A stretch of 64,000 nt of DNA from Ignavibacteria bacterium (GTDB lineage Bacteria; Bacteroidota; Ignavibacteria; Ignavibacteriales; Ignavibacteriaceae): positions 2,501 to 66,500 of the forward strand of contig JAUXVN010000129.1 in NCBI GenBank assembly GCA_030684555.1. The letters run 5' to 3'. The notes under the pieces are model-generated. The model was not told the DNA's origin. It saw only the letters and a program-made list of their open reading frames with translations, and did no database searches. Shown piece after piece: positions 1 through 64,000 of the stretch. Both the position numbers and the translations under genes were made by a program. Numbering within the stretch: the first letter of the stretch is position 1; each line of letters begins with the position of its first letter.

Positions 1-194
1 TCGTTCATCTGAGCACCAAATGAACCAACTGTAATGAAGTTACCTCCAATGGCAACATTTATAGTTTGTGAATTCGAACTTGACATGGCTCTTAAAAGCT
101 GCACGTCTGTTTGAGAAAAATTGAATTGATTTATTGATGCTACAAAAAGCATCGTAAGCAGAACAATTTTCAAATACTTTCCATTATTTTTCAT
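1..194 (-). CDS. 5' end of a secreted protein, partial
   Basis: The ATG lies at 194 on the minus strand and the frame stays open to the window edge. The first ~20 residues (MKNNGKYLKIVLLTMLFVAS) form a typical Sec signal peptide: basic start, hydrophobic core. The mature start reads QTDVQLLRAMSSSNSQ and then a Gly/Val-rich stretch. It follows rfbB by 20 bp in the same direction, so it probably belongs to the same envelope/carbohydrate operon. An SLBB-type polysaccharide export protein would fit the position, but the visible 64 residues do not prove a family. Confidence 0.6.
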   Translation of the reverse strand, partial: MKNNGKYLKIVLLTMLFVASINQFNFSQTDVQLLRAMSSSNSQTINVAIGGNFITVGSFGAQMN

Positions 195-214
195 TTTTAT
201 TCTCATTAGTCCCT

Positions 215-1228
215 TTATTTGGCTGAATATTGTATTGAATAATATTTTTGATAATCACCCGAAATGATTCTTTCCCACCATTTTTGGTTTTCAAGATACC
301 ATTTTATTGTATAATCAATTGCTGTTTCAAAATTAAATGAAGGTTTCCAACCGAGTTCATTTTCAATTTTAGAGGCATCTATCGCATAACGTCTATCGTG
401 ACCGGGACGATCTTTTACATAGTGTATTAAGGTTTCAGGTTTGCCAAGTATTTGCAAAATCAATTTAATGATATCTATGTTTGGCATTTCATTATTTGCC
501 CCGATGTTATAAACTTCGCCCGATTTACCCTTTTCAAAAACCAAATCTACTGCTTTATTGTGGTCGATAACATATATCCAATCCCTTACATTCATCCCAT
601 CACCATAAACCGGAAGATTTTTATTGTTAAGAGCATTAATAATCATGAGTGGAATAAGTTTTTCGGGAAACTGAAATGGACCATAATTGTTTGAGCACCT
701 TGTAACTGAAACCGGCATTCCGTAAGTATGATAAAATGCAAGAGCCATCATATCAGCTCCGGCTTTACTCGAAGAATATGGGCTATTCGGCGATAGATTG
801 GTAAGTTCAGTAAATAATCCTTCATCACCTAAGCTGCCATAAACTTCATCTGTAGATATCTGTAAAAACTTTTGAACTTCGTGTCTTCTCGCTGTTTCGA
901 GAAGTACGTTTGTCCCGATAACATTAGTTCTATAAAATATTTCAGAGCCAAGAATGCTTCTATCTACGTGAGATTCAGCAGCAAAATTTATTACATATTT
1001 GATTTCATATTTCTTAAAAAGATATTCAACTAATTCTGAATTAGTTATATCTCCTTTTACGAAACAATAATTCGGGTTGTTTTCAGATTCTTTTAAATTT
1101 TCAAGATTACCGGCATAAGTAAGTTTATCAAGATTAACTATAAAATAATCATCCCGCTCTTTTAGAATATGATTGATATAGTTGCTTCCAATAAAACCTG
1201 CACCACCGGTTACTAAAATTCTCTTCAT
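215..1228 (-). CDS. rfbB: dTDP-glucose 4,6-dehydratase
   Basis: Converts dTDP-D-glucose to dTDP-4-keto-6-deoxy-D-glucose, the second step of dTDP-L-rhamnose synthesis, in the cytoplasm. The 337-residue extended SDR has the NAD-binding GGAGFIG at 8-14, the catalytic TDE at 126-128 that separates this enzyme from plain epimerases, and the YxxxK pair Y151/K155. Length is normal for RfbB. It lies in a minus-strand run behind a beta-barrel gene (15 bp gap) and before a secreted protein, so its product probably feeds surface polysaccharide. An RfbD-like reductase sits separately at 12.8 kb. Confidence 0.95.
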   Translation of the reverse strand: MKRILVTGGAGFIGSNYINHILKERDDYFIVNLDKLTYAGNLENLKESENNPNYCFVKGDITNSELVEYLFKKYEIKYVINFAAESHVDRSILGSEIFYRTNVIGTNVLLETARRHEVQKFLQISTDEVYGSLGDEGLFTELTNLSPNSPYSSSKAGADMMALAFYHTYGMPVSVTRCSNNYGPFQFPEKLIPLMIINALNNKNLPVYGDGMNVRDWIYVIDHNKAVDLVFEKGKSGEVYNIGANNEMPNIDIIKLILQILGKPETLIHYVKDRPGHDRRYAIDASKIENELGWKPSFNFETAIDYTIKWYLENQKWWERIISGDYQKYYSIQYSAK

Positions 1229-1243
1229 AAAATATGTTCCATA

Positions 1244-1975
1244 TTAGTAAGCAAAAAATCCGAAAAAGATTCCGGTTTGAATAAATAACGCATCCCCTTT
1301 TAATGTTGAAGGAGTATTGAAAATTTCTTTCTTATTATCTATTTGCCAATCTTCACTAAAAGTAAAAGCATATCCGGCACCAATTCTAAATGAGACAAAA
1401 CGATAGACCGGAATATCGACATTCAAAGTAGGAGCAAAAACAAAATGTGTTTTATTTATTTGTCTGCTAAAGCTTGAAGCATACTGAGATGTATCTGACA
1501 ATTCGTTCCAGATATTATCCCATTGAAAAGTTGATTTATTTCTAAACAATTCAATTTTTGTATCACCACCACCGATAATTGCGCCAATAGAGATAGCAAA
1601 ACTTCGACTCAAAGGAATTGAATACTCAAGTGTTAACCCGCCAAAACTTGAAGAAAAAATTATTTCTCTTTCGAACCCGTCCTTAAATGCTGTACTGGAT
1701 GTTGAACCGCCAAAGCCGATTCCTCCGATTCGCAAATTTGGAATAAAACTTAAATAGACGAATCCGGCTCCACCAGAAGCAAAAAATCCACTGTTGCTCA
1801 GTTCAGGGACGCCAAACCCAATTAACTTTGAATTCAGTTCATTAAAATTTGGGATTAACCAAGCCGGAGAAAACCCGCCACCTGCTCCAAAAGGTGAGTC
1901 GAAATATCTTTTTTCTTGAGCCTCAACTTTCAAGGAAAGAAGAAAAATCAAAAAGAGTAAAATCGATCTACGCAT
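1244..1975 (-). CDS. Outer-membrane beta-barrel protein, unknown function
   Basis: Predicted 243-residue exported protein. Residues 1-19 are a signal peptide ending at VEAQEKRYF. The rest is rich in Gly and aromatic residues, with alternating stretches (GGIGFGGSTSS, FAISIGAIIGGG, FVSFRIGAGYAFTF) and a C-terminus ending in an aromatic (GIFFGFFAY), the usual marks of a small outer-membrane barrel. No enzyme motif is visible. It sits 29 bp behind the transglutaminase-like gene and 15 bp before rfbB, so all are probably co-transcribed. Function is not assignable. Confidence 0.7.
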   Translation of the reverse strand: MRRSILLFLIFLLSLKVEAQEKRYFDSPFGAGGGFSPAWLIPNFNELNSKLIGFGVPELSNSGFFASGGAGFVYLSFIPNLRIGGIGFGGSTSSTAFKDGFEREIIFSSSFGGLTLEYSIPLSRSFAISIGAIIGGGDTKIELFRNKSTFQWDNIWNELSDTSQYASSFSRQINKTHFVFAPTLNVDIPVYRFVSFRIGAGYAFTFSEDWQIDNKKEIFNTPSTLKGDALFIQTGIFFGFFAY

Positions 1976-2004
1976 ACTTACCTCAACAAATAATTTAAGT
2001 TAAC

Positions 2005-3450
2005 TTATTTTTCGTTTTCATCTTCAGAAAGATATGTTACTTTCATATCATAATTCCATCTATCAAAATATAAATTCCCTCCACGCCATTCAACTTCACC
2101 GCGTTGAAAATCAAGCGTTTCGCTTCGTGGATAAATTTTTCCAGGATACAGAGGTTTTCCATAATCGTCATTCACAATATACCGATATGGGTCTATTCCT
2201 GAAGCATAAAAATATTTCACCAAATCATCATTGTTTTGCTGAATTCCAAAATCCGGGTCAACCGTTATCCAGCCGAATTCATCAAAATAAACTTCAGCCC
2301 AGTCATGCAAATTCACAGCCCCCGGATGGAGCATCCAACCGCTTTGCCATTTAGCAGGTATTCCATTATACCGACAAAGTGTTATGAATAATAAAGATTT
2401 AATTCCGCAATCTCCATGCATGTTGTCCAAACAATAATCTGAAATTGCACTTAATGTAGAATATTCCCGAGCACTCGCCCACGGAATTTTTTCTGTGAGC
2501 CACTCTATTATCAATTTAATTTTTTTATAATTGTTTTTTTCTGTCCCAATAATTGATTGAGAAATCTCTTTTAACTTATCACTAAAGTGAATATGCGGAA
2601 GTTGTTCAGTTGTGAATGATGAATACACTTCTGAGTTTTTAGAAACAGTATACTCTTTAGTATCATCTAATTTTAAGAATGAACCATAGGACAAATACTC
2701 TAATTCATAAGAGAATATTGTAGGTTGTCCCGCAACTGTAGTCTGTTCAAGATAGATACTGCTGTGTGAAAATTCATTACCACTAATTATGTGGTTTTTA
2801 GGATTAACTTCTTTCAAATTAATATTCAACTGACGAGGATTATCACTTCTCGGGTAAGGCAGCCAGCACCTAATAACTTCCCCTGCCGGAACCACATCAG
2901 GCTTCACTTTCAGCTCATAATTAATTCTAAATTTTACAGGTTTCAGCAGTTGCCTTTTTGTCAAGTTGGATTCGTAAATTAGTGCGGGAATGTGAACAGA
3001 CAAAAAATCAGCAAGTTTATTCTCGCCAATGCTATAAATGCTCTCTTTTACTTTCTTTGCTTCTTTATCAATTCTAAAAAGATTTGGGATAGCATTCTTG
3101 AAATATCTTTTCTCCCCATTTATTAATTTCATTTCGAGTGCTTTAGATGATTCCCATTCAACAAGCATTTGGTCGGTGAGTTGGGGATAATATTTTTTTA
3201 ATTGATTAAAAATGTAATCTCGATTTCTTGTGAAATCTTTTTCAATTCTATCCATTAATTCTTTTTGAAATGAGAGTTCGTATTTATCTAATTCTGTAAT
3301 CTGTGAAAATGTAATTAATGAATCTATAATTAAACCCGCTTTTTTATAATTCCCCTCACCAATTTCGGATTGCAATCCCGGAAATTTTTGCTGACTGAAA
3401 ACAGTTGTATTCAGTACAAGGACGAATGTTATTAAAATTTTCTTTAGCAT
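2005..3450 (-). CDS. Secreted transglutaminase-like domain protein
   Basis: A 481-residue exported protein with signal peptide 1-19 (cut near VFSQ). Residues ~170-280 resemble the beta-rich domain that often precedes bacterial transglutaminase-like cores. The core carries a full triad: C348 in HGDCGIKSLLF, H382 in NLHDWAEVY, and D398 in WITVDPDFG. Such proteins act as periplasmic cysteine proteases or transglutaminases; the substrate is unknown. The gene starts 8 bp after the KdsC-type phosphatase and leads into the barrel protein and rfbB, suggesting an envelope role. Confidence 0.85.
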   Translation of the reverse strand: MLKKILITFVLVLNTTVFSQQKFPGLQSEIGEGNYKKAGLIIDSLITFSQITELDKYELSFQKELMDRIEKDFTRNRDYIFNQLKKYYPQLTDQMLVEWESSKALEMKLINGEKRYFKNAIPNLFRIDKEAKKVKESIYSIGENKLADFLSVHIPALIYESNLTKRQLLKPVKFRINYELKVKPDVVPAGEVIRCWLPYPRSDNPRQLNINLKEVNPKNHIISGNEFSHSSIYLEQTTVAGQPTIFSYELEYLSYGSFLKLDDTKEYTVSKNSEVYSSFTTEQLPHIHFSDKLKEISQSIIGTEKNNYKKIKLIIEWLTEKIPWASAREYSTLSAISDYCLDNMHGDCGIKSLLFITLCRYNGIPAKWQSGWMLHPGAVNLHDWAEVYFDEFGWITVDPDFGIQQNNDDLVKYFYASGIDPYRYIVNDDYGKPLYPGKIYPRSETLDFQRGEVEWRGGNLYFDRWNYDMKVTYLSEDENEK

Positions 3451-3458
3451 AAATAGAC

Positions 3459-4019
3459 TTATTTTTGTGTAAAAATAATCAAATCAGAAATATATCTGAA
3501 AACACATTCTCCTCCTTTTTGAGGGGTTACGAGATGACATTTCTTTATAACCTGGGAAGCAGCATCTTTAGGACAAATACTTAATCCAACAAAATCTAAG
3601 ACTTCCAAATCATTGACATCATCTCCTATAAAAGCAATTTGCTCCGGAGTAAAACCATTTTCACTAATTATCTTTTTTACCTCGTCGAGTTTATTTTCGA
3701 CACCATAACTAATAAAATCAAACTTGAGAACATCAGCACGCTTTTTTGCTATCGGGGTTTTATCGGCAGATATAATGCCGGTTTTAATGCCGGTTTCTCT
3801 CAAGAGTTTAACACCCATACCGTCTTTCGCATTAAATTTTTTCATTACAAGTCCGGCTTCAGTATAATACATCCCACCGTCTGTCAATACACCATCTACA
3901 TCTGTAAGTAATACTTTAATTTGTTTTAGTCTGTTAAAATTCTTTTTGCTTATTGTTTCTTTAGACACAATATTTACTCGATTCATTTTATTTATATTTT
4001 CTGAATACCGCTGTTTCAA
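3459..4019 (-). CDS. kdsC: HAD phosphatase, KdsC (Kdo-8-phosphate phosphatase) family
   Basis: Probable 3-deoxy-D-manno-octulosonate 8-phosphate phosphatase, which releases Kdo for LPS core assembly. HAD motif I is TDVDGVLTDG (D40 nucleophile, D42 acid), motif II is the Ser in GIISAD (~81-86), and motif IV is GDDVND at 132-137. There is no cap domain, as expected for the tetrameric C0 family. The start is uncertain: the frame opens at a TTG (4019), while an ATG at residue 12 would give a more usual ~175-residue protein; neither has a clear ribosome site. A sialic/legionaminic-acid pathway phosphatase of the same fold is the alternative. Confidence 0.82.
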   Translation of the reverse strand: MKQRYSENINKMNRVNIVSKETISKKNFNRLKQIKVLLTDVDGVLTDGGMYYTEAGLVMKKFNAKDGMGVKLLRETGIKTGIISADKTPIAKKRADVLKFDFISYGVENKLDEVKKIISENGFTPEQIAFIGDDVNDLEVLDFVGLSICPKDAASQVIKKCHLVTPQKGGECVFRYISDLIIFTQK

Positions 4020-4352
4020 TCTTGTTGATTGAAGAGCACCTTAGTTTTACAAAAACCGATTGTAATAATATGAATTTTTTAATTGTTTGAGAAATGAATA
4101 TCTCTATAATAGTTATCAATAATGGTCAAACAGGTTACTTCAATAAATTTAAGTTCCCGATTTTTTAGCTGCGAAATAATCTTCGACTGCATGAAATATT
4201 TTCGTAGTCAGATATTACAAAAGGTTAGTATTTTCAACAAATTAAATAAAATTTCATTGGAACATCTTTTGCAACTGATTTCCATGAAAAAAATTATTCA
4301 CTCATCAAGGAGTGGTTATGAGACTCCTAAAATCACATTTGAAAGATTAATT
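4020..4352. promoter_or_regulatory. Divergent intergenic region with a 10-codon leader ORF
   Basis: This gap holds the promoters of the minus-strand kdsC run and the plus-strand cargo gene. AAGGAG at 4307-4312 is a strong ribosome site five bases before an ATG at 4318; that frame encodes only MRLLKSHLKD and stops at 4348-4350, two bases before the ATG of the cargo gene at 4353. The cargo ATG itself has only a weak GAAAG upstream. The small ORF could couple translation into the downstream gene. No other gene is seen. Confidence 0.4.
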
Positions 4353-5198
4353 ATGAAAAAATTTACTCTTATCATGTTTTCCTTATGTATTTTATTAACC
4401 ATGCAAGTTTCAGCTCAATGGATAAATAAATGGACTTCAGCACCAATCAGTTATACAACATTAACAGGATGGTTCAATTTCGAAAAAACTGAAGATAGTT
4501 GGAAACAAAGATTTTATTACTTAGATACGCTAAAATTTATGGTGTACGCTGATCATTTTTCGCAAAATCCTCAATACACATATAATTTTACTAATGCAGA
4601 ACAACTTGCAGGTCAACAATTATATTCAATGGCTCAGGATGTTACAGGTGATGGAATTACAGAATTCTATGTGCTCGGCTGGTATGGGAATTCTACTGAT
4701 TACCGTCAAGGTTTCAAGATTTTAGATATAACTACAAACACAGCAGTTTTCGAAAAAAACAATGTTGGAGCTTATTATTCGTACCCTACTTTTGCAGATG
4801 TTGACGGTGACGGAGTTATAGAATGTTACTTTATAAAATATCCGTATCCTTTTGATGGTACTTACACATATGAAGTTTATACCACAGGAACAACCGGTTT
4901 AAATACAAATGATAAACCGATTCGATTTGAACTAAAACAGAATTTCCCTAATCCATTTAATCCATCTACCAAAATTGAATTTTCTATTGATAGAAGTGAA
5001 AATGTCAAATTGGAAATTTTTGATATAACCGGCAGCAGTGTAATTACTCTTCTTAATGAATTTAAGGAAGCTGGGGCTCATTCAGTAATTTGGGATGGGA
5101 AAGACTCACAAAATTTTTCTCAACCGACCGGGGTTTATTTTTATCGGTTAAATATTTCAAACCATGCTGAAAATCGAAAAATGATAATTTTAAAATAA
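4353..5198 (+). CDS. T9SS cargo protein with C-terminal sorting domain
   Basis: A 281-residue exported protein. I place the start at the ATG at 4353, because MKKFTLIMFSLCILLTMQVSAQ is a clean signal peptide; the open frame reaches back to 4122 but that extension is not protein-like. The middle carries two Asp-rich calcium-like loops (DVTGDGITEF and DVDGDGVIECYF) as in FG-GAP/VCBS repeats. The end is a type A T9SS sorting domain: QNFPNPFNPSTKIEF, then GVYFYRLN and a basic-hydrophobic tail. The protein is likely passed through the T9SS and fixed on the surface or released. It precedes the PqqD cassette by 68 bp but need not belong to it. Confidence 0.85.
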   Translation: MKKFTLIMFSLCILLTMQVSAQWINKWTSAPISYTTLTGWFNFEKTEDSWKQRFYYLDTLKFMVYADHFSQNPQYTYNFTNAEQLAGQQLYSMAQDVTGDGITEFYVLGWYGNSTDYRQGFKILDITTNTAVFEKNNVGAYYSYPTFADVDGDGVIECYFIKYPYPFDGTYTYEVYTTGTTGLNTNDKPIRFELKQNFPNPFNPSTKIEFSIDRSENVKLEIFDITGSSVITLLNEFKEAGAHSVIWDGKDSQNFSQPTGVYFYRLNISNHAENRKMIILK

Positions 5199-5266
5199 TT
5201 AGAATCCGGTTTAGATTACTCACATCAAACTGGTGTCCAACGCCTACTTTTAAGAAAAGGAGTGAA

Positions 5267-5521
5267 ATGAATTCTTTTAATATTCCGCCAAACGTCGCAG
5301 TAAGCGATACAGGCTTTGTGTTCCTACCTACTACGGGGGAAACATTTACTTTAAATGAAATCGGCAAAGAAATTTTTAAGCAGCTTCAGCAAGGTAAAGG
5401 TTATGATGAGATTGTAGATTCAATTTTATCCTTTTATGATATAGATAAAAACTCTTTCGAAAGAGATTTTAATGATTTTGTTATGCAGTTAAAAAATTAT
5501 TCATTAGTAGTTGAATTATGA
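5267..5521 (+). CDS. Small PqqD-like protein
   Basis: An 84-residue protein with the PqqD-fold pattern: a short beta region carrying a Thr-Gly-Glu turn (LPTTGETFTLNEIGKEIFKQL at ~23-43), then helices with the GKGYDEIVDSIL and LKNYSLVVEL pattern. PqqD proteins bind a leader peptide and hand it to a modifying enzyme; many stand-alone homologues occur beside ATP-grasp or radical-SAM enzymes. It has a strong AAGGAG site and its stop overlaps the ATG of the ATP-grasp gene (ATGA), so the two are translationally coupled. No precursor peptide was recognised nearby. Confidence 0.72.
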   Translation: MNSFNIPPNVAVSDTGFVFLPTTGETFTLNEIGKEIFKQLQQGKGYDEIVDSILSFYDIDKNSFERDFNDFVMQLKNYSLVVEL

Positions 5522-6552
5522 ATATTGCCGTAACAGGTCTGAATGCTACCGATAATCCGGGACCAGGAATTCCGGTAATCAGAAGTATCAAAGCACACCC
5601 TGATTTTAATGGGAATATAATCGGTTTAATCTACGACTCATTAGAACCCGGAATTTATATGGAAGAGATGGCGAATAAATGCTATTTAATTCCATATCCT
5701 TCAAGTGGACTGGATATGTTATTAGAGCGTATTTCAGCAATCCATGAAAAAGAAAAAATTGACCTCATCATTCCAACACTTGATTCAGAACTTTATGGTT
5801 TTGCAAAAATTAAAGACAGATTAAGTGAGCTCGGAATTAAAACATTCTTACCTACTATTCAACAATTAAACATAAGGGCAAAAGATAATTTATTTGACTT
5901 TTGCACATCGCACGAAATTAAAGTACCAAAAAATATTCTACTCACATCTTCAAATGATATTTACAAAATTCCTAAGGACTTTAAATATCCGGTAGTTGTA
6001 AAAGGTATATTTTATGATGCTTACATCGCAAATAATTTTGATGAAATTAAAACCGCCTTCCATAAAATGAGCGCCAAATGGGGTTATCCTATTATTGTTC
6101 AAGAGTTCATCAAAGGGAATGAATTTAACGTTGTGGCTTTGGGCGATGGCACCGGAGAAACAATTGGTGCGGTTCCGATGAAAAAACTTTACATTACAGA
6201 TAAAGGTAAAGGTTGGGCTGGAATTACAATTGATGACCCGAATCTATTAAATCTTTCGAAAAAAATTATTTCAAAAACCAAGTGGAAAAGCGGAATGGAA
6301 CTTGAGTATATAAAATCGGAAGAGACGAACGAATATTACTTACTCGAAATTAATCCACGATTCCCGGCTTGGGTTTATCTTGCCCCAAACGCTGGTCAAA
6401 ATCTTCCGTATGCTTTAGTTCAATTAGCTATGGGCGAAACCATTAAACCATTTGAACAATACGATGTAGGGACAATATTTGTGCGGGCTGCATGGGACTT
6501 GATTACTAATTTAAAAGCTTTTGAAAAAATTGCAATCCAAGGAGAAATATAA
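5518..6552 (+). CDS. ATP-grasp carboxylate-amine ligase, CarB/PylC-like
   Basis: A 344-residue ATP-grasp enzyme with a Rossmann-like N-domain (MNIAVTGLNATDNPGPG), an ATP-binding Lys in YPVVVKG (K162), a second strand motif VQEFIKGNEFNVV (195-206), and the metal-binding LEINPRFP (E277, N279, R281). Such enzymes activate a carboxylate as acyl-phosphate and join it to an amine or thiol. The layout resembles the CarB-domain/PylC group rather than D-Ala-D-Ala ligase. It overlaps both neighbours (PqqD-like by four bases, decarboxylase by one), so all three products probably act together. The substrate is unknown. Confidence 0.85.
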   Translation: MNIAVTGLNATDNPGPGIPVIRSIKAHPDFNGNIIGLIYDSLEPGIYMEEMANKCYLIPYPSSGLDMLLERISAIHEKEKIDLIIPTLDSELYGFAKIKDRLSELGIKTFLPTIQQLNIRAKDNLFDFCTSHEIKVPKNILLTSSNDIYKIPKDFKYPVVVKGIFYDAYIANNFDEIKTAFHKMSAKWGYPIIVQEFIKGNEFNVVALGDGTGETIGAVPMKKLYITDKGKGWAGITIDDPNLLNLSKKIISKTKWKSGMELEYIKSEETNEYYLLEINPRFPAWVYLAPNAGQNLPYALVQLAMGETIKPFEQYDVGTIFVRAAWDLITNLKAFEKIAIQGEI

Positions 6553-7907
6553 TGGATACAAAAAAACGATATGAACGACCGGTAATCACAAAACATTACT
6601 CAGGTTTTATGAACAAAATCGGAACAAGTTCATTCTCAAAACCCAAAAAAGATATTGATGGTGTTGCCGTTACTGATTTAGTTGAAAAATTCGGATCACC
6701 ATTGTTTGTTATATCAGAAAAGAAGATTAGACAAAATCAGCGTAATGCGGTTCGTATTTTCAAAACACGCTATCCAAAAGTTCAGTTTGCATGGTCTTAT
6801 AAAACTAATTATTTAAATGCTGTCTGTTCAGTATTTCATCAGGAGAATTCATGGGCAGAAGTTGTTTCAGAATTTGAATATGATAAAGCGCGTAAACTTG
6901 GCATTAAGGGAGAGAACATTATTTTCAATGGTCCTGATAAAAGTCGAAATGCACTTTTAAAAGCCATAAAAGAAAAAGCTAAAATTCATATAGATCATTT
7001 TGATGAACTTTATGAAATAATAGAATTATGCGACACCGAAAAACTTAAAGCAAAAGTTGCAATCAGAATTAATATGGATGTAGGTGTTTATCCTAAATGG
7101 GATCGATTCGGTTTCAATTATGAAAATGGCGAATCGTGGCAGGCAATTAAAAGAATAATTACAAATAAAGACCTGGAATTAATTGGGCTTCACACACACA
7201 TAGGAACTTATATGATGTCTACCGAAGCCTATAGATTAGCAGCGTCAAAATTAGCCGGACTCGCAAGAAGCATAAAAGAACAATTTGATATCGTACTTGA
7301 ATATATTGATCTCGGTGGCGGTTTCGCTTCACATAATACTTTACTCGGACAATATTTACCTGCAGAAGAAGTAATTCCCTCAATTGAACAATTTGCTGAT
7401 GCAATTTCATCAGGATTATTTGAACTAAATTTCAAGAATGACGAGTTACCTTTACTCATTTTAGAAACCGGGCGAGCATTAATTGATGATGCAGGATTTT
7501 TAATCTCAAGTGTATTAGCAAACAAAAGATTATCTGATGGAAAGAAAGCACTCATAATTGATGCAGGGGTAAATATTTTATTTACAGGTTTTTGGTATAA
7601 ACATAAAATTACTCCGGCTCAGGATTGCGGCTTACATACTGAAGAATCAGCAATTTTTGGACCTCTCTGTATGAATATAGATGTTGTTAGAGAAAGCATC
7701 ACACTACCTCTACTTAAAAAGGGGGATAAACTAATAATTGAATATGTTGGAGCTTATGACATGACCCAATGGATGCAATTTATCACACTAAGACCAAATG
7801 TAGTTATGATAATGGAAGATGGTTCAGTTGAATTAATCAGAAAATCTGAAACGCTTGATTACATTTCTGAAATGGAATTACTTCCATTAAAACTATCGTT
7901 AAAATAA
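6552..7907 (+). CDS. PLP-dependent decarboxylase, LysA/ornithine decarboxylase (fold III) family
   Basis: A 451-residue fold-III PLP enzyme. The PLP lysine is K84 in FAWSYKTNYL, followed by LHTHIGT (H216), the phosphate-binding GGG at 255-257, ETGR at 305-308, and GPLC with C373, which supplies the second-subunit catalytic Cys in this family. All catalytic positions seem intact. Diaminopimelate decarboxylase is the closest familiar type, but the linkage to a PqqD-like protein and an ATP-grasp ligase argues for a specialised substrate, either a free diamino acid or a ligated one. Start ATG overlaps the previous stop. Confidence 0.83.
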   Translation: MDTKKRYERPVITKHYSGFMNKIGTSSFSKPKKDIDGVAVTDLVEKFGSPLFVISEKKIRQNQRNAVRIFKTRYPKVQFAWSYKTNYLNAVCSVFHQENSWAEVVSEFEYDKARKLGIKGENIIFNGPDKSRNALLKAIKEKAKIHIDHFDELYEIIELCDTEKLKAKVAIRINMDVGVYPKWDRFGFNYENGESWQAIKRIITNKDLELIGLHTHIGTYMMSTEAYRLAASKLAGLARSIKEQFDIVLEYIDLGGGFASHNTLLGQYLPAEEVIPSIEQFADAISSGLFELNFKNDELPLLILETGRALIDDAGFLISSVLANKRLSDGKKALIIDAGVNILFTGFWYKHKITPAQDCGLHTEESAIFGPLCMNIDVVRESITLPLLKKGDKLIIEYVGAYDMTQWMQFITLRPNVVMIMEDGSVELIRKSETLDYISEMELLPLKLSLK

Positions 7908-7926
7908 AAAGTGAACAGGAATTAAA

Positions 7927-10098
7927 TTGAAGCTCCAAACCTTATTAAACGAATCAATCTTGATGTTCATTGATTCTATTTTATACTCTTACGCTCAAAT
8001 ATTTTTTTCGAACAGGAGGTGGCTTGGGGCAATTATTCTATTTGTTACACTACTATTCCCCACTGTTGGTTTAATGGGGCTTCTCGGAGTGATTATAGCC
8101 AATATTACCGCCGCAATTCTGAAATTTGATCAGTCAAAAATAAAAAGCGGATTTTATGGATTTAACGGTATTTTATTTGGTGTAGCTGCAGGTTACTACT
8201 ATGAGCTAAGTTTTTTCATGCTCATGCTTATACCGGTATTTCTGATTATCACTTTTTTTATTTCTGCTGTGTTAGAGCATTATTTAGCAGTAGCCTTCAA
8301 TCTTCCCGGATTGAGTCTTCCCTTTATTTTTTCTTTATACATCTTTATAATTTTTCTGACTAATTATAGTAACATACAAGTTCACCATCTGAATTTTCCG
8401 TACGACAATATTTTTGCAAGTCTGCCAATATTCATTAAAAATTACTTTAAGTCTTTAGCTTTAATAGTTTTCCAGCCGAGTGTATTTGCAGGAATTCTTT
8501 TATCAATTGGGATTCTAATTTTTTCAAGAGTTTTATTTGTCCTTAGTATTGTGAGTTATAGTTTGTCAGCAATTTTATTGACTCTGATATTACCCGTCCA
8601 AGCAGAACAACTTGCAATATTAGTAGGATTTAATGCGATTCTAACTGCCTTTGCACTTGGTGGAGTTTTAATCCTTCCATCACCAAAAAGTTTTTTGTTA
8701 GTTTTAATTTCTACATTAATTGTAGTTATCTTCGCAGGATTTTTCCACAGATTATTAAATGGTACACTTCTACCACTTTTAGTTCTTCCATTCAACTTTA
8801 TAGTTCTTTTCACAATCTATAGTTTGAAATTTAGAAAAGAGCAGAGTGAATTGGAATTGTTATACTTTGCTCCCGGCTCACCTGAAGAAAATTTGTACTA
8901 TCATCAGAATAGAAAAAACCGATTTGACAGATTCAAATATTTTTTCCCGGAACTTCCATTTTTTGGTGAGTGGTTTGTTTCACAAGGTTTTGATGGCAGT
9001 TATACTCATAAAGATGCTTGGAAGTATGCCTGGGATTTTGTAGTAGTTGATGAGAAAAATTCTCAGTTTTCAAATGAAGGGAATCAATTAACCGATTACT
9101 ATTGTTACAAACTTCCTGTATCGTCACCACTGGATGGAAAGGTTGTGAAGGTTGCAAGTTCTATCCCAAATAATGAAGTTGGAGATGTTAATCTCGATAA
9201 GAATTGGGGGAATACGGTAATCATTGATCACGGTGAAGGCTTATTTAGTGCAGCTTCACATTTAGATTCTGATACAATTAAATTGAAGGAAAATGATTAT
9301 GTTTTAAAGGGAGATGTTATTGGACTATGCGGAAATAGTGGTCGTTCACCATATCCTCATATTCATTTTCAATTTCAATTGACTGATAAAATCGGGGACA
9401 AAACTTACCGTTTTCCATTTGCACATTTTATCGAAAAGCGAGAGGACAAACTAATCGCCAGAAGTTTTGATTATCCTGACGAGAACAGCATAGTACAAAA
9501 TATTGTAATACATAAAACAATTAAAAAAGCATTTGGATTAAGATTAGGTGATAAAATTACTCTTCAGTGTTCGATAAATGAAAAAACTTTTACCGAGGAA
9601 TGGGAAGTAAAAGTCGACATCTACAATATGCTCTATATAGAGAACAATAATCACGAAACTGCATTCATCTATCTTACAGATAAAGTTTTCTATTTTTCTC
9701 ATTACTTGGGCGGGAAATCATCTGCACTTTATCACTTCTTTCTGTTAGCATATCAAGTTCCATTATGCTATCACGCCAATCTTGAATGGAAGGATCAATA
9801 TTCACTCTCACAGTTAACGGGAACATCAATAAGATATTTAACCGAGTTCTTCCTTTCGTTTAAGAATTTCATAAAAGCTGAAGGAAGTTTCAAATATTTA
9901 GAACGTGATGAAAAGAGCGATTCATTTATAATCGATAATAAAATCGAATTAAAAGGAACAGGCGTTCTTAAATCATTTAAGAAAACAATGTCCGGTCAGA
10001 TTAAAATAAATGGAGATGGAGAAATCGAATCATTTCATTTTATTAATGCTAACAACTCAAAATTTAATGCTACTTTAACAAGCAATAATGGAGATTGA
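7927..10098 (+). CDS. Urea-transporter-like membrane protein fused to M23 peptidase
   Basis: A 723-residue fusion. Residues ~1-300 are a polytopic membrane domain with the urea-transporter signature GFYGFNGILFG (75-85) and a degenerate second-half copy VGFNAILTAFALGG (233-246), matching the internal twofold of UT channels. Residues ~345-490 are a LytM/M23 metallopeptidase with putative zinc ligands H361, D370 and H480 (HIHFQ) and catalytic H445 (AASHLD). Residues 500-723 have no motif I recognise. The start is a TTG with CAGGA upstream. The gene is 19 bp after the decarboxylase and overlaps the next gene, placing it in the cassette. The peptidase should face the periplasm and act on peptidoglycan or a peptide. 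Confidence 0.85.
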   Translation: MKLQTLLNESILMFIDSILYSYAQIFFSNRRWLGAIILFVTLLFPTVGLMGLLGVIIANITAAILKFDQSKIKSGFYGFNGILFGVAAGYYYELSFFMLMLIPVFLIITFFISAVLEHYLAVAFNLPGLSLPFIFSLYIFIIFLTNYSNIQVHHLNFPYDNIFASLPIFIKNYFKSLALIVFQPSVFAGILLSIGILIFSRVLFVLSIVSYSLSAILLTLILPVQAEQLAILVGFNAILTAFALGGVLILPSPKSFLLVLISTLIVVIFAGFFHRLLNGTLLPLLVLPFNFIVLFTIYSLKFRKEQSELELLYFAPGSPEENLYYHQNRKNRFDRFKYFFPELPFFGEWFVSQGFDGSYTHKDAWKYAWDFVVVDEKNSQFSNEGNQLTDYYCYKLPVSSPLDGKVVKVASSIPNNEVGDVNLDKNWGNTVIIDHGEGLFSAASHLDSDTIKLKENDYVLKGDVIGLCGNSGRSPYPHIHFQFQLTDKIGDKTYRFPFAHFIEKREDKLIARSFDYPDENSIVQNIVIHKTIKKAFGLRLGDKITLQCSINEKTFTEEWEVKVDIYNMLYIENNNHETAFIYLTDKVFYFSHYLGGKSSALYHFFLLAYQVPLCYHANLEWKDQYSLSQLTGTSIRYLTEFFLSFKNFIKAEGSFKYLERDEKSDSFIIDNKIELKGTGVLKSFKKTMSGQIKINGDGEIESFHFINANNSKFNATLTSNNGD

Positions 10099-10100
10099 TT

Positions 10101-10736
10101 TTGAAAAATTATATCATAACAGGTTTTTTAACATCGACAATAATTATACTGTTTTTTGTCACACAACTTTTATCCCAGCAAAAGGATAGCAGAATAATCG
10201 CTTTCAATTCATCAATTAAATATGAAATTAAAGGTGATTACAAAAATGCAGCTTCGGAAATCCAAAAAATTTATTCTGAGAACAAAAATAATTACTTAAT
10301 CAATTTAAGGTTGGGCTGGCTAAACTATATCTTAAAAGATTATGCTAAGTCTTTGGATTATTACAATACTGCATCTCAATTAAATAAAGAAAGTATTGAG
10401 GCGAAAATTGGCTCAACTTACCCACTTTCAGCTTTGGGTAAATGGGATGAAATAGTAGAAATCTATAAAAACATTCTCAAGGTTGATGCAAATAATTATA
10501 CAGCAAATTTGAAATTAGGTCAAATTTTTCTTGAGAGATATGATTATGCAACTGCAAAGAAATATTTAGAGAAGATAAACAAACTTTATCCGGCAGAGTT
10601 TGAACCAAATTTATCGCTTGGATATACGTACTATTATTTAGGCAACATCCAAAAGGCAAAAGAACTCTTTACATACGTATTAATGCTGGATGAAAACAAT
10701 TCATTAGCATTATCAGGTTTAAAATTAATCAAATAG
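10101..10736 (+). CDS. TPR-repeat protein with N-terminal signal/anchor
   Basis: About 211 residues with an N-terminal hydrophobic segment (NYIITGFLTSTIIILFFVTQLL) followed by about five TPR units (for example LGWLNYILKDYAKSLDYYNTA and LSLGYTYYYLGNIQKAKELF). I choose the TTG at 10101 because GGAG at 10090-10093 is seven bases before it; the in-frame TTG at 10095 sits almost on top of that site. It is likely periplasmic and likely a partner-binding scaffold for the M23/urea-transporter fusion upstream and the barrel downstream. Confidence 0.75.
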   Translation: MKNYIITGFLTSTIIILFFVTQLLSQQKDSRIIAFNSSIKYEIKGDYKNAASEIQKIYSENKNNYLINLRLGWLNYILKDYAKSLDYYNTASQLNKESIEAKIGSTYPLSALGKWDEIVEIYKNILKVDANNYTANLKLGQIFLERYDYATAKKYLEKINKLYPAEFEPNLSLGYTYYYLGNIQKAKELFTYVLMLDENNSLALSGLKLIK

Positions 10737-10761
10737 TATTCAGTTTTCCGGGAAAAATATT

Positions 10762-11595
10762 TTGAAATTTCTTGTCTTTACTTTCTTACTGTTGAGTCTG
10801 TTTAATCAGTCTTCATTTGCAGATTCAACTTTTGTAGCTCCATCATATTTTTTTACATATGGTGACTATTCGAATAAATCATACTCGATTTCCAATGCCG
10901 TTTACCTTTCTACATATCTGACAGATAGAATCACCTTAGTAAACCATTATGAATATTTAAATATAAATCTTAGAAAAGATTCAACATATAAGCAGCACAC
11001 GCTGCTTGGCGGAGCAATTGTTAACTTCTTCCCGTACTATCTTAAATTCTTTTACAGTTACAAGAGGGGTGATTATTTAATTGATAATAATAAAATATAC
11101 TCTGATCATACAAATCTTTATTCAATAGAAGCTATTTATTATCGAAATCTTTTTTATTTGGGATTAAGTTATTCATTTGAAAATGCAATTGGTATTCTCA
11201 ACACGAATAACCTTACACATCAACAAATTCATCAGGTAACCGGCAGAATTGAATATATTGTTTCCCCTTCTCTTTATTCATCCCTTCGTCCAAATTATAG
11301 TGCCTTAAAAGACGGTCGCAAACTTTACTCAGTGTCGGGAAAGGTTACATATTTCCCGATAATAAGTACATCAATTAAACTTTACGGGTTTTATGGAGAA
11401 AGAGCATACTATTTTGATAATGATATTTTAACTCTATTTAATCAAGATGAAACTCAAAAATATCAAGCCGGTATTCAATTAGATTATTACCCATCATATT
11501 ATATGATGCTTTCAACCGGGTTCCAACATACAAAGTTTCAATCGTTTAGTATTAATTATTTTGTTGCCGGTATTCGCTACGGACTATTTATTTAA
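10762..11595 (+). CDS. Small outer-membrane beta-barrel protein
   Basis: A 277-residue exported protein starting at TTG. The signal peptide is 1-20 (ending SSFADS). The body is dense in Tyr/Phe and alternates polar and hydrophobic residues (NHYEYLNINLRKDS, FYSYKRGDYLIDN, SSLRPNYSALKDG), ending FVAGIRYGLFI, typical of a 10-14-strand barrel. The pairing with a TPR protein just upstream (25 bp) recalls YaiO-type barrels, but this is only a resemblance. It is the last gene of the cassette before a hairpin at 11611-11639. Confidence 0.7.
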   Translation: MKFLVFTFLLLSLFNQSSFADSTFVAPSYFFTYGDYSNKSYSISNAVYLSTYLTDRITLVNHYEYLNINLRKDSTYKQHTLLGGAIVNFFPYYLKFFYSYKRGDYLIDNNKIYSDHTNLYSIEAIYYRNLFYLGLSYSFENAIGILNTNNLTHQQIHQVTGRIEYIVSPSLYSSLRPNYSALKDGRKLYSVSGKVTYFPIISTSIKLYGFYGERAYYFDNDILTLFNQDETQKYQAGIQLDYYPSYYMMLSTGFQHTKFQSFSINYFVAGIRYGLFI

Positions 11596-11610
11596 TCGTC
11601 GATTATTGAT

Positions 11611-11639
11611 ATTTTGGTTTATTATTAATAATCCAAAAT
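11611..11639. terminator. Hairpin between barrel gene and anmK
   Basis: ATTTTGG at 11611-11617 pairs with CCAAAAT at 11633-11639, with further TTATTA/TAATAA pairing inside. It has no T-tract on the plus strand. It ends three bases before the anmK ATG, so it could end the upstream transcript imperfectly or mask the anmK start. Confidence 0.35.
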
Positions 11640-11642
11640 GTT

Positions 11643-12836
11643 ATGAATATTGATGCCCTTTATAAAATTAGCAAGAAAAATAAAAAACTAATAATCGGTT
11701 TAATGTCCGGAACATCTCTTGACGGAATTGACATCGTTTTAATTGAGGTTAAAGGAAATGGTCTTTTAACCAAAATCAAACAAATAGCGTTTGAGACTTA
11801 CCCGCTTCCCTCGAATCTGAAAAAGATGATTCATCGCAATGCTGAATTCAAAGGGGGAAATGTCACTGAATTATGTCAATTAAATTTTTTAATTGCACGA
11901 ATATATGCTGACTCCGTTTTGATATTCCTGAAAAAACTAAATTTAACTCCTCTACAAATTGATGTTATTGGAACACATGGACAAACAATTCACCATCTTC
12001 CGAAAAAAGAACTGATGTTTGGATATAATTCAGCTTCAACATTGCAAATAGGTGATCCATCGGTTTTGGCTAAGTTAACCGGCATCTTAACAATTGGTGA
12101 TTTCAGAGTTGCCGATGTTGCTTTAGGTGGCCAAGGTGCCCCGCTTGTTCCATATTTTGATTATATCATGTACACATCAAAAACAAAAAATCGAGCACTC
12201 CTCAACATCGGTGGTATTTCTAATATTACTGCAATTCCTAAAAATGCCGATATTAAAAGTTTAATCGCTTTTGATACTGGTCCTGGCAATATGTTAATTG
12301 ATCAGATTGCAAAAAAATATTTTAACAAACCATTTGATAAAAATGGGACATTTGCATCGAAAGGAGAAGTTAATTCATCTCTGTTAAAAAAACTTTTTGC
12401 AGAAGATAGGTTCACAAAAATAAAACCACCAAAATCATCCGGTCGTGAATATTACGGAAAAAATTTCCTCCCGTCTTTTTATAAGTTGATGGATGAGCTT
12501 AATAAATACGATGTAATCGCTGCCATAACTTATTATACAGCAAAAACGATTCATCATAATTATACAAAGTATATTGAGAATAAAATCAAAATAGATGAGT
12601 TGTTTGTGAGCGGTGGAGGTGCACTGAACAAGACTTTATTGAACTACTTACAATCACAATTTGGAAACAGAGTTGATGTAAAGATTAGTGATAATCTTGG
12701 TATTTCAGTAGAATCAAAAGAAGCAATTTGTTTTGCCGTTTTGGCGAACGAAACTTTAAGTGGAAATGCAGCGAATGTAATCTCAGTAACAGGGGCATCA
12801 AGCCCTACAATATTGGGTAAAATATGCCTCCCTTAA
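11643..12836 (+). CDS. anmK: Anhydro-N-acetylmuramic acid kinase
   Basis: Cleaves and phosphorylates 1,6-anhydro-MurNAc to MurNAc-6-phosphate in peptidoglycan recycling. The 397-residue protein has the family ASKHA motifs: LMSGTSLDGIDI (~20-31), GTHGQTIHH, the IGDFRVADVALGGQGAPLVP stretch, GGISNIT, FDTGPGNMLID and SGGGALN near the C-terminus. Length is usual. It overlaps the next gene by 13 bases. It follows a cassette with an M23 peptidase, which would fit a cell-wall theme, although a hairpin separates them. Confidence 0.95.
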   Translation: MNIDALYKISKKNKKLIIGLMSGTSLDGIDIVLIEVKGNGLLTKIKQIAFETYPLPSNLKKMIHRNAEFKGGNVTELCQLNFLIARIYADSVLIFLKKLNLTPLQIDVIGTHGQTIHHLPKKELMFGYNSASTLQIGDPSVLAKLTGILTIGDFRVADVALGGQGAPLVPYFDYIMYTSKTKNRALLNIGGISNITAIPKNADIKSLIAFDTGPGNMLIDQIAKKYFNKPFDKNGTFASKGEVNSSLLKKLFAEDRFTKIKPPKSSGREYYGKNFLPSFYKLMDELNKYDVIAAITYYTAKTIHHNYTKYIENKIKIDELFVSGGGALNKTLLNYLQSQFGNRVDVKISDNLGISVESKEAICFAVLANETLSGNAANVISVTGASSPTILGKICLP

Positions 12837-13717
12837 AAGTTCTGATTACAGGTGGAAGCGGTTTACTTGGACAATATCTCAATATTGAGTTTTCAAAACA
12901 CTTCGATATACTAACTCTTAATAATTCGGTAATTGGAAATGTTAAATCATTTAACAATCAATCCGTCGATATTACCGATTTTCGTAAGTTGAAAATAATT
13001 TTTGAGGGATTTAGACCGGATGTTGTGTTCCATACCGCAGGGATTTCAAATGTTCAAATTGCAGATACACTAACACCAAGCGAAGTTTTTAATATCAATG
13101 TAAAATCAACCGAAAACATTGCACAACTTTGCGATAAATTTAACAGTAAATTATTTTACACATCAACTGACTTAGTTTATGCAGGTTATCGCGGTTCTAT
13201 GTTAAAGGAAGAATCTAAATTGATACCATTATCTCTTTATGCTGAAACTAAATTAATGGGAGAAATTAAGATACAAGAAACATTAGGCAACTTTGTGATA
13301 TTGAGAACAGCGTTATTATTCGGTTATGGACTCCCCCCTCGAACCAACTTCTTTCAACAAATGGTTATTGATCTTAAAGGTGGAAAAGTTGTAAATCTTT
13401 TTACTGATCAATTTAGAACACCACTCTCTTTAGCAGAAGCAGCCTCGTTTTCTGTTGAATTAATAAAGAGAAATATAAGTGGTGAGATAATTAACTTTGG
13501 TGGAGCTGAAAGAATATCCCGATATGAGTTGGGAGAAATGGTTTGTGAATTACTGAAAATCGACAAACAACTACTAAATCCGATTACGATGGATCAGATT
13601 CCCGGAGTTCCTATTGTAACCGATGTTTCAATGGATACATCCAAATTAAGATCATTCGGAATAAAGCAGCTCTCTTTGCAAAAGTCTATTCAAAATGTTC
13701 TCTCACAATTTAATTAA
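12824..13717 (+). CDS. SDR reductase, dTDP-4-dehydrorhamnose reductase (RfbD) family
   Basis: A 297-residue extended SDR of the RmlD type: NAD(P)-binding TGGSGLLGQYL at 9-19, active-site STD in FYTSTDLVY, and YxxxK in LYAETKLMGE, then a substrate-binding C-domain. It would reduce a dTDP-4-keto sugar and could supply the last step for the rfbB product at 0.2-1.2 kb. The gene overlaps anmK by 13 bases, so the two are co-translated. Related SDRs acting on other sugars or on tRNA/S-adenosylmethionine partner proteins cannot be excluded, so no symbol is given. Confidence 0.8.
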   Translation: MPPLKVLITGGSGLLGQYLNIEFSKHFDILTLNNSVIGNVKSFNNQSVDITDFRKLKIIFEGFRPDVVFHTAGISNVQIADTLTPSEVFNINVKSTENIAQLCDKFNSKLFYTSTDLVYAGYRGSMLKEESKLIPLSLYAETKLMGEIKIQETLGNFVILRTALLFGYGLPPRTNFFQQMVIDLKGGKVVNLFTDQFRTPLSLAEAASFSVELIKRNISGEIINFGGAERISRYELGEMVCELLKIDKQLLNPITMDQIPGVPIVTDVSMDTSKLRSFGIKQLSLQKSIQNVLSQFN

Positions 13718-13731
13718 GTAAAGGTAAAAAG

Positions 13732-14583
13732 TTGGAACAACTACTCGGAGCTCATACATCAATTCAAGGGGGAGTATCGGCAGCGGTTGACCTCGCTGAA
13801 AAACTAAAGTTTACTGCAATGCAGATATTCACAAAAAATAATAATCAATGGAAGGGGAAACCTTTATCAGACGAAGAAATTAATTCGTATAAATTGAAGT
13901 TGAAAGATTCCGGGATAAAATTTGTAGTCTCCCATGATTCCTACCTAATTAATCTTTGTGCAAAAGATGAGGAAATTTTACAAAAATCACGAGACGCATT
14001 TTTGGATGAACTAACTCGCTGTGAATTGTTAGATATTCCCTTCTTGAATTTTCATCCTGGTGCTCATGGCGGGAACGGAGAAGATTACGGAATTAAACTG
14101 ATTGCAGAATCTTTAAACATTGTTCACTCAAAAACTAAAAACTTCAAAGTTAAAAGCATGCTCGAAGTTACTGCAGGACAAGGAACTGCATTGGGTTACA
14201 AATTTGAACACTTAGCCAATATAATCGATCTTGTTGAACATAAAGAAAGAATGTCAGTTTGTATTGATACAGCACATATATTTGCTGCAGGTTATAATAT
14301 CAAAGATGAAAAAGAATATAAAAAAGTTATTAATGATTTTGAAAAAATAGTCGGACTTTCCAGATTAAATTGTTTCCACATAAACGACAGTAAAAAAGAA
14401 CTCGGCTCACGAGTAGATCGTCACGACCATATAGGAAAAGGATTTATTGGTGTTGAAGGTTTTAGAAATATTATGAACGACAAACGATTGACGCATATTC
14501 CAAAGATACTCGAAACTCCAAAAGGGAAAGAGCAATTAGAAGATTTAGAAAATCTTTCTGTACTTAAAAGTTTGATTAGATAA
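13732..14583 (+). CDS. nfo: Endonuclease IV (AP endonuclease)
   Basis: Zinc-dependent AP endonuclease of base excision repair. 283 residues, TIM-barrel family with metal ligands visible in order: H68 (VSHDSYL), H108 (NFHPGAHGG), E145 (MLEVTAGQG), D179 and H182 (CIDTAHIFAAGY), H216 (FHINDSK), D229 and H231 (RVDRHDHIG). The start is TTG at 13732 with AAGGT eight bases upstream. It ends the plus-strand group and converges with the DUF1460 gene with three bases between the stops. Confidence 0.96.
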   Translation: MEQLLGAHTSIQGGVSAAVDLAEKLKFTAMQIFTKNNNQWKGKPLSDEEINSYKLKLKDSGIKFVVSHDSYLINLCAKDEEILQKSRDAFLDELTRCELLDIPFLNFHPGAHGGNGEDYGIKLIAESLNIVHSKTKNFKVKSMLEVTAGQGTALGYKFEHLANIIDLVEHKERMSVCIDTAHIFAAGYNIKDEKEYKKVINDFEKIVGLSRLNCFHINDSKKELGSRVDRHDHIGKGFIGVEGFRNIMNDKRLTHIPKILETPKGKEQLEDLENLSVLKSLIR

Positions 14584-14586
14584 TCA

Positions 14587-15432
14587 CTACGGTTCTAATG
14601 GTCGAAGAACAATAATCCCGGTATGCTTTTTGATTTTAGAAAGATATTCGTGCAAAGTAGTTTCAGTAATCTGAACTTTTGATCCAACAATCGGTGCATG
14701 CATAAAATGAATTTCACCATCACTCATTTTTACTGCAATTCCGACATGTGATATATCAAGTCCCTTTAGATTTGTTGATATCGCGATCAGATCACCGTTC
14801 TGAATTTTACTCTCGAAATTATTTACTCCAGATTTCGGAATATAAAAGTATTCTCGTTTGTTAATTTCTTTTTCTTGAGAAGAAATTACAGGGATATAAA
14901 CCGGATTTGATTTCAACATTTGATAAGAATCCGGATTTTTGGACATAAAGCCGACATTAAATTTAATCGCTTTTCCACCAATTTCTTTTGTAACATCTTT
15001 AACAATTCCTTTTTTGGTATTACTAAAAATCCAATCAGAGAAATAATGTAATCGAGAAGGATAACCATCAATTATTCCATCACGGTAACGAATGTAGGTT
15101 AATTCATTTTTATAATCTTCGAAAGTGAATTTTTGTTTTTTAATAGAACGAGCAAATGTAACGGCTGTTTCAAGAAAAGTTGTACAATCCAAACCGGTTA
15201 AATTTATGACTAACTCTTCATCCCCTTTAGTTTCAAGGGTGTGAGCCACATAATCTGTATTAAGAAAAGTTTTTCCAACTTCAGCAACAAGATCGCCAAT
15301 TTTTAAATTTTCTAATTTCTTATCGATAACAAGTTGAAATTTTGAATTACAAACTTCAACATCCTTTTCTGAAAATACTTGTCCAAATGAAATGGTTGAA
15401 ATAAGAAGGAGTAAATAAATAATATTTTTCAT
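14587..15432 (-). CDS. Exported DUF1460 (NlpC/P60-like) cell-wall hydrolase
   Basis: A 281-residue exported protein, signal peptide 1-17. The DUF1460 core shows the catalytic C83 in GLDCTTFLET, then YRDGIIDGYPSRLHYFSDWI, and a late His in DISHVGIAVKM. Characterised relatives are amidases of the NlpC/P60 clan acting on peptidoglycan stem peptides. Its start codon overlaps the end of dnaB by four bases, an odd pairing with a replication gene that is probably only positional. Confidence 0.85.
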   Translation of the reverse strand: MKNIIYLLLLISTISFGQVFSEKDVEVCNSKFQLVIDKKLENLKIGDLVAEVGKTFLNTDYVAHTLETKGDEELVINLTGLDCTTFLETAVTFARSIKKQKFTFEDYKNELTYIRYRDGIIDGYPSRLHYFSDWIFSNTKKGIVKDVTKEIGGKAIKFNVGFMSKNPDSYQMLKSNPVYIPVISSQEKEINKREYFYIPKSGVNNFESKIQNGDLIAISTNLKGLDISHVGIAVKMSDGEIHFMHAPIVGSKVQITETTLHEYLSKIKKHTGIIVLRPLEP

Positions 15433-16859
15433 ATCGGAAAATCCTCTTCCTGTTGAACAGGAGTTATTTGATTTGTTTCAATTTGTCTAAAATGTTCACG
15501 GCTCTCAAAACGCGCATACTCTTTAATAAATGATAATTGTATATCACCTACCGGACCATTCCTCTGTTTTGCAATTATCACTTCCGCCATACCTTGTGTT
15601 GAGTTCCCATTATTGTCGGTTGTAATTCCGTAATATTCAGGTCTGTTAAGAAACATGACAACGTCAGCATCTTGTTCTATTGAGCCTGACTCGCGTAAAT
15701 CCGAAAGTTGAGGTCTTTTATCAGTACGTGCTTCAACCGCACGATTAAGCTGAGCTAATGCAAGTATCGGAATATTTAATTCTTTAGCTAATGCTTTTAA
15801 AGATCGTGATATTTGTGAAATTTCTCTTTCACGACTTTCAGACCTTGCTGGACCTTGAATTAACTGAAGATAATCTAAAACTATTAAACCAATATTTTTT
15901 TCTGCCTTCAACCGCCGTGCTTTAGCCCTAATTTCAAGAATAGTTTGAGCAGGTGCATCATCAACATAAATAGGGGCTTCAATGAGCTTAGAAGCTATTT
16001 TACCGAGTTTCATACCATCTTCACCCGGCAATTTACCGGTTCTCACTTTATGTGCATCTAATCTGCCTTCAGCACAAATTAAACGTATTACCAATTGAAT
16101 TGTAGCCATTTCGAGACTGAAAAAAGCAACCGGAATACGAAACTGCATTGCAGCGTTTCTGGTTAAAGAAAGTGCGAAAGCAGTTTTTCCCATTGATGGG
16201 CGGGCTGCAAGAATTATAAGATCTGACTTTTGGAAACCGCCGAGTATTTCATCCAAATCATAGAATCCTGTTGGAACTGAAAATTGTTTATAATCAGAAG
16301 AGTGAATAGCTTCAATATATTCTAATGCTGAACGAACAGCTCTATCCATATCCTGATACGAGCTTTTCATATATTGTTCTGTTATTTCAAAAATTTTGCG
16401 TTGTGCAAAGTCGAGAATATCAAAAGCATCTTCACTGCTTTGGTAAGCTTCTTGAGCAACTTCGTGAGTAGCAGTTATTAAATTACGAAGTATTGCTTTT
16501 TCAAGAATGATTTTGGCGTGGTAAGTAACATTTGCAGCAGATGATATATCTTGTGCAAGTTGACTGAGATAAACTGCACCTCCTACAGATTCAATTTTAC
16601 CTGATTTTCTTAACTCTTCGTAGAGCGTAACAGTGTCAATTGGTTCGTTTGATTCGAAAAGACTTTGCATCGCTTCAAAAACAATTCTATTCTTTGGAGA
16701 ATAAAATGCAGAGGGATCAAGCAACTCGATTGCTTTAGGAACTGCATCTTTTTCGATCATCATTGCACCCAATACCGAAGCCTCAATCTCTATTGCAGAA
16801 GGTAAAATTAAATCTCTTGGAAGACTTCTTAACGGGGTATCTTTTTTTGTTCTAGCCAT
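15429..16859 (-). CDS. dnaB: Replicative DNA helicase
   Basis: 476-residue DnaB. The N-terminal domain (~15-120, with EIEASVLGAMM) is followed by a linker and the RecA-like core: Walker A ARPSMGKTA (219-227), Walker B LIVLDYLQLI, AQLNRAVEAR and DLRESGSIEQDADVV. It unwinds DNA at the fork as a hexamer with DnaG. No intein interrupts it. It lies downstream of the udg/coaBC/rpoZ/gmk run in the same direction. Confidence 0.97.
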   Translation of the reverse strand: MARTKKDTPLRSLPRDLILPSAIEIEASVLGAMMIEKDAVPKAIELLDPSAFYSPKNRIVFEAMQSLFESNEPIDTVTLYEELRKSGKIESVGGAVYLSQLAQDISSAANVTYHAKIILEKAILRNLITATHEVAQEAYQSSEDAFDILDFAQRKIFEITEQYMKSSYQDMDRAVRSALEYIEAIHSSDYKQFSVPTGFYDLDEILGGFQKSDLIILAARPSMGKTAFALSLTRNAAMQFRIPVAFFSLEMATIQLVIRLICAEGRLDAHKVRTGKLPGEDGMKLGKIASKLIEAPIYVDDAPAQTILEIRAKARRLKAEKNIGLIVLDYLQLIQGPARSESREREISQISRSLKALAKELNIPILALAQLNRAVEARTDKRPQLSDLRESGSIEQDADVVMFLNRPEYYGITTDNNGNSTQGMAEVIIAKQRNGPVGDIQLSFIKEYARFESREHFRQIETNQITPVQQEEDFPI

Positions 16860-16894
16860 ATTTAATAATTTATTTTACTTTGACAGACGATCTA

Positions 16895-17611
16895 TCAGGA
16901 AAACATCTCGTCATATAATTTTCTAAATTTTTGAACATCTTCCCAGCAGCCTCTTTTCCAATTTGGATTTCGTAACAATGCTGCCGGATGATAAGTTACC
17001 ATTACTTTTGCGTTTTCAAAAGAGAATATCTGTCCACGTAAATTAGTAAGCGAATCTTTTTTCTTAAGAATTCCTTGAGCGGCAGTCAATCCAAGACATA
17101 AAATAAGAGAAGGTTGAATTAATCCAATCTGTTTTTTGAGATAAGGAATACAAGTATCCATCTCTTCCGAAGTTGGAGTTCTATTTCCTGGAGGTCGGCA
17201 TTTTATAACATTGGCGATAAAAACTTCTTCACGTGTAAAATTGATTGCTCTAAGAATTTCGGTTAAAAGTTTTCCTGCTCTCCCGACAAAAGGCTCACCT
17301 TGAGCATCTTCATCAGCACCCGGACCTTCCCCGATAACCATTACTTTTGCCTTACTGTCGCCGGTTCCAAAAACAAATTTATTTCTTGTTGCACCTAATG
17401 AACATTTCTGACAATCGCAGATAAGTGAATTTAGTTCCTCTAAACTACTTGCTTTTTGAAACTCTTCTGAAGCAACAAAAATATCTTCGGTAATTGGTTT
17501 GACTTCTTTCGCTTTAACCTTCTTCTCAATTTTCAAAGATTTAACATATAAATCATCACCAAATATTTCACTCTGTATTTTCAAAGTTCTAATTACTTCC
17601 TCTTTTTTCAT
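16895..17611 (-). CDS. Family 4 (Fe-S) uracil-DNA glycosylase
   Basis: Removes uracil from DNA. 238 residues: motif A GEGPGADEDAQGEPFVG (94-110), the four [4Fe-4S] cysteines C67, C70 (CQKC), C138 (KCRPPGNR) and C154 (DTCIPYL), and the late HPA motif (208-210). The first ~50 residues are Lys/Glu-rich and variable, as in other members that began as polymerase-fused domains. It overlaps coaBC by four bases. Confidence 0.93.
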   Translation of the reverse strand: MKKEEVIRTLKIQSEIFGDDLYVKSLKIEKKVKAKEVKPITEDIFVASEEFQKASSLEELNSLICDCQKCSLGATRNKFVFGTGDSKAKVMVIGEGPGADEDAQGEPFVGRAGKLLTEILRAINFTREEVFIANVIKCRPPGNRTPTSEEMDTCIPYLKKQIGLIQPSLILCLGLTAAQGILKKKDSLTNLRGQIFSFENAKVMVTYHPAALLRNPNWKRGCWEDVQKFRKLYDEMFS

Positions 17612-18816
17612 AATTTGTATAGCTTGAGTAATTCATCGATAATTTTGTGTGCTGTTTGAAATTTCGACATTAACGGAAGTTCGATTTTACTTTTATCTTT
17701 TCCAATAATCACGACTTTATTTGTATCAACCTCAAAACCACTTCCGCTCTCTTTCAAAGAATTGAGAACGATTAAATCAAGATTTTTAAACTTTAATTTA
17801 TTTTCTGCATTAATTACCTCATTATCGGTTTCTAATGCAAATCCTACAACGATTTTGTTCCCTTTATTCAATGATGAGAGAATGTCATCGGTCTTGGTTA
17901 AAGAGATAGAAATTAAGCTGTCTTCTTTTTTTATTTTAGAAGAAGATTTATTTTCCGGTTTGTAGTCAGCAACTGCAGCAGACATTATTAACACATCATT
18001 CTTTTCAAATTCAGAGATGACACTATTTTTCATTTCTGATGCCGAGCGAACATTTATGCGATTAATGCCCTGATACGAACTCAATTGAGTAGGACCGGAA
18101 ATTAAAGTTACATCCGCACCTCGCAGATATGCAGCGTGAGCAATCTTTAATCCCATTTTTCCGGAAGAACGATTTCCGATATATCTAACCGGATCAATAT
18201 CTTCATATGTTGGTCCGGCTGTTACTAAAATTTTTTTGCCGGTTAAATCCTTTTTGTATCCTGATAAAACTGTTTCAAGAGAGTCAATTATTTTTTGAAG
18301 CTCGGGAAGTCTTCCCTTCCCTTCCAATCCGCTTGCTAATTCACCAGAATCAGCATCAATAAAATGAAATCCAATTTCCGTAAGTTTTGTTATATTCGAT
18401 TTTGTGATTGGATATTCATACATATCAACATCAGCAGCAGGTGAAATAATTACTTCACCACGCATTGCTGTAACCAAAGTAGTCAATGCATTATCAGCAA
18501 AACCATTCGCAATTTTTGCTATGGTGTTTATAGTACATGGAGCAATCAACATAACATCAGCCCACAATGCAGTTTCAATATGCCATGTATTTTGCTGTGA
18601 TGAATCTTTTGGGAAGATTTCTGTTATAACCGGATTTCTTGATAACGTAGAAAGAGTTAATGGTGTTATAAAATGATGTGCAGAAGGAGTCATTACAACT
18701 TTAACTTCTGCACCTCGTAAAATAAGTTCACGGACTAACAAACACGACTTATAAGCGGCTATACAACCTGTAACACCGAGAAGTATTTTTTTACCACTGA
18801 GTAAGTCTGTTTCCAT
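17608..18816 (-). CDS. coaBC: Phosphopantothenoylcysteine decarboxylase/synthase
   Basis: Bifunctional coenzyme A enzyme, 402 residues. The N-terminal flavoprotein CoaC domain has GVTGCIAAYKS, the His in SAHHFITP and an Asn-containing loop NTIAKIANGFADN. The C-terminal CoaB synthetase starts near 195 with ILVTAGPTYEDIDPVRYIGN and SSGKMG. Gene order yicC-gmk-rpoZ-coaBC is the classic arrangement in many bacteria. It starts nine bases after rpoZ and overlaps the UDG gene by four. Confidence 0.96.
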   Translation of the reverse strand: METDLLSGKKILLGVTGCIAAYKSCLLVRELILRGAEVKVVMTPSAHHFITPLTLSTLSRNPVITEIFPKDSSQQNTWHIETALWADVMLIAPCTINTIAKIANGFADNALTTLVTAMRGEVIISPAADVDMYEYPITKSNITKLTEIGFHFIDADSGELASGLEGKGRLPELQKIIDSLETVLSGYKKDLTGKKILVTAGPTYEDIDPVRYIGNRSSGKMGLKIAHAAYLRGADVTLISGPTQLSSYQGINRINVRSASEMKNSVISEFEKNDVLIMSAAVADYKPENKSSSKIKKEDSLISISLTKTDDILSSLNKGNKIVVGFALETDNEVINAENKLKFKNLDLIVLNSLKESGSGFEVDTNKVVIIGKDKSKIELPLMSKFQTAHKIIDELLKLYKL

Positions 18817-18825
18817 TTGAAAGTC

Positions 18826-19116
18826 TTATTTTTTATATGAATAATCTAACTTTGTGTCCAATAGCAATTTTACCGCTTGATGATGCGGTTTGTCTCTTTT
18901 TTCAAAATCAAGAGAAAGTTTTAATTGAGCGGGATTATCGAAATCTTCGCTATCATCATCAGGATTAGTATTCGGAACATTAGTTAGCTGTGCATTATAT
19001 TCTAATCTCTGTTCTTCATTAATTTGTCTTGCTTTTTTACCGCAAGCTACAATTGCTTCATATACATTTGATGCGCAATTGTCAATTGCTCTTAAGTCAA
19101 TTGGTTCGATGCCCAT
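18826..19116 (-). CDS. rpoZ: DNA-directed RNA polymerase omega subunit
   Basis: A 96-residue RpoZ-like protein, with NCASNVYEAIVACGKKARQIN (12-32) matching the conserved omega helix that clamps the beta' C-terminus. The middle is an acidic loop (NPDDDSEDFDNP) and the end HHQAVKLLLDTKLDYSYKK resembles the K/R-A-L-E region of the Bacteroidetes/Chlorobi form. Position directly after gmk supports the call. Confidence 0.88.
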   Translation of the reverse strand: MGIEPIDLRAIDNCASNVYEAIVACGKKARQINEEQRLEYNAQLTNVPNTNPDDDSEDFDNPAQLKLSLDFEKRDKPHHQAVKLLLDTKLDYSYKK

Positions 19117-19119
19117 GTT

Positions 19120-19695
19120 TTACTCCTTATTTATTATTTTTTTAATTAATTCCGAAAGTTGATTGACCGCAATATTAACATCTTCATTCACAATTTGATA
19201 TTCAAACTTATCTTTTTGATTCAATTCCATTTTTGCCCGGTCAATTCTTTTAACAAAATCTTCTTCAGTTTCTGTTTTTCTATTTTTTAATCGCTTAACT
19301 AATTCTTCCAAACTTGGTGGAAGAATATAAATCATTTTTGATTCAGGATATTTTTCTTTTATTGATAATGCACCTTTTACATCAACTTCAATTAGTATTG
19401 ATAACCCTGAATTAATTGTTCCTTCAACAAAACTTTTATCTGTACCGTAATAATAATCGTAAACTTTCTCCCATTCAATAAAAAAACCTTCCTCTTTTTT
19501 TCGGGAAAATTCTTCTTCTTTGACAAAGAAATAATCGACACCATTTTTTTCTGTTGGTCTCGGTTTTCTAGTGGTTGTAGAGACTGAATAAACTAAATCA
19601 TTATGAATTTTCAGCAGTTGCTTCAATATTGTTGTTTTGCCTGTACCGCTTGGAGCAGCAACTATTATTATTTCTCCCTTTTTCCTAAACACCAT
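19120..19695 (-). CDS. gmk: Guanylate kinase
   Basis: Phosphorylates GMP to GDP. 191 residues with P-loop APSGTGKTT (~14-22), GMP-binding TTRKPRPTEKNGVDYFF, and the lid region RLKNRKTETEEDFVKRIDRA. It abuts yicC (stop and start adjacent) and precedes rpoZ by three bases, an operon. Confidence 0.97.
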   Translation of the reverse strand: MVFRKKGEIIIVAAPSGTGKTTILKQLLKIHNDLVYSVSTTTRKPRPTEKNGVDYFFVKEEEFSRKKEEGFFIEWEKVYDYYYGTDKSFVEGTINSGLSILIEVDVKGALSIKEKYPESKMIYILPPSLEELVKRLKNRKTETEEDFVKRIDRAKMELNQKDKFEYQIVNEDVNIAVNQLSELIKKIINKE

Positions 19696-20571
19696 CTACT
19701 CAATATTTTGAATTTGTTCACGAATTCTCTCAATTTCCTCTTTGATAAAGACGGAAAGATGAGAAACTTCTGTAGAAATTGCTTTGGAAGAAATAGTGTT
19801 AGCTTCTCTATGCATTTCTTGACAGACAAAATTTAATTTGCGTCCTACATCAGATCCTTCTTTTATAGTATTGAGAAAAAAGTTGAGATGACTTTTTAAT
19901 CTTACACACTCTTCAGTAATATCCGATTTATCTGCAATTAAAGCTAATTCAACTTCAAGCCTGTCAGAATAACTTGTGATATCATTAACCAACTGCTTAA
20001 TTCGCTCTTTTAATTTATTGAAATATTCTTCAACTTCTGAACGATAATTTTGCTCAATTTTCCCAACAGTCTCTGTAATATTTTCTATTCTTTGCACAAG
20101 ATCTTTGGATAATTGTGCTCCTTCAGCATTTCTCATCACAATAAAATTGTCAATTGCATGCGAGAGTGTATTTTTAAGAGTTTCGAAATTTGAATCATCA
20201 AACTCTTCCATTTCAGGAGTAAATAAATCCTTAAACTGGAGAATATGGGCTAATTTAATTTTTTCCTTTACCTTAAATTTACTACGAATTTTCTTTAAGG
20301 CATCAATCGACTCTTCTAATCGTTTCTGATTAATAACTAATCCGGAACCATTCTCACCTTCTTTTTTGATTAAAATGGTTACATAAATTTTACCACGTTT
20401 AATTTTATTTCGGATTAATTCCTTTAATTCATATTCTTTATTTTGAAGAGTTTGCGGAAGCTTAAGCGAAATTTCCAAAAATCTATTATTTAAACTTTTC
20501 ACTTCAATTTCAAAAGAAAAACCGTTCATTACCGAAACAGCTTTTCCAAATCCGGTCATACTCGAAATCAT
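19696..20571 (-). CDS. YicC family endoribonuclease
   Basis: 291 residues. The N-terminus MISSMTGFGKAVS and EVKSLNNRFLEISLKLP are the YicC_N hallmark; the C-terminal part has DITEECVRLKSHLNFF and VGRKLNFVCQEMHREANTISSKA, the DUF1732 signature. YicC proteins are RNases that affect small-RNA turnover. It heads the yicC-gmk-rpoZ-coaBC-udg run. Confidence 0.94.
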   Translation of the reverse strand: MISSMTGFGKAVSVMNGFSFEIEVKSLNNRFLEISLKLPQTLQNKEYELKELIRNKIKRGKIYVTILIKKEGENGSGLVINQKRLEESIDALKKIRSKFKVKEKIKLAHILQFKDLFTPEMEEFDDSNFETLKNTLSHAIDNFIVMRNAEGAQLSKDLVQRIENITETVGKIEQNYRSEVEEYFNKLKERIKQLVNDITSYSDRLEVELALIADKSDITEECVRLKSHLNFFLNTIKEGSDVGRKLNFVCQEMHREANTISSKAISTEVSHLSVFIKEEIERIREQIQNIE

Positions 20572-20666
20572 TTATTGTCCTATAAAAAAGATAAGAAAAA
20601 TAAGCATTTTACAAGCGGTTTCAAAGAAGTTAAATTATCAAACAAAACTGATATTCGGTAGAAAGA

Positions 20667-22679
20667 TTAAAATGCTTCACCTATTCCGAAATGAAATTCC
20701 ATTTGATCCCAAAACCTTTTTTTGAAAAAACTTTTTCTATCAGCCGGATCGTAGGCTTTAAAACCAAAATCAATTCTGAACGGAGCAATTGCAGTATAAT
20801 ACCGAAGTCCAAAACCTACAGCAACAGAAATTCCGTCAAATCGAAATAAATTGACATTATCCCACGAATTACCAAAATCAACGAATACTGCTGTTCCAAT
20901 GCTCTCAAAAAATCTGTATCTATATTCAATGGAAGATTCGAGTAAAAACTTACCTCCTTCTACAAAATAAGATATTGAAGTATCTTGAGGATCAGTAATA
21001 ATATATGATGGATTTAAACCTCTGGTTTTCCAACCTCTTATTGAATTACTTCCCCCTGCAAAAAATCTTCTTGTAGAAGGTATCTTATATTGATCACCGT
21101 GGTACGATTGTATCTGTCCGACTTTTAATTTGAATCCAACTACTGCAGTTTTAATGTTATTTGCCGGAAGATAATAGGCACTACTTACTAATAATTTAAT
21201 AAAAGCCGCCTCTTCAAATGATTGTTTGCTTAATTCTGTATATAAGTACGGAAGTGAATTTGCATCTTCGATAAGAAAACTGAAATTATAACCTTTTGAT
21301 GGGAAGAGTGGATTATCGGTTTTAGTAGCTTTAAGATCTGCACCTAATATTGATAGAGTTTGATTGAGGGATAATTCAAATTCTTTAGATACAAATATTT
21401 CTTTCACATATTCAAGATTGTAATATGCTGTCAAGAAATTAATAAACGTATAACTCGGCAGTTCGAATTCAAAACTCAGTTTTCCTCCAATTCGATAGGC
21501 GGAAATATTTAATTCTTTCTGAATTGAACCATAGTTTTCTAGTATTCCAAAGATTGGTCTATTAAAAATATATGGTTGTTCAATTCGTGTTTTCGCTTCA
21601 ACAAAACCTGATACTGTGGTATCATTGTTAAAAAACTTTTTGGGTAGAGTAAAAATTGCAGCGTTAAAAAAATCACTCAACCCGAACTGCCCGGAGATGG
21701 TTAATTTTCTTGCATTGCCTAAAAAGTTTTTGCGAGTGTACATCCCCCCAATACCGGCATTGAACGCATTCTGCTGGTTATTAAGAATTATTTCAGGAGC
21801 AAGTTCATTCATTAAACCAATTGTACCATTTACCGATAATGGAACGTAGTTGTCTATAGTATCGGCTACTTTCGGACTAATAATAACAGAGGAGAATAAT
21901 CCGGTTCTATATAAACGAACCTGACTTTGACGAATTTTTTCAATACTGTAAACGTCATCTTTTTTAATACCGACAATATTACTTAACAATTCATTTTCGA
22001 CATAAGGACTTCCTTCACCGGTTGTAACAACTTCAAGACTGTCAATTAAGTATCTTTTTCCGGGATGGAAATAAATCCCAATATCCGCAATATTTTTAAT
22101 TGTATCCTTTATTATTATAGTGCTATCGAAGGTTGCGAGCATATAACCATTGTTTTCTAACTCAACGAGAATTTTTTCTATATTCTCCTGGACAATTAAT
22201 TGAGAATATCTTTTATTGACATCAAATGAAAGTTTTGATAAAGTATTTTCCCTTAAATCTACCGGAATAACTTCAAAACCATGAATGTTCACTTTTCTCA
22301 GGTTTGAAGGAATACCTTCGTTTATATAAAAAGTTAAATCAACAGTTTTTTGGACTGAATCAATTGTGTAATCCGATGCAAATGAAGCACGGAAAAATCC
22401 ATTTGCAATATAAAAATCGTTTAGTGCTCTTTTATCTTCGTGCAGATTGAGGCTGTCAAAATAAGAAGGTTCATTCCCAAAGCTTGTAAATGTATTTAAG
22501 AATTTCCAAAACCACCATGGTGTTTCTTCAGAATAAATTGTTTTCCTAAGATCTGTTTGTGAGATTTTTGAATTCCCGACAAACGATATTTTATTCAATT
22601 CATATTTTCCATTCTCCTGAGCATAGATGGCGGATGTAATAAAAATTATGAGGAGGTATGTATTAATTAAATTTTTCAA
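20667..22679 (-). CDS. Omp85-family outer-membrane assembly protein (BamA/TamA-like)
   Basis: 670 residues. After a signal peptide (1-21) come tandem POTRA-like repeats to ~290 (for example FVGNSKISQTDLRKTIY, VNIHGFEVIPVDLRENTLSKL, IRQSQVRLYRTGLFSSVII), then a C-terminal 16-stranded barrel with the family's RRFFAGGSNSIRGW and a terminal aromatic (FHFGIGEAF). It is shorter than a five-POTRA BamA, so TamA-like or an accessory Omp85 is possible. It precedes a gap of 95 bp before yicC and follows a lipoprotein gene by 18 bp. Confidence 0.9.
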   Translation of the reverse strand: MKNLINTYLLIIFITSAIYAQENGKYELNKISFVGNSKISQTDLRKTIYSEETPWWFWKFLNTFTSFGNEPSYFDSLNLHEDKRALNDFYIANGFFRASFASDYTIDSVQKTVDLTFYINEGIPSNLRKVNIHGFEVIPVDLRENTLSKLSFDVNKRYSQLIVQENIEKILVELENNGYMLATFDSTIIIKDTIKNIADIGIYFHPGKRYLIDSLEVVTTGEGSPYVENELLSNIVGIKKDDVYSIEKIRQSQVRLYRTGLFSSVIISPKVADTIDNYVPLSVNGTIGLMNELAPEIILNNQQNAFNAGIGGMYTRKNFLGNARKLTISGQFGLSDFFNAAIFTLPKKFFNNDTTVSGFVEAKTRIEQPYIFNRPIFGILENYGSIQKELNISAYRIGGKLSFEFELPSYTFINFLTAYYNLEYVKEIFVSKEFELSLNQTLSILGADLKATKTDNPLFPSKGYNFSFLIEDANSLPYLYTELSKQSFEEAAFIKLLVSSAYYLPANNIKTAVVGFKLKVGQIQSYHGDQYKIPSTRRFFAGGSNSIRGWKTRGLNPSYIITDPQDTSISYFVEGGKFLLESSIEYRYRFFESIGTAVFVDFGNSWDNVNLFRFDGISVAVGFGLRYYTAIAPFRIDFGFKAYDPADRKSFFKKRFWDQMEFHFGIGEAF

Positions 22680-22697
22680 ATTTTACTTAATAGTAGT

Positions 22698-23327
22698 CTA
22701 TTTAAGCTGGATATCTTTAGTAACTATAACCAGGTCTTCATAATCGGTTTTGAATAAATTAATTATATAATCTTTAGTAAACTGATCTTCTATGTTTGGA
22801 GATAAAAATAAAGATATAGGTTTATTTCGCATTATGACCAAATGTGCATAATAAATTGTACGATTCCCAAAATCAGCGAGATAGAAATAGATTTCGCCTC
22901 CACCTGAGCCGAGGAAATAGTCGCCGGAATTATATGATAATAACTCGGTACCGAGTGAATCAAGTTTTACTTTTTTGATGATACTTTCTTTAACCGCTCC
23001 TTCAAGAAGAGTAGTTTCATAAACAATATTTACTGTATCTGTTGTAAAATTATAAAGTGAAAATTTTATTCCCCACTCTTTTTTTGACATAATTTCTCTC
23101 ACTCCGCAAATCTGCAATGAATCAGGATTTTGGAAATATCCGGTGACTGCATATTCAACTGGTGCAGCTAACTTTGAATTTAAAAATTCCAAGGCATTTT
23201 CCGGTTCTGAAATCCGTTGAACTAATTTTTCTTCTTCTGTAAATTGTTTCTCTCCTTCACATGATAAAAAAAACATTGCCACGATTAAGTTGAAGAAAAC
23301 CAAATACTTTTTATGGGTTAATGACAA
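22698..23327 (-). CDS. Lipoprotein, unknown function
   Basis: 209 residues with KKYLVFFNLIVAMFFLSCEG at the N-terminus, a lipoprotein signal with C23 as the lipidation site. No known domain was recognised in the mature part. The TTG start lies inside the end of the upstream L,D-transpeptidase-like gene (17-base overlap), so the two are coupled, and the Omp85 gene follows 18 bp later. Confidence 0.65.
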   Translation of the reverse strand: MSLTHKKYLVFFNLIVAMFFLSCEGEKQFTEEEKLVQRISEPENALEFLNSKLAAPVEYAVTGYFQNPDSLQICGVREIMSKKEWGIKFSLYNFTTDTVNIVYETTLLEGAVKESIIKKVKLDSLGTELLSYNSGDYFLGSGGGEIYFYLADFGNRTIYYAHLVIMRNKPISLFLSPNIEDQFTKDYIINLFKTDYEDLVIVTKDIQLK

Positions 23328-23934
23328 TTACAGTCCCTTCTTTTACATATTTATATAATTCATCTATATTCTGATTACTGACAGCAACTGAGCCGTCAGT
23401 CCAATTAAAAACAAAAGGTAAATTTTTAATTAAATAATCTAATTTACCGCTTCCATGAATTCCAATATTTCCACCCAATGCAGTTTTATTATTTGGGCAT
23501 TTCCCGTAATAATATTCAAATTTAAGTTGATCAAATTCTTTTTGGGTAATTTTCTTTTTTAATAAACCTCTCTCTGCATCTTCAAGGTTTGGATAATTTA
23601 ATCTGAAGAATTTACCGTAGATGTGTGAAGAATCTATTTCACAAATTTTATAACTGCCGATCGGAGTTGCTTTTTCTCCAATAATGGATTTACTTTTCTT
23701 AATTCTGCCAAAAGCTGCTCTATATTTTTTAACCAGTATTGAATCAGAGAACAAGTTTAATGAATAAGTAGATTGTTCAACAACTATGTGTACATTTTCA
23801 AGAGTAGAAATGCCATGAGAATTCATCGCCTCTTCAATAGTTTGTTCTCGAACATTAATAATAATTCCGTATACAATACATCCTAATAAGAAGAGGACAA
23901 TACCGCCGCTAAAGAAAAACACTTGTTTAATCAT
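23311..23934 (-). CDS. L,D-transpeptidase (YkuD/YafK)-like protein with Cys-to-Ser change
   Basis: 207 residues with an N-terminal membrane anchor (6-27) and a YkuD fold: KATPIGSYKICEID (88-101), the conserved His in IGIHGSG (H160) and the active-site loop WTDGSVAVSN (178-187). Family members read W-T-x-G-C-I-A-x-S-N here; the nucleophilic Cys is replaced by Ser182 (codon TCA). Normal enzymes cross-link peptidoglycan 3-3 or attach lipoproteins. As drawn this one probably lacks standard activity, unless Ser can serve. It is co-transcribed with a lipoprotein and an Omp85 protein. Confidence 0.85.
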   Translation of the reverse strand: MIKQVFFFSGGIVLFLLGCIVYGIIINVREQTIEEAMNSHGISTLENVHIVVEQSTYSLNLFSDSILVKKYRAAFGRIKKSKSIIGEKATPIGSYKICEIDSSHIYGKFFRLNYPNLEDAERGLLKKKITQKEFDQLKFEYYYGKCPNNKTALGGNIGIHGSGKLDYLIKNLPFVFNWTDGSVAVSNQNIDELYKYVKEGTVIVINP

Positions 23935-24014
23935 TTACAAAAACTCTAAAACTAAAAGATAACCATTTTGATCTTTTATTCATTTAGATGAAATGTCATT
24001 AACTTAAAATAAAA

Positions 24015-24036
24015 AGGAGATGAAAGTTCATCTCCT
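24015..24036 (-). terminator. Rho-independent terminator after frr
   Basis: A perfect 10-bp inverted repeat (AGGAGATGAA/TTCATCTCCT) with a 2-base centre lies 25 bp past the frr stop. Read on the minus strand it is followed by a run of T (TTTTTTATTTT). Confidence 0.85.
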
Positions 24037-24061
24037 CAATAATATTTATTGGAAAGATGAA

Positions 24062-24616
24062 TTAGACTTCCATTATTTCTTTTTCTTTGTGCTTTAAGAT
24101 TTCATCGACTGTTGTAGTATGTTCATTAGTCAGTTTTTGAATTTTATCTTCTCCTTCTTTCAACTCATCTTCAGAGATTTTTTTATCCTTCTGAGCTTTT
24201 TTAAGGTGTTCATTTGCATCACGTCTTACATTTCGAATTGCAATCTTATTATCTTCCCCGAACCTTTTAATCAACTTAACTAAATCTTTTCTGCGTTCTT
24301 CTGTTAAGGGTGGAATCGGTATTTTTAAGTTTGTTCCATCGTTCATAGGATTAAAACCAAGATTTGCCTCTCGAACGGCACGATCAATACTTTGCAGCAT
24401 ACTTTTATCCCATGGAGTAAAAGCGAGGGTATGTGTATCAAGTATTGTCAAGTTACCGACTTGACTTATAGGAGTATTAGTTCCGTAATAATCAACCTTA
24501 ACCCCGTCTAACAAAGCAGTAGTAGCTTTACCTGTACGAATGGATGCCAGTTCATGGCGGAGTGCTTCGATTGATTTATCCATTCTGTGTGAAGCATCAT
24601 TTACTATTTCTTTCAT
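24062..24616 (-). CDS. frr: Ribosome recycling factor
   Basis: 184 residues, the standard length. It has the family signature patterns ALRHELASIRTGKATTALLDGV near the N-terminus and PPLTEERRKDLVKLIKRFGED with VRNVRR-like IRNVRRDANEHLKK. Releases 70S ribosomes after termination together with EF-G. It follows pyrH by 51 bp and ends at a clear terminator. Confidence 0.97.
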   Translation of the reverse strand: MKEIVNDASHRMDKSIEALRHELASIRTGKATTALLDGVKVDYYGTNTPISQVGNLTILDTHTLAFTPWDKSMLQSIDRAVREANLGFNPMNDGTNLKIPIPPLTEERRKDLVKLIKRFGEDNKIAIRNVRRDANEHLKKAQKDKKISEDELKEGEDKIQKLTNEHTTTVDEILKHKEKEIMEV

Positions 24617-24667
24617 ATGTTCCTCAAAAATATTTCTGAAATGCTGATTGCAAAAATAGTCAAGAAA

Positions 24668-25381
24668 TTAGTCTTTCACCAGAGTTCCGATATTTTCTCC
24701 ATTTACTAATGCTAAAAGATTTCCCGGAACATCCATATTAAAAACTACCATAGGCAGATGATTCTCCTGACATAAACTAACAGCGGTTAAATCCATCACC
24801 CGTAAATTCTTCTTTAGAATATCAATGTATGAAATATTTTCAAATTTAAATGCATTTGGATTTTTTTCCGGATCAGAATCAAAAATACCGTCGACTCTTG
24901 TTCCTTTTATTATTACATCAGCTTCAACTTCAACTGCTCTAAGTGAAGCAGCAGTATCTGTACTAAAATAAGGATTTCCGGTACCGGAACCGAAAATTAC
25001 AATTCTTCCTTTTTCAAGATGACGGATTGCCCTTCTACGGATATACGGTTCGGCAATCTGTTCCATATGAATTGCACTCATCAATCTAGAAAAAAGTCCT
25101 ATTTTTTCAATTGCATTTTGAAGTGCAAGTGAGTTAATCATTGTGGCAAGCATTCCCATGTGATCACCAGTTACTCGTTCGATTCCTTGATCGGTAGCGC
25201 TAAGTCCTCTGAAAATATTTCCTCCACCGATAACAATTCCTATTTCAACACCTGCTTCATGAACTTTTTTAACTTCATCCGCAAAGAAATCAAGTACAGT
25301 TGGATCAATTCCGAATCCCTTATTCCCCATAAGTGATTCACCGCTCAATTTAAGTAAAACTCTTTTGTATTTTAGTGGCAT
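24668..25381 (-). CDS. pyrH: Uridylate kinase
   Basis: Amino-acid-kinase-fold UMP kinase, 237 residues: [11 protein letters not shown] at the N-terminus, [13 protein letters not shown] (~48-60), [16 protein letters not shown] (~130-145) and [11 protein letters not shown]. Makes UDP from UMP. It lies downstream of tsf beyond a terminator, so pyrH-frr probably has its own promoter in addition to any readthrough. Confidence 0.97.
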
Positions 25382-25409
25382 CTTAACCCCATTTTAGGAT
25401 AAAAAAAAA

Positions 25410-25429
25410 GTCTTAATAATTATTAAGAC
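25410..25429 (-). terminator. Rho-independent terminator after tsf
   Basis: A perfect 20-bp palindrome (GTCTTAATAA/TTATTAAGAC) 13 bp past the tsf stop, followed on the minus strand by nine T residues. This separates rpsB-tsf from pyrH-frr. Confidence 0.85.
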
Positions 25430-25442
25430 CTTTATAATAATG

Positions 25443-26303
25443 TTATTTTTGTTCGTCACCGAGATGGAAACGAAGGAACGAATGAATTTTTAACGACGTT
25501 CCGTGATGCTTATTGAATTCATTTATCAAGTCAGTAATAGTCTTAGAGTTATCTTTAATAAATGCTTGTTCAGCAAGACAATTTTCTTGATAATATTTAT
25601 TCAATTTACCCTGAGCAATCTTTTCAAGAATATGCTCGGGCTTTCCTTCTTTCTTTGCGACTTCTTTATAAATCTCAATTTCAGAATTTACTAATTCTTG
25701 AGGAACCTCATCTCGATAAATTGCTAATGGTTTCATCGCAGCAACCTGCATTGCAAAATCTTTTCCCATAGCTTCAAATTCCGCAAATTTATCTGTAGGA
25801 AGATTATCATAACGAACGACAACACCAAGTTTTGAACCGGGATGAATATAATCAACTACTAAACCATTTTCGGCTGTTAGGACAGCAACACGTGATACCT
25901 CAGATTTTTCACCGACTTTTCCTACTAATTCAGTTAAACCATCGATCAATTTTGGATTCTTCTCAAATAATTCTGCAACCGAAACCGGATTTGAAGTAAA
26001 GGCAGCATTTACAACTTCAGTAGAATAGTTAACAAAATCTGTTGACTTTGCAACGAAATCTGTTTCACAATTAACTTCTACAATGGCAACAGAATTTTTT
26101 CCTTCTGAAATTTTTGTAAGAATAATTCCTTCTTTAGCATCTCTATCGGCTCTTTTAGCTGCAACAGCAGCACCTTTTTTACGTAATATTTCAACAGCTT
26201 TTTCAATATTTCCTTCGGCTTCAAGAAGTGCTTTTTTACAATCCATCATTCCTGCGCCGGTTTTTTGTCGTAACTCATTAACTTGAGCGGCGGTAATATT
26301 CAT
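25443..26303 (-). CDS. tsf: Elongation factor Ts
   Basis: 286 residues. The UBA-like N-terminus ends in LRQKTGAGMMDCKKAL (~11-26), the EF-Ts signature, followed by the coiled and core domains (VNCETDFVAKSTDF). It restores EF-Tu-GTP. It sits 35 bp after rpsB, the normal bacterial pairing. Confidence 0.97.
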   Translation of the reverse strand: MNITAAQVNELRQKTGAGMMDCKKALLEAEGNIEKAVEILRKKGAAVAAKRADRDAKEGIILTKISEGKNSVAIVEVNCETDFVAKSTDFVNYSTEVVNAAFTSNPVSVAELFEKNPKLIDGLTELVGKVGEKSEVSRVAVLTAENGLVVDYIHPGSKLGVVVRYDNLPTDKFAEFEAMGKDFAMQVAAMKPLAIYRDEVPQELVNSEIEIYKEVAKKEGKPEHILEKIAQGKLNKYYQENCLAEQAFIKDNSKTITDLINEFNKHHGTSLKIHSFLRFHLGDEQK

Positions 26304-26338
26304 ATTTACATAACCTCTTTCTTTAAAAATAATTTGGA

Positions 26339-27103
26339 CTACTGATCGGAAACTTTTTCGCGTCCTTTTTCTTTCTTTATTCGTTCACTTTCAGCAGCTT
26401 CTTCAGCTTTTAATTCTTTAGCTTTTGCAGCTCCTTCAATCACGGCTTCAGCTATAGACTTAATAACCAATTCAATAGTTTTAACTGCATCATCATTAGC
26501 CGGAATAACATAATCAATCAGATCAGGATCGCAGTTAGTATCCACAAGTGCATAAACCGGAATATTTAATCTCTTGGCTTCTTGAACTGCAATTGATTCT
26601 TTTTTAATATCAACAATAAAAAGTGCTGCAGGAAGTTTCGCCATATATTCAATTCCTTCGAGAACTTTTTTAAGTTTGTCTTTTTCGCGGGTAAGGAACA
26701 ATCTTTCCTTTTTTGTAATTTTATCGAAGGTACCATCAACTTCTTGCTTTTCAATATTTTGAAGACGTTTGATACTTTTTCGGATTGTAGAGAAGTTTGT
26801 TAACATTCCACCAAGCCATCTTTCTGAAACCCAATATTGGTCACATCTTCTCGCTTCGGTTTCGATAATATTTTTAGCTTGTTTTTTTGTTCCTACAAAT
26901 AAAACCTTTTTACCTTCAGCAGAAAGCTCATAGATTTTTTCTGAAACTAAATGTAAAAAATTCTGAGTTTTTTTAAGGTCGATGATATGAATCCCATTTT
27001 TTTCCATAAAAATATATGGTTTCATTTTAGGATTCCATCGGCGGGTCAAGTGCCCAAAATGCGCACCTGCTTCGATCAATTGAGTGATGTCAATTTTTTT
27101 CAT
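26339..27103 (-). CDS. rpsB: 30S ribosomal protein S2
   Basis: 254 residues: [21 protein letters not shown] (13-33), the S2 signature, and later [22 protein letters not shown]. The C-terminal ~25 residues are a Lys/Glu-rich tail. The 113-bp gap upstream of the ATG (27104-27216) holds the rpsB leader; I see GTGTCCCGC followed later by AAGGGA on the minus strand but no certain autoregulatory fold. Confidence 0.97.
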
Positions 27104-27216
27104 TGATACTCCTGTTATACTTCTACTTTCTTCAACTTTGTCTTTAATCCCTTTTTATGCGGGACACAGGAGACAAATCGGAAAGTATGATTATTAAATA
27201 ATGAATTAAATAAAAA

Positions 27217-27603
27217 CTATCTCTTAGAGAATTGGAATCTCTTACGAGCTTTTGGCTGACCATATTTTTTACGTTCAACCATACGGGGATCTCTAGTTAA
27301 GAATCCTTCGCTTTTCAATTTTGGTCTGTATTCAGGATTAATTGTAATGAGTGCTCTGGCAATACCGAGACGAACTGCCTGAGCTTGTCCGGTTGTTCCA
27401 CCACCTTTAACATTAACCGCTATGTCATACTTCCCGAGGTTATCAGTAACTTTAAGTGGATTCAAGATATCATCCTGGCTAACCGGTTGAGGGAAAGCAC
27501 GATCAAACTCTTTTCCATTTACAGTAACTTTTCCGTTTCCGGTACGTAATATTACACGCGCTACAGATGTTTTTCTTCTTCCAATAAAAATTTGCTCTAT
27601 CAT
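27217..27603 (-). CDS. rpsI: 30S ribosomal protein S9
   Basis: 128 residues; FIGRRKTSVARVILRTGNGK at the start, GGGTTGQAQAVRLGIARAL in the middle and the C-terminal RKKYGQPKARKRFQFSKR that reaches the P site. It follows rplM by ten bp, the universal L13-S9 pair. Confidence 0.97.
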   Translation of the reverse strand: MIEQIFIGRRKTSVARVILRTGNGKVTVNGKEFDRAFPQPVSQDDILNPLKVTDNLGKYDIAVNVKGGGTTGQAQAVRLGIARALITINPEYRPKLKSEGFLTRDPRMVERKKYGQPKARKRFQFSKR

Positions 27604-27613
27604 TCTTTCTCCG

Positions 27614-28054
27614 TTATAAACTTAATACTTCTGGCTTTTGAGCAGAGTGAGGGTGTTGTCCACCACGATATACTTTTAATTTTTTTACTAATTTTCTACC
27701 AAGACGTGTTTTAGGAAGCATTCCTTGAACTGCTGATTCAATTACATATTCAGGTTTGTTCACAATTAAATCTTGAAATGAACGGGTTTTTAATCCACCA
27801 GGATAACCTGAGTGATGTGAGTAAGTTTTAAGTGTTTCTCTTTTACCTGTTACTTTAACTTTTTCAGCATTAATAACAATTACAAAATCACCAGCATCCA
27901 TGTTAGGAGTAAACTCAGCTTTTTCTTTACCGCGGATAACCCGTGCAACTTTTGAAGCTAAGCGTCCTAACACTAAATCGGTAGCATCTACAACATACCA
28001 CTTCTGATTGGCATCTTCACTTTTTATAAATCTTGTCAATTTTTCCTGTTTCAC
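27614..28054 (-). CDS. rplM: 50S ribosomal protein L13
   Basis: I start this at a GTG (28054), giving 146 residues beginning (M)KQEKLTRF. A perfect AGGAGG lies seven bases upstream of the GTG. The open frame extends to an ATG at 28099, but those 15 residues (MKTLLKRKMSLGGIS) have no counterpart in L13, whose usual length is ~140-150. Core motifs: WYVVDATDLVLGRLASKVA, GDFVIVINAEKVKVTG, MLPKTRLGRKL. Early 50S assembly protein. Confidence 0.93.
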   Translation of the reverse strand: MKQEKLTRFIKSEDANQKWYVVDATDLVLGRLASKVARVIRGKEKAEFTPNMDAGDFVIVINAEKVKVTGKRETLKTYSHHSGYPGGLKTRSFQDLIVNKPEYVIESAVQGMLPKTRLGRKLVKKLKVYRGGQHPHSAQKPEVLSL

Positions 28055-28099
28055 AGAAATTCCTCCTAGGGACATTTTTCGTTTTAATAAAGTTTTCAA

Positions 28100-28219
28100 A
28101 AATAATGTGAAAGGGGTAAAAAGTCAATCTTTTATTAAATAAATAATTCTATTTACCCCTTTAATCGTGCGGGGCATCACATTAAACGCTTCTTTTTCGA
28201 TTATTTCTTAAAATTAAGG
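28100..28219 (-). promoter_or_regulatory. rplM leader with long-range inverted repeat
   Basis: AAAGGGGTAAA at 28110-28120 and its exact complement TTTACCCCTTT at 28152-28162 can close a stem of 11 bp around a ~31-base AT-rich loop just upstream of rplM. Ribosomal-protein leaders, including L13 leaders of Bacteroidetes-type bacteria, often use such structures for feedback, but assignment to a known class was not possible. Confidence 0.45.
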
Positions 28220-28969
28220 TCAGAAATATGAACCAAATTTAAATGACTTCAACATTGCAAACAAAACCGGCTGCTGAGAATTGAAATTTTCTCTCCCCTT
28301 AACTGTCAACTTCAAGGAGTAATCTTCTGAATTCTCTGTAACGAGATAAAATATTTGAGTGACATAATCTAACATCTCTTCCGGGTCATTATAATACGCA
28401 ATGCAATCATTCAGTTTAAAATTATATTTATACCTGGTCGGATTAAATAAATATTTCTCTTTTACTTCAAGGTGTACAATTGGCGGAGAATTATTGCTTC
28501 CACCTAAACCCAAAAATGTTACGCCGTCTAATTTATTTTTTCTATTTTGATCAATGTAAGTCCATCCCACAGGAAACCTGACTCTCACATTCAAAGTTCT
28601 TTCAGCATAAATTTGTCGAAGTGAGGAAGTATCCGCCTCTCCTATAAAAGATGGAAGTTTGGTTTTAGTCTCCTCTTCTTTTATTGGGGTTTGCTCTTCC
28701 GGAATATTGCTTGTCTCCTCGGGCGAAGTAAATTTTTCATCAATTTCCTTAGGACTACTTTTCTCTGACACATCATTTTCAGTTTGATCACTACTGATCT
28801 GAAGAAAAATATCACCTTGAGTCGAGCTGGAAAAACTTTCTCTAAAAAAGATTACTGATGCAAAAATTATTAAAAGATGAATCAGTAACGAAAGCCCCCA
28901 ACTGATTAGCGGTTTATCGAACGCATCCGATCCAAATGATTCCTTTAATATAACTATTTCTTTATTCAT
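28220..28969 (-). CDS. Single-span membrane protein, TonB-like layout, unknown C-domain
   Basis: 249 residues: short cytoplasmic N-terminus, one membrane helix (~24-43, WGLSLLIHLLIIFASVIFF), an acidic/Pro-Glu-rich linker (~55-110, EETSNIPEEQTPIKEEE) and a folded C-terminal domain with VRVRFPVGWTYIDQ and later CIAYYNDPEEMLDYV. The N-terminal layout is that of a TonB/TolA-type anchor, but the C-domain is not a recognised TonB box-binding domain. It ends 165 bp upstream of the rplM start and shares a divergent promoter region with the epimerase. Confidence 0.65.
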   Translation of the reverse strand: MNKEIVILKESFGSDAFDKPLISWGLSLLIHLLIIFASVIFFRESFSSSTQGDIFLQISSDQTENDVSEKSSPKEIDEKFTSPEETSNIPEEQTPIKEEETKTKLPSFIGEADTSSLRQIYAERTLNVRVRFPVGWTYIDQNRKNKLDGVTFLGLGGSNNSPPIVHLEVKEKYLFNPTRYKYNFKLNDCIAYYNDPEEMLDYVTQIFYLVTENSEDYSLKLTVKGRENFNSQQPVLFAMLKSFKFGSYF

Positions 28970-29074
28970 TAAATTATCTTAAGAAAACCCTTTTTGAGTA
29001 AAACTTTTGAAGCCTTTTCAAAAATTACTAAATTTCGAACTGTTTTTTCAATCCATTTTTAAGGTTTATTATTT

Positions 29075-30112
29075 ATGAAGTTTTTAGTTACAGGCGGAGC
29101 CGGTTTTTTAGGGATAAATTTAGTCAGATATCTTCTAAAAGAAAACCATGAAGTTGTTTCATTAGATATTGTCGATTTTGATTATCAAGACTGCAAAGAT
29201 AAGATACAAATAATTAAAGGGGATATTCGCAATAAAGCGACTGTATTAAAAGCAGTCAAAAATTGCGATCAAATTGTTCACACTGCGGCAGCACTTCCAT
29301 TATATAAAGAAGAAGATATTTACTCAACCGATATAAATGGAACAAAAAATCTGTTGGAAGCAGCAGAAAAAGAAGGAGTAATAAGATTCATTCATATTTC
29401 TTCCACAGCTGTTTATGGTATTCCTGATCATCATCCCCTTTTAGAAAATGATAAGCTTGATGGTGTTGGACCATATGGAAAATCAAAAATAAAAGCTGAA
29501 GAAGTCTGCCTTGATTATAGGAAAAAAGGAATGTGTGTTCCGATTTTACGTCCCAAATCATTTATCGGTCCTGAGAGATTGGGGGTATTTGATTTATTAT
29601 ACGATTGGGCAAAAGACGGTCATGGTTTCCCAATGATTGGAAACGGAAATAACAAATATCAATTTTTGGATGTAGAAGATTTGTGTACTTCAATTTATCT
29701 TTGTGCAACTCTTGATGAAAAAATAGTGAATGATACTTTCAACATTGGAGCAAAAGAATTCACTACAATGAAAGAGGATTATCAGGTCGTTCTCGACAAA
29801 GCCGGTTTTGGTAAAAGGATTATTGGTTTACCTGAAATGCCGATAATCTGGACTTTAAGAATTCTTGAAGCAATGAAACTTTCGCCACTATATAAATGGG
29901 TTTATGAAACGGCTTCAAAAGATTCATTCGTTTCAATCGAAAAAGCTGAAAGAATATTAGGCTTCAAACCAAAGTTTTCAAATAAAGATGCACTCTTGAG
30001 AAATTACAAATGGTATCTCGATAATATTGATTCTATTCAAGCAGCAAGCGGTATTTCTCATCGCGTGAGATGGAAGCAAGGAATTTTAAGAATAGCAAAG
30101 TTGTTTTTCTAA
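29075..30112 (+). CDS. NAD-dependent epimerase/dehydratase
   Basis: 345-residue extended SDR: TGGAGFLG at 6-13, IHISSTAVYG (~107-116) and YGKSKIKAEE with the YxxxK pair. It probably acts on a nucleotide sugar or a similar substrate; the sequence alone does not decide which. Its stop (30110-30112) touches the ATG of the GNAT gene, so they are co-translated. Confidence 0.85.
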   Translation: MKFLVTGGAGFLGINLVRYLLKENHEVVSLDIVDFDYQDCKDKIQIIKGDIRNKATVLKAVKNCDQIVHTAAALPLYKEEDIYSTDINGTKNLLEAAEKEGVIRFIHISSTAVYGIPDHHPLLENDKLDGVGPYGKSKIKAEEVCLDYRKKGMCVPILRPKSFIGPERLGVFDLLYDWAKDGHGFPMIGNGNNKYQFLDVEDLCTSIYLCATLDEKIVNDTFNIGAKEFTTMKEDYQVVLDKAGFGKRIIGLPEMPIIWTLRILEAMKLSPLYKWVYETASKDSFVSIEKAERILGFKPKFSNKDALLRNYKWYLDNIDSIQAASGISHRVRWKQGILRIAKLFF

Positions 30113-30625
30113 ATGGATAAGTCTCAAGAAATAGTGATTCGTCATTCAATTAATGAAGATGCACCATACATCTTTGAATTGTTAAATGAAACATGGGATG
30201 CCGCATACTCTGCTTTCATTCCCAAAAAAGATTTGATTGAATATTTAAACAATACTTATAATATTTCAAAGTTGGAATTACTTTTTTCCAATAAAGATTA
30301 CGAGTGCTATTCGGTTCTTATAAATTCTAAAATTGTTGCATGGCTAAAATTATTCGAAGATGTTGAAAAGAAAAGATTTTATCTTTCATCAATATATGTA
30401 TTGCCCGATTTCCAAAAATTTAAAATCGGAAAAAAATTAATCTCATTATCTTATGAACGAGCTGTAACAAAAAGTTATGATAGCATCTGGATTGGAGTAA
30501 TGGTTCAAAATTTAAAAGCCCTCGATTGGTATAAACGTGAAGGGTTTATTTTTACTGAAGAATTGCCTTTTAACATGAACGAAACTTCAGTTCCACATTT
30601 AATCGGGCAAAAAATTTTAATTTAA
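30113..30625 (+). CDS. GNAT family N-acetyltransferase
   Basis: 170 residues with the GNAT core: IRHSINEDAPYIFELLNETW at the start, strand FYLSSIYVLPDFQKFKIGKKLI (acetyl-CoA loop Q/RxxxGK, here QKFKIGK) and LKALDWYKREGFIFTEE. The Q/RxxGxG loop ends in K rather than G/A, as in some members. Substrate unknown. It follows the epimerase with no gap. Confidence 0.85.
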   Translation: MDKSQEIVIRHSINEDAPYIFELLNETWDAAYSAFIPKKDLIEYLNNTYNISKLELLFSNKDYECYSVLINSKIVAWLKLFEDVEKKRFYLSSIYVLPDFQKFKIGKKLISLSYERAVTKSYDSIWIGVMVQNLKALDWYKREGFIFTEELPFNMNETSVPHLIGQKILI

Positions 30626-30669
30626 TTAAATAATTTCATCTAACTTTGAAATTAAAAAAGAGGAAAATA

Positions 30670-31713
30670 ATGGGAACTAAAAAAGAATACCTAAAAGATG
30701 TTGTAGAACATATTGATATTAAAGAGCACAATGTTGTCGCACTTGTCGACTCAATGGAAAAGATGGCATTCCAGGCACGTAACTTAAATCGCGCTGCAAG
30801 AATCTATGATATGATGCTGAAAGAAAATGATACTGCCATAATTTTAACTTTGGCTGGAAGCTTATTCAGTGCAGGACTCAAAAAGGTTGTTTACGATTTG
30901 ATAATGAATAACATGGTTGATGCAATAGTTTCAACCGGAGCAATTATGGTAGATCAAGATTTTTTTGAAGCACTCGGTTATAAACATTATCTCGGAACTC
31001 AGTTCAGCGATGATAATGAACTTCGCGAACTTATGATAGATAGGATTTATGATACTTATATTGATGAAGAAGAACTTAGAATTTGTGACGATACGACCGG
31101 AAAAATATTTGACAGCCTTGAACCACGTCCATATTCATCGAGAGAATTATTGTGGGAATTTGGACGTTACCTCGAAAATAATGGCGGACCAAAAGTCGAT
31201 GATTCAGTTATTTGGGCAGCTTACAAAAAGAATGTTCCGATTTTTGTCCCGGCATTTTCTGATTGTTCAGCAGGGTTTGGTTTTATTGTTCATCAAACAA
31301 AAAATCCAGATAAACATGTCTCGCTTGATTCCGCAAAAGATTTTCTTGAGTTAACTCAAATCAAATTGAATACTAAAGAGACAGGAATCTTTATGATTGG
31401 TGGAGGCGTTCCTAAAAATTTCACTCAAGATATAGTTGTTGCTGCTGATATTCTTCAAGAAGATGCACCAATGCATAAATATGCAATTCAAATTACTGTT
31501 GCTGACGAACGTGATGGCGCACTCTCAGGATCAACATTGAAAGAAGCAAGTTCATGGGGTAAGGTTGAAACGACTTACGAACAAATGGTTTTTGCTGAAG
31601 CGACAATCGCAATGCCTTTAGTTGCAGGCTATGCTTATCACAAAGGCTCTTGGAAAAATAGAACCGCGAAAGAATTTCAAAAATTGTATACTAAAGAAAA
31701 AGTCAAAGCTTAA
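30670..31713 (+). CDS. Deoxyhypusine synthase family protein
   Basis: 347 residues from ATG 30670 (AGAGGAAA upstream); the frame extends eight codons further to 30646. NAD- and spermidine-binding stretches resemble DHS: LTLAGSLFSAGLKKVV, DAIVSTGAIMVDQDFFEALG and ADERDGALSGSTLKEASSWGKVE. The catalytic Lys that forms the imine in DHS is present (K298, SWGK). Bacteria lack eIF5A, so bacterial homologues are thought to make homospermidine or related polyamines; the precise substrate here is unknown. Confidence 0.9.
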   Translation: MGTKKEYLKDVVEHIDIKEHNVVALVDSMEKMAFQARNLNRAARIYDMMLKENDTAIILTLAGSLFSAGLKKVVYDLIMNNMVDAIVSTGAIMVDQDFFEALGYKHYLGTQFSDDNELRELMIDRIYDTYIDEEELRICDDTTGKIFDSLEPRPYSSRELLWEFGRYLENNGGPKVDDSVIWAAYKKNVPIFVPAFSDCSAGFGFIVHQTKNPDKHVSLDSAKDFLELTQIKLNTKETGIFMIGGGVPKNFTQDIVVAADILQEDAPMHKYAIQITVADERDGALSGSTLKEASSWGKVETTYEQMVFAEATIAMPLVAGYAYHKGSWKNRTAKEFQKLYTKEKVKA

Positions 31714-31722
31714 AATCTCAAC

Positions 31723-31751
31723 AAAGGGCAGGTTCACAAAACTTGCCCTTT
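31723..31751 (+). terminator. Hairpin terminator after the deoxyhypusine-synthase homologue
   Basis: AAAGGGCAGGTT and AACTTGCCCTTT form a 12-bp stem (one G-T wobble) around CACAA, 9 bp past the stop. The 3' side is only moderately T-rich. Confidence 0.7.
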
Positions 31752-31841
31752 CCTATCTAAATTAAATTTAATTTTCAAAATCCAAACTATTCCCTATTTT
31801 TAACCCGTAATTGAAATAGTTTTTCACAATACGAATTTAAT

Positions 31842-33182
31842 ATGCGAATTATAATTGCCGGTATGGGGGATGTGGGATTTCAACTCGCCCGCCGGTTGTC
31901 TTTAGAATCTCACGATATCATTGCAATTGATCCCGATCAGAAGCGGTTGCAATATACAGATTCACTAAGTGATATACTGACGATCAACGGCTCTTCTACA
32001 TCAATTAAAATTTTACAAAAAGCCAGAGTTGAAGATGCTGATCTTCTATTAGCAGTTACTTCCTCAGAAGAAGTGAATTTTACTACAGCAATTCTGGCAA
32101 AAAAAATGGGAACAAAAAAAGTTGTTGCACGGGTTGAGAACTCCGAATATGTTGCAATTGACTGCCCGATTGACTTTTCTGAGTTAGGTATTGACTATGT
32201 AATTTATCCCGAAGAATTAGCAGCACTCGAAACAGTAAAACTGATCAAAAGAACTGCAGCCTCTGATGTAATTGAATTTGAAGGAGGAAAACTAACCTTA
32301 ATCGGTTTGAGAATTGATAAAACCGCTCCATTAGTAAATAAAACTTTGATTCAAATGGCACAAGAGTATTCTGCCATTGACTTTAGAATTATTGCTATCT
32401 ATAGAGGTATCCGGACTATTATTCCAAACGGAAAAGATAAAGTTCTTCCTAACGATCAAATATTTGTGATAATAAAACCTGATTCGATGAAAAGTCTTAT
32501 TTCTATTGCCGGAAAAACAAATCAGAAGTTTGAAAATTTGATGATCCTCGGCGGTAGTAAAATAGGAAGACTCACAGCAAAAATGCTGGAAGGTGAATTA
32601 AACATTAAACTAATTGAATCGGATAAAGATCGCGGATTCGAATTAGCAGATGAGTTACAAAACACTTTAGTGATTAATGGTGATGGAAGAGATATTGACC
32701 TTCTTGCTCAAGAAGGGATAATTGATATGGATGCATTTATTGCCGTTACGGATGATTCAGAGACTAATATTATTTCATGCCTCATGGCAAAACATCTCGG
32801 TGTTAAAAAGGCAATTGCACTCGTTGATAAAGTTGACTATATCCCGTTAACTCAAACAATCGGACTTGATGCACTCATCAATAAAAAGATGATAGCCGTA
32901 AATGATATTTCCAGATTTGTACGTAAAGGTGAAGTGCTTACAATTGCAAGTTTACATGGAATAGATGCAGAAGTATTTGAATTTATTTGCCAACCAAATT
33001 CACCAGCTACAAAGGCGAAAATTAAAGATTTAAATATACCCAAAGATGCAATTATTGGTGGAATTGTTCGTGATGATGGATCAATAATTACAATTGGAAA
33101 CACGCAAATTATTGCCGGAGATAAAGTTGTAGTATTTGCACTCCCCGGTGTAATTGATAAAATTGAAAAGTTATTCAGCTAA
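31842..33182 (+). CDS. trkA: Trk potassium uptake regulator
   Basis: 446-residue TrkA with two RCK_N/RCK_C halves: the NAD-binding GMGDVGFQLARRL (7-19) and, in the second half, ILGGSKIGRLTAKML. Gates TrkH channels in response to NAD(H)/ATP. It overlaps the first trkH by one base, so the pair is an operon with tight stoichiometry. Confidence 0.96.
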   Translation: MRIIIAGMGDVGFQLARRLSLESHDIIAIDPDQKRLQYTDSLSDILTINGSSTSIKILQKARVEDADLLLAVTSSEEVNFTTAILAKKMGTKKVVARVENSEYVAIDCPIDFSELGIDYVIYPEELAALETVKLIKRTAASDVIEFEGGKLTLIGLRIDKTAPLVNKTLIQMAQEYSAIDFRIIAIYRGIRTIIPNGKDKVLPNDQIFVIIKPDSMKSLISIAGKTNQKFENLMILGGSKIGRLTAKMLEGELNIKLIESDKDRGFELADELQNTLVINGDGRDIDLLAQEGIIDMDAFIAVTDDSETNIISCLMAKHLGVKKAIALVDKVDYIPLTQTIGLDALINKKMIAVNDISRFVRKGEVLTIASLHGIDAEVFEFICQPNSPATKAKIKDLNIPKDAIIGGIVRDDGSIITIGNTQIIAGDKVVVFALPGVIDKIEKLFS

Positions 33183-34633
33183 TGGTTCAGTTTAAACCTG
33201 TTATTAATATTATTGGATTCCTTTTGATTTTAGAGGGACTATTAATGCTCCCCGGAATTCCTTTTTCTTTATATTATAATGATAACGATGTAATCCCGAT
33301 TTTAATATGCGGAATTGGAATTTCGATTATCGGTTTTTTTTTATGGTACTTCACAAAAACCAAAGATTCCATTGAGATAAAAAAACGCGAGGGTTATTTG
33401 ATTGTTGCTCTCGGTTGGGTTGTAATGTCAGCGTTCGGTGCACTCCCTTTTATGCTTCATGGCTCTATTCCAAGTTTTACCGATGCGTTTTTCGAAACAG
33501 CTTCCGGTTTTACAACTACAGGAGCATCGATTCTAACCAATATTGAAGCACTTCCTCACGGACTCCTTTTTTGGAGAAGTATGACTCACTGGATTGGCGG
33601 GATGGGTATTATAGTCTTATCGCTTGCGATACTCCCGTTGCTCGGTATTGGTGGAATGCAATTATATGTTGCTGAAGTTCCGGGAACTTCGAAAGATAAA
33701 ATTCACCCTCGAGTTAGAGAAACCGCAAAAAGACTTTGGGCAATTTATGTTTTGTTGACTGCAACTCAAGTTGTTCTTCTAATTTTTGGAGGAATGAATT
33801 TATTTGATGCAATCTGTCATTCATTTGGAACGATTGCAACCGGAGGATTTTCAACTAAAAATACAAGTCTTGGACACTATCAATCTGCTTATATTGATTA
33901 TGTAGTAACAATTTTTATGTTCCTTTCCGGGGTCAACTTTACACTCCACTATTTTGCGCTGCACGGTAGAATTAAATCTTATTGGAACGATGAGGAGTTT
34001 AAGTTTTATTCGATATTGATTATACTTATTGCTATGTGCATTGGAGCGTATTTGTTTATTTCAAACTCATTTACTTTTGAGGAATCATTCAGACATTCAA
34101 TATTTACTGTAGTTTCTTTGGTAACTTCAACAGGATTTGTTACAAGCAACTATGAAAGCTGGGGATATTTTATTGAAATAATAATATTTCTTTTACTATT
34201 GACGGGCGCTTGTGCAGGTTCTACTGGCGGAGGAGTGAAAATGATACGACATTATTTACTCTTCAAAAATGGGATTTATGAATTAAAAAGATTAATTCAT
34301 CCAAACGCAATTATTCCGGTAAGGTATAATAAAAAAGCAGTTATACCTGAAGTCATATCTAAAATATCTGCCTTTTCACTCTTCTACTTATTAATAATCG
34401 CCGTCGGGGCACTAATACTAAGTTTCACCGGATTAGGTTTCACCTCTGCTTTAGGCTCTGTTGCTGCATGCATTGGTAATGTTGGTCCCGGTCTTGGCGA
34501 AACCGGACCTATCTTAAATTATGCAACTATATCTTCAGGCGGAAAATGGCTTCTCTCCTTCATCATGGTACTTGGTCGTTTAGAATTATTTACTATACTA
34601 ATAATTTTTTCACCCTACTTCTGGAAAAAGTAA
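33182..34633 (+). CDS. trkH: Trk potassium transporter membrane subunit, copy 1
   Basis: 483 residues, ten or so membrane helices with four pore loops: FETASGFTTTGAS (104-116), FGTIATGGFSTKN, VTSTGFVTSNYESWG and CIGNVGPGLGETGP. These line the K+ selectivity filter. It abuts trkA and is followed by a second copy of the same length. Likely forms a dimer capped by the TrkA ring. Confidence 0.95.
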   Translation: MVQFKPVINIIGFLLILEGLLMLPGIPFSLYYNDNDVIPILICGIGISIIGFFLWYFTKTKDSIEIKKREGYLIVALGWVVMSAFGALPFMLHGSIPSFTDAFFETASGFTTTGASILTNIEALPHGLLFWRSMTHWIGGMGIIVLSLAILPLLGIGGMQLYVAEVPGTSKDKIHPRVRETAKRLWAIYVLLTATQVVLLIFGGMNLFDAICHSFGTIATGGFSTKNTSLGHYQSAYIDYVVTIFMFLSGVNFTLHYFALHGRIKSYWNDEEFKFYSILIILIAMCIGAYLFISNSFTFEESFRHSIFTVVSLVTSTGFVTSNYESWGYFIEIIIFLLLLTGACAGSTGGGVKMIRHYLLFKNGIYELKRLIHPNAIIPVRYNKKAVIPEVISKISAFSLFYLLIIAVGALILSFTGLGFTSALGSVAACIGNVGPGLGETGPILNYATISSGGKWLLSFIMVLGRLELFTILIIFSPYFWKK

Positions 34634-34650
34634 AATAAATTTTTATAATA

Positions 34651-36102
34651 ATGATAAACTTAAAATCCATTTTACATATTATCGGTTTCCTTCTTATGAT
34701 TGAAGCAATACTGATGCTCCCCGGAATTGCTTTCTCAATTTACTACGCCGATAAAGATATAATCGCAATCCTTATCAGTGCAGGGATTACACTCACATTT
34801 GGTATGCTAATGTGGTACTTCACCCGAAGTCAAGAATTTTTTGAAATAAAAAAAAGAGAAGGTTACATCATTGTTGCTTTTGGATGGATAACCATGTCGG
34901 TTTTTGGGACATTGCCTTTTATGATTGACGGATCAATCCCGGGTTTCATTGATGCCTTCTTCGAAACTGCATCCGGTTTTACCACAACAGGAGCTTCGGT
35001 AATTGCAAATGTTGAAGTTATGCCACACGGAATTTTATTCTGGCGGAGTATGACTCATTGGATCGGAGGAATGGGAATTATTGTTCTTTCACTTGCAATA
35101 CTTCCTATGTTGGGTATTGGAGGTATGCAATTATATGTTGCAGAAGTAGCAGGACCAACTAAGGATAAACTTCATCCGAGAGTTAAGGAAACTGCAAAGC
35201 GGCTTTGGGCTATTTATGTACTGCTAACTTTAGCCGAAACATTTTTATTAATGTTTGGAGGAATGAATTTTTTCGATTCAATTTGTCATTCATTCGGAAC
35301 TATTGCAACGGGTGGATTTTCCACGAAGAATGCGAGTGTCGCTCATTTTCAATCTGCCTACATAGATTATATAATTATACTTTTCATGTTCCTTTCCGGA
35401 ACAAACTTTTCTCTTCATTACTTTGCTCTTCACGGAAAAATAAAATCGTATTGGGAAGATGAAGAGTTTAAGTTCTATTTCTTTTTTGTGCTTATAGTTG
35501 TATTCAGTATAGGGTTTTATCTAAACTTCAGCTCTTCAATTGGACTTGAAGAATCGTTACGCAAATCTGCCTTCAGCGTAATTTCGATTTTAAGTTCAAC
35601 CGGTTTCGTAACCAGTGATTACGAACTATGGGGTTATTTCATGGGGATGATATTTTTAGTGTTACTTCTGATAGGGGCTTGTGCCGGTTCAACAAGCGGT
35701 GGAATAAAAATGGTTCGTCATTATTTATTACTTAAAAATAGTTTTTATGAGTTAAAAAGATTAATCCACCCAAATGCTATAATCCCTGTCCGCTATAATA
35801 AAAAGGCTGTTACTCCGGATATTATATCCAAGGTTTCAGCATTTACCCTTTTATACTTTTTAGTTTTTGCAATCGGTTCAGTAATTATGGCAATATCGGG
35901 ATTGGAGCTTTCTTCTGCCATGGGATCAGTTGCTGCTTGTCTCGGAAATATTGGGCCTGGTCTCGGAAGTACAGGACCAGCAACTACTTTTGCGAATGTG
36001 AGTGATTTCGGAAAAGTCTTTTTATCGTTTATAATGATATTAGGTCGATTAGAACTATTTACAATGCTGATTATTTTCTCCCCTTCTTTTTGGAGAAAGT
36101 AA
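34651..36102 (+). CDS. trkH: Trk potassium transporter membrane subunit, copy 2
   Basis: Also 483 residues and collinear with copy 1 throughout, with filter loops FETASGFTTTGAS, FGTIATGGFSTKN, LSSTGFVTSDYELWG and CLGNIGPGLGSTGP. The start lies 17 bp after copy 1. Differences are concentrated in membrane helices and outer loops (for example SVFGTLPFMIDG vs SAFGALPFMLHG), so this is an older tandem duplication, not a recent one. The two copies share one trkA, which may form mixed or alternative channels. Confidence 0.94.
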   Translation: MINLKSILHIIGFLLMIEAILMLPGIAFSIYYADKDIIAILISAGITLTFGMLMWYFTRSQEFFEIKKREGYIIVAFGWITMSVFGTLPFMIDGSIPGFIDAFFETASGFTTTGASVIANVEVMPHGILFWRSMTHWIGGMGIIVLSLAILPMLGIGGMQLYVAEVAGPTKDKLHPRVKETAKRLWAIYVLLTLAETFLLMFGGMNFFDSICHSFGTIATGGFSTKNASVAHFQSAYIDYIIILFMFLSGTNFSLHYFALHGKIKSYWEDEEFKFYFFFVLIVVFSIGFYLNFSSSIGLEESLRKSAFSVISILSSTGFVTSDYELWGYFMGMIFLVLLLIGACAGSTSGGIKMVRHYLLLKNSFYELKRLIHPNAIIPVRYNKKAVTPDIISKVSAFTLLYFLVFAIGSVIMAISGLELSSAMGSVAACLGNIGPGLGSTGPATTFANVSDFGKVFLSFIMILGRLELFTMLIIFSPSFWRK

Positions 36103-36224
36103 TCTAATAAAGATTGATTGTTTTTGTGTCATCAGATGAATTAATGTGAAACCATATTTACATCTTTGACATTTAACCGGTATATTTGTTCATTAATTGT
36201 TTCATTTTATAGTAAGTACATACA

Positions 36225-37778
36225 TTGATAAAGAAAATTGCTTCAAAGCTAAAAAAAATTCTCGGTGGAAAATCGAAAGACGTTAAAGTCATCCCCACTG
36301 AAACCGCAAAAATAAAAAAAACCTCATCTCCCAAAACTGAAGTTCCTCGAGTTGAAAAACAGGAAGCACCGGTTAAACCAAGGAGAAAATATAAAAAAGA
36401 AACTCCCGAAGAATATCGTCTTCGTCACGAAAAAAGGTTAAAGAAAAAACCTTTAACTGAGAAACCTCAACATCAAATTCCAAATGAAAAATGGGACGAA
36501 TCTGTTTTTGTAGTCCCTCCGGTAGAAGGTAAAATCAGTTTTCTTGATTTGAAATTATCAAAAGAAATTCTTCATGCAGTTTATGATCTGGGCTTCCAGT
36601 ATTTTACACCTGTTCAAGCTGAAGTTCTACCAAAAGCTATGAATGGTGAGGATATTACTGCTCAGGCACAAACCGGAACCGGAAAAACTGCCGCTTTTTT
36701 AATTACGATATTCAATCATATTTTTAAAAATCCGCTGAAAGATAAACCAAAACCGGGAACACCAAGAGCACTCATTCTTGCACCAACACGTGAATTAGTT
36801 TTACAAATTGAGAAAGATGCACTTGGAATCGGTAAGTATATTCAACTTTCCATTCTCTCAATTCTTGGCGGAATGAATTATATCAAACAACAAAGCAAAT
36901 TGCAGAACGAAGTTTGTGATATTCTTATTTGTACTCCGGGCAGACTCATCGATTTTATGAAGAAACGAATTGTTGACCTTTCCAAAATAGAAATTCTTAT
37001 AATTGATGAAGCTGATAGAATGTTAGATATGGGATTTATTCCTGATGTAAAAAGAATTGTAAGCAGTACACCGCCAAAATCAAAGCGACAAACAATGTTT
37101 TTTAGTGCAACGCTTAGCGGCGATGTAAAGAGACTTGCGGAGTCATGGACCAAAGAAGCACATGAAATCATAATCAAACCCGATGATGTTGCAGTTGAAA
37201 GTATTGAGCAAATAACTTATATAACTACAATTGATGAAAAGTCGACTCTTTTATATAATCTGATAATGCAGAAAAAATTAGAACGTGTTTTAGTTTTTGT
37301 AAATCGGAAAGATGATGCAAAAAGACTCAAAGAAAAATTTGATATCTACGGAATAAGCTGTGCTCTGCTTTCAGGAGATATAGCACAAAATCAGCGGATT
37401 AGTCGATTAGAGAGATTCAGAGAAGGTAAAATAAGAGTTTTGGTTGCAACAGATGTTGCCTCACGAGGAATTCATGTTGAAGGAATTTCACACGTAATTA
37501 ATTATAATATGCCTCAAGATGTTGAAGAGTATGTTCATAGGATTGGACGAACAGGAAGAGCCGGGGCATCGGGAATTTCTATCAGTTTTGCTGATGAAGA
37601 TGATGCACACGAAATTCAAAAATTGGAAAAATTCCTCGGGAAGAAAATTGAATTTTCTTTTCCAACAGAAGAACTGCTTGTTCAAATCCCCGAAGAACAT
37701 AAAACTGTTGAGTTTAAAAGACCTCCTCAAAAAGCTTTTACCAGAAAACCTTACCGTGGATCGAATAGAAGAAAATAA
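36225..37778 (+). CDS. DEAD-box ATP-dependent RNA helicase
   Basis: 517 residues starting at TTG. A basic, low-complexity N-terminal extension (~1-95, many Lys/Arg) precedes the helicase core: motif I AQTGTGKT (148-155), APTRELVLQ, TPGRLID, motif II DEADRMLDMGF, SATLS, VLVATDVASRGIHV, and HRIGRTGRAG. RhlE-like. Acts in RNA remodelling, often ribosome assembly or mRNA decay at low temperature. Solitary gene. Confidence 0.95.
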   Translation: MIKKIASKLKKILGGKSKDVKVIPTETAKIKKTSSPKTEVPRVEKQEAPVKPRRKYKKETPEEYRLRHEKRLKKKPLTEKPQHQIPNEKWDESVFVVPPVEGKISFLDLKLSKEILHAVYDLGFQYFTPVQAEVLPKAMNGEDITAQAQTGTGKTAAFLITIFNHIFKNPLKDKPKPGTPRALILAPTRELVLQIEKDALGIGKYIQLSILSILGGMNYIKQQSKLQNEVCDILICTPGRLIDFMKKRIVDLSKIEILIIDEADRMLDMGFIPDVKRIVSSTPPKSKRQTMFFSATLSGDVKRLAESWTKEAHEIIIKPDDVAVESIEQITYITTIDEKSTLLYNLIMQKKLERVLVFVNRKDDAKRLKEKFDIYGISCALLSGDIAQNQRISRLERFREGKIRVLVATDVASRGIHVEGISHVINYNMPQDVEEYVHRIGRTGRAGASGISISFADEDDAHEIQKLEKFLGKKIEFSFPTEELLVQIPEEHKTVEFKRPPQKAFTRKPYRGSNRRK

Positions 37779-37899
37779 TTTGAATAGGTGAACAACAATT
37801 GTTATGCTGAACACGGGTCAGCATCTTTTAACCATGTTGTCATGCTGATGTATATCAGCATCTGTTTGCTGTCGAAAAATTGTTCTCGAACTCCGTGGG

Positions 37900-37977
37900 A
37901 TGAATTTCTAACTTTCTAAACCCTGTTCTTTTCTTTGCGAAAGAAAAGAACGAAAAGAAACAGGGACTGTAAAAAAT
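37900..37977. repeat. Dispersed repeat unit, copy 1
   Basis: Begins ATGAATTTCTAACTTTC, contains a 12-bp perfect stem (GTTCTTTTCTTT/AAAGAAAAGAAC, loop GCG) and ends with a poly-A run. Copy 2 at 38471-38541 shares order and hairpin. Confidence 0.7.
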
Positions 37978-38008
37978 TGCTTTACGTCCTAGTTGATTAT
38001 ACTGCACC

Positions 38009-38080
38009 GCATTAATTCCCTACAAGAAATATCCCGACGGGTCGGGACAAACAGTATTTCTTGCTTTACGGGATTAATGC
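38009..38080. repeat. Composite 72-bp hairpin
   Basis: Nested arms: GCATTAAT-CCC / GGG-ATTAATGC on the outside, CAAGAAATA / TATTTCTTG inside, and TCCCGAC / GTCGGGA (38032-38047) at the tip. It would fold into a long imperfect stem in either RNA strand or as a cruciform. Confidence 0.7.
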
Positions 38081-38262
38081 TCGGTATTCTTGTTTTGTAG
38101 GTTATTATTTTTTCTTTTGTATGAGCAATTTTTTAAGGTGCAAGGCAGTTGAAGCAAAAGGCAAATATTCTCCCGCTGTCGAGAAATAATTCTCTACCAC
38201 CTTGGGATTATGCGTCCAGGTTTTATAATTTAATATTAACTGCGCAATATCCATCTTTGTAA

Positions 38263-38282
38263 GGAACGGTCGCGACCGTTCC
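38263..38282. repeat. Perfect 20-bp G+C-rich palindrome
   Basis: GGAACGGTCG followed by CGACCGTTCC, much richer in G+C than its surroundings. Confidence 0.75.
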
Positions 38283-38470
38283 CTACATTTTAGAAATTGA
38301 ATTACCAAACCTTTCTCCCGGTTGTCGAGAACCACTTCTCGACAAAGGAAGCCGGAAAACCAAAACACTAATAGGAAGCAGAACGCTTATGCAAAAAACA
38401 AAATAAACCTTGTGGAGTTGAGTTTATCTTACATAACGTCGGTCTAGAAATGGCTCTATACCTCCTTGAA

Positions 38471-38541
38471 ATGAATTTCAAACTTTCTAAATCATGTTCT
38501 TTTCTTTTCGAAAGAAAAGAAACAGGCACTTTAAAAAATGA
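38471..38541. repeat. Dispersed repeat unit, copy 2
   Basis: Diverged partner of 37900-37977 with ATGAATTTCAAACTTTC and the hairpin CTTTTCTTT/AAAGAAAAG (38499-38519), followed by AACAGGCACT and an A-run. Confidence 0.7.
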
Positions 38542-38635
38542 GCAGTTATTTTCTGAGGAATTATTACATAATTATGGAATTCATAATCCCGAAGGGATGA
38601 TATGATTATAGAATATTGTAATCCGTAAACTAATA

Positions 38636-38705
38636 AACCCCGAAGGGGTGGTCTCATGGATTGTCGGTTTGCGAACTATAATGTTTATGTCACCCCTTCG
38701 GGGTT
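38636..38705. repeat. Inverted pair of CCCCGAAGGGGTG elements
   Basis: AACCCCGAAGGGGTG at 38636-38650 faces CACCCCTTCGGGGTT at 38691-38705. A related TCCCGAAGGGA lies at 38587-38597. The same family recurs at 45.9-46.0 kb with GTA in place of GAA. Confidence 0.75.
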
Positions 38706-38783
38706 AAGGATTTTTTTAGGTGCGGTAGAAATTAAAAGACGCAGGTGAAACTGCGTCTTTTATAAATATTATATGATATTTTT

Positions 38784-40541
38784 TTACTTCATCAAAACAA
38801 ATTTCTTTGTTGATGTGAATTCTCCTACAGCTAATTTATATAGATAAATTCCACTCGATAAACTACTTCCGTTAAAATCTATTGAGTGATAACCTGCAGT
38901 CAGTTCTTTATTAACAAGCGTTGCAACTTTCTCACCGATAAGGTTATACACTTCCAATGTTACAATTCCCTCTTTCGGTAAACCAAATTTTATTGTTGTT
39001 GTGGGATTAAACGGATTCGGATAGTTTTGATAAAAAGTATAATCAGTCGGTATGTTTTCAATATCAACATTAACAACATTACTGTAAGTAAATTTACCAT
39101 TGTTATCAATTTGTTTTAATCTGTACAAATATTTTCCTGTTGGAGAAACTAAGTTATCGGTATAAGAATAGTTCTTTGGAGAGTTTGAATTTCCATGTCC
39201 TTGCACAAATCCAATCTTTGCCCAATCGTTTAATGATTGACTGCCGACTGAAGACTGTGGACTGTTAACTCTACTTTCCACCTCAAATCCATAATTCTCA
39301 ACTTCGGTAGCTGTTTTCCAGTTTAACACTACTTGGTTGTTGGTAATAGTAGAAGTGAAGGAGGTTAGTTCTACGGGAAGAGGGCTGCTCGCAGCAAATT
39401 GCATTATACGGTTGTTATCTGCATCTACAACAAGTAGTTTATTGTTTGTTGCGTCTACTGCAACTCCATACACAGACCCAGCTTCCATATCCGAATCATA
39501 ATAAAAACCATTTTGACCCTTTTGATATGTATTGTTAGTTATAAAATTTGGTTGTCCTAAAACATTATCAGCAGCAGCTCCATTACTTTTGCTCGAAGCG
39601 TTATTGAATATCATTATCCGCGTGTTATTAAAATCCGAAACATACAATCTTCCCGCACCATCAATACAAACATAGTTTAAAGAATAAAAAGTTGTTGAAC
39701 TTAAACCAGAAGAACTTGTATTATATGCACTCTGTCCAAGCACTCCACTTGCGCCTACTCCACTAGTTGTAGGATTATCGAATCGTAAAACTCTATTATT
39801 AGAACCGTCAGCAACCCAAACAGTTGTGCCGCTGACAGTTACGTCATATGGACTATTAAAAGTTGATTGAGTTGTACCTGAGGTATTAGTTGTAAAAGTA
39901 GCTTGGCCTAGCACGAGATCTGCATTAGCGCCGTTAGACTTGCTACTTATATCATTAAATTTTAAAACTCTATTATTACTCATGTCAGCAACCCATAAAT
40001 TTCCACTTCCATCGATGCAGATGCCATATGGATTCCAAAACTTTGATTGTGTTACACCAGATGAATTACCTGTATAATCTGATTGCCCCAATACACCGTC
40101 TGCGGCTGGACCATCGCTTGAAGCAGTGTGAGCGTTGTTGAATTTTGTTATTCTATCACCATCTTGTTGACAAACGTATAATGTTCCATTATAAACAGCA
40201 ACAGCTACGGGATAGGGTGTTGTGTTCTGGGCAAAAGAACTACTTCCAGTTCCAAAAACTCGTTCGGCGGTAGGTTGGTTACCTGATATAGGATAGGCGA
40301 ACCGTAGTACTCTATGGTTGTACAAATCCGCTACATATAATTTGTTGTTGGTTAAGTCAATCGCTACATACCGAGCGCCATTCAATTTGTTAGTTGCACT
40401 ACCCGAAGTGTAAGTAGTAAAATCTGGCTGCCCAATAACATACTCAGCATTTTGCCCGTCTGTCCATTGGGCTTTTAGCTGGTTTGTGGATATTCCAGCG
40501 AGAATGATTGATAGAAAAAAAGTTAAGTAAAGATTTTTCAT
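38784..40541 (-). CDS. NHL-repeat T9SS cargo protein (paralogue A)
   Basis: 585 residues: signal peptide 1-24 (LAGISTNQLKAQW), then about six NHL beta-propeller blades (~30-385) with the recurring pattern WVADxSNNRVLKFND and a VLGQ-x-Y/F spacer, a fibronectin-like linker (FGFEVESR to YRLKQIDNNGKF), and a C-terminal T9SS domain (YQNYPNPFNPTTTIKF ending KFVLMK). Forms a ring-shaped surface protein, probably ligand-binding. A tandem paralogue follows upstream at 40.6-42.4 kb with a near-identical leader and 5' region. Confidence 0.88.
   Translation of the reverse strand: MKNLYLTFFLSIILAGISTNQLKAQWTDGQNAEYVIGQPDFTTYTSGSATNKLNGARYVAIDLTNNKLYVADLYNHRVLRFAYPISGNQPTAERVFGTGSSSFAQNTTPYPVAVAVYNGTLYVCQQDGDRITKFNNAHTASSDGPAADGVLGQSDYTGNSSGVTQSKFWNPYGICIDGSGNLWVADMSNNRVLKFNDISSKSNGANADLVLGQATFTTNTSGTTQSTFNSPYDVTVSGTTVWVADGSNNRVLRFDNPTTSGVGASGVLGQSAYNTSSSGLSSTTFYSLNYVCIDGAGRLYVSDFNNTRIMIFNNASSKSNGAAADNVLGQPNFITNNTYQKGQNGFYYDSDMEAGSVYGVAVDATNNKLLVVDADNNRIMQFAASSPLPVELTSFTSTITNNQVVLNWKTATEVENYGFEVESRVNSPQSSVGSQSLNDWAKIGFVQGHGNSNSPKNYSYTDNLVSPTGKYLYRLKQIDNNGKFTYSNVVNVDIENIPTDYTFYQNYPNPFNPTTTIKFGLPKEGIVTLEVYNLIGEKVATLVNKELTAGYHSIDFNGSSLSSGIYLYKLAVGEFTSTKKFVLMK
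39239..39266 (-). repeat. In-frame heptanucleotide repeats, paralogue A
   Basis: Four tandem 7-bp units on the plus strand: GACTGCC, GACTGAA, GACTGTG, GACTGTT. Read on the minus strand they encode part of the NSPQSSVGSQS stretch between the FEVE motif and AKIGFVQGHGN of the linker. Confidence 0.75.
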
Positions 40542-40611
40542 AGTAGTTCTTTTTTAATTATAAAAATGTTGCAATAGTTTTCCGTGCTCATAATCTTGAT
40601 TGGTAATAAAA
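40542..40611 (-). promoter_or_regulatory. Upstream region of paralogue A, duplicated
   Basis: The first ~40 bp upstream of the start (TTTTTTAATTATAAAAATGT on the plus strand, then TGCA-TAGTTT) match those upstream of the other NHL gene at 42394-42431, so the promoter or 5' UTR was duplicated with the gene. Confidence 0.5.
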
Positions 40612-42393
40612 TCATTTCATCAACGAGAATTTTTTAGAATGTATCTCTCCACCCGTAGCCAATCTATAAACATAAACTCCCGATGATAGTCCGCCTGCGG
40701 TGGAACTTGCATCAAAATTAATTTCATGTGTGCCGGCATTTTTAAATTCATTTATTAAAACAGCAACTTCTTTTCCGAGCATATCATAAATTTTTAATGT
40801 TGTATGACCACTCTCCGCTAAACTAAATTTAATTGTTGTCATTGGGTTAAATGGATTTGGATAATTTTGTTCTAATGAAAATTCTGTTGGCAGATTTGAA
40901 ATATCAACTTCAATAGCTTTTGAATATTCAAACTTTCCATCTGTGTCAATTTGTTTTAATCTGTACAAATATATTCCTTCCGTTATTAGTTCATCAATAA
41001 ACGAATACTCTTTATTTGAATTTGAATTTCCGTGTCCCTGAACAAAACCAATCTTCTCCCAATTATCAATTGTCAATTCTCCATTATCAATTCTCCATTC
41101 TCCATTATCAATTGCTCTTTCTATTTCAAACCCATAATTCTCAACTTCCGTAGCAGTTTGCCAGTTTAACATTACTCTGTTGTTGGTAATAGTAGAAATG
41201 AAAGAAGTTAGTTCTACGGGAAGTGGGCTGCTTGCGGCAAATTGTAAAATTCTATGGTTGTTTTCATCTGAAACTAATAACTTCCCATTTATTGCATCTA
41301 CCATCAGAAAACCAACATTTCTATAGGTCTCATCAAACATTTCTTCATAATAGGAATAAAAACCATTTTGTCCATTTGAACTATTACTATTAGAAGAAAG
41401 ATTAGACTGCCCAATAACATTATCTGCTGCTCCACCATTATTTTTATTGGAAGCATCATTATATATAACAACTCTGCCATTATCTATATCTGAAACATAA
41501 AGCCGCCCTGCGATGTCAAAATCAACATCAAGCGGATTGTACAATGCAGTCGATGATAAACCGGAATTGTTTGAGGTGTAATTATCATGCCCCAACACAC
41601 CGTTAGCATTAACTCCATTAGTGGTAGGATTATCAAATCGTAGAATCCTATCATTTGCCTGGTCTGCCACCCAGACAGTTGTACCGCTTACTGCAACACC
41701 CGTTGGGTTTGCCATGGATGATTGAGTTGTGCTCCAGCCGCCAGAAGTGAAATTTGATTGTCCAAGAACCAAATCAGCATCAGCCCCATTAGATTTACTA
41801 TTAACTACATTAAATTTTAATACTCGATGATTATTTTTATCAGCAACCCATAGATTACCGCTTGCATCAATATATATATCATTGGGGTAATAAAACTTAC
41901 TTTGAGTTGTTCCATGTGAAGAAGATGTATAGTCACTTTGCCCTAATACACCGTCTGCATTTGGACTTGTTGTAGCTGTGCTGGCGTTACTAAATTTTGT
42001 AATTCGATGTAACGAGGTGTTGCATACGTAGAGGGTATTATCAAAAACGGCGACCGAACTAGGTGAATATAAAGAATTTTGATCATTTTGAGCCATCATA
42101 TCGCCAAAATACATTTCTGCAGTTGGTTGGTTGCTAGAAATGGGATAAGAAAATCTAAGAACCCTATTATTAGAAAAATCGGCAACGTATAGTTTCCCAT
42201 TCGTATAATCAATTGCCATTCCGCGAGGAACCGCGAGTTGATTGGTAGCCGTACCAGAGGAATATGACGAAAAATTTGCCTGCCCAATAACATACTCAGC
42301 ATTTTGCCCGTCTGTCCATTGGGCTTGTAAATGGTTTGTGGCTATTCCAGCGAGAATGATTGAAAGAAAAAAAGTTAAGTAAAGATTTTTCAT
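40612..42393 (-). CDS. NHL-repeat T9SS cargo protein (paralogue B)
   Basis: 593 residues, same layout as paralogue A: signal peptide 1-24 differing at a few positions, NHL blades (WVADKNNHRVLKFNVV, YVSDIDNGRVVIYND) to ~390, linker, T9SS domain (EQNYPNPFNPMTTIKF ending KFSLMK). The sorting domain is of a different subtype from that of paralogue A (SGHTTLKIYDMLGKEV, with ASSTAGGLSSGVYVYRL), as if the C-terminus had been swapped. Contains the longest heptamer array (41060-41115). Confidence 0.88.
   Translation of the reverse strand: MKNLYLTFFLSIILAGIATNHLQAQWTDGQNAEYVIGQANFSSYSSGTATNQLAVPRGMAIDYTNGKLYVADFSNNRVLRFSYPISSNQPTAEMYFGDMMAQNDQNSLYSPSSVAVFDNTLYVCNTSLHRITKFSNASTATTSPNADGVLGQSDYTSSSHGTTQSKFYYPNDIYIDASGNLWVADKNNHRVLKFNVVNSKSNGADADLVLGQSNFTSGGWSTTQSSMANPTGVAVSGTTVWVADQANDRILRFDNPTTNGVNANGVLGHDNYTSNNSGLSSTALYNPLDVDFDIAGRLYVSDIDNGRVVIYNDASNKNNGGAADNVIGQSNLSSNSNSSNGQNGFYSYYEEMFDETYRNVGFLMVDAINGKLLVSDENNHRILQFAASSPLPVELTSFISTITNNRVMLNWQTATEVENYGFEIERAIDNGEWRIDNGELTIDNWEKIGFVQGHGNSNSNKEYSFIDELITEGIYLYRLKQIDTDGKFEYSKAIEVDISNLPTEFSLEQNYPNPFNPMTTIKFSLAESGHTTLKIYDMLGKEVAVLINEFKNAGTHEINFDASSTAGGLSSGVYVYRLATGGEIHSKKFSLMK
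41060..41115 (-). repeat. In-frame heptanucleotide repeats, paralogue B
   Basis: Eight tandem 7-bp units on the plus strand: CAATTAT, CAATTGT, CAATTCT, CCATTAT, CAATTCT, CCATTCT, CCATTAT, CAATTGC. Three units make seven codons, which is why the protein shows a 7-residue period (IDNGEWR, IDNGELT, IDNWEKI). Confidence 0.85.
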
Positions 42394-42813
42394 AGCACTC
42401 CTTTTTAATTATAAAAATGTTGCAGTAGTTTGTACAATATTTCCGATAACCTTTCGGAGTAAATATTTCACCGAAGGTGTTTAGAATTTCAGTTGTTTAA
42501 AAAGTATGGTAGCACCTTAAGAAATAAACTAAAATATAAATCAACGGCTGCAAATGAATAGAAAAAGCAAATGAAAAACATCTTTTTGTTGTTAAGATTT
42601 ATTGTTTTTAACAAGATTATTTTCTCCGATTTTAGAAAACCCAAAAATGAAAATTTGTTTTGATTCTTTGGAAAAAAGGGAGATTTGACTAAATTGACGG
42701 GCGTGATTATTATGTTAATAATTGTAAAAATTTATAAATATTAACAAGTCCTTTCTTGACAAGGCATGCTCAATAGAAATTTTCATTGAACATATTTAAA
42801 TAAAAATTAAAAA
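42394..42813. promoter_or_regulatory. 420-bp divergent intergenic region
   Basis: Separates the minus-strand NHL paralogue B from the plus-strand regulator. Beside the duplicated 5' segment (42394-42431) it holds a degenerate repeat (CTTTCGGAGTAAATATTTCA near 42458, then CCGAAGGTG) and long A/T runs. TTGACAAGGCATGC at ~42757 resembles a -35 box, but no matching -10 is convincing. No gene seen. Confidence 0.4.
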
Positions 42814-44607
42814 ATGAACAACTCGCTGAATAAAACGATCAAACGATTGCTGATTCTTTTACTGCTTTTAGCAATAAATTCTTCATTTGCACAAACCCAA
42901 AAAGATGTAGAACAAATGATTGAAAATTTTGCAACTGCGCAAGCTAACGAGCAGGAAGCTCAGCTCGAAGAAATAATTTCAATACTTCTATCGAAGGATA
43001 CAACTTACGCAAGAGAACAGGTTGCGCGGCTTGTAGAAATTACTGCAAATTATGAATCCGAAGATCGGGCATTAGTAAAGGCGCTTTCACTAATGTATTC
43101 TGCCTACTATGGCGCACCGCAGAAGAAAATTATTTCATTAAAAAAAGCTTTTGAAGTTGCAAATCGTTATAAATTTTTTAAAATAATGGGAATGGCAAAG
43201 GCAGATATCAGCGATGCTTACCGGCAATTTTTTCAATACGATTCAGCGATGTCTGCCCTTTGGGATGCGAGATTGTACTTCGAAAATGCAAATCTTCACG
43301 ATGAAGTTATTTCGATAACTCATAGAATTGCCGATTACTATTACGATGCCGACTTACCTGATAGAGCAGAAGAATTGTATCTTGAATTGCTAAAAACTAA
43401 TGGTAAAAAAACTGAGAAGAGTTGGAAAGTTTTTAGGTATATCGTACTGACGAATAACCTTGGATTGATTGAAATAAAAAGAAAAAATTATAAAAAAGCC
43501 GAAGGATATTTCTTAATTAGTTTGAATAATCGATTAACCTACAAAGGCGGAATTTTAGATAAGCACGACTCTACACAGCTTGCATATATTTACATGCAGC
43601 TAACAAGAGTAAATCTATCGCAAAATCGTCTTACTTCCGCAAATGAGAATTACGAAAAATCTCTTCGCTTCACACAAGATGTAAGGTGGAATGAAAATTT
43701 TGTTAGTCTTTTTATACTCAAAGCTAAAATATATTCTGCAAATTCGGAATATAAACCGGCGTTAGATTATCTCACTAAAGCAAGCGACTTAAGCAAAACG
43801 TACGCTTCGGCTTCAATTATTTTAGAGTTGTATTCCACCTATGCGGAGGTTTATCATAAACTCAAAGATTCTGAAAAAGCTTATTATTGGTTTCAAAAGT
43901 ATCATACAATGAAAGACTCAATATCTATTCAGAAAAAAGCTGCAGCGTTCTTGCAGATAAAAGCTGAAAAGGAAAATGAAATTAACCGTAACGAAATTAT
44001 CAGTTTGCAGCGTGAAAAATATATTCTATTAACTGCCAGCGCTATAATCCTTTTCGGTTTGGGAACGTTGTTGGTTATTCTATTTCTAAAGAGAAAAGCT
44101 GATAGAATGTTAATTGACAAAAGTATTGAAGTAATGGAAACCGAAGAAAAATATGAGCATAAAATAGTAGAAGTTCTTCAAGAAGAAATTTTGAAAGATG
44201 AATTCGAAACCATAGTTGAAACTGCCGAAGATAAAGTTTTTGATGAATCTAATATCAAATTTACAAAAATTATTTCGAGATTTGAAAAAATCATTTCAGA
44301 AGAAAAATTATATCTCAATCATACGTTAAATCTGGAGGATCTCGCCGAGAGAATGGCAATAAATAGAACTTATCTGTCAAGAGCGATTAATCAAATATTA
44401 AAAACTAATCTTAATTCTTACATAAATGATCTACGAGTGAAAGAATCTATTCGTTCGATCACATTAAAAGAAAGCAATCATTTTTCTATCGAAGGAATTG
44501 CAAAGGAAGTTGGTTTCAACAACCGAACTTCATTTATTGCAGCATTCAAAAAATATACAGGTGTTACTCCTTCATTCTTCATCAAAAAAGTAAATGAAGA
44601 GAAATAA
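42814..44607 (+). CDS. Membrane-anchored TPR regulator with AraC-type HTH
   Basis: 597 residues: signal peptide/anchor 1-27, a long TPR region in the periplasm (~30-390), one membrane helix (~407-428, LLTASAIILFGLGTLLVILFL), a coiled-coil linker and a C-terminal AraC/XylS HTH (~503-592, LAERMAINRTYLSRAINQIL and IAKEVGFNNRTSFIAAFKKYTGVTPS). This is a one-component transmembrane regulator: sensing outside, DNA binding inside. It is transcribed away from the NHL pair and may control the surrounding cargo genes. Confidence 0.88.
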   Translation: MNNSLNKTIKRLLILLLLLAINSSFAQTQKDVEQMIENFATAQANEQEAQLEEIISILLSKDTTYAREQVARLVEITANYESEDRALVKALSLMYSAYYGAPQKKIISLKKAFEVANRYKFFKIMGMAKADISDAYRQFFQYDSAMSALWDARLYFENANLHDEVISITHRIADYYYDADLPDRAEELYLELLKTNGKKTEKSWKVFRYIVLTNNLGLIEIKRKNYKKAEGYFLISLNNRLTYKGGILDKHDSTQLAYIYMQLTRVNLSQNRLTSANENYEKSLRFTQDVRWNENFVSLFILKAKIYSANSEYKPALDYLTKASDLSKTYASASIILELYSTYAEVYHKLKDSEKAYYWFQKYHTMKDSISIQKKAAAFLQIKAEKENEINRNEIISLQREKYILLTASAIILFGLGTLLVILFLKRKADRMLIDKSIEVMETEEKYEHKIVEVLQEEILKDEFETIVETAEDKVFDESNIKFTKIISRFEKIISEEKLYLNHTLNLEDLAERMAINRTYLSRAINQILKTNLNSYINDLRVKESIRSITLKESNHFSIEGIAKEVGFNNRTSFIAAFKKYTGVTPSFFIKKVNEEK

Positions 44608-44663
44608 TTCTCATTCTTATTTGGTAAGAGTTTATTTATAACATTTGTACGCCGTTCAAGAAT

Positions 44664-45721
44664 TTAATTCCATAAAACAAATTCCGGGCTGTAATTATGT
44701 TTATCCATTTTAAGCTCTGCACACAGTCTTAGTTCGTTGGCGGTAAGGGTTGGGTGTTTTTCGGTTAATTTTTTGAAAAAATCGGGATGAATTTTTATGA
44801 ACTGCGAAAAAGAATACTGATGCGGCAATTGCTCCGTTACGGATGAACATAGACTTTTCGAGTTCAAGTTCATTTGTTTTTATCTTTTGCTTATACTCGT
44901 CAATCAAATGCTGAGTATCAATTTTTTGAATCAATGAGGTTACATCAGTTTGATAGCTTTTTTCAAGCAGCTCGTTTATTTTGAAAAGATTTTTGTTTAA
45001 GAGTTGAACATTTCCCGACTTTTGGTGATACTCATTAAATTTTTTCAGAATATTAATTTGTTCCGAAATCATCTCCTCATCTCCGGCAATTTTAAGGGCG
45101 CGATTTAGGTAAGTAAGTGCTTCGCTTTGCCTGTTAATAGAGCTTAAGAGATCAAATAAATTCATGTAAAGTTTAATCAAATGAAAAACGTTGTAGTCGG
45201 TTATAAAATCAATTTCGGCAAATTTAAGGCGGGATATGGCAGACAGAGTATCTCCCCTGTCAATCATAATTAAAGAAAACTTTTATTGCTTCATTGTATT
45301 TATCCGAAGCTAAATCATATTGCTTTTGATTATAATAAACATTACCGATATCGATTAGTAAATAACCGGAAATCGGGCACATTCCGATTTCGGTAAGTAA
45401 ATCCAATCCCTGTAGATAGAAAGACAAAGCTTGAGCCGGTAAGCCCTGCCTTTCAAGTATAAAACCAACTTCCACCATAGCAAAAGCACGGATTGAATCG
45501 TGAACTTCATCAGTAGGAAGTTCCAAAATCTCGAAACCGAGTTTTAGTGCTTCATTAGGTTTGGAGAAAATAATCTCTATAAGCGAATTAAGTAGTTTTT
45601 CCCCTTTTGTGTTGCTTTCTGTTCCTAATAAATTACTCCCCAAAAGTATAAATAGTATAATGGAGGCATACTTAAAAAGAGAAAAGTTTAAACACTTTTG
45701 AGTATTTAGAAAGTGAGACAT
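44664..45721 (-). pseudogene. Decayed TPR membrane regulator with LuxR-like C-terminus
   Basis: Three frames together spell one gene. Piece 1 (45721-45260): signal peptide and TPRs, ending in EAIKVFFNYD. Piece 2 (45267-44710): RGDTLSAISRL, more TPRs, coiled coil and the start of a membrane helix (SMFIRNGAIAASVFFF). Piece 3 (from about 44800 down to 44664): FIKIHPDFFKKLTEKHPTLTANELRLCAELKM, the LuxR-like onset of a common Bacteroidetes TPR regulator, then stop. Removing one T near 45260 would join pieces 1 and 2 as NYDDRGD. The membrane/linker part and the final HTH helices are missing. So it has a frameshift, an internal deletion and a truncated end. Confidence 0.8.
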
Positions 45722-46092
45722 ACTACTATTAAACCCGGGATAATTTGTTCCATTTTATTTATTTATTATGCAAATATTGCTTACAAAAATGAAACTTAAT
45801 ATATCTAAAAAATTTAATGTGGGTCAAATAATTGGCTCAACTACTAATTTTTTTTAATCTGAAGTATATAAAAATGTCGCGCCTCCTGAGCTTGTTTTAT
45901 TAATCATTCAATTTACAAATTTTAATAAAACCCGTAGGGGTGACATTTTTGTAACAACGCAACAACCAATAAAACACAAACCCCGTAGGGGTGGCATTTT
46001 ATTCAAATTGCAAAACTGACGCACCCACTCAGTTTATTGGTCATTTTGTTATATCTATATCTACAATAATTACCCTTTATGAAATTCTCAAT
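45722..46092. repeat. 371-bp intergenic region with two GGGGTG repeats
   Basis: AAAACCCGTAGGGGTGACAT at 45927-45946 and AAACCCCGTAGGGGTGGCAT at 45978-45997 are direct copies of the family seen at 38.6 kb. The rest is AT-rich without an ORF. It is downstream of the GLUG gene and contains the 5' side of the decayed regulator. Confidence 0.7.
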
Positions 46093-48975
46093 TCACTTCA
46101 TCAAAACAAATTTCTTTGTTGATTTGAATTCTCCGGCAGTTATTTTATACAGATAAATTCCACTCGATAAACTACTTCCGGTAAAATCTATTGTGTGATA
46201 ACCTGACGTCAGTTCTTTATTAACGAGCGTTGCAACTTTCTCACCGATTATGTTATAGACTTCCAATGTTACAATTCCGTCTTTCGGTAAACCGAATCTT
46301 ATTGTTGTGCTTGGATTAAAAGGATTGGGGTAGTTTTGATATAGCACATATTCTGTTGGAATAACATTTATCTCAACTTCTACTTCATTGGAATAACTAA
46401 ACTTACCGTCACTGTCAATTTGTTTTAACCGGTAAGAATATTTTCCGTTTTTTACTGATTCATCTATAAAAGAATATTCTTTTGGTGAATTTGAATTACC
46501 GTTACCTTCAACGAAGCCGATGGTTTCAAAATTTTTAATTTCTAATTTTTCATTTTTAATTAAACGTTCAACCTCAAATCCGTAGTTGTTTACTTCCGTC
46601 GCCGTTTGCCAGTTCAGAACAACTTTACTATTCACAAAAGTAGCAGTGAAGGATGTTAGTTCTACCGGAAGCGGTGAGTTATTATCTCCGATGGTAACGG
46701 GAGAGAAGGATGAATAATAATTTGTGGTTTCAACATATCTTAACGAGCCATCTATTACTTCTGGTTCAGTTGGGAGTACTTCCCAGGATGATCCGTTATA
46801 GTGAATGATTTTGGGAGTCCCGGTAAAAGATGCCGTAAGAGCAGGTAGATAATACAACCTTAACTTTATACTGCCACCGGTTATATCGCTTATTTCCCAA
46901 TATTTATTAATAGTGACAGCTCCACCCGGAAGATTTGTGGGCGTTGAATTCATTTCAACAAAGCCTAAAGATATGCTTCCGCTTTGAGCAGTAAAGCCAA
47001 TATTTGAATTTGAAACTATATTAGGTGTCGTTGTTATACCGGTGATTTCAACAGATTGCCAACTTAAAATCGAATACCCATTATTGAAACCAGAATTCAT
47101 TTCCCAGAAATCATTTGTTCCATTTGTTGTTTCCACTATAAAATCCCAACCTGCATTTGTAAAAATAGATTGGGTTTTCATCTCTGCGGTGGTTTTACCG
47201 GTACCGCCATCCGACCCCCCTTGCCCGGAAGTCTCAGTATCCCAGAAACAGTTCGAAACGGTACCTCCGGGATTATCTCCAATTAGTCCACCAAAAGCTG
47301 AAACTCCTGCAACACTACCTGTACTGTAACAATTGGTGATTGTACCAATATTCAATCCTAACAAACCACCTACATAAGCCATTCCGTCGACGCTACCTGT
47401 ACTGTAACAGTTAGATACAATGTTATTATTGTAGCCAGACAAACCACCAGTATAAGTTCCGTCTTCGCTGTGGACGCTACATGTACTGTAACAGTTAGAT
47501 ATAGTGCCCTGATTACGTCCGGAAAAACCACCAACCTGTTCATTATTCCATTCATAGGGGCTAGAGACGCTACCTGTACTGTAACAATTGGTGATTGTAC
47601 CTTTATTAATTCCAATAAAAGCGCCTACATATGATTCTCCTGTAACATCAGCGCCGATTACACCCAGATTTTCAATAACAGAACCCGGGTTAGATTCACC
47701 AAACAGACCGATACGATAATCTGAAGGTCGATTAATATATATTCCTGATATGGTAAACCCGTTGCCATTGTACGAGCCCAAAAAATCATATGCCCCTTGT
47801 CCGATCGGGGTCCATCCCTGGGGGTCCGGGCCCATATCGGGATCCAAGTCCCAGGTAGTAATTGGAGGTTCAGCAGTAGCAAAATCAATATCCGCAGTTT
47901 GGATAAAATACAGTCCATCATCACACTGTTCCTGGTTTTCAGTGATCCAGTAAAGGTTCTGCCAGATTGCAATCTGGTAGGGGTTTCCGCTCGAACCATC
48001 ACCCAAAGCAGGCGCTTGAGGGAGAGGGGCTGGTGGGTCTGCCGGATACTGCCAATCCAGATAGGGGTAACCATCGTTACGACTTTTTCCAATGTTCCAT
48101 ATTTCAGTTGAACCGTTTGGGGTTTCTCCTTTAAAATCCCAGCCTGCTGAAATATATGTACTTGCCCGATTCATCTCTGCGGTGGTTTTACCGGTACCGC
48201 CATTCGAAAACGGTTGCTCGGAATACTCAGTATTCCAGAAACAGTTACTAACGGAACCTTCAGAAGTTCCTCCAATTAGTCCACCAACAGTAAAAACTCC
48301 TGCAACAAAACCGGTACTATAACAATCAGATACATTGCCGTAATCATTATATCCCAACAAACCACCTACTTCGTCTGATCCGGAGACGCTACATGTACTA
48401 TAACAATTAGATACATTGCCGTAATCATTATATCCTAACAAACCACCTACTTCGTTTATTCCAGTGACGCTACCTGTACAGTAACAATTGGTGATTGAAC
48501 CACGATTTGCTCCAATTAAAGCACCTACATATCTATCTCCTGAAATATCAGCGCTGATTACACCCAGATTTTCAATAACAGAACCGAGACCAGATTCACC
48601 AAACAAACCGATACGATAACCTGATATTTGGTTAATATATAATCCGGATATGGTATGCCCGTTGCCATCGTACGAGCCCAAAAAATTATATACCCCATCT
48701 CCGATCGGTGTCCATCCCTGGCCGAGATCATTAACCCAGGTAGTAATTGCAGGTTCAGCAGTAGAAAAATCAATATCCGCAGTTTGGATATAATACAATC
48801 CTTGATCCCAAATGCTCGGGTTTTGGGAGATCCAGTAAAGGTTCTGCCAGGTTGCTATCTGGTAAGGGCTTCCATTAGAACCGTCACCAATAGCAGGTGG
48901 TGTAGCTGTCTGTGCCATTAGTCCGGCACAGAAAAGCATAATTAGCGATAAAAACAGCAAGTTAATCTTTTTCAT
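46093..48975 (-). CDS. GLUG-repeat T9SS cargo protein
   Basis: 960 residues: signal peptide 1-21; two homologous ~300-residue modules, each opening with GDGSNGSPYQIATWQNLYWI or its variant (~28 and ~323) and containing several GLUG motifs (VGGLLGYNDYGNVSNCYST type); a short DUF-like region (~650-765, NIGFTAQSGSISLGFVEMNS, KYWEISDITGG); linker and T9SS domain (YQNYPNPFNPSTTIRF ending KFVLMK). GLUG repeats form beta-helices in adhesins and IgA-peptidase-like surface proteins. The duplicated module suggests internal tandem duplication. Confidence 0.88.
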   Translation of the reverse strand: MKKINLLFLSLIMLFCAGLMAQTATPPAIGDGSNGSPYQIATWQNLYWISQNPSIWDQGLYYIQTADIDFSTAEPAITTWVNDLGQGWTPIGDGVYNFLGSYDGNGHTISGLYINQISGYRIGLFGESGLGSVIENLGVISADISGDRYVGALIGANRGSITNCYCTGSVTGINEVGGLLGYNDYGNVSNCYSTCSVSGSDEVGGLLGYNDYGNVSDCYSTGFVAGVFTVGGLIGGTSEGSVSNCFWNTEYSEQPFSNGGTGKTTAEMNRASTYISAGWDFKGETPNGSTEIWNIGKSRNDGYPYLDWQYPADPPAPLPQAPALGDGSSGNPYQIAIWQNLYWITENQEQCDDGLYFIQTADIDFATAEPPITTWDLDPDMGPDPQGWTPIGQGAYDFLGSYNGNGFTISGIYINRPSDYRIGLFGESNPGSVIENLGVIGADVTGESYVGAFIGINKGTITNCYSTGSVSSPYEWNNEQVGGFSGRNQGTISNCYSTCSVHSEDGTYTGGLSGYNNNIVSNCYSTGSVDGMAYVGGLLGLNIGTITNCYSTGSVAGVSAFGGLIGDNPGGTVSNCFWDTETSGQGGSDGGTGKTTAEMKTQSIFTNAGWDFIVETTNGTNDFWEMNSGFNNGYSILSWQSVEITGITTTPNIVSNSNIGFTAQSGSISLGFVEMNSTPTNLPGGAVTINKYWEISDITGGSIKLRLYYLPALTASFTGTPKIIHYNGSSWEVLPTEPEVIDGSLRYVETTNYYSSFSPVTIGDNNSPLPVELTSFTATFVNSKVVLNWQTATEVNNYGFEVERLIKNEKLEIKNFETIGFVEGNGNSNSPKEYSFIDESVKNGKYSYRLKQIDSDGKFSYSNEVEVEINVIPTEYVLYQNYPNPFNPSTTIRFGLPKDGIVTLEVYNIIGEKVATLVNKELTSGYHTIDFTGSSLSSGIYLYKITAGEFKSTKKFVLMK
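46530..46564 (-). repeat. In-frame heptanucleotide repeats, GLUG gene
   Basis: Five 7-bp units on the plus strand: AATTTTT, AATTTCT, AATTTTT, CATTTTT, AATTAAA. They encode IKNEKLEIKN between FEVERL and FETIGFVEGNGN. Confidence 0.75.
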
Positions 48976-49001
48976 TTTTTACTTTCCTTATTATTTATAA
49001 A

Positions 49002-49190
49002 TCAACATTTATTCTTTGCTATATTTTTTAATTCATAAAGATCTTTCTTCAATAAATAAGCGCTCGCGCCCGCTTTCTCTGCTTCGTGTCTATATGTTTT
49101 GGAATTAAAACCTGTCAGAATGATTATGTCGGCGCCAGGGAATGAACTTGTAATCTTCTCTGCGGCAATGAGCCCGTTAAGTTCTTTCAT
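49002..49190 (-). pseudogene. C-terminal half of a response-regulator receiver
   Basis: 62 residues that match the second half of the neighbouring receiver: MKELNGLIAAEKI aligns with MEKMNGILAAEKI, followed by IIILTGFNSKTYRHEAEKAGASAYLLKKDL. The N-terminal half with the acidic pocket and phospho-Asp is gone. GGAG lies a few bases before the ATG, so a small protein might still be made, but it cannot be phosphorylated in the usual way. Most likely a remnant of a tandem duplication. Confidence 0.65.
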
Positions 49191-49320
49191 TTTTTCTCCA
49201 TTTATTATGCATGTTAGTTAGTTAAGTTGACTGCTTCCTTTTATAAACCGTTATTTTTTTCTTATTAATATTTCTTTTCATTCAATTATGTATTCTAATT
49301 TTTCCTAATTAAAAATTTTA

Positions 49321-49671
49321 TTACGGTCTGGCGCGGTCTAAAACTTTTCTAATATCTAATAGGTTAGTCTTCATAAAGTAGTGTTCGATGCCTAGTGATT
49401 TTGCCGCCTGCCGGTAAGAGTAATTATTATAGCTGGTAACAAAAGCTATATTAACATCAGGCATAACCGCTTTAATTTTTTCAGCCGCAAGAATTCCGTT
49501 CATCTTTTCCATTCTAATATCCATAAGTATCCAGTCGGGATTAAAAGCTGAACAGCTTAATACCGCACTCTCGCCGTTTTTGCATTCCATCACCGTGTCT
49601 GTTTTCAGCGCAACAGATTTGGATATTTCTTTCAGCATTAAATCGTTGTCGTCAACAATCATAATTCTCAT
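49321..49671 (-). CDS. Single-domain response regulator (CheY-like)
   Basis: 116 residues, receiver only: acidic pair D7/D8 (IVDDND), phospho-acceptor D51 (WILMDIRM), T79 (FVTS) and K101 (YFMKTN). No output domain, so it acts through protein contacts or as a phosphate sink. A half-length relative lies 130 bp downstream. No cognate kinase is adjacent; the closest is the propeller kinase at 50.6-53.8 kb. Confidence 0.88.
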   Translation of the reverse strand: MRIMIVDDNDLMLKEISKSVALKTDTVMECKNGESAVLSCSAFNPDWILMDIRMEKMNGILAAEKIKAVMPDVNIAFVTSYNNYSYRQAAKSLGIEHYFMKTNLLDIRKVLDRARP

Positions 49672-49985
49672 AATAGCTTGTAATTTTTAATTGAAAATTA
49701 ATTGAGGAAAGTCTGGTTGGAATGAGTAGTACTACTCAATTTGGGGAATTTGGGTTTGAAAGGTTTTAGAGTTAGTAAGTCACCTTGCGCAAAAGTTTTA
49801 TCTCTGTGTAACTCTGTGACTTCTCCGTGGCACTCTGTGTAATAAAGACCAACAAGTAACACAGAGAAACACTGAGCAGGCACAGAGAACCACAGAGAAT
49901 GTATCCTTTCATCAATTCTTGTGTAAGGGGTATTAGTAAGTTGAAACGAACGTGGATATTGAAATTTAAGGCTACTTCACTTTGC
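49672..49985. repeat. 314-bp intergenic region with palindrome and CTCTGTG repeats
   Basis: TGAGTAGTACTACTCA at 49723-49738 is a perfect 16-bp palindrome, 52 bp upstream of the receiver gene start. From ~49797 to 49900 the sequence repeats variants of CTCTGTGTAACT and CACAGAGAA in both orientations. The small ORFs here read through those repeats and are not gene-like. Confidence 0.6.
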
Positions 49986-50639
49986 TCAAAATAACTCACG
50001 GTTTTCAATTGCAAATTGTATTAAGCTGTGAGCTCCATGCAGGTTCAACTTATCGGAAATATTTGCGCGGTGGTTTTCGATTGTGCGTGTACTGTTGAAT
50101 AGTATATCGGCTATTTCACAATTTGTTTTCCACTCGGATAGAAGTTTCATTATTTGTCTCTCCGCGCTTGTTAAAGAATTAACGGAATCAATTAAGAGTT
50201 TGTTTTGAACCTCATCCGACTTTTCTGATTTTATTAAAGCTTTCAGGCGGCTGCTTATGAATGTGCCGCCGTGATAAACTATTTTTACCGCTTCGATCAG
50301 ATCATGAACTGCGGTTTCTTTAAGCAGATAACCTTTAGCTCCAACAGATATAGCCTTATAGAAATAGTTTACGTTTTTATGCATAGTAAGTAAAATAATC
50401 TTGGTGGTAACTCCGGAATTATATAATTCCGATAATATTTCGAGACCGGTTTTGCCCGGCATTCTTAGATCAATCACAGCAACATCGGGTTCGATTTCGC
50501 GAATTATTTGCAGCGCTTTGTCGCCGTCTTCGGCTTCATAAATTTCAGCCGGTTCAAGTTTTTCAATAGTTTGCTTAACTCCTGCGCGGAACAGAGGATG
50601 ATCATCGGCAATGAGCAGAGAAATTTTGTCGGGGGTCAT
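49986..50639 (-). CDS. NarL/FixJ-type response regulator
   Basis: 217 residues: receiver with D12/D13 and phospho-acceptor D57 (AVIDLRMPGKTG), then a LuxR-type HTH (~150-210, LTSAERQIMKLLSEWKTNCEIADILFNSTRTIENHRANI). Its gene abuts the histidine-kinase gene (start one base after the kinase stop), so this is the cognate output of that kinase. Confidence 0.93.
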   Translation of the reverse strand: MTPDKISLLIADDHPLFRAGVKQTIEKLEPAEIYEAEDGDKALQIIREIEPDVAVIDLRMPGKTGLEILSELYNSGVTTKIILLTMHKNVNYFYKAISVGAKGYLLKETAVHDLIEAVKIVYHGGTFISSRLKALIKSEKSDEVQNKLLIDSVNSLTSAERQIMKLLSEWKTNCEIADILFNSTRTIENHRANISDKLNLHGAHSLIQFAIENRELF

Positions 50640-53600
50640 TTACTTTTTAGTTTTGTTATTAAATTCTATTTTAATTTTAGTCCCTTTGTTTGGCGCAGAA
50701 TCAATTAATAAAACGCCCTTCAACATTAAAGCCCGTTCCCGCATTCCTTTTAGACCAATATGCGGGCGATTTTCTTTTTGGGGGTGATTTGAATCGGCAA
50801 AACCCAAGCCGTTATCGGAAACGGAGATAATTAAATTTTTACCTTTAATTTCACCTGCGAGAATAACTTCCGTAGCATTTGCGTGTTTCAGAATATTGTT
50901 AAGAGCTTCCTGGATAATTCTGAAAACGTTGATCTTTTCATCGGAAGAAAAATATTCGTCTAAGGGAAGGAGATTGTTGATAATTTTTAGACCCGATGCA
51001 GACTTAATTCTATAAATCATAGATTCGATCGCTTGTGATAAACCGAGCTCTTCCAGTTCCGACGGATGCAGTAAATGGGAAATATTACTTACATCTTGAA
51101 TAGAACCGTCCAATATTTCCATAACCTCATTTATATTTTCTTCGAAGTTTTTGTCTCTTTCCGCCAGCATCAATCTGTTTTTTACAACCAAAAGATTTTG
51201 TCCAAGGTCGTCGTGCAATTCCGCTGAAATATTTTTCCTTTCATCTTCCTGGCTGTTAATTAATTTATTTGTAAGATCTATTTGTATTTCTTTTTCTTTT
51301 TTTAGTCTGTTTACCCGTGTACTATAAAGCAAAAATACGACCGCACAAAAAATAGAGGCGGCAATAAGCCTGAACCACCAAGCGTTCCAAAAAGCCGGTT
51401 GAATTACAATTATTAATTTGGTTTCATTTGCAGACCAAATGCCGTCGCTGTTGGCGCCCTTTACAACTAAGGTGTACTCACCGGGAGGCACCCCGGTAAA
51501 TGCCGCCGTTCGTTCTCCATTGGTTAACGTTAACCATCTTTCGTCCAAGCCGGACAGTTTATACGCAAACATATGGCGCAGAGGATTTGAATATGCGGGC
51601 ATTACAAAATCGAAAGAGAAAAAATAATCGTTGTAAGGCAAAACGATTTCATCCATGAATGAAATTGATTTATCAAGCTCTGCCGGCTGGTTAAATTTTT
51701 TATAATTAGTTATGATAACCTGCGGTGCAAACGAATTTTGAAATATCTTATCGGGGTAAAAAGAAGTAAATCCTTTAATCCCGCCAAAGAACATTTCTCC
51801 GCTGCTGTCTTTGTAATAAGCCGCGGTGTTAAATTCATTCGACTGAAGACCATAACTGTAATCATAATTTATAAATCTACCGTCCGCCGGGTTGAATTTT
51901 GAAAGTCCTTTGTTTGTACTCAGCCACAAGAATCCCGCCCTGTCTTCAAGAATGCCGTAAACACAATCGTTAGGCATGCCGTTGCCGGTTCTGTAAACGG
52001 CAAAATTATTTTTCTCGAACGAGTATTTGTTCAGACCGCCTGCGGTTCCAACCCAAATATTATTTTTACAGTCTTCAAAAATTATGTTAACTCTATTGTT
52101 GCTGAGTGAAGGCGAATCATGTTTGTCATCTCGGGATTCGAATCTTGAGAAAGAATTTTTTTTAGGATTATAAATAGAAATCCCGGATTGACTCGTTCCC
52201 ATCCAAATATTACCGTAATTATCTTCACAAAGAGCCATTACATTACCCGCGTTAACGGTATTTGGGTTGTCGGGATTATGAACAAAGTTTGTGAATGATT
52301 TGCTTTTATGGTCGTATTTTGCAGTTCCACCGCCGGTTGCAAAATAGATGTCATTATTTTTACAAACGAGAATGTCATGAATCCAATTGGATAGAAAATA
52401 ATATTTCCCCGCATCGATACTCAATGTATATTTTTCATAAGCGCCGGTTTTCACATTGTATTTGAACAAACCGCTTCCTTCCGTACCTACCCACAATACA
52501 TTCTTGTCGATAGGATCCGGCGCCATCGAATAAACATTTTTCCCGTTGAATAATTTTATGTTATTCCAAACTGCGGGTTTTATTGAACGATAATTTTTTG
52601 CCTCAAGCAGTCCCGTATACCCACCGATAAGCAAGTTTCCATTCACTTTTAGAATAGTTCTTATGCTTGAAATGTCAAATCCGTTTTGCGATGAATTTTC
52701 CTGTGTAACGGAATTAAAATTGTTTCCGAACGGCTCAAGTTTTAGAATACCGCCGCCATCGCTCCCGATCCAAACTATACCTCCGTTATCAATAAGAAAT
52801 GTAGTAGGCGCGGGTATAATATTATTTTGCCAAAGAATAACATCTTCATCCTTTGTAATTTTATAAAATGTTCTGTTAGTAAGTATATAGCATCCGTTTC
52901 CAGTGTTATGTATATGTGTGACTAAACCAAAATCTTTGTTATGTTCTTTAGCACGCGGAGTGTACCGAAAGAATTTTTTCTTTTGTTTGTCGAATATAAA
53001 AGCGCCTTCACCGAAAGTGCCTACCAGCATTTCATTTTTTGATAATTCGTTAATTGATGTGATAAAATTTATCATTTCCACTTTTCGATGAAGCGGATTA
53101 ATTGGAAACTTTTTAATTGTTTTTCCTCCCCCGGAGAGACGGTACAAACCGTATGCCTGAGTGCCGACCCAAATATTTTTTCCACTGTCTTCATACAAGC
53201 ATGTTATTACTTTTTTATCAAATACCTTGAAGTGTTCACCGCCGTTTGATATCCCAATTAATTTATTTTTCTTTGGCAGCTTTGCATTCTTGGAGGTGAT
53301 AAGTTTATTTAATCCTTTGTTGGTACCAATCCAGATGTTTTTGAAACTGTCCTCTAATATTGCGGTTATTAGGTTACCGGAAAGGTCTGTTGAATCATTT
53401 TTTTGATACGCAGTAAATTTTTCAGTTTCAGGGTTGAATTTGTTTAATCCGCCGTAAGTTCCTATCCAGATATTTCCATCGGAATCCTCGTACAAACATT
53501 TAACGTGGTTGTTGACGAGCGAATTTTTATCAGGAGAGTGTCTGTAAACTTGAAAGCCGATTCCATCGAATCTATTTAAACCGTCCTTTGTGCCTATCCA

Positions 53601-53756
53601 GATGAATCCCTTTCTGTCCTGGATTATTGCGAAAGCAGAGTTTTGAGAAAGCCCGTCGTTTATTGTTAAAATCTGATTAGTTCCATTTTTCAGGGGAGTC
53701 GGTTGTATAGTTAGAGTGAGAAATAATAAAAGAGAGAAAAAGGAAATTATTCGCAT
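50640..53756 (-). CDS. Propeller-type histidine kinase (Reg_prop/Y_Y_Y/HisKA_3)
   Basis: 1038 residues: signal segment 1-20; a long run of two-component-regulator-propeller repeats (~30-670, for example GFIWIGTKDGLNRFDGIGF, GNIWIGTYGGLNKFNPE), a Y_Y_Y domain (~700-775), a membrane helix (~785-805, FRLIAASIFCAVVFLLYS), then HisKA_3 with phospho-His H848 (LHDDLGQNL) and an HATPase with IIQEALNNILKHANA and DNGLGF. The propeller pair sits in the periplasm, as in polysaccharide-sensing hybrid systems. It signals to the NarL regulator directly downstream. Confidence 0.92.
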   Translation of the reverse strand: MRIISFFSLLLFLTLTIQPTPLKNGTNQILTINDGLSQNSAFAIIQDRKGFIWIGTKDGLNRFDGIGFQVYRHSPDKNSLVNNHVKCLYEDSDGNIWIGTYGGLNKFNPETEKFTAYQKNDSTDLSGNLITAILEDSFKNIWIGTNKGLNKLITSKNAKLPKKNKLIGISNGGEHFKVFDKKVITCLYEDSGKNIWVGTQAYGLYRLSGGGKTIKKFPINPLHRKVEMINFITSINELSKNEMLVGTFGEGAFIFDKQKKKFFRYTPRAKEHNKDFGLVTHIHNTGNGCYILTNRTFYKITKDEDVILWQNNIIPAPTTFLIDNGGIVWIGSDGGGILKLEPFGNNFNSVTQENSSQNGFDISSIRTILKVNGNLLIGGYTGLLEAKNYRSIKPAVWNNIKLFNGKNVYSMAPDPIDKNVLWVGTEGSGLFKYNVKTGAYEKYTLSIDAGKYYFLSNWIHDILVCKNNDIYFATGGGTAKYDHKSKSFTNFVHNPDNPNTVNAGNVMALCEDNYGNIWMGTSQSGISIYNPKKNSFSRFESRDDKHDSPSLSNNRVNIIFEDCKNNIWVGTAGGLNKYSFEKNNFAVYRTGNGMPNDCVYGILEDRAGFLWLSTNKGLSKFNPADGRFINYDYSYGLQSNEFNTAAYYKDSSGEMFFGGIKGFTSFYPDKIFQNSFAPQVIITNYKKFNQPAELDKSISFMDEIVLPYNDYFFSFDFVMPAYSNPLRHMFAYKLSGLDERWLTLTNGERTAAFTGVPPGEYTLVVKGANSDGIWSANETKLIIVIQPAFWNAWWFRLIAASIFCAVVFLLYSTRVNRLKKEKEIQIDLTNKLINSQEDERKNISAELHDDLGQNLLVVKNRLMLAERDKNFEENINEVMEILDGSIQDVSNISHLLHPSELEELGLSQAIESMIYRIKSASGLKIINNLLPLDEYFSSDEKINVFRIIQEALNNILKHANATEVILAGEIKGKNLIISVSDNGLGFADSNHPQKENRPHIGLKGMRERALMLKGVLLIDSAPNKGTKIKIEFNNKTKK

Positions 53757-53924
53757 TACTTTTTATACCTGAGAATCATATTAAATAAACTCACCTATAA
53801 AAATATAACATAATCTATTTAGTTGAAATTTGTTCTAACAATATTTTTTAGATTTACGGATTGTGTTTAAGACAGCGATATTTAATTTGGAAGAATATTT
53901 CTCAAAAATCTACTTTCAACAATG

Positions 53925-53952
53925 GCTCTGCGAGAAAGGACTCTCGCAGAGC
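53925..53952 (-). terminator. Hairpin in the gap after the YAGG-repeat gene
   Basis: GCTCTGCGAGA and TCTCGCAGAGC form an 11-bp perfect stem with a six-base loop, 68-95 bp past the stop at 54020. No T-tract follows on the minus strand, so termination is only possible, not shown. Confidence 0.5.
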
Positions 53953-54019
53953 TGTCATCACTATTTTTATGTTTAATTATGCAATGAATAGTTTTTAAGA
54001 TTTTTAATCCGGGATTTTA

Positions 54020-56761
54020 TTACTTCATAAAAACAAACTTCTTAGTTGATGTGAAATTATCTGTTGTTATTTTATAGATATAAATTCCACTCGATAATCC
54101 GCCAGCGGCGGATGAAGCATTAAAACTAACTTCATGATAACCGACTTCTTTGCTTTCGTTGTTGATTAGTGTTGTTACTTTTTGTCCGACGATATTATAA
54201 ACTTCCAAAATTACTTTTGAATCTGAAGGAAGAGCATATTTTATAGTTGTACTTGGGTTAAACGGATTAGGGTAGTTTTGATAAAGTGCAAACTCTGTTG
54301 GGATGTTATATAGTTCAACTTCAACTTCATCACTGTAGGAAAATTTGCCATTAAAATCTATTTGTTTCAGACGGTAGGAATATTTTCCGTTTTTTACTGA
54401 TTCATCTATAAAAGAATATTCTTTTGGAGAATTTGAATTTCCGTTCCCTTCAACGAAGCCGATGGTTTCAAAATTTGTAATTTCTAATTTTTCATTTTTA
54501 ATTGTTCTCTGAACTTCAAAGCCGTAGTTGTTCACTTCCGTGGCGGTTTGCCATTTTAACTCTATACCGGTACTTAAGATATTTGCTGTGAAGGATGTAA
54601 GTTCTACCGGCAGGGGATCATCGGGATTGGTTAACCCTGCGAGGTAAGAATAAGGACTATTCATAACAGTAGTAAAATCACCGCCTGCATAAATCCTTCC
54701 ATTCGTAAAATCAAGTGAAATGGTATTAACCACACCGTTTGCATTCGGATTCCAGGTTGTTGCAAGTCCGGTTGTAATATCAAGACCTGCAATTTTATTT
54801 CTTGTCTGCCCCCCTATAGTTGTAAAGGCGCCGCCTGCATAAACTGCCAAATCTGATACAGCAATGTCATAAACAATGTTGTTTGCAGTCGTCGCATCCC
54901 AGGTTGTTGCAAGACCGGTTGTAATATCAAGAGCTGCAATATAGTTCCTTGCCTGCCCGCCTATAGTTGTAAAATAACCGCCTGCATAAACTGTTGAACC
55001 TGATACAGCAAGGGCACGAACCTGACCACCAGCACTCACATTCGGATCCCAGCTTGTTGCAAGCCCGGTTGTAATATCAAGAGCAGCAATATAGTTTCTT
55101 ACCTGACCACCTATACTCGTAAAATCTCCCCCCCCATAAACTGTTGAACCTGATACGGCAAGGGTATAAACCGCGCTACTAGCATCTGGATTCCAGGTTG
55201 TTGCAAGACCGGTAGTAATATCAAGAGCAGCAAGATTATTTCTTGACTGCCCGCCTATAGTTGTAAAAATACCGCCTGCATAAACTGTTGAACCTGATAC
55301 GGCAAGGGTATAAACCGTGCCACCTGCATCCGGGTTCCAACTTGTCGACGTTCCACTTGTAATATCAAGAGCAGCAATCCTATTTCTGGTCTGCCCGCCT
55401 ATAGTTGCAAAATTTCCAGCTGCATAAACTGTTGAACCTGATACGGCAAGGGCAACAACCGTGCTATTTGCGTCCGGATTCCAACTTGTCGGCGCTCCGC
55501 TTGTAATATCAAGAGCGGCAATTCTATTTCTGGCCTGCCCGTTTATAGTTGTAAAATTTCCACCCGCATAAACTGTTGCACCTGATACGGCAAGGGCACT
55601 AACCGTGCCGCCAGCACTCGGATTCCAACTGGTTGCAAGCCCACTTCCACTTATATCAAAAGCAGCAGTATAGTTTCTGGTCTGGCCACCTATACTTGTA
55701 AAATCTCCACCTGCATAAACAGTTGAACCTGATACAGCAAGGATGTTAACATAGCCGGTTGCATTCGCATCCGGATTCCAACTCGTTGCAAGTCCGGGTG
55801 TTGTACTATCAAGAGCAGCAATATACTTTCTGGCCTGCCCTCCTATATTAGAAAATTGACCCCCCGCATAAACTGTTGAACCTGATACCGCCAGGGTAAA
55901 AACGTTTGCATCTGAATTCGGATTCCAGGTTGTTGCAAGTCCTGTTGTAATATCAACGGCGGCAATTCTATTTCTTGTCTGCCCGCCTATAGTTGTAAAC
56001 AATCCACCTGCATAAACAGTTGAACCTGATATGGCAATGGCATTAACCCTGCCGCCTGCATTCGGATTCCAAATTGTCAGCGTTCCCGTTCCACTTGTAC
56101 CAATAGCGGCAATATTATTTCTTACCGTTGTACCTATTTTAGTAAAAGTTCCACCTGCATAAACTGTTGAACCTGATACGGCAATTGCGTAAACAACTGC
56201 GGTTGCAGGGAAAGATGCATTTGGATTCCAGGTTGTTGCAGCGCCGGTTGTAAAATCAAGCGCGGCAATTCTGTTTCTTGCCAGCCCGCCTATATTAGTA
56301 AATTGACCGCCTACATAAACTGTTGAACCTGATACGGCAATGGCTTTAATATACGGAGGATAAAATGTAGATCCGGTTGCATTCGGATTCCAACTCATAT
56401 CAACAGTTTTATCGGCTTTTATATGCGCTATTTTATTCCGGGCAACTGCTCCTACATAAGTAAAAGTACCGCCAATAAACCATCCGCCCAATCCATCGGG
56501 CGCAATTGCATAAATTGCCCCGTTTACCTTAGGCATTGAAGGATCATAAGTCCCGGTTGAGGTATCAATTGCAGCGCCATAGCCTGTAGAAGGACCTACT
56601 TGGGTAAAATCACCTCCAATATACAATGTATTTCCACTTATTTTGGTTGCTTTAACCGAACCATTTGTGACATATAAATTCTCCTGCAATGTTTGTGAAT
56701 TCGTTATTCCGGGAACTATCACAAACAATAAAGCAATAAACAAATAATATGAATTTTTCAT
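54020..56761 (-). CDS. T9SS cargo protein with ~13 'YAGG' propeller repeats
   Basis: 913 residues. After a signal peptide (1-22) come about 13 repeats of ~55 residues with the core AVSGSTVYAGG-F-T-IGGQ-RN-IAALDITTG and a WNPN/WDPN end, akin to delta-60/propeller repeats. Then the linker with a heptamer array (54472-54506) and a T9SS domain (YQNYPNPFNPSTTIKY, ending KFVFMK). The repeats are highly similar at DNA level, so copy number could change by recombination. Function: surface adhesin or binding propeller. Confidence 0.86.
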   Translation of the reverse strand: MKNSYYLFIALLFVIVPGITNSQTLQENLYVTNGSVKATKISGNTLYIGGDFTQVGPSTGYGAAIDTSTGTYDPSMPKVNGAIYAIAPDGLGGWFIGGTFTYVGAVARNKIAHIKADKTVDMSWNPNATGSTFYPPYIKAIAVSGSTVYVGGQFTNIGGLARNRIAALDFTTGAATTWNPNASFPATAVVYAIAVSGSTVYAGGTFTKIGTTVRNNIAAIGTSGTGTLTIWNPNAGGRVNAIAISGSTVYAGGLFTTIGGQTRNRIAAVDITTGLATTWNPNSDANVFTLAVSGSTVYAGGQFSNIGGQARKYIAALDSTTPGLATSWNPDANATGYVNILAVSGSTVYAGGDFTSIGGQTRNYTAAFDISGSGLATSWNPSAGGTVSALAVSGATVYAGGNFTTINGQARNRIAALDITSGAPTSWNPDANSTVVALAVSGSTVYAAGNFATIGGQTRNRIAALDITSGTSTSWNPDAGGTVYTLAVSGSTVYAGGIFTTIGGQSRNNLAALDITTGLATTWNPDASSAVYTLAVSGSTVYGGGDFTSIGGQVRNYIAALDITTGLATSWDPNVSAGGQVRALAVSGSTVYAGGYFTTIGGQARNYIAALDITTGLATTWDATTANNIVYDIAVSDLAVYAGGAFTTIGGQTRNKIAGLDITTGLATTWNPNANGVVNTISLDFTNGRIYAGGDFTTVMNSPYSYLAGLTNPDDPLPVELTSFTANILSTGIELKWQTATEVNNYGFEVQRTIKNEKLEITNFETIGFVEGNGNSNSPKEYSFIDESVKNGKYSYRLKQIDFNGKFSYSDEVEVELYNIPTEFALYQNYPNPFNPSTTIKYALPSDSKVILEVYNIVGQKVTTLINNESKEVGYHEVSFNASSAAGGLSSGIYIYKITTDNFTSTKKFVFMK
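54472..54506 (-). repeat. In-frame heptanucleotide repeats, YAGG gene
   Basis: Five 7-bp units on the plus strand: AATTTGT, AATTTCT, AATTTTT, CATTTTT, AATTGTT, encoding IKNEKLEITN at the same linker point as in the other cargo genes. Confidence 0.75.
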
Positions 56762-56831
56762 TTTTGCACCTTTTTTATTATTAATAAATCAGTTTTTCTA
56801 TTGCAGTTCCTACCATCTTTTAATTTTGCAA

Positions 56832-59150
56832 TCATTTCATCATCAACATCTTTTTAACAGACCTAAAGTCTTGTCCCGCAGTTGCGGGATCAGTTGATTT
56901 CGCTTGTATAGAATAAAAGTAAACTCCCGACGCAGCGCTGCCCGCATTCCATACAACGTTATAATAACCTGCTTCCTGAACAATGTTGATCAATTCATGC
57001 ACTTTCTCTCCAAGCATATTGTAAACCGTCACTTTTACATTGCCTGCAAAAGGCAGTGCATACTTAATCGTTGTTGAAGGATTGAACGGGTTAGGATAGT
57101 TCTGGTCAAGAATAAAATACGTCGGCAATGCCGTTAATCCGTTTTCGGCAGGCAATGAGGTTATCATCTCAGATAACGGTCGTCTCCACACGCCGCCGGT
57201 TGAAGTACCGGCAAAGATATCCGTACTGGAAACGGCAATAGTAACGATATTGGTGTTTGTTAAGCCTTCATTGACAGCAGTCCAGCTTGTGTCGTTGTTG
57301 ATGGCAAGAGAGACGCCGCCGCTAAGGCCATAAATAGGAAGAGGAGAAATTCCGGCAAAGAGATTCGTGCCGGAGACCGCAATATCAACTACATAAAGAT
57401 TCGTCAAGCCGGTATTTACCTTTCTCCAACTTGTGCCGTTGTTGCTGGAAAGATAGATACCGCCGTTAGTCCCGGCGAGGAGATTCATCCCGCCTGCCTC
57501 GTTTGGGCTGACTGCAAGCGCCCGGACACCTAAGTTCGTCAAGCTGCTATCTATATTCGGATTTGTATTGACCTCTTTCCAACTTTCACCGTTGTTGGTG
57601 GAAAGATAGACGCCGTAAATAGTCCCGGCAAAGATATTCGCCCCTCCTGTCCCGTTTGGACTGACTGCAAAGGTATAGACAGTAGCCCTCGTAAAGCCGG
57701 TATTGGCTTCCGTCCAATTTGTACCGTTGTTGTTGGAAAGAAAGATGCCGCGATTAGTACCGGCAAAGAGATTTGTGCCGCCTGCCCCGTCGGAACTGAC
57801 CGCAAAGGCATTTACATTATTGTTCGTTAAACCAGAATTGGCTTCTGTCCAGCTTGTGCCGTTGTTGGTGGAAAAAAAGACAGTCCCGCCATAAACCCCA
57901 AAAGTCCCTGCAAAGAGATTTGTGCCGCCTGCCCCATTGGGACTGACCGCAAGCGCCCTGACATTAGCATTCGTCAAGCCGGTATTGGCTGCTGTCCAAC
58001 TTGTGCCGTTATCGGTGGAAAGATAGACGCCGCCGCCGGAGGTCCCGGCAAAGAGATTTGTACCGTCTGCCCCGTTTGTACTGAAAGCAAAGGAATTGAC
58101 AGTAGCTTTCGTCAAACCGGTATTGGCTGTCACAGTCCAGCTTGAGCCGCGGTCGGTGGAAAGATAGACGCCGCCGCCGGCGGTTCCGGCAAAGAGATTC
58201 ATCCCGTCTGCCCCGTTTGGAGAGACAGTAAGAGCATTGACTGAAGTGTTCGTCAAGCCGGTATTGGCTGCCGTCCAGTTCATGCCGTTGTCGGAGGTAA
58301 GATAGACGCCTCCTTCAGGTCCATAAATTCCGGCAAAGAGGTTTGTGCCACTAACCTCGTTTGGAATAACAGCAAAGGAACGGACAGCAGACTTCGTCGT
58401 CAAACCGTTACTCGCCACAGTCCAGCTTGTGCCGTTGTTAGTGGAAAGAAAGACAGCGCTGCTACTATTACCGTTGTAAGCTCCTGCAAAGAGGTTTGTT
58501 CCGCCTGTTTCGTTGGGACTCGCCACAAGGGAAAAGATATTATTGTACGCCAAGCCGGTATTAACTGCTGTCCAGTTTATGCCGTTGTTCGTGGAAAGAA
58601 AGACGCCGCCGCCAAAAGTTCCGGCATAGAGATTCGTGCCGCTGACCGCAAGAGCATAGACATCAGTGTTCGTCAAACCGGTATTGACTGCTGACCAGCT
58701 TGTGCCGTTGTTGGTTGAAAGATAGACGCCGCTAACGCTGTCGCTATCAGCAATAGTTCCGGCAAAGAGATTTGTGCCGCTGACCGCGAGGGCATAGACC
58801 CTTTTGTTTGTCAAGCCTGTATTGGCTTCTGTCCAACTTGTGCCGTTATTGGTGGAAAGATAGACGCCGCCGCGATCAGTCCCGGCAAAGAGGTTTGTGC
58901 CGCTCACCGCAAGGGCAAAGATCTTTTTGTTTGTCAAGCCGGTATTGGCTTCTGTCCAACTTGTGCCGTTGTTGGTGGAAAGATAGACGCCGTCGCTGGT
59001 AGTCCCGGCATAGAGATTTGTGCCACTGACCGCAAAAGAATTAACTTTACCACCGTAGGGACCATTTGTCTCAACCCATTGAGCCTCCGTGTAGGGAGCA
59101 ACATAAAAAATTAAAGTCATTATGATTACTATTTGAAAGAATGTTTTCAT
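56832..59150 (-). CDS. T9SS cargo protein with 13 BNR/YCF48-like repeats (paralogue 1)
   Basis: 772 residues: signal peptide 1-23, then about 13 repeats carrying GVYLSTNNGTSWTEANTG and NLFAGT (an Asp-box/photosystem-stability-factor-like propeller pattern), a GGVWRRPLSEMITSLPAENG junction, and a T9SS domain (DQNYPNPFNPSTTIKY, ending RSVKKMLMMK). It shares repeats and junction with the gene at 59.4-61.7 kb, but their sorting domains differ. Codon choice is richer in G/C than upstream genes. Confidence 0.87.
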   Translation of the reverse strand: MKTFFQIVIIMTLIFYVAPYTEAQWVETNGPYGGKVNSFAVSGTNLYAGTTSDGVYLSTNNGTSWTEANTGLTNKKIFALAVSGTNLFAGTDRGGVYLSTNNGTSWTEANTGLTNKRVYALAVSGTNLFAGTIADSDSVSGVYLSTNNGTSWSAVNTGLTNTDVYALAVSGTNLYAGTFGGGVFLSTNNGINWTAVNTGLAYNNIFSLVASPNETGGTNLFAGAYNGNSSSAVFLSTNNGTSWTVASNGLTTKSAVRSFAVIPNEVSGTNLFAGIYGPEGGVYLTSDNGMNWTAANTGLTNTSVNALTVSPNGADGMNLFAGTAGGGVYLSTDRGSSWTVTANTGLTKATVNSFAFSTNGADGTNLFAGTSGGGVYLSTDNGTSWTAANTGLTNANVRALAVSPNGAGGTNLFAGTFGVYGGTVFFSTNNGTSWTEANSGLTNNNVNAFAVSSDGAGGTNLFAGTNRGIFLSNNNGTNWTEANTGFTRATVYTFAVSPNGTGGANIFAGTIYGVYLSTNNGESWKEVNTNPNIDSSLTNLGVRALAVSPNEAGGMNLLAGTNGGIYLSSNNGTSWRKVNTGLTNLYVVDIAVSGTNLFAGISPLPIYGLSGGVSLAINNDTSWTAVNEGLTNTNIVTIAVSSTDIFAGTSTGGVWRRPLSEMITSLPAENGLTALPTYFILDQNYPNPFNPSTTIKYALPFAGNVKVTVYNMLGEKVHELINIVQEAGYYNVVWNAGSAASGVYFYSIQAKSTDPATAGQDFRSVKKMLMMK

Positions 59151-59170
59151 AGATGTGAATCCTTTTTTAA

Positions 59171-59192
59171 ATTTGGGCTAAAGCCCATTTTT
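59171..59192. terminator. TGGGCT/AGCCCA hairpin with T-run
   Basis: Six-bp stem with an AA loop, followed on the plus strand by eight T. On the minus strand it lies in the 5' leader of the 56832-59150 gene, so its role there is unclear; it may belong to the same repeat block as the 48-bp palindrome. Confidence 0.4.
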
Positions 59193-59208
59193 TTTGTGTT
59201 AATTTTTC

Positions 59209-59256
59209 CCGACTTAAAGAGGTTGTGTGAATATTCACACAACCTCTTTAAGTCGG
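59209..59256. repeat. Perfect 48-bp palindrome
   Basis: CCGACTTAAAGAGGTTGTGT runs into its exact reverse complement around the centre AATATT. Not interrupted by a single mismatch. It lies between the stop of paralogue 2 and the start of paralogue 1, both minus strand. Confidence 0.9.
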
Positions 59257-59372
59257 AGCTATAAAACTTACAAAGAACTAAAGTAATCCTTTAAATTGAC
59301 GCTAATGCCGCCGCGCGTGATATACAGTTGCCCGCATTGCCGGGGAAACGACTCCCTTTTCGGCGGGTGGTG

Positions 59373-61670
59373 TTACCTGAGCAAAATGAGTTTTTTTGTT
59401 TCGACATAGTCATTAGCCTTTACCGAAGGTTCCAAAGAGCTCCCTTCGGAAGATGCATTTGCCACAAGCCGGTAGAAATAAACACCGCTTGGCAAGGTTG
59501 ACGCATTCCATTGCCGTGCGTACGTTCCGGCAGGCAACTCGTCTGCGACCAGAATCGAAACTTCTTTTCCCAAAGCATCAAATACTTTCAATGATACAAA
59601 CGATTTAGATGGAAGGTTAAAGGAAATAGTCGTCTCCGGATTAAACGGGTTCGGATAGTTCTGGTTAAGAATAAAATGCGTCGGCAATGCGGTTAATCCG
59701 TTTTTGGCAGGCAATGAGGTTATCATCTCAGATAACGGTCGTCTCCACACGCCGCCATTAGTCCCTGAAAAAAGATTCTCACCGGAGACGGCAAGAGTCA
59801 AAACACCGATGTTCGTCAAGCCACTGTTTGCCACAGTCCAGCTTGTGCCGTTATTGGTGGAAAGAAAGACACCGCCTTGCCAGGTTCCTGCAAAGAGAAT
59901 TGTTCCACCTGTCCCGTTATCAGCGGGAGAAACGGCAAAAGCCTTGACATCTGTGTCCGTTAAACCGATACTGACCTCAGTCCAGTTTGTACCGTTGTCG
60001 GTGGAAAAATAGACACCGCCGCCATAACTCCCGGCAAAGAGATTTGTTCCGCCTGCTTCATTGGGAGAAACGGCAAGAGCATTGATAACGGTCTTTGTCA
60101 AGCCGGTACTTGCCTCAGTCCAGCTATTCCCGTTGTTGGTGGAAAGATAGACGCCGCCTTGCCAGGTTCCGGCAAAGAGATTCGTTCCGCCTGCCTCGTT
60201 GGGAGAGACGGCAAGAGACAGTACCTCGGTGTGCTTCAAGCCGGTGTTGACCTCAGTCCAACTTGTACCGTTATCAGTGGAAAGAAAGACACCGCCGCCG
60301 CCGGTTCCGGCAAAGAGATTTGTAACGCCTGTCCCGCTATCAGCGCGAGAGACGGCAAGAGCATAGACATAACCGTTCGTCAAGCCGGTATTAACCGCTG
60401 TCCAGTTTATGCCGTTATCGGTGGAAAGAAAGATGCCGCTGCCGCCAGTCCCGGCAAAGAGATTCGTACCGCCCGCCCCGTTGGGTGAGACGGCAAGAGC
60501 ATAGACATCAGTGTTTGTCAAACCATTACTCGCCGTAGTCCAGTTTATGCCGTCGTTGGTGGAAAGAAAAACGCCGCCTTGCCAGGTTCCTGCAAAAAGA
60601 TTCATAGCGTCTGCCCCGCTTGGAGAGACGGCAAGAGCATACGTATATATGTTTATTATCCCGGTATTTGCCGCAGCCCAGCTTGTGCCGTTGTTAGTTG
60701 AAAGAAAAACGCCGCTAAAAGTGCCGGCAAAGATATTTGTTCCTGTGGCAGCAAGAGTTAAAATCCTATTATTTGTCAATCCGGTATTTATTTCAGTCCA
60801 AATTATACCGTTGTTGGTGGAAAGGAAGACACCGCCGCCATAAGTTCCGGCAAAGAGATTCGTCCCGCCTACCCCGTTGGGAGAGACAGTAAGAGTACGG
60901 ACACGAGTATTCACCAAACCGGAATTGACTGCAGTCCAGTTTGCCCCATTGTTGGTGGAACGAAAGACGCCGCCTTCTGCCCCGGCAAAAAGATTTCCCG
61001 ACGAGTCGAGAGCAAGAGAAAAGACATCTTTCTTGGTCAAGCCGGTATTGACTGCAGTCCAGTTTGCCCCATTGTTGGTGGAAAGAAAAACACCGCCGCC
61101 AAAAATCCCGGCAAAAAGATTCGTCCCGCCTGCCCCGTTTGGAGAGATGGCAAGAGCACGGGCATCAGTGTTCGTTAAGCCGGTATTGACTGCCGTCCAG
61201 CTTGTGCCGTTGTTGGTGGAAAGAAAAACGCCGCCGCCATTAGTCCCGGCAAAAAGATTTGTGTCTGAGACGGTAAGTGATAAGACAATAGTGTTCGTCA
61301 TTCCGGTACTCGCCGCAGTCCAACTTGTGCCGTTGTCGGTGGAAAGAAAGACGCCGCCATTAGTCCCGGCAAAAAGATTTAAACCTGAGACGGTAAGAGA
61401 CAAAACATTAGTACTCGTTAAGCCGGTACTCGCCGCAGACCAGCTTGTGCCATTGTTGGTAGAAAGAAAGACGCCGCCATCTGTACCGGCAAAGAGATTC
61501 GTGCCGCCTGCCCCATCGGGGATTGTGGCAAAGGAATAAATTACTCCCCCCTCAGGTCCGGCAGTTTGCTGCCATTGAGCGTGTGCTGTATTCCCATTTA
61601 AAAGAAGAAGCCCCAAGAGAATAACAGGAGTGAGGAGAAACCGGTTAACATATCGTTTGTAACTATGCAT
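59373..61670 (-). CDS. T9SS cargo protein with 13 BNR/YCF48-like repeats (paralogue 2)
   Basis: 765 residues: N-terminal hydrophobic signal (FLLTPVILLGLLLLNGNTAHAQW), 13 repeats of the GVFLSTNNGTSWTAVNTGLTN and NLFAGT type, the same GGVWRRPLSEMITSLPAKNG junction, and a T9SS domain (NQNYPNPFNPETTISF ending KKLILLR). The long antisense frames in this gene are by-products of the repeat. Probably a surface propeller with variable repeat number. Confidence 0.87.
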   Translation of the reverse strand: MHSYKRYVNRFLLTPVILLGLLLLNGNTAHAQWQQTAGPEGGVIYSFATIPDGAGGTNLFAGTDGGVFLSTNNGTSWSAASTGLTSTNVLSLTVSGLNLFAGTNGGVFLSTDNGTSWTAASTGMTNTIVLSLTVSDTNLFAGTNGGGVFLSTNNGTSWTAVNTGLTNTDARALAISPNGAGGTNLFAGIFGGGVFLSTNNGANWTAVNTGLTKKDVFSLALDSSGNLFAGAEGGVFRSTNNGANWTAVNSGLVNTRVRTLTVSPNGVGGTNLFAGTYGGGVFLSTNNGIIWTEINTGLTNNRILTLAATGTNIFAGTFSGVFLSTNNGTSWAAANTGIINIYTYALAVSPSGADAMNLFAGTWQGGVFLSTNDGINWTTASNGLTNTDVYALAVSPNGAGGTNLFAGTGGSGIFLSTDNGINWTAVNTGLTNGYVYALAVSRADSGTGVTNLFAGTGGGGVFLSTDNGTSWTEVNTGLKHTEVLSLAVSPNEAGGTNLFAGTWQGGVYLSTNNGNSWTEASTGLTKTVINALAVSPNEAGGTNLFAGSYGGGVYFSTDNGTNWTEVSIGLTDTDVKAFAVSPADNGTGGTILFAGTWQGGVFLSTNNGTSWTVANSGLTNIGVLTLAVSGENLFSGTNGGVWRRPLSEMITSLPAKNGLTALPTHFILNQNYPNPFNPETTISFNLPSKSFVSLKVFDALGKEVSILVADELPAGTYARQWNASTLPSGVYFYRLVANASSEGSSLEPSVKANDYVETKKLILLR

Positions 61671-62019
61671 ACTAAACCTTCATGAATTATGTTCCGCCAG
61701 CAAATCATGAAAGAAAACATCAGATTCTTGGTTGCTTGGCGATGATTGTAATTTGATTATGAGTGAATAAATAAATTACTTTACGCAAAAAATGAAGATT
61801 ATTCATAATCTTAATCTTAATCTGCTTTAAATACGCAAAAACGAGTAAGATTATGATTAAGATAATTTTCCCTTGATAACTGCGTAAGGTGAATTAATAC
61901 TCTGACTGCTGCATGTAAAAGTAAACGGGATATATGGGATCTACAATACCTCAAAATGGAGTATTTTTCCGTCAATATCTCAAGAGGTCACCACAGATCA
62001 TTGACAACAGAAAAGGGAA
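61671..62019. promoter_or_regulatory. 349-bp upstream region of paralogue 2 with a 17-bp shared motif
   Basis: TACCTCAAAATGGAGTA at 61947-61963 recurs with one change at 62719-62735. Also a run of TAATCT repeats near 61815-61830 and GATTATGATTAAG near 61850. No ORF. Confidence 0.5.
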
Positions 62020-62661
62020 TTATTTCAGAATGGTTCGCAAGTGAAAGACCTTGTTGATGGCTTCCGACTTTGAATGAACGTGAAGCTTTTGATAGATGTT
62101 TTTTAAATGACATCGAACCGTTTCCGGGCTGACGAAGAGATTGTCGGCAACCTGTTTGTGGGTGTAGCCTTTGGCAAGGCGGTCAAGAATTTCTGTTTCC
62201 CTGTTAGTAAGCCCATGAGTCTCATCGGGCTGCGGGCTTTGGCGAAATAATTCAAGGATGCGCCGCGCAATTTGACCGCTCATGGGTGCGCCGCCGTTTT
62301 GAATGTCTAACAAAGAGTCGACAATTTTCGATGGGGGAGTCCTCTTCAACAAATACCCGTTTGCGCCGGCTATAATCGAATCGAAGATCCTCCCATCGTC
62401 GTCGAACACGGTGAGCATCACAACAGAGGTTTTCGGCACAATCTTCTTTACCTGTCGGAGACACTCGATCCCGTTCATTCCGGGAAGACCAATATCCATC
62501 AAGATGACGTTAGGATTGAGGGACGTCACATTTGCAAGTGCCGCTTCACCATTCGCAAATACTCCCACACACCGGCATTCCGGAGACTGATCTAAAGCAT
62601 CCCGCAATTCTTCTTTCACTATTTCATCATCTTCAACGATCATTACACTAATGTTTTCCAT
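62020..62661 (-). CDS. NarL/FixJ-type response regulator
   Basis: 213 residues: receiver with D11/D12 (VEDDE) and phospho-acceptor D56 (VILMDIGLPGMNG), then a LuxR-type HTH (~145-205, LTNRETEILDRLAKGYTHKQVADNLFVSPETVRCHLKNIYQKL). It follows the histidine kinase by 61 bp. Base composition is richer in G+C than the core genes. Confidence 0.94.
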   Translation of the reverse strand: MENISVMIVEDDEIVKEELRDALDQSPECRCVGVFANGEAALANVTSLNPNVILMDIGLPGMNGIECLRQVKKIVPKTSVVMLTVFDDDGRIFDSIIAGANGYLLKRTPPSKIVDSLLDIQNGGAPMSGQIARRILELFRQSPQPDETHGLTNRETEILDRLAKGYTHKQVADNLFVSPETVRCHLKNIYQKLHVHSKSEAINKVFHLRTILK

Positions 62662-62718
62662 AACAGATCCTCGCTCAATATATTTGATGCAAAATAATCA
62701 TTTCTTACGCAATAGAGA

Positions 62719-62735
62719 TACCTCAAATTGGAGTA
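62719..62735. promoter_or_regulatory. 17-bp motif, copy 2
   Basis: TACCTCAAATTGGAGTA overlaps the last codons of the kinase and lies ~58 bp upstream of the response-regulator start; a sister copy is upstream of the 59.4-61.7 kb cargo gene. A candidate operator. Confidence 0.4.
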
Positions 62736-64000
62736 ATCTTTTGCAATTCCGCACTGAACCGGACTGAAGTGCCGAGTTGAGGAATTGCTTCGATAGCCAG
62801 GCTCGCTCCTATTGCCTCTGCCCGTTCCCGCATGTTCTTGAGTCCAAATCCAACACCATCGGTAAGCGGTGGAACCGATTCACTCATACCAACCCCATAA
62901 TCAATAACTTCAAACGCGAGCCTATTTTCCTGAAGAGAGACAACTATGGACACAGATGAGGCGCCTGAGTGCTTGACAATGTTGTTGACGGCTTCTTTTA
63001 CAATGAGGAACACGTTTCTCCTGAAATCCGGGCTCAACGTGATATCCGGGATCGATTCAGGAACGTTAATCTTATACTGAATACCGGCGGACTCAAACAT
63101 GACGTTAATGAAATACCGCACATAACTGATAAGACTTTCGAGGGTGTCATGCTTTGGGCTGAGAGACCAGATAATTTCATCCATCGTGCCCATCACTTCT
63201 CTCGCCGTCGCTTCTATCACGCTTACCCGGTGTTGAATCGGCGTAAGATCACCCCGGCATATACTCTGATCCTGCATTTCTTTGTCGACCCGGTTACTAA
63301 GGAGTACAATACGCGTCAGACTGGATCCGACCGTATCGTGCATGTCTCTTGAGATACGTGCTCTTTCCTGCTCTATCATTCGCTGCCGCTCCAGAATAAC
63401 CAGTTGTTTCTTCAGCTTGCGTGCGGTGTAGATGCGAATCATCATGAGGATAGCCCCAACAGATGCGAGGAAGAGAAAAATTGTGAACCACCATGTTTTC
63501 CAATAAGGGGGTTCGATGATAAACGAAAACTCTGTAGGTCCGCTCATATTCCCGGCATAGTCTTTTCCCCAGACACGAAACGTGTAATTACCATCAGAAA
63601 GATTAGTGTATTCCTTCTTGTTGTCCGATGTCCAGTCCAGACGGTCTGCGTCATAGCCGTTCAATTGAACCTGATAACGTGTGTCTGATTCCTTGAAAAA
63701 TGAGGACAATGAAAAATGAAAGACGATCTCGTTCTGGTTATGTTTAAGAACAACTCCACTTTCCAATGGTTGATTTGTTACAAGTCCTGAAACGGAAACA
63801 TCCCTGATGAAGAGTGGTTTTCGAAGAGTATCCACAACCTCTGCCGATGGATCCAGAAATGCCGCTCCTTCCGTTGTTCCAACCCAAATCCTGCCGCGTG
63901 AATCAAGGATCGAACTGCCGAAGTTTCCTTCATTGTTTGGCAGTCCGTCTTCCATCGTAAAAATTTCGGACTTTATTTTGCCATCTCCAAGAAACGTAAA
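62723..64000 (-). CDS. Propeller-type histidine kinase, 5' end outside window
   Basis: The frame stays open past 63955 to the edge (FLGDGKIKSEIFTMEDGLPN), so the N-terminal propeller is mostly missing. What is seen: a last propeller blade (GRIWVGTTEGAAFLD), a Y_Y_Y-like domain (~75-150 from 63955), a membrane helix (TWWFTIFLFLASVGAILMMI), HisKA_3 (ISRDMHDTVGSSL, phospho-His in MHD) and an HATPase (EAVNNIVKHSGA, DYGVGMS, GFGLKNMRERAE). Partner of the response regulator at 62.0-62.7 kb. A second complete kinase-regulator pair of this type lies at 50-53.8 kb. Confidence 0.92.
   Translation of the reverse strand, partial: FTFLGDGKIKSEIFTMEDGLPNNEGNFGSSILDSRGRIWVGTTEGAAFLDPSAEVVDTLRKPLFIRDVSVSGLVTNQPLESGVVLKHNQNEIVFHFSLSSFFKESDTRYQVQLNGYDADRLDWTSDNKKEYTNLSDGNYTFRVWGKDYAGNMSGPTEFSFIIEPPYWKTWWFTIFLFLASVGAILMMIRIYTARKLKKQLVILERQRMIEQERARISRDMHDTVGSSLTRIVLLSNRVDKEMQDQSICRGDLTPIQHRVSVIEATAREVMGTMDEIIWSLSPKHDTLESLISYVRYFINVMFESAGIQYKINVPESIPDITLSPDFRRNVFLIVKEAVNNIVKHSGASSVSIVVSLQENRLAFEVIDYGVGMSESVPPLTDGVGFGLKNMRERAEAIGASLAIEAIPQLGTSVRFSAELQKITPI

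Follow-up and report, generated by a model that had tools for sequence, protein, structure and literature searches.

Six near-overlapping genes occupy positions 5267–11595 on the forward strand of the window, the 64,000-nucleotide stretch of an Ignavibacteria bacterium contig that was analysed here. They encode a PqqD/RRE-type protein, an ATP-grasp ligase, a fold-III PLP decarboxylase, a fusion of a urea-channel-fold domain to an M23 metallopeptidase-fold domain (UT-M23), a TPR protein, and an outer-membrane barrel. The PqqD and ATP-grasp genes share an ATGA overlap, the ATP-grasp and decarboxylase genes overlap by one base, the UT-M23 gene follows after 19 bp, and the gap between the TPR and barrel genes is 25 bp. 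An earlier note on this DNA had described six tightly spaced genes in the same direction; all of the open reading frames lie where it placed them, and profile searches upheld its family assignments (PqqD, ATP-grasp, decarboxylase fold, UT, M23, and TPR).

The gene order is kept at all 11 Ignavibacteria loci (11/11) having a close homologue of the decarboxylase and likewise, with few exceptions, at 80 other Bacteroidota loci (~90 loci altogether), with median spacings of −4, 26, and 16.5 bp along the path from PqqD through ATP-grasp and decarboxylase to UT-M23. The culturable Pedobacter paludis (L072) is among the carriers. At loci whose contig has room, the TPR gene was present in 65 of 65, the barrel family in 61 of 65, and the ATP-grasp gene in 75 of 76 cases. 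Orthologues of the decarboxylase, the ATP-grasp enzyme, and UT-M23 were found in identical sets of 26 genomes among the 296 of a phylum-wide sample, and at least 584 cassette stretches are present in genome contigs. The six genes are a real, co-inherited unit, far beyond chance; the co-occurrence of the six families across genomes, which had been proposed as a check, is present with conserved order. The block is apparently undescribed in open-access papers, where we found neither a description of the six-gene set (one could exist in a subscription journal) nor a characterised pathway with exactly these families, in agreement with the earlier note, which knew of no named one. None of the six proteins matched the PADLOC anti-phage models at E 0.001, and a role in anti-phage defence was rejected on this ground. 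Carriage on plasmids was also rejected, as the search for decarboxylase relatives on plasmids was empty at E 1e-40. Scans for promoters, terminators, and repeats gave nothing exceeding chance.

The 84-residue product of the first gene (5267–5521) matches PF05402 with 44.8 bits, above the cut-off of 23.4, and the RRE/PqqD domain that serves as a criterion for RiPP clusters is present in this sense. The top NCBIfam model, lasso_PqqD_Strm, scored 37.7 bits, under its own cut-off. The sequence SxxGFxFxPxTG(D/E)SF is common to the orthologues and their C-terminus is variable; a LysW-type amino-group carrier was rejected because this C-terminus has no conserved acceptor residue. The PqqD protein had initially been thought to present a peptide substrate. 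A free peptide was not borne out, as the 89 loci contain no conserved small ORF and most of their intergenic gaps are too short, and for lack of such an ORF a graspetide, or any other RiPP made from a free precursor, was rejected. A better candidate is the N-terminal tail of the decarboxylase (residues 7–24, YERPVITKHYSGFMNKIG, positions 6570–6623), whose consensus YExPx[ILV]...MNKFG occurs in 89 of 89 decarboxylases. Y7, P10, K22, and G24 are invariant, and the remainder of the tail is variable. The motif YxxPx[ILVM] was found in all 89 decarboxylase orthologues, against 23 of 1286 other ORF N-termini at the same loci. RRE (RiPP recognition element) domains of the PqqD/FusE type recognise YxxP (PMC12710340), so that the decarboxylase's own tail is the likely ligand of the PqqD protein. 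The contact between the two rests on a short motif within homologous proteins. Lasso-peptide operons with a B1/FusE-type RRE and a YxxP leader share the combination of a PqqD-fold RRE and YxxPx[IL]; in the cassette, however, the motif sits on an enzyme instead of a free precursor, and the lasso cyclase and B2 protease are absent.

In borosins, the precursor core is fused to the modifying enzyme, and the cassette resembles them in that one of its enzymes carries a peptide-like segment. The tail (YExPx[ILV]xKxxxG-MNKFG) might in this manner be a leader and core in one, with the ATP-grasp enzyme modifying it and the M23 domain cleaving it at a conserved glycine; M23 enzymes commonly cleave at glycine. 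The YxxP leader motif and the N-K-F-G segment in the 89 orthologues would suit such a precursor, as would the failure to find a separate one and the pairing of an RRE with an ATP-grasp enzyme, which resembles RiPP systems. RiPP cores usually vary, whereas the tail segment is almost invariant and fits docking better, and a peptide would be too big for a urea-type pore. The cassette also differs from borosins in its fold, in the absence of a methyltransferase, and in the N-terminal position and near invariance of the segment. We regard a fused precursor as quite improbable.

The ATP-grasp ligase (344 residues, 5518–6552) is PRK12767-like, with scores of 100 bits for PRK12767 and 41.9 bits for ATPgrasp_Ter. 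ExNPR and many further residues are invariant among 25 orthologues. By sequence, the closest proteins of solved structure are carbamoyl phosphate synthetase and 2pn1, which is uncharacterised. As the family is also kin to carboxyphosphate-forming enzymes, the ligase may form something other than a simple amide.

The decarboxylase (451 residues, 6552–7907) is a FigC/FslC-like enzyme that scored 99 bits with Orn_Arg_deC_N and 50 bits with Orn_DAP_Arg_deC. It had been labelled LysA-like and linked to the handling of diaminopimelate (DAP) or other diamino acids, a label that proved wrong for diaminopimelate decarboxylase (DAPDC) activity. Specifically, both DAPDC contacts to the distal group are lost (the specificity-helix Arg is replaced by Thr, and the acid of CE(S/T)xD by Met), the score of 219 bits with the DAPDC model TIGR01048 does not reach the cut-off of 297.9, and the phylogenetic tree groups the enzyme with the FigC clade apart from DAPDC (support 100/98), the FigC branch being long. 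Identity as a DAPDC was rejected for these reasons. LysA proteins of relatives carry CE(S/T)GD, unlike the cassette enzyme, and separate LysA-type paralogues are encoded elsewhere in these genomes. The orthologues bear the signature GPLCMNID and FT(S/G)xWY, with CMNID and FT(S/G)xWY in 25 of 25 aligned sequences.

The nearest solved structure is that of N-citrylornithine decarboxylase (7kh2, 4.9e-81), and the cassette enzyme shares a clade with FigC of the rhizoferrin pathway, FslC, SbnH, AcsE, MccE, and BtrK. The equivalents of FigC Met355 and Thr327/Tyr331 are kept, with Met after the catalytic Cys and Thr in place of the DAPDC Arg. In contrast, the citryl-binding H357, R387, and N389 of FigC are replaced by I376, Q406, and M408, and T330 by W348; the NCBIfam model for N-citrylornithine decarboxylase scored 238 bits against a cut-off of 500. 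A pocket without the DAP- and citrate-binding residues suggests an attached group on the substrate that probably carries no charge and differs from both DAP and citrate. The cassette further differs from the FigC pathway in lacking an NIS synthetase, in the conserved YxxP tail, and in its transport genes.

Three of the five characterised members of the non-DAPDC clade are siderophore enzymes (PMC7857480), and the product could accordingly bind metal outside the cell, like the products made with FigC, SbnH, and AcsE, and act as a metallophore or in metal homeostasis. Some neighbourhoods agree with this: upstream at 8 loci and in G045 there is an AraC regulator that carries an HMA-like CxxC domain (~0.9 per genome), and an ECF sigma factor with a CpxP/Spy-like protein was found at L118 and L119. 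A DUF2202 protein, which we take to be a metal protein, is encoded directly upstream at 5 of ~76 loci despite a background of ~0.1 per genome. These metal-like neighbours are, however, missing from most loci and from the cassette of this genome, the conserved unit includes no TonB-dependent receptor, and the residues that would bind citrate are gone. A metal-binding product appears unlikely. A Por_Secre_tail protein is encoded directly upstream at 18 Ignavibacteria loci; with at least 150 of these tails in the genome, little weight was given to this adjacency as a link to the T9SS.

The UT-M23 gene (7927–10098) comprises urea-channel, M23, and C-terminal beta domains. The channel domain (residues 1–301, 7927–8829) matches PF03253 with 165.5 bits, and its AF2 model (pLDDT 89) superposes on human and Desulfovibrio urea channels with Z ~36. 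It shares the fold of dvUT, UT-A, and UT-B but differs from them in the fused M23 and beta domains, in its score with the NCBIfam urea-transporter model (108 bits, not reaching the cut-off of 274.6), and in the position of dvUT Glu187, presumably a polar pore residue, which is nonpolar in all UT-M23 orthologues. This genome encodes no urease alpha subunit, so that the channel would not be feeding a urease, and a supply of urea to urease was rejected. The M23 domain (residues 338–516, 8938–9474) matches PF01551 with 53 bits and LytM-type domains with Z ~14; the sequence alignment to solved M23 proteins covers the second half of the domain only. H361, D370, H445, H478, and H480 are invariant in 25 orthologues, and the first ligand pair is unusually spaced (H361-x8-D370). 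The beta-rich domain (residues 517–723, 9475–10095), with AF2 strands at 543–720, has no PDB sequence relative and no Pfam match, and no family was assigned.

In 25 of 25 orthologues, the channel loops carry 12.4 Lys+Arg per 81 residues on the side of the termini and 2.1 per 73 residues on the opposite side. This bias puts both ends of the channel domain in the cytosol, and the prediction that the M23 domain is cytosolic, and not a peptidoglycan enzyme, is well supported. A periplasmic M23 domain is not supported. The earlier note had pointed to M23 cleavage of glycine- or DAP-containing peptides and to a possible peptidoglycan theme that the nearby anmK and DUF1460 genes would fit. A pathway that salvages or uses diamino acids from peptidoglycan would draw on the M23 fold and on AnmK, which adjoins the cassette in the window; anmK does so at just 5 of ~90 loci, the window included, and DUF1460 at fewer, and both are local neighbours only. 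A peptidoglycan recycling operon was rejected on this rarity of linkage. With the DAP contacts lost, DAPDC excluded, and the M23 domain predicted to face the cytosol, we consider such salvage highly improbable.

The TPR protein (10095–10736) matches several TPR models and has an N-terminal signal or anchor; a TTG start at 10101 is more likely. The last gene (10762–11595) encodes a 277-residue barrel, which AF2 models as a signal helix and 14 beta strands (pLDDT 85). Family searches with the barrel gave no match; its model resembles OmpG (TM ~0.68) and FadL barrels, and hhalign shows homology (89.7%, E 1.8e-6) to a TPR-barrel fusion that occupies the equivalent position in Bacteroidetes loci. 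The TPR and outer-membrane barrel, fused in those loci, are reminiscent of the PgaA/BcsC export porins, but the matches to these are weak and confined to the TPR region, the 14-strand barrel is small, and the unit has no polysaccharide synthase.

From these features, we propose a biosynthetic route with a passive exit, although its chances as a whole fall somewhat short of even. The PqqD protein would bind the YExPx[ILV] tail and so tether the decarboxylase to the ATP-grasp ligase, as the motif and the synteny suggest. The ligase, judged by its family, would join an amide or related bond onto an amino acid, and the FigC-type enzyme would then decarboxylate the conjugate. All five known relatives in the non-DAPDC clade likewise decarboxylate an already conjugated amino acid (PMC7857480). 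The constriction of UT channels is just 2–3 Å across (PMC10541013), too narrow for a sizeable conjugate. What diffuses to the periplasm would be the product itself or else a small, neutral piece of it, freed by the putative M23 hydrolase at the cytosolic mouth of the channel, and the TPR protein and barrel would let it out of the cell. As the unit has no ABC or TonB part, the drive for the flux would come from the ATP-dependent ligation and from the decarboxylation, which is irreversible. The small amide or peptide pathway through both membranes envisaged in the earlier note is thereby retained in its amide formation, decarboxylation, and two-membrane passage, whereas its DAP and peptidoglycan theme, and a PqqD protein that presents a free peptide, are not supported.

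The same parts could run inward: a small neutral molecule would enter via the barrel and the channel, be hydrolysed by the M23 domain, and be trapped by ATP-grasp conjugation and decarboxylation. Passive pores suit entry driven by metabolic trapping, an incoming substrate would encounter the M23 domain first if that domain sits at the inner mouth, and the two-component or ECF regulators upstream could sense a nutrient. Against this, the conserved neighbourhood of the unit includes no catabolic genes, urease is absent from the genome, and decarboxylation of a conjugate follows biosynthetic logic in every characterised relative (PMC7857480). Uptake with trapping seems doubtful, and export is favoured over import.

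For the biosynthetic half of the proposed export route, the butirosin genes BtrJ-BtrI-BtrK are a close parallel, with an ATP-grasp ligase (BtrJ), a PLP decarboxylase whose substrate is a conjugated amino acid, and a small partner protein. BtrK is a fold-III decarboxylase and BtrI an 87-residue carrier (PMC7857480). In the cassette, by comparison, the small partner has a PqqD fold and a C-terminus without a conserved attachment residue, and aminoglycoside genes are absent. A bolder formulation, to which we give a low probability, is RRE-guided biosynthesis of a new class, with the leader, and perhaps a modified core, built into the decarboxylase, a cytosolic M23-type hydrolase on a repurposed urea channel, and a pump-free two-membrane route driven by cytosolic chemistry alone.

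The cassette has two oddities: a peptidase-type domain fused to a urea-type channel on what is predicted to be its inner face, and, on one of the enzymes, a tail that resembles the leader of a peptide antibiotic. An M23-fold domain at the cytosolic face of a channel would be new in general, as would a PqqD/RRE protein whose ligand is an enzyme tail and not a free precursor peptide. If the tail is indeed the ligand, genome mining with RRE domains, which seeks separate precursors, misses such systems. The six proteins seem to assemble a small conjugate in the cytosol and to let it cross both membranes passively. With hundreds of Bacteroidota species carrying it, the cassette probably yields an uncharacterised metabolite in common bacteria of soil, freshwater, and sediment.

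The cassette comprises six tightly spaced ORFs on the + strand (5267-11595 of the window, which sits in contig C56 of the 4.34 Mb genome G000), with the positions and spacing of the earlier note, and the gene labels assigned there match the profile searches at family level. The relatives of G000 include Ignavibacteriaceae and Melioribacteraceae; close homologues of the decarboxylase (52–88% identity) were found in 11 of 40 related genomes, G000 not counted. All 11 keep the order PqqD, ATP-grasp, decarboxylase, UT-M23 (a urea-channel-fold domain, an M23 domain and a C-terminal beta-rich domain in one protein) and TPR, followed by the barrel or a divergent barrel in its place. At least 584 matching stretches turned up when genome contigs were scanned; nearly all of the best 80 also keep the order, and all 80 are from Bacteroidota, broadly defined (Ignavibacteria, Chitinophagaceae, Bacteroidales, Pedobacter, Mucilaginibacter and others). 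At loci with enough contig, TPR was present in 65/65, the barrel in 61/65 and ATP-grasp in 75/76. Among 296 genomes drawn across the phylum, orthologues of the decarboxylase (scoring 592 bits or more, with 175 the next best), ATP-grasp (417 bits or more; no other match at 1e-40) and UT-M23 occupy the identical set of 26 genomes, which include kin and hence do not represent 26 independent events, and which span many genera and several classes. These identical sets and the kept order demonstrate the co-occurrence of the families in other genomes, and the cassette is a unit. In three loci (L114:7538-8365, L092:11437-12267 and L117:11358-12302), the decarboxylase and UT-M23 genes are separated by an inserted gene for an IF-2B-family protein (PF01008).

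The decarboxylase had been called LysA-like, and this label was not retained. The best solved match of its profile is FigC, an N-citrylornithine decarboxylase (4.9e-81), with diaminopimelate (DAP) decarboxylases (DAPDC) well behind. In the tree it groups with FigC (support 100/98), while the LysA proteins of the relatives fall with known DAPDC. FigC is on a long branch, so the motif evidence matters. DAPDC relies on a specificity-helix Arg and on an acid beside the catalytic Cys, in place of which FigC has Thr327/Thr330/Tyr331 and Met355 (PMC7857480). The cassette enzyme carries Thr345, Trp348, Tyr349 and Met374, all four unchanged across 25 diverse orthologues. The citrate contacts of FigC (H357, R387 and N389) are replaced by I376, Q406 and M408, and identity with FslC was rejected. 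Since the five non-DAPDC clade members characterised so far (FigC, SbnH, AcsE, MccE and BtrK) all decarboxylate an already conjugated amino acid (PMC7857480) and the citrate contacts are lost, the enzyme probably works downstream of the ATP-grasp ligase, on a conjugate whose attached group is larger, neutral and not citryl.

Every decarboxylase orthologue carries about 30 residues before the PLP domain with the pattern YE(R/K/S)Px(I/V/L)xKxxxGxMNK(F/Y)G, with few departures. Y7, P10, K22 and G24 never vary, even though median column entropy is higher over the whole tail (1.71 bits) than over the protein (0.94 bits). YxxPx[ILVM] occurs in 89/89 tails vs 23/1286 other ORF N-termini of the same loci. 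In a recent survey of RiPP recognition elements, the lasso recognition sequence is YxxP, and that of the FusE, McjB, PqqD and StsC groups is W/Y/LxxP/L/I (PMC12710340). The cassette PqqD scores highest with a lasso-type PqqD family, below its cut-off. A free-precursor RiPP was rejected, as no conserved small ORF was found across the 89 loci. Motif, conservation and synteny instead suggest that PqqD binds the decarboxylase tail, as a docking tag or a fused leader.

The UT-M23 model (pLDDT 89) contains a urea-channel domain (Z ~36), an M23 domain (Z ~14) and the C-terminal beta-rich domain, for which no sequence relative was found in the PDB. The T5a-Pb loop of urea channels is on the outside (PMC4357013); with the inverted repeat, this places both termini inside. 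Lys and Arg number 12.4 per 81 loop residues on the termini side vs 2.1 per 73 on the other, a bias seen in 25/25 orthologues that persists without the C-terminal linker. From this, the M23 and C-terminal domains are predicted to lie in the cytosol. The His and Asp residues that an M23 enzyme should have are invariant, the first pair with unusual spacing. In genome G045, UT and M23 are two overlapping frames (C1:2246024-2248188), either a frameshift or a natural split, the latter of which would help to dissect the fusion. All cassette proteins have a nonpolar residue at the place of dvUT Glu187, and the G000 genome has no urease alpha subunit. Urea uptake is disfavoured, and the cargo is likely specialised and non-urea.

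The barrel gene had no family match in profile searches. The predicted fold of its product, a signal helix and then 14 beta strands, is similar to OmpG and FadL-type barrels. In Bacteroidetes loci, the barrel belongs to a homologous family with a TPR region at its N-terminus, and its gene lies before the TPR gene. Some Flavobacteriales-type loci (L082, L085, L086, L099, L102 and L113) have two tandem TPR genes 3' of the barrel.

Upstream of the cassette, LytTR regulators occur in 22 loci, histidine kinases in 20, a GNAT acetyltransferase in 11 and an HMA-like AraC regulator in 8; DUF2202 lipoprotein-like genes lie just 5' in 5 loci (including L112:7605-8339, L118:7655-8329 and L119:6998-7735). 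As DUF2202 and the AraC type number ~0.1 and ~0.9 per genome, their adjacency is far above chance, giving a metal-flavoured lead in some lineages. The proposed peptidoglycan theme was not upheld: adjacency to AnmK and DUF1460 is not conserved across loci, and peptidoglycan recycling was rejected. The gene directly 5' of the cassette (4353-5198, +) codes for a secreted, FG-GAP-like product bearing a type IX secretion tail and is kept at the same place in 18 Ignavibacteria loci; such tails number at least 150 in the G000 genome. A transglutaminase-core protein (2005-3450, -) and a small predicted envelope protein (1244-1975, -) recur by the cassette in several Ignavibacteria.

No ABC, MFS or TonB part is conserved with the cassette. 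The inner channel and outer barrel would thus be two passive pores, with net flux set by cytosolic chemistry, namely ATP-dependent ligation and irreversible decarboxylation. The same chemistry could drive uptake with trapping, the main rival. We prefer export, in which the cargo would be the product or a small neutral fragment cut loose by the M23 domain; the narrow urea-type pore argues against a large exported cargo. Assignment of the cassette to LysW-type carriers or defence systems was also rejected, and no description of the six-gene set was found in the open-access papers searched, so the earlier statement that no named pathway matches it stands within that literature. The cassette is real and widespread; the novelty lies with the whole unit, whose parts have known folds and whose chemistry is predicted.
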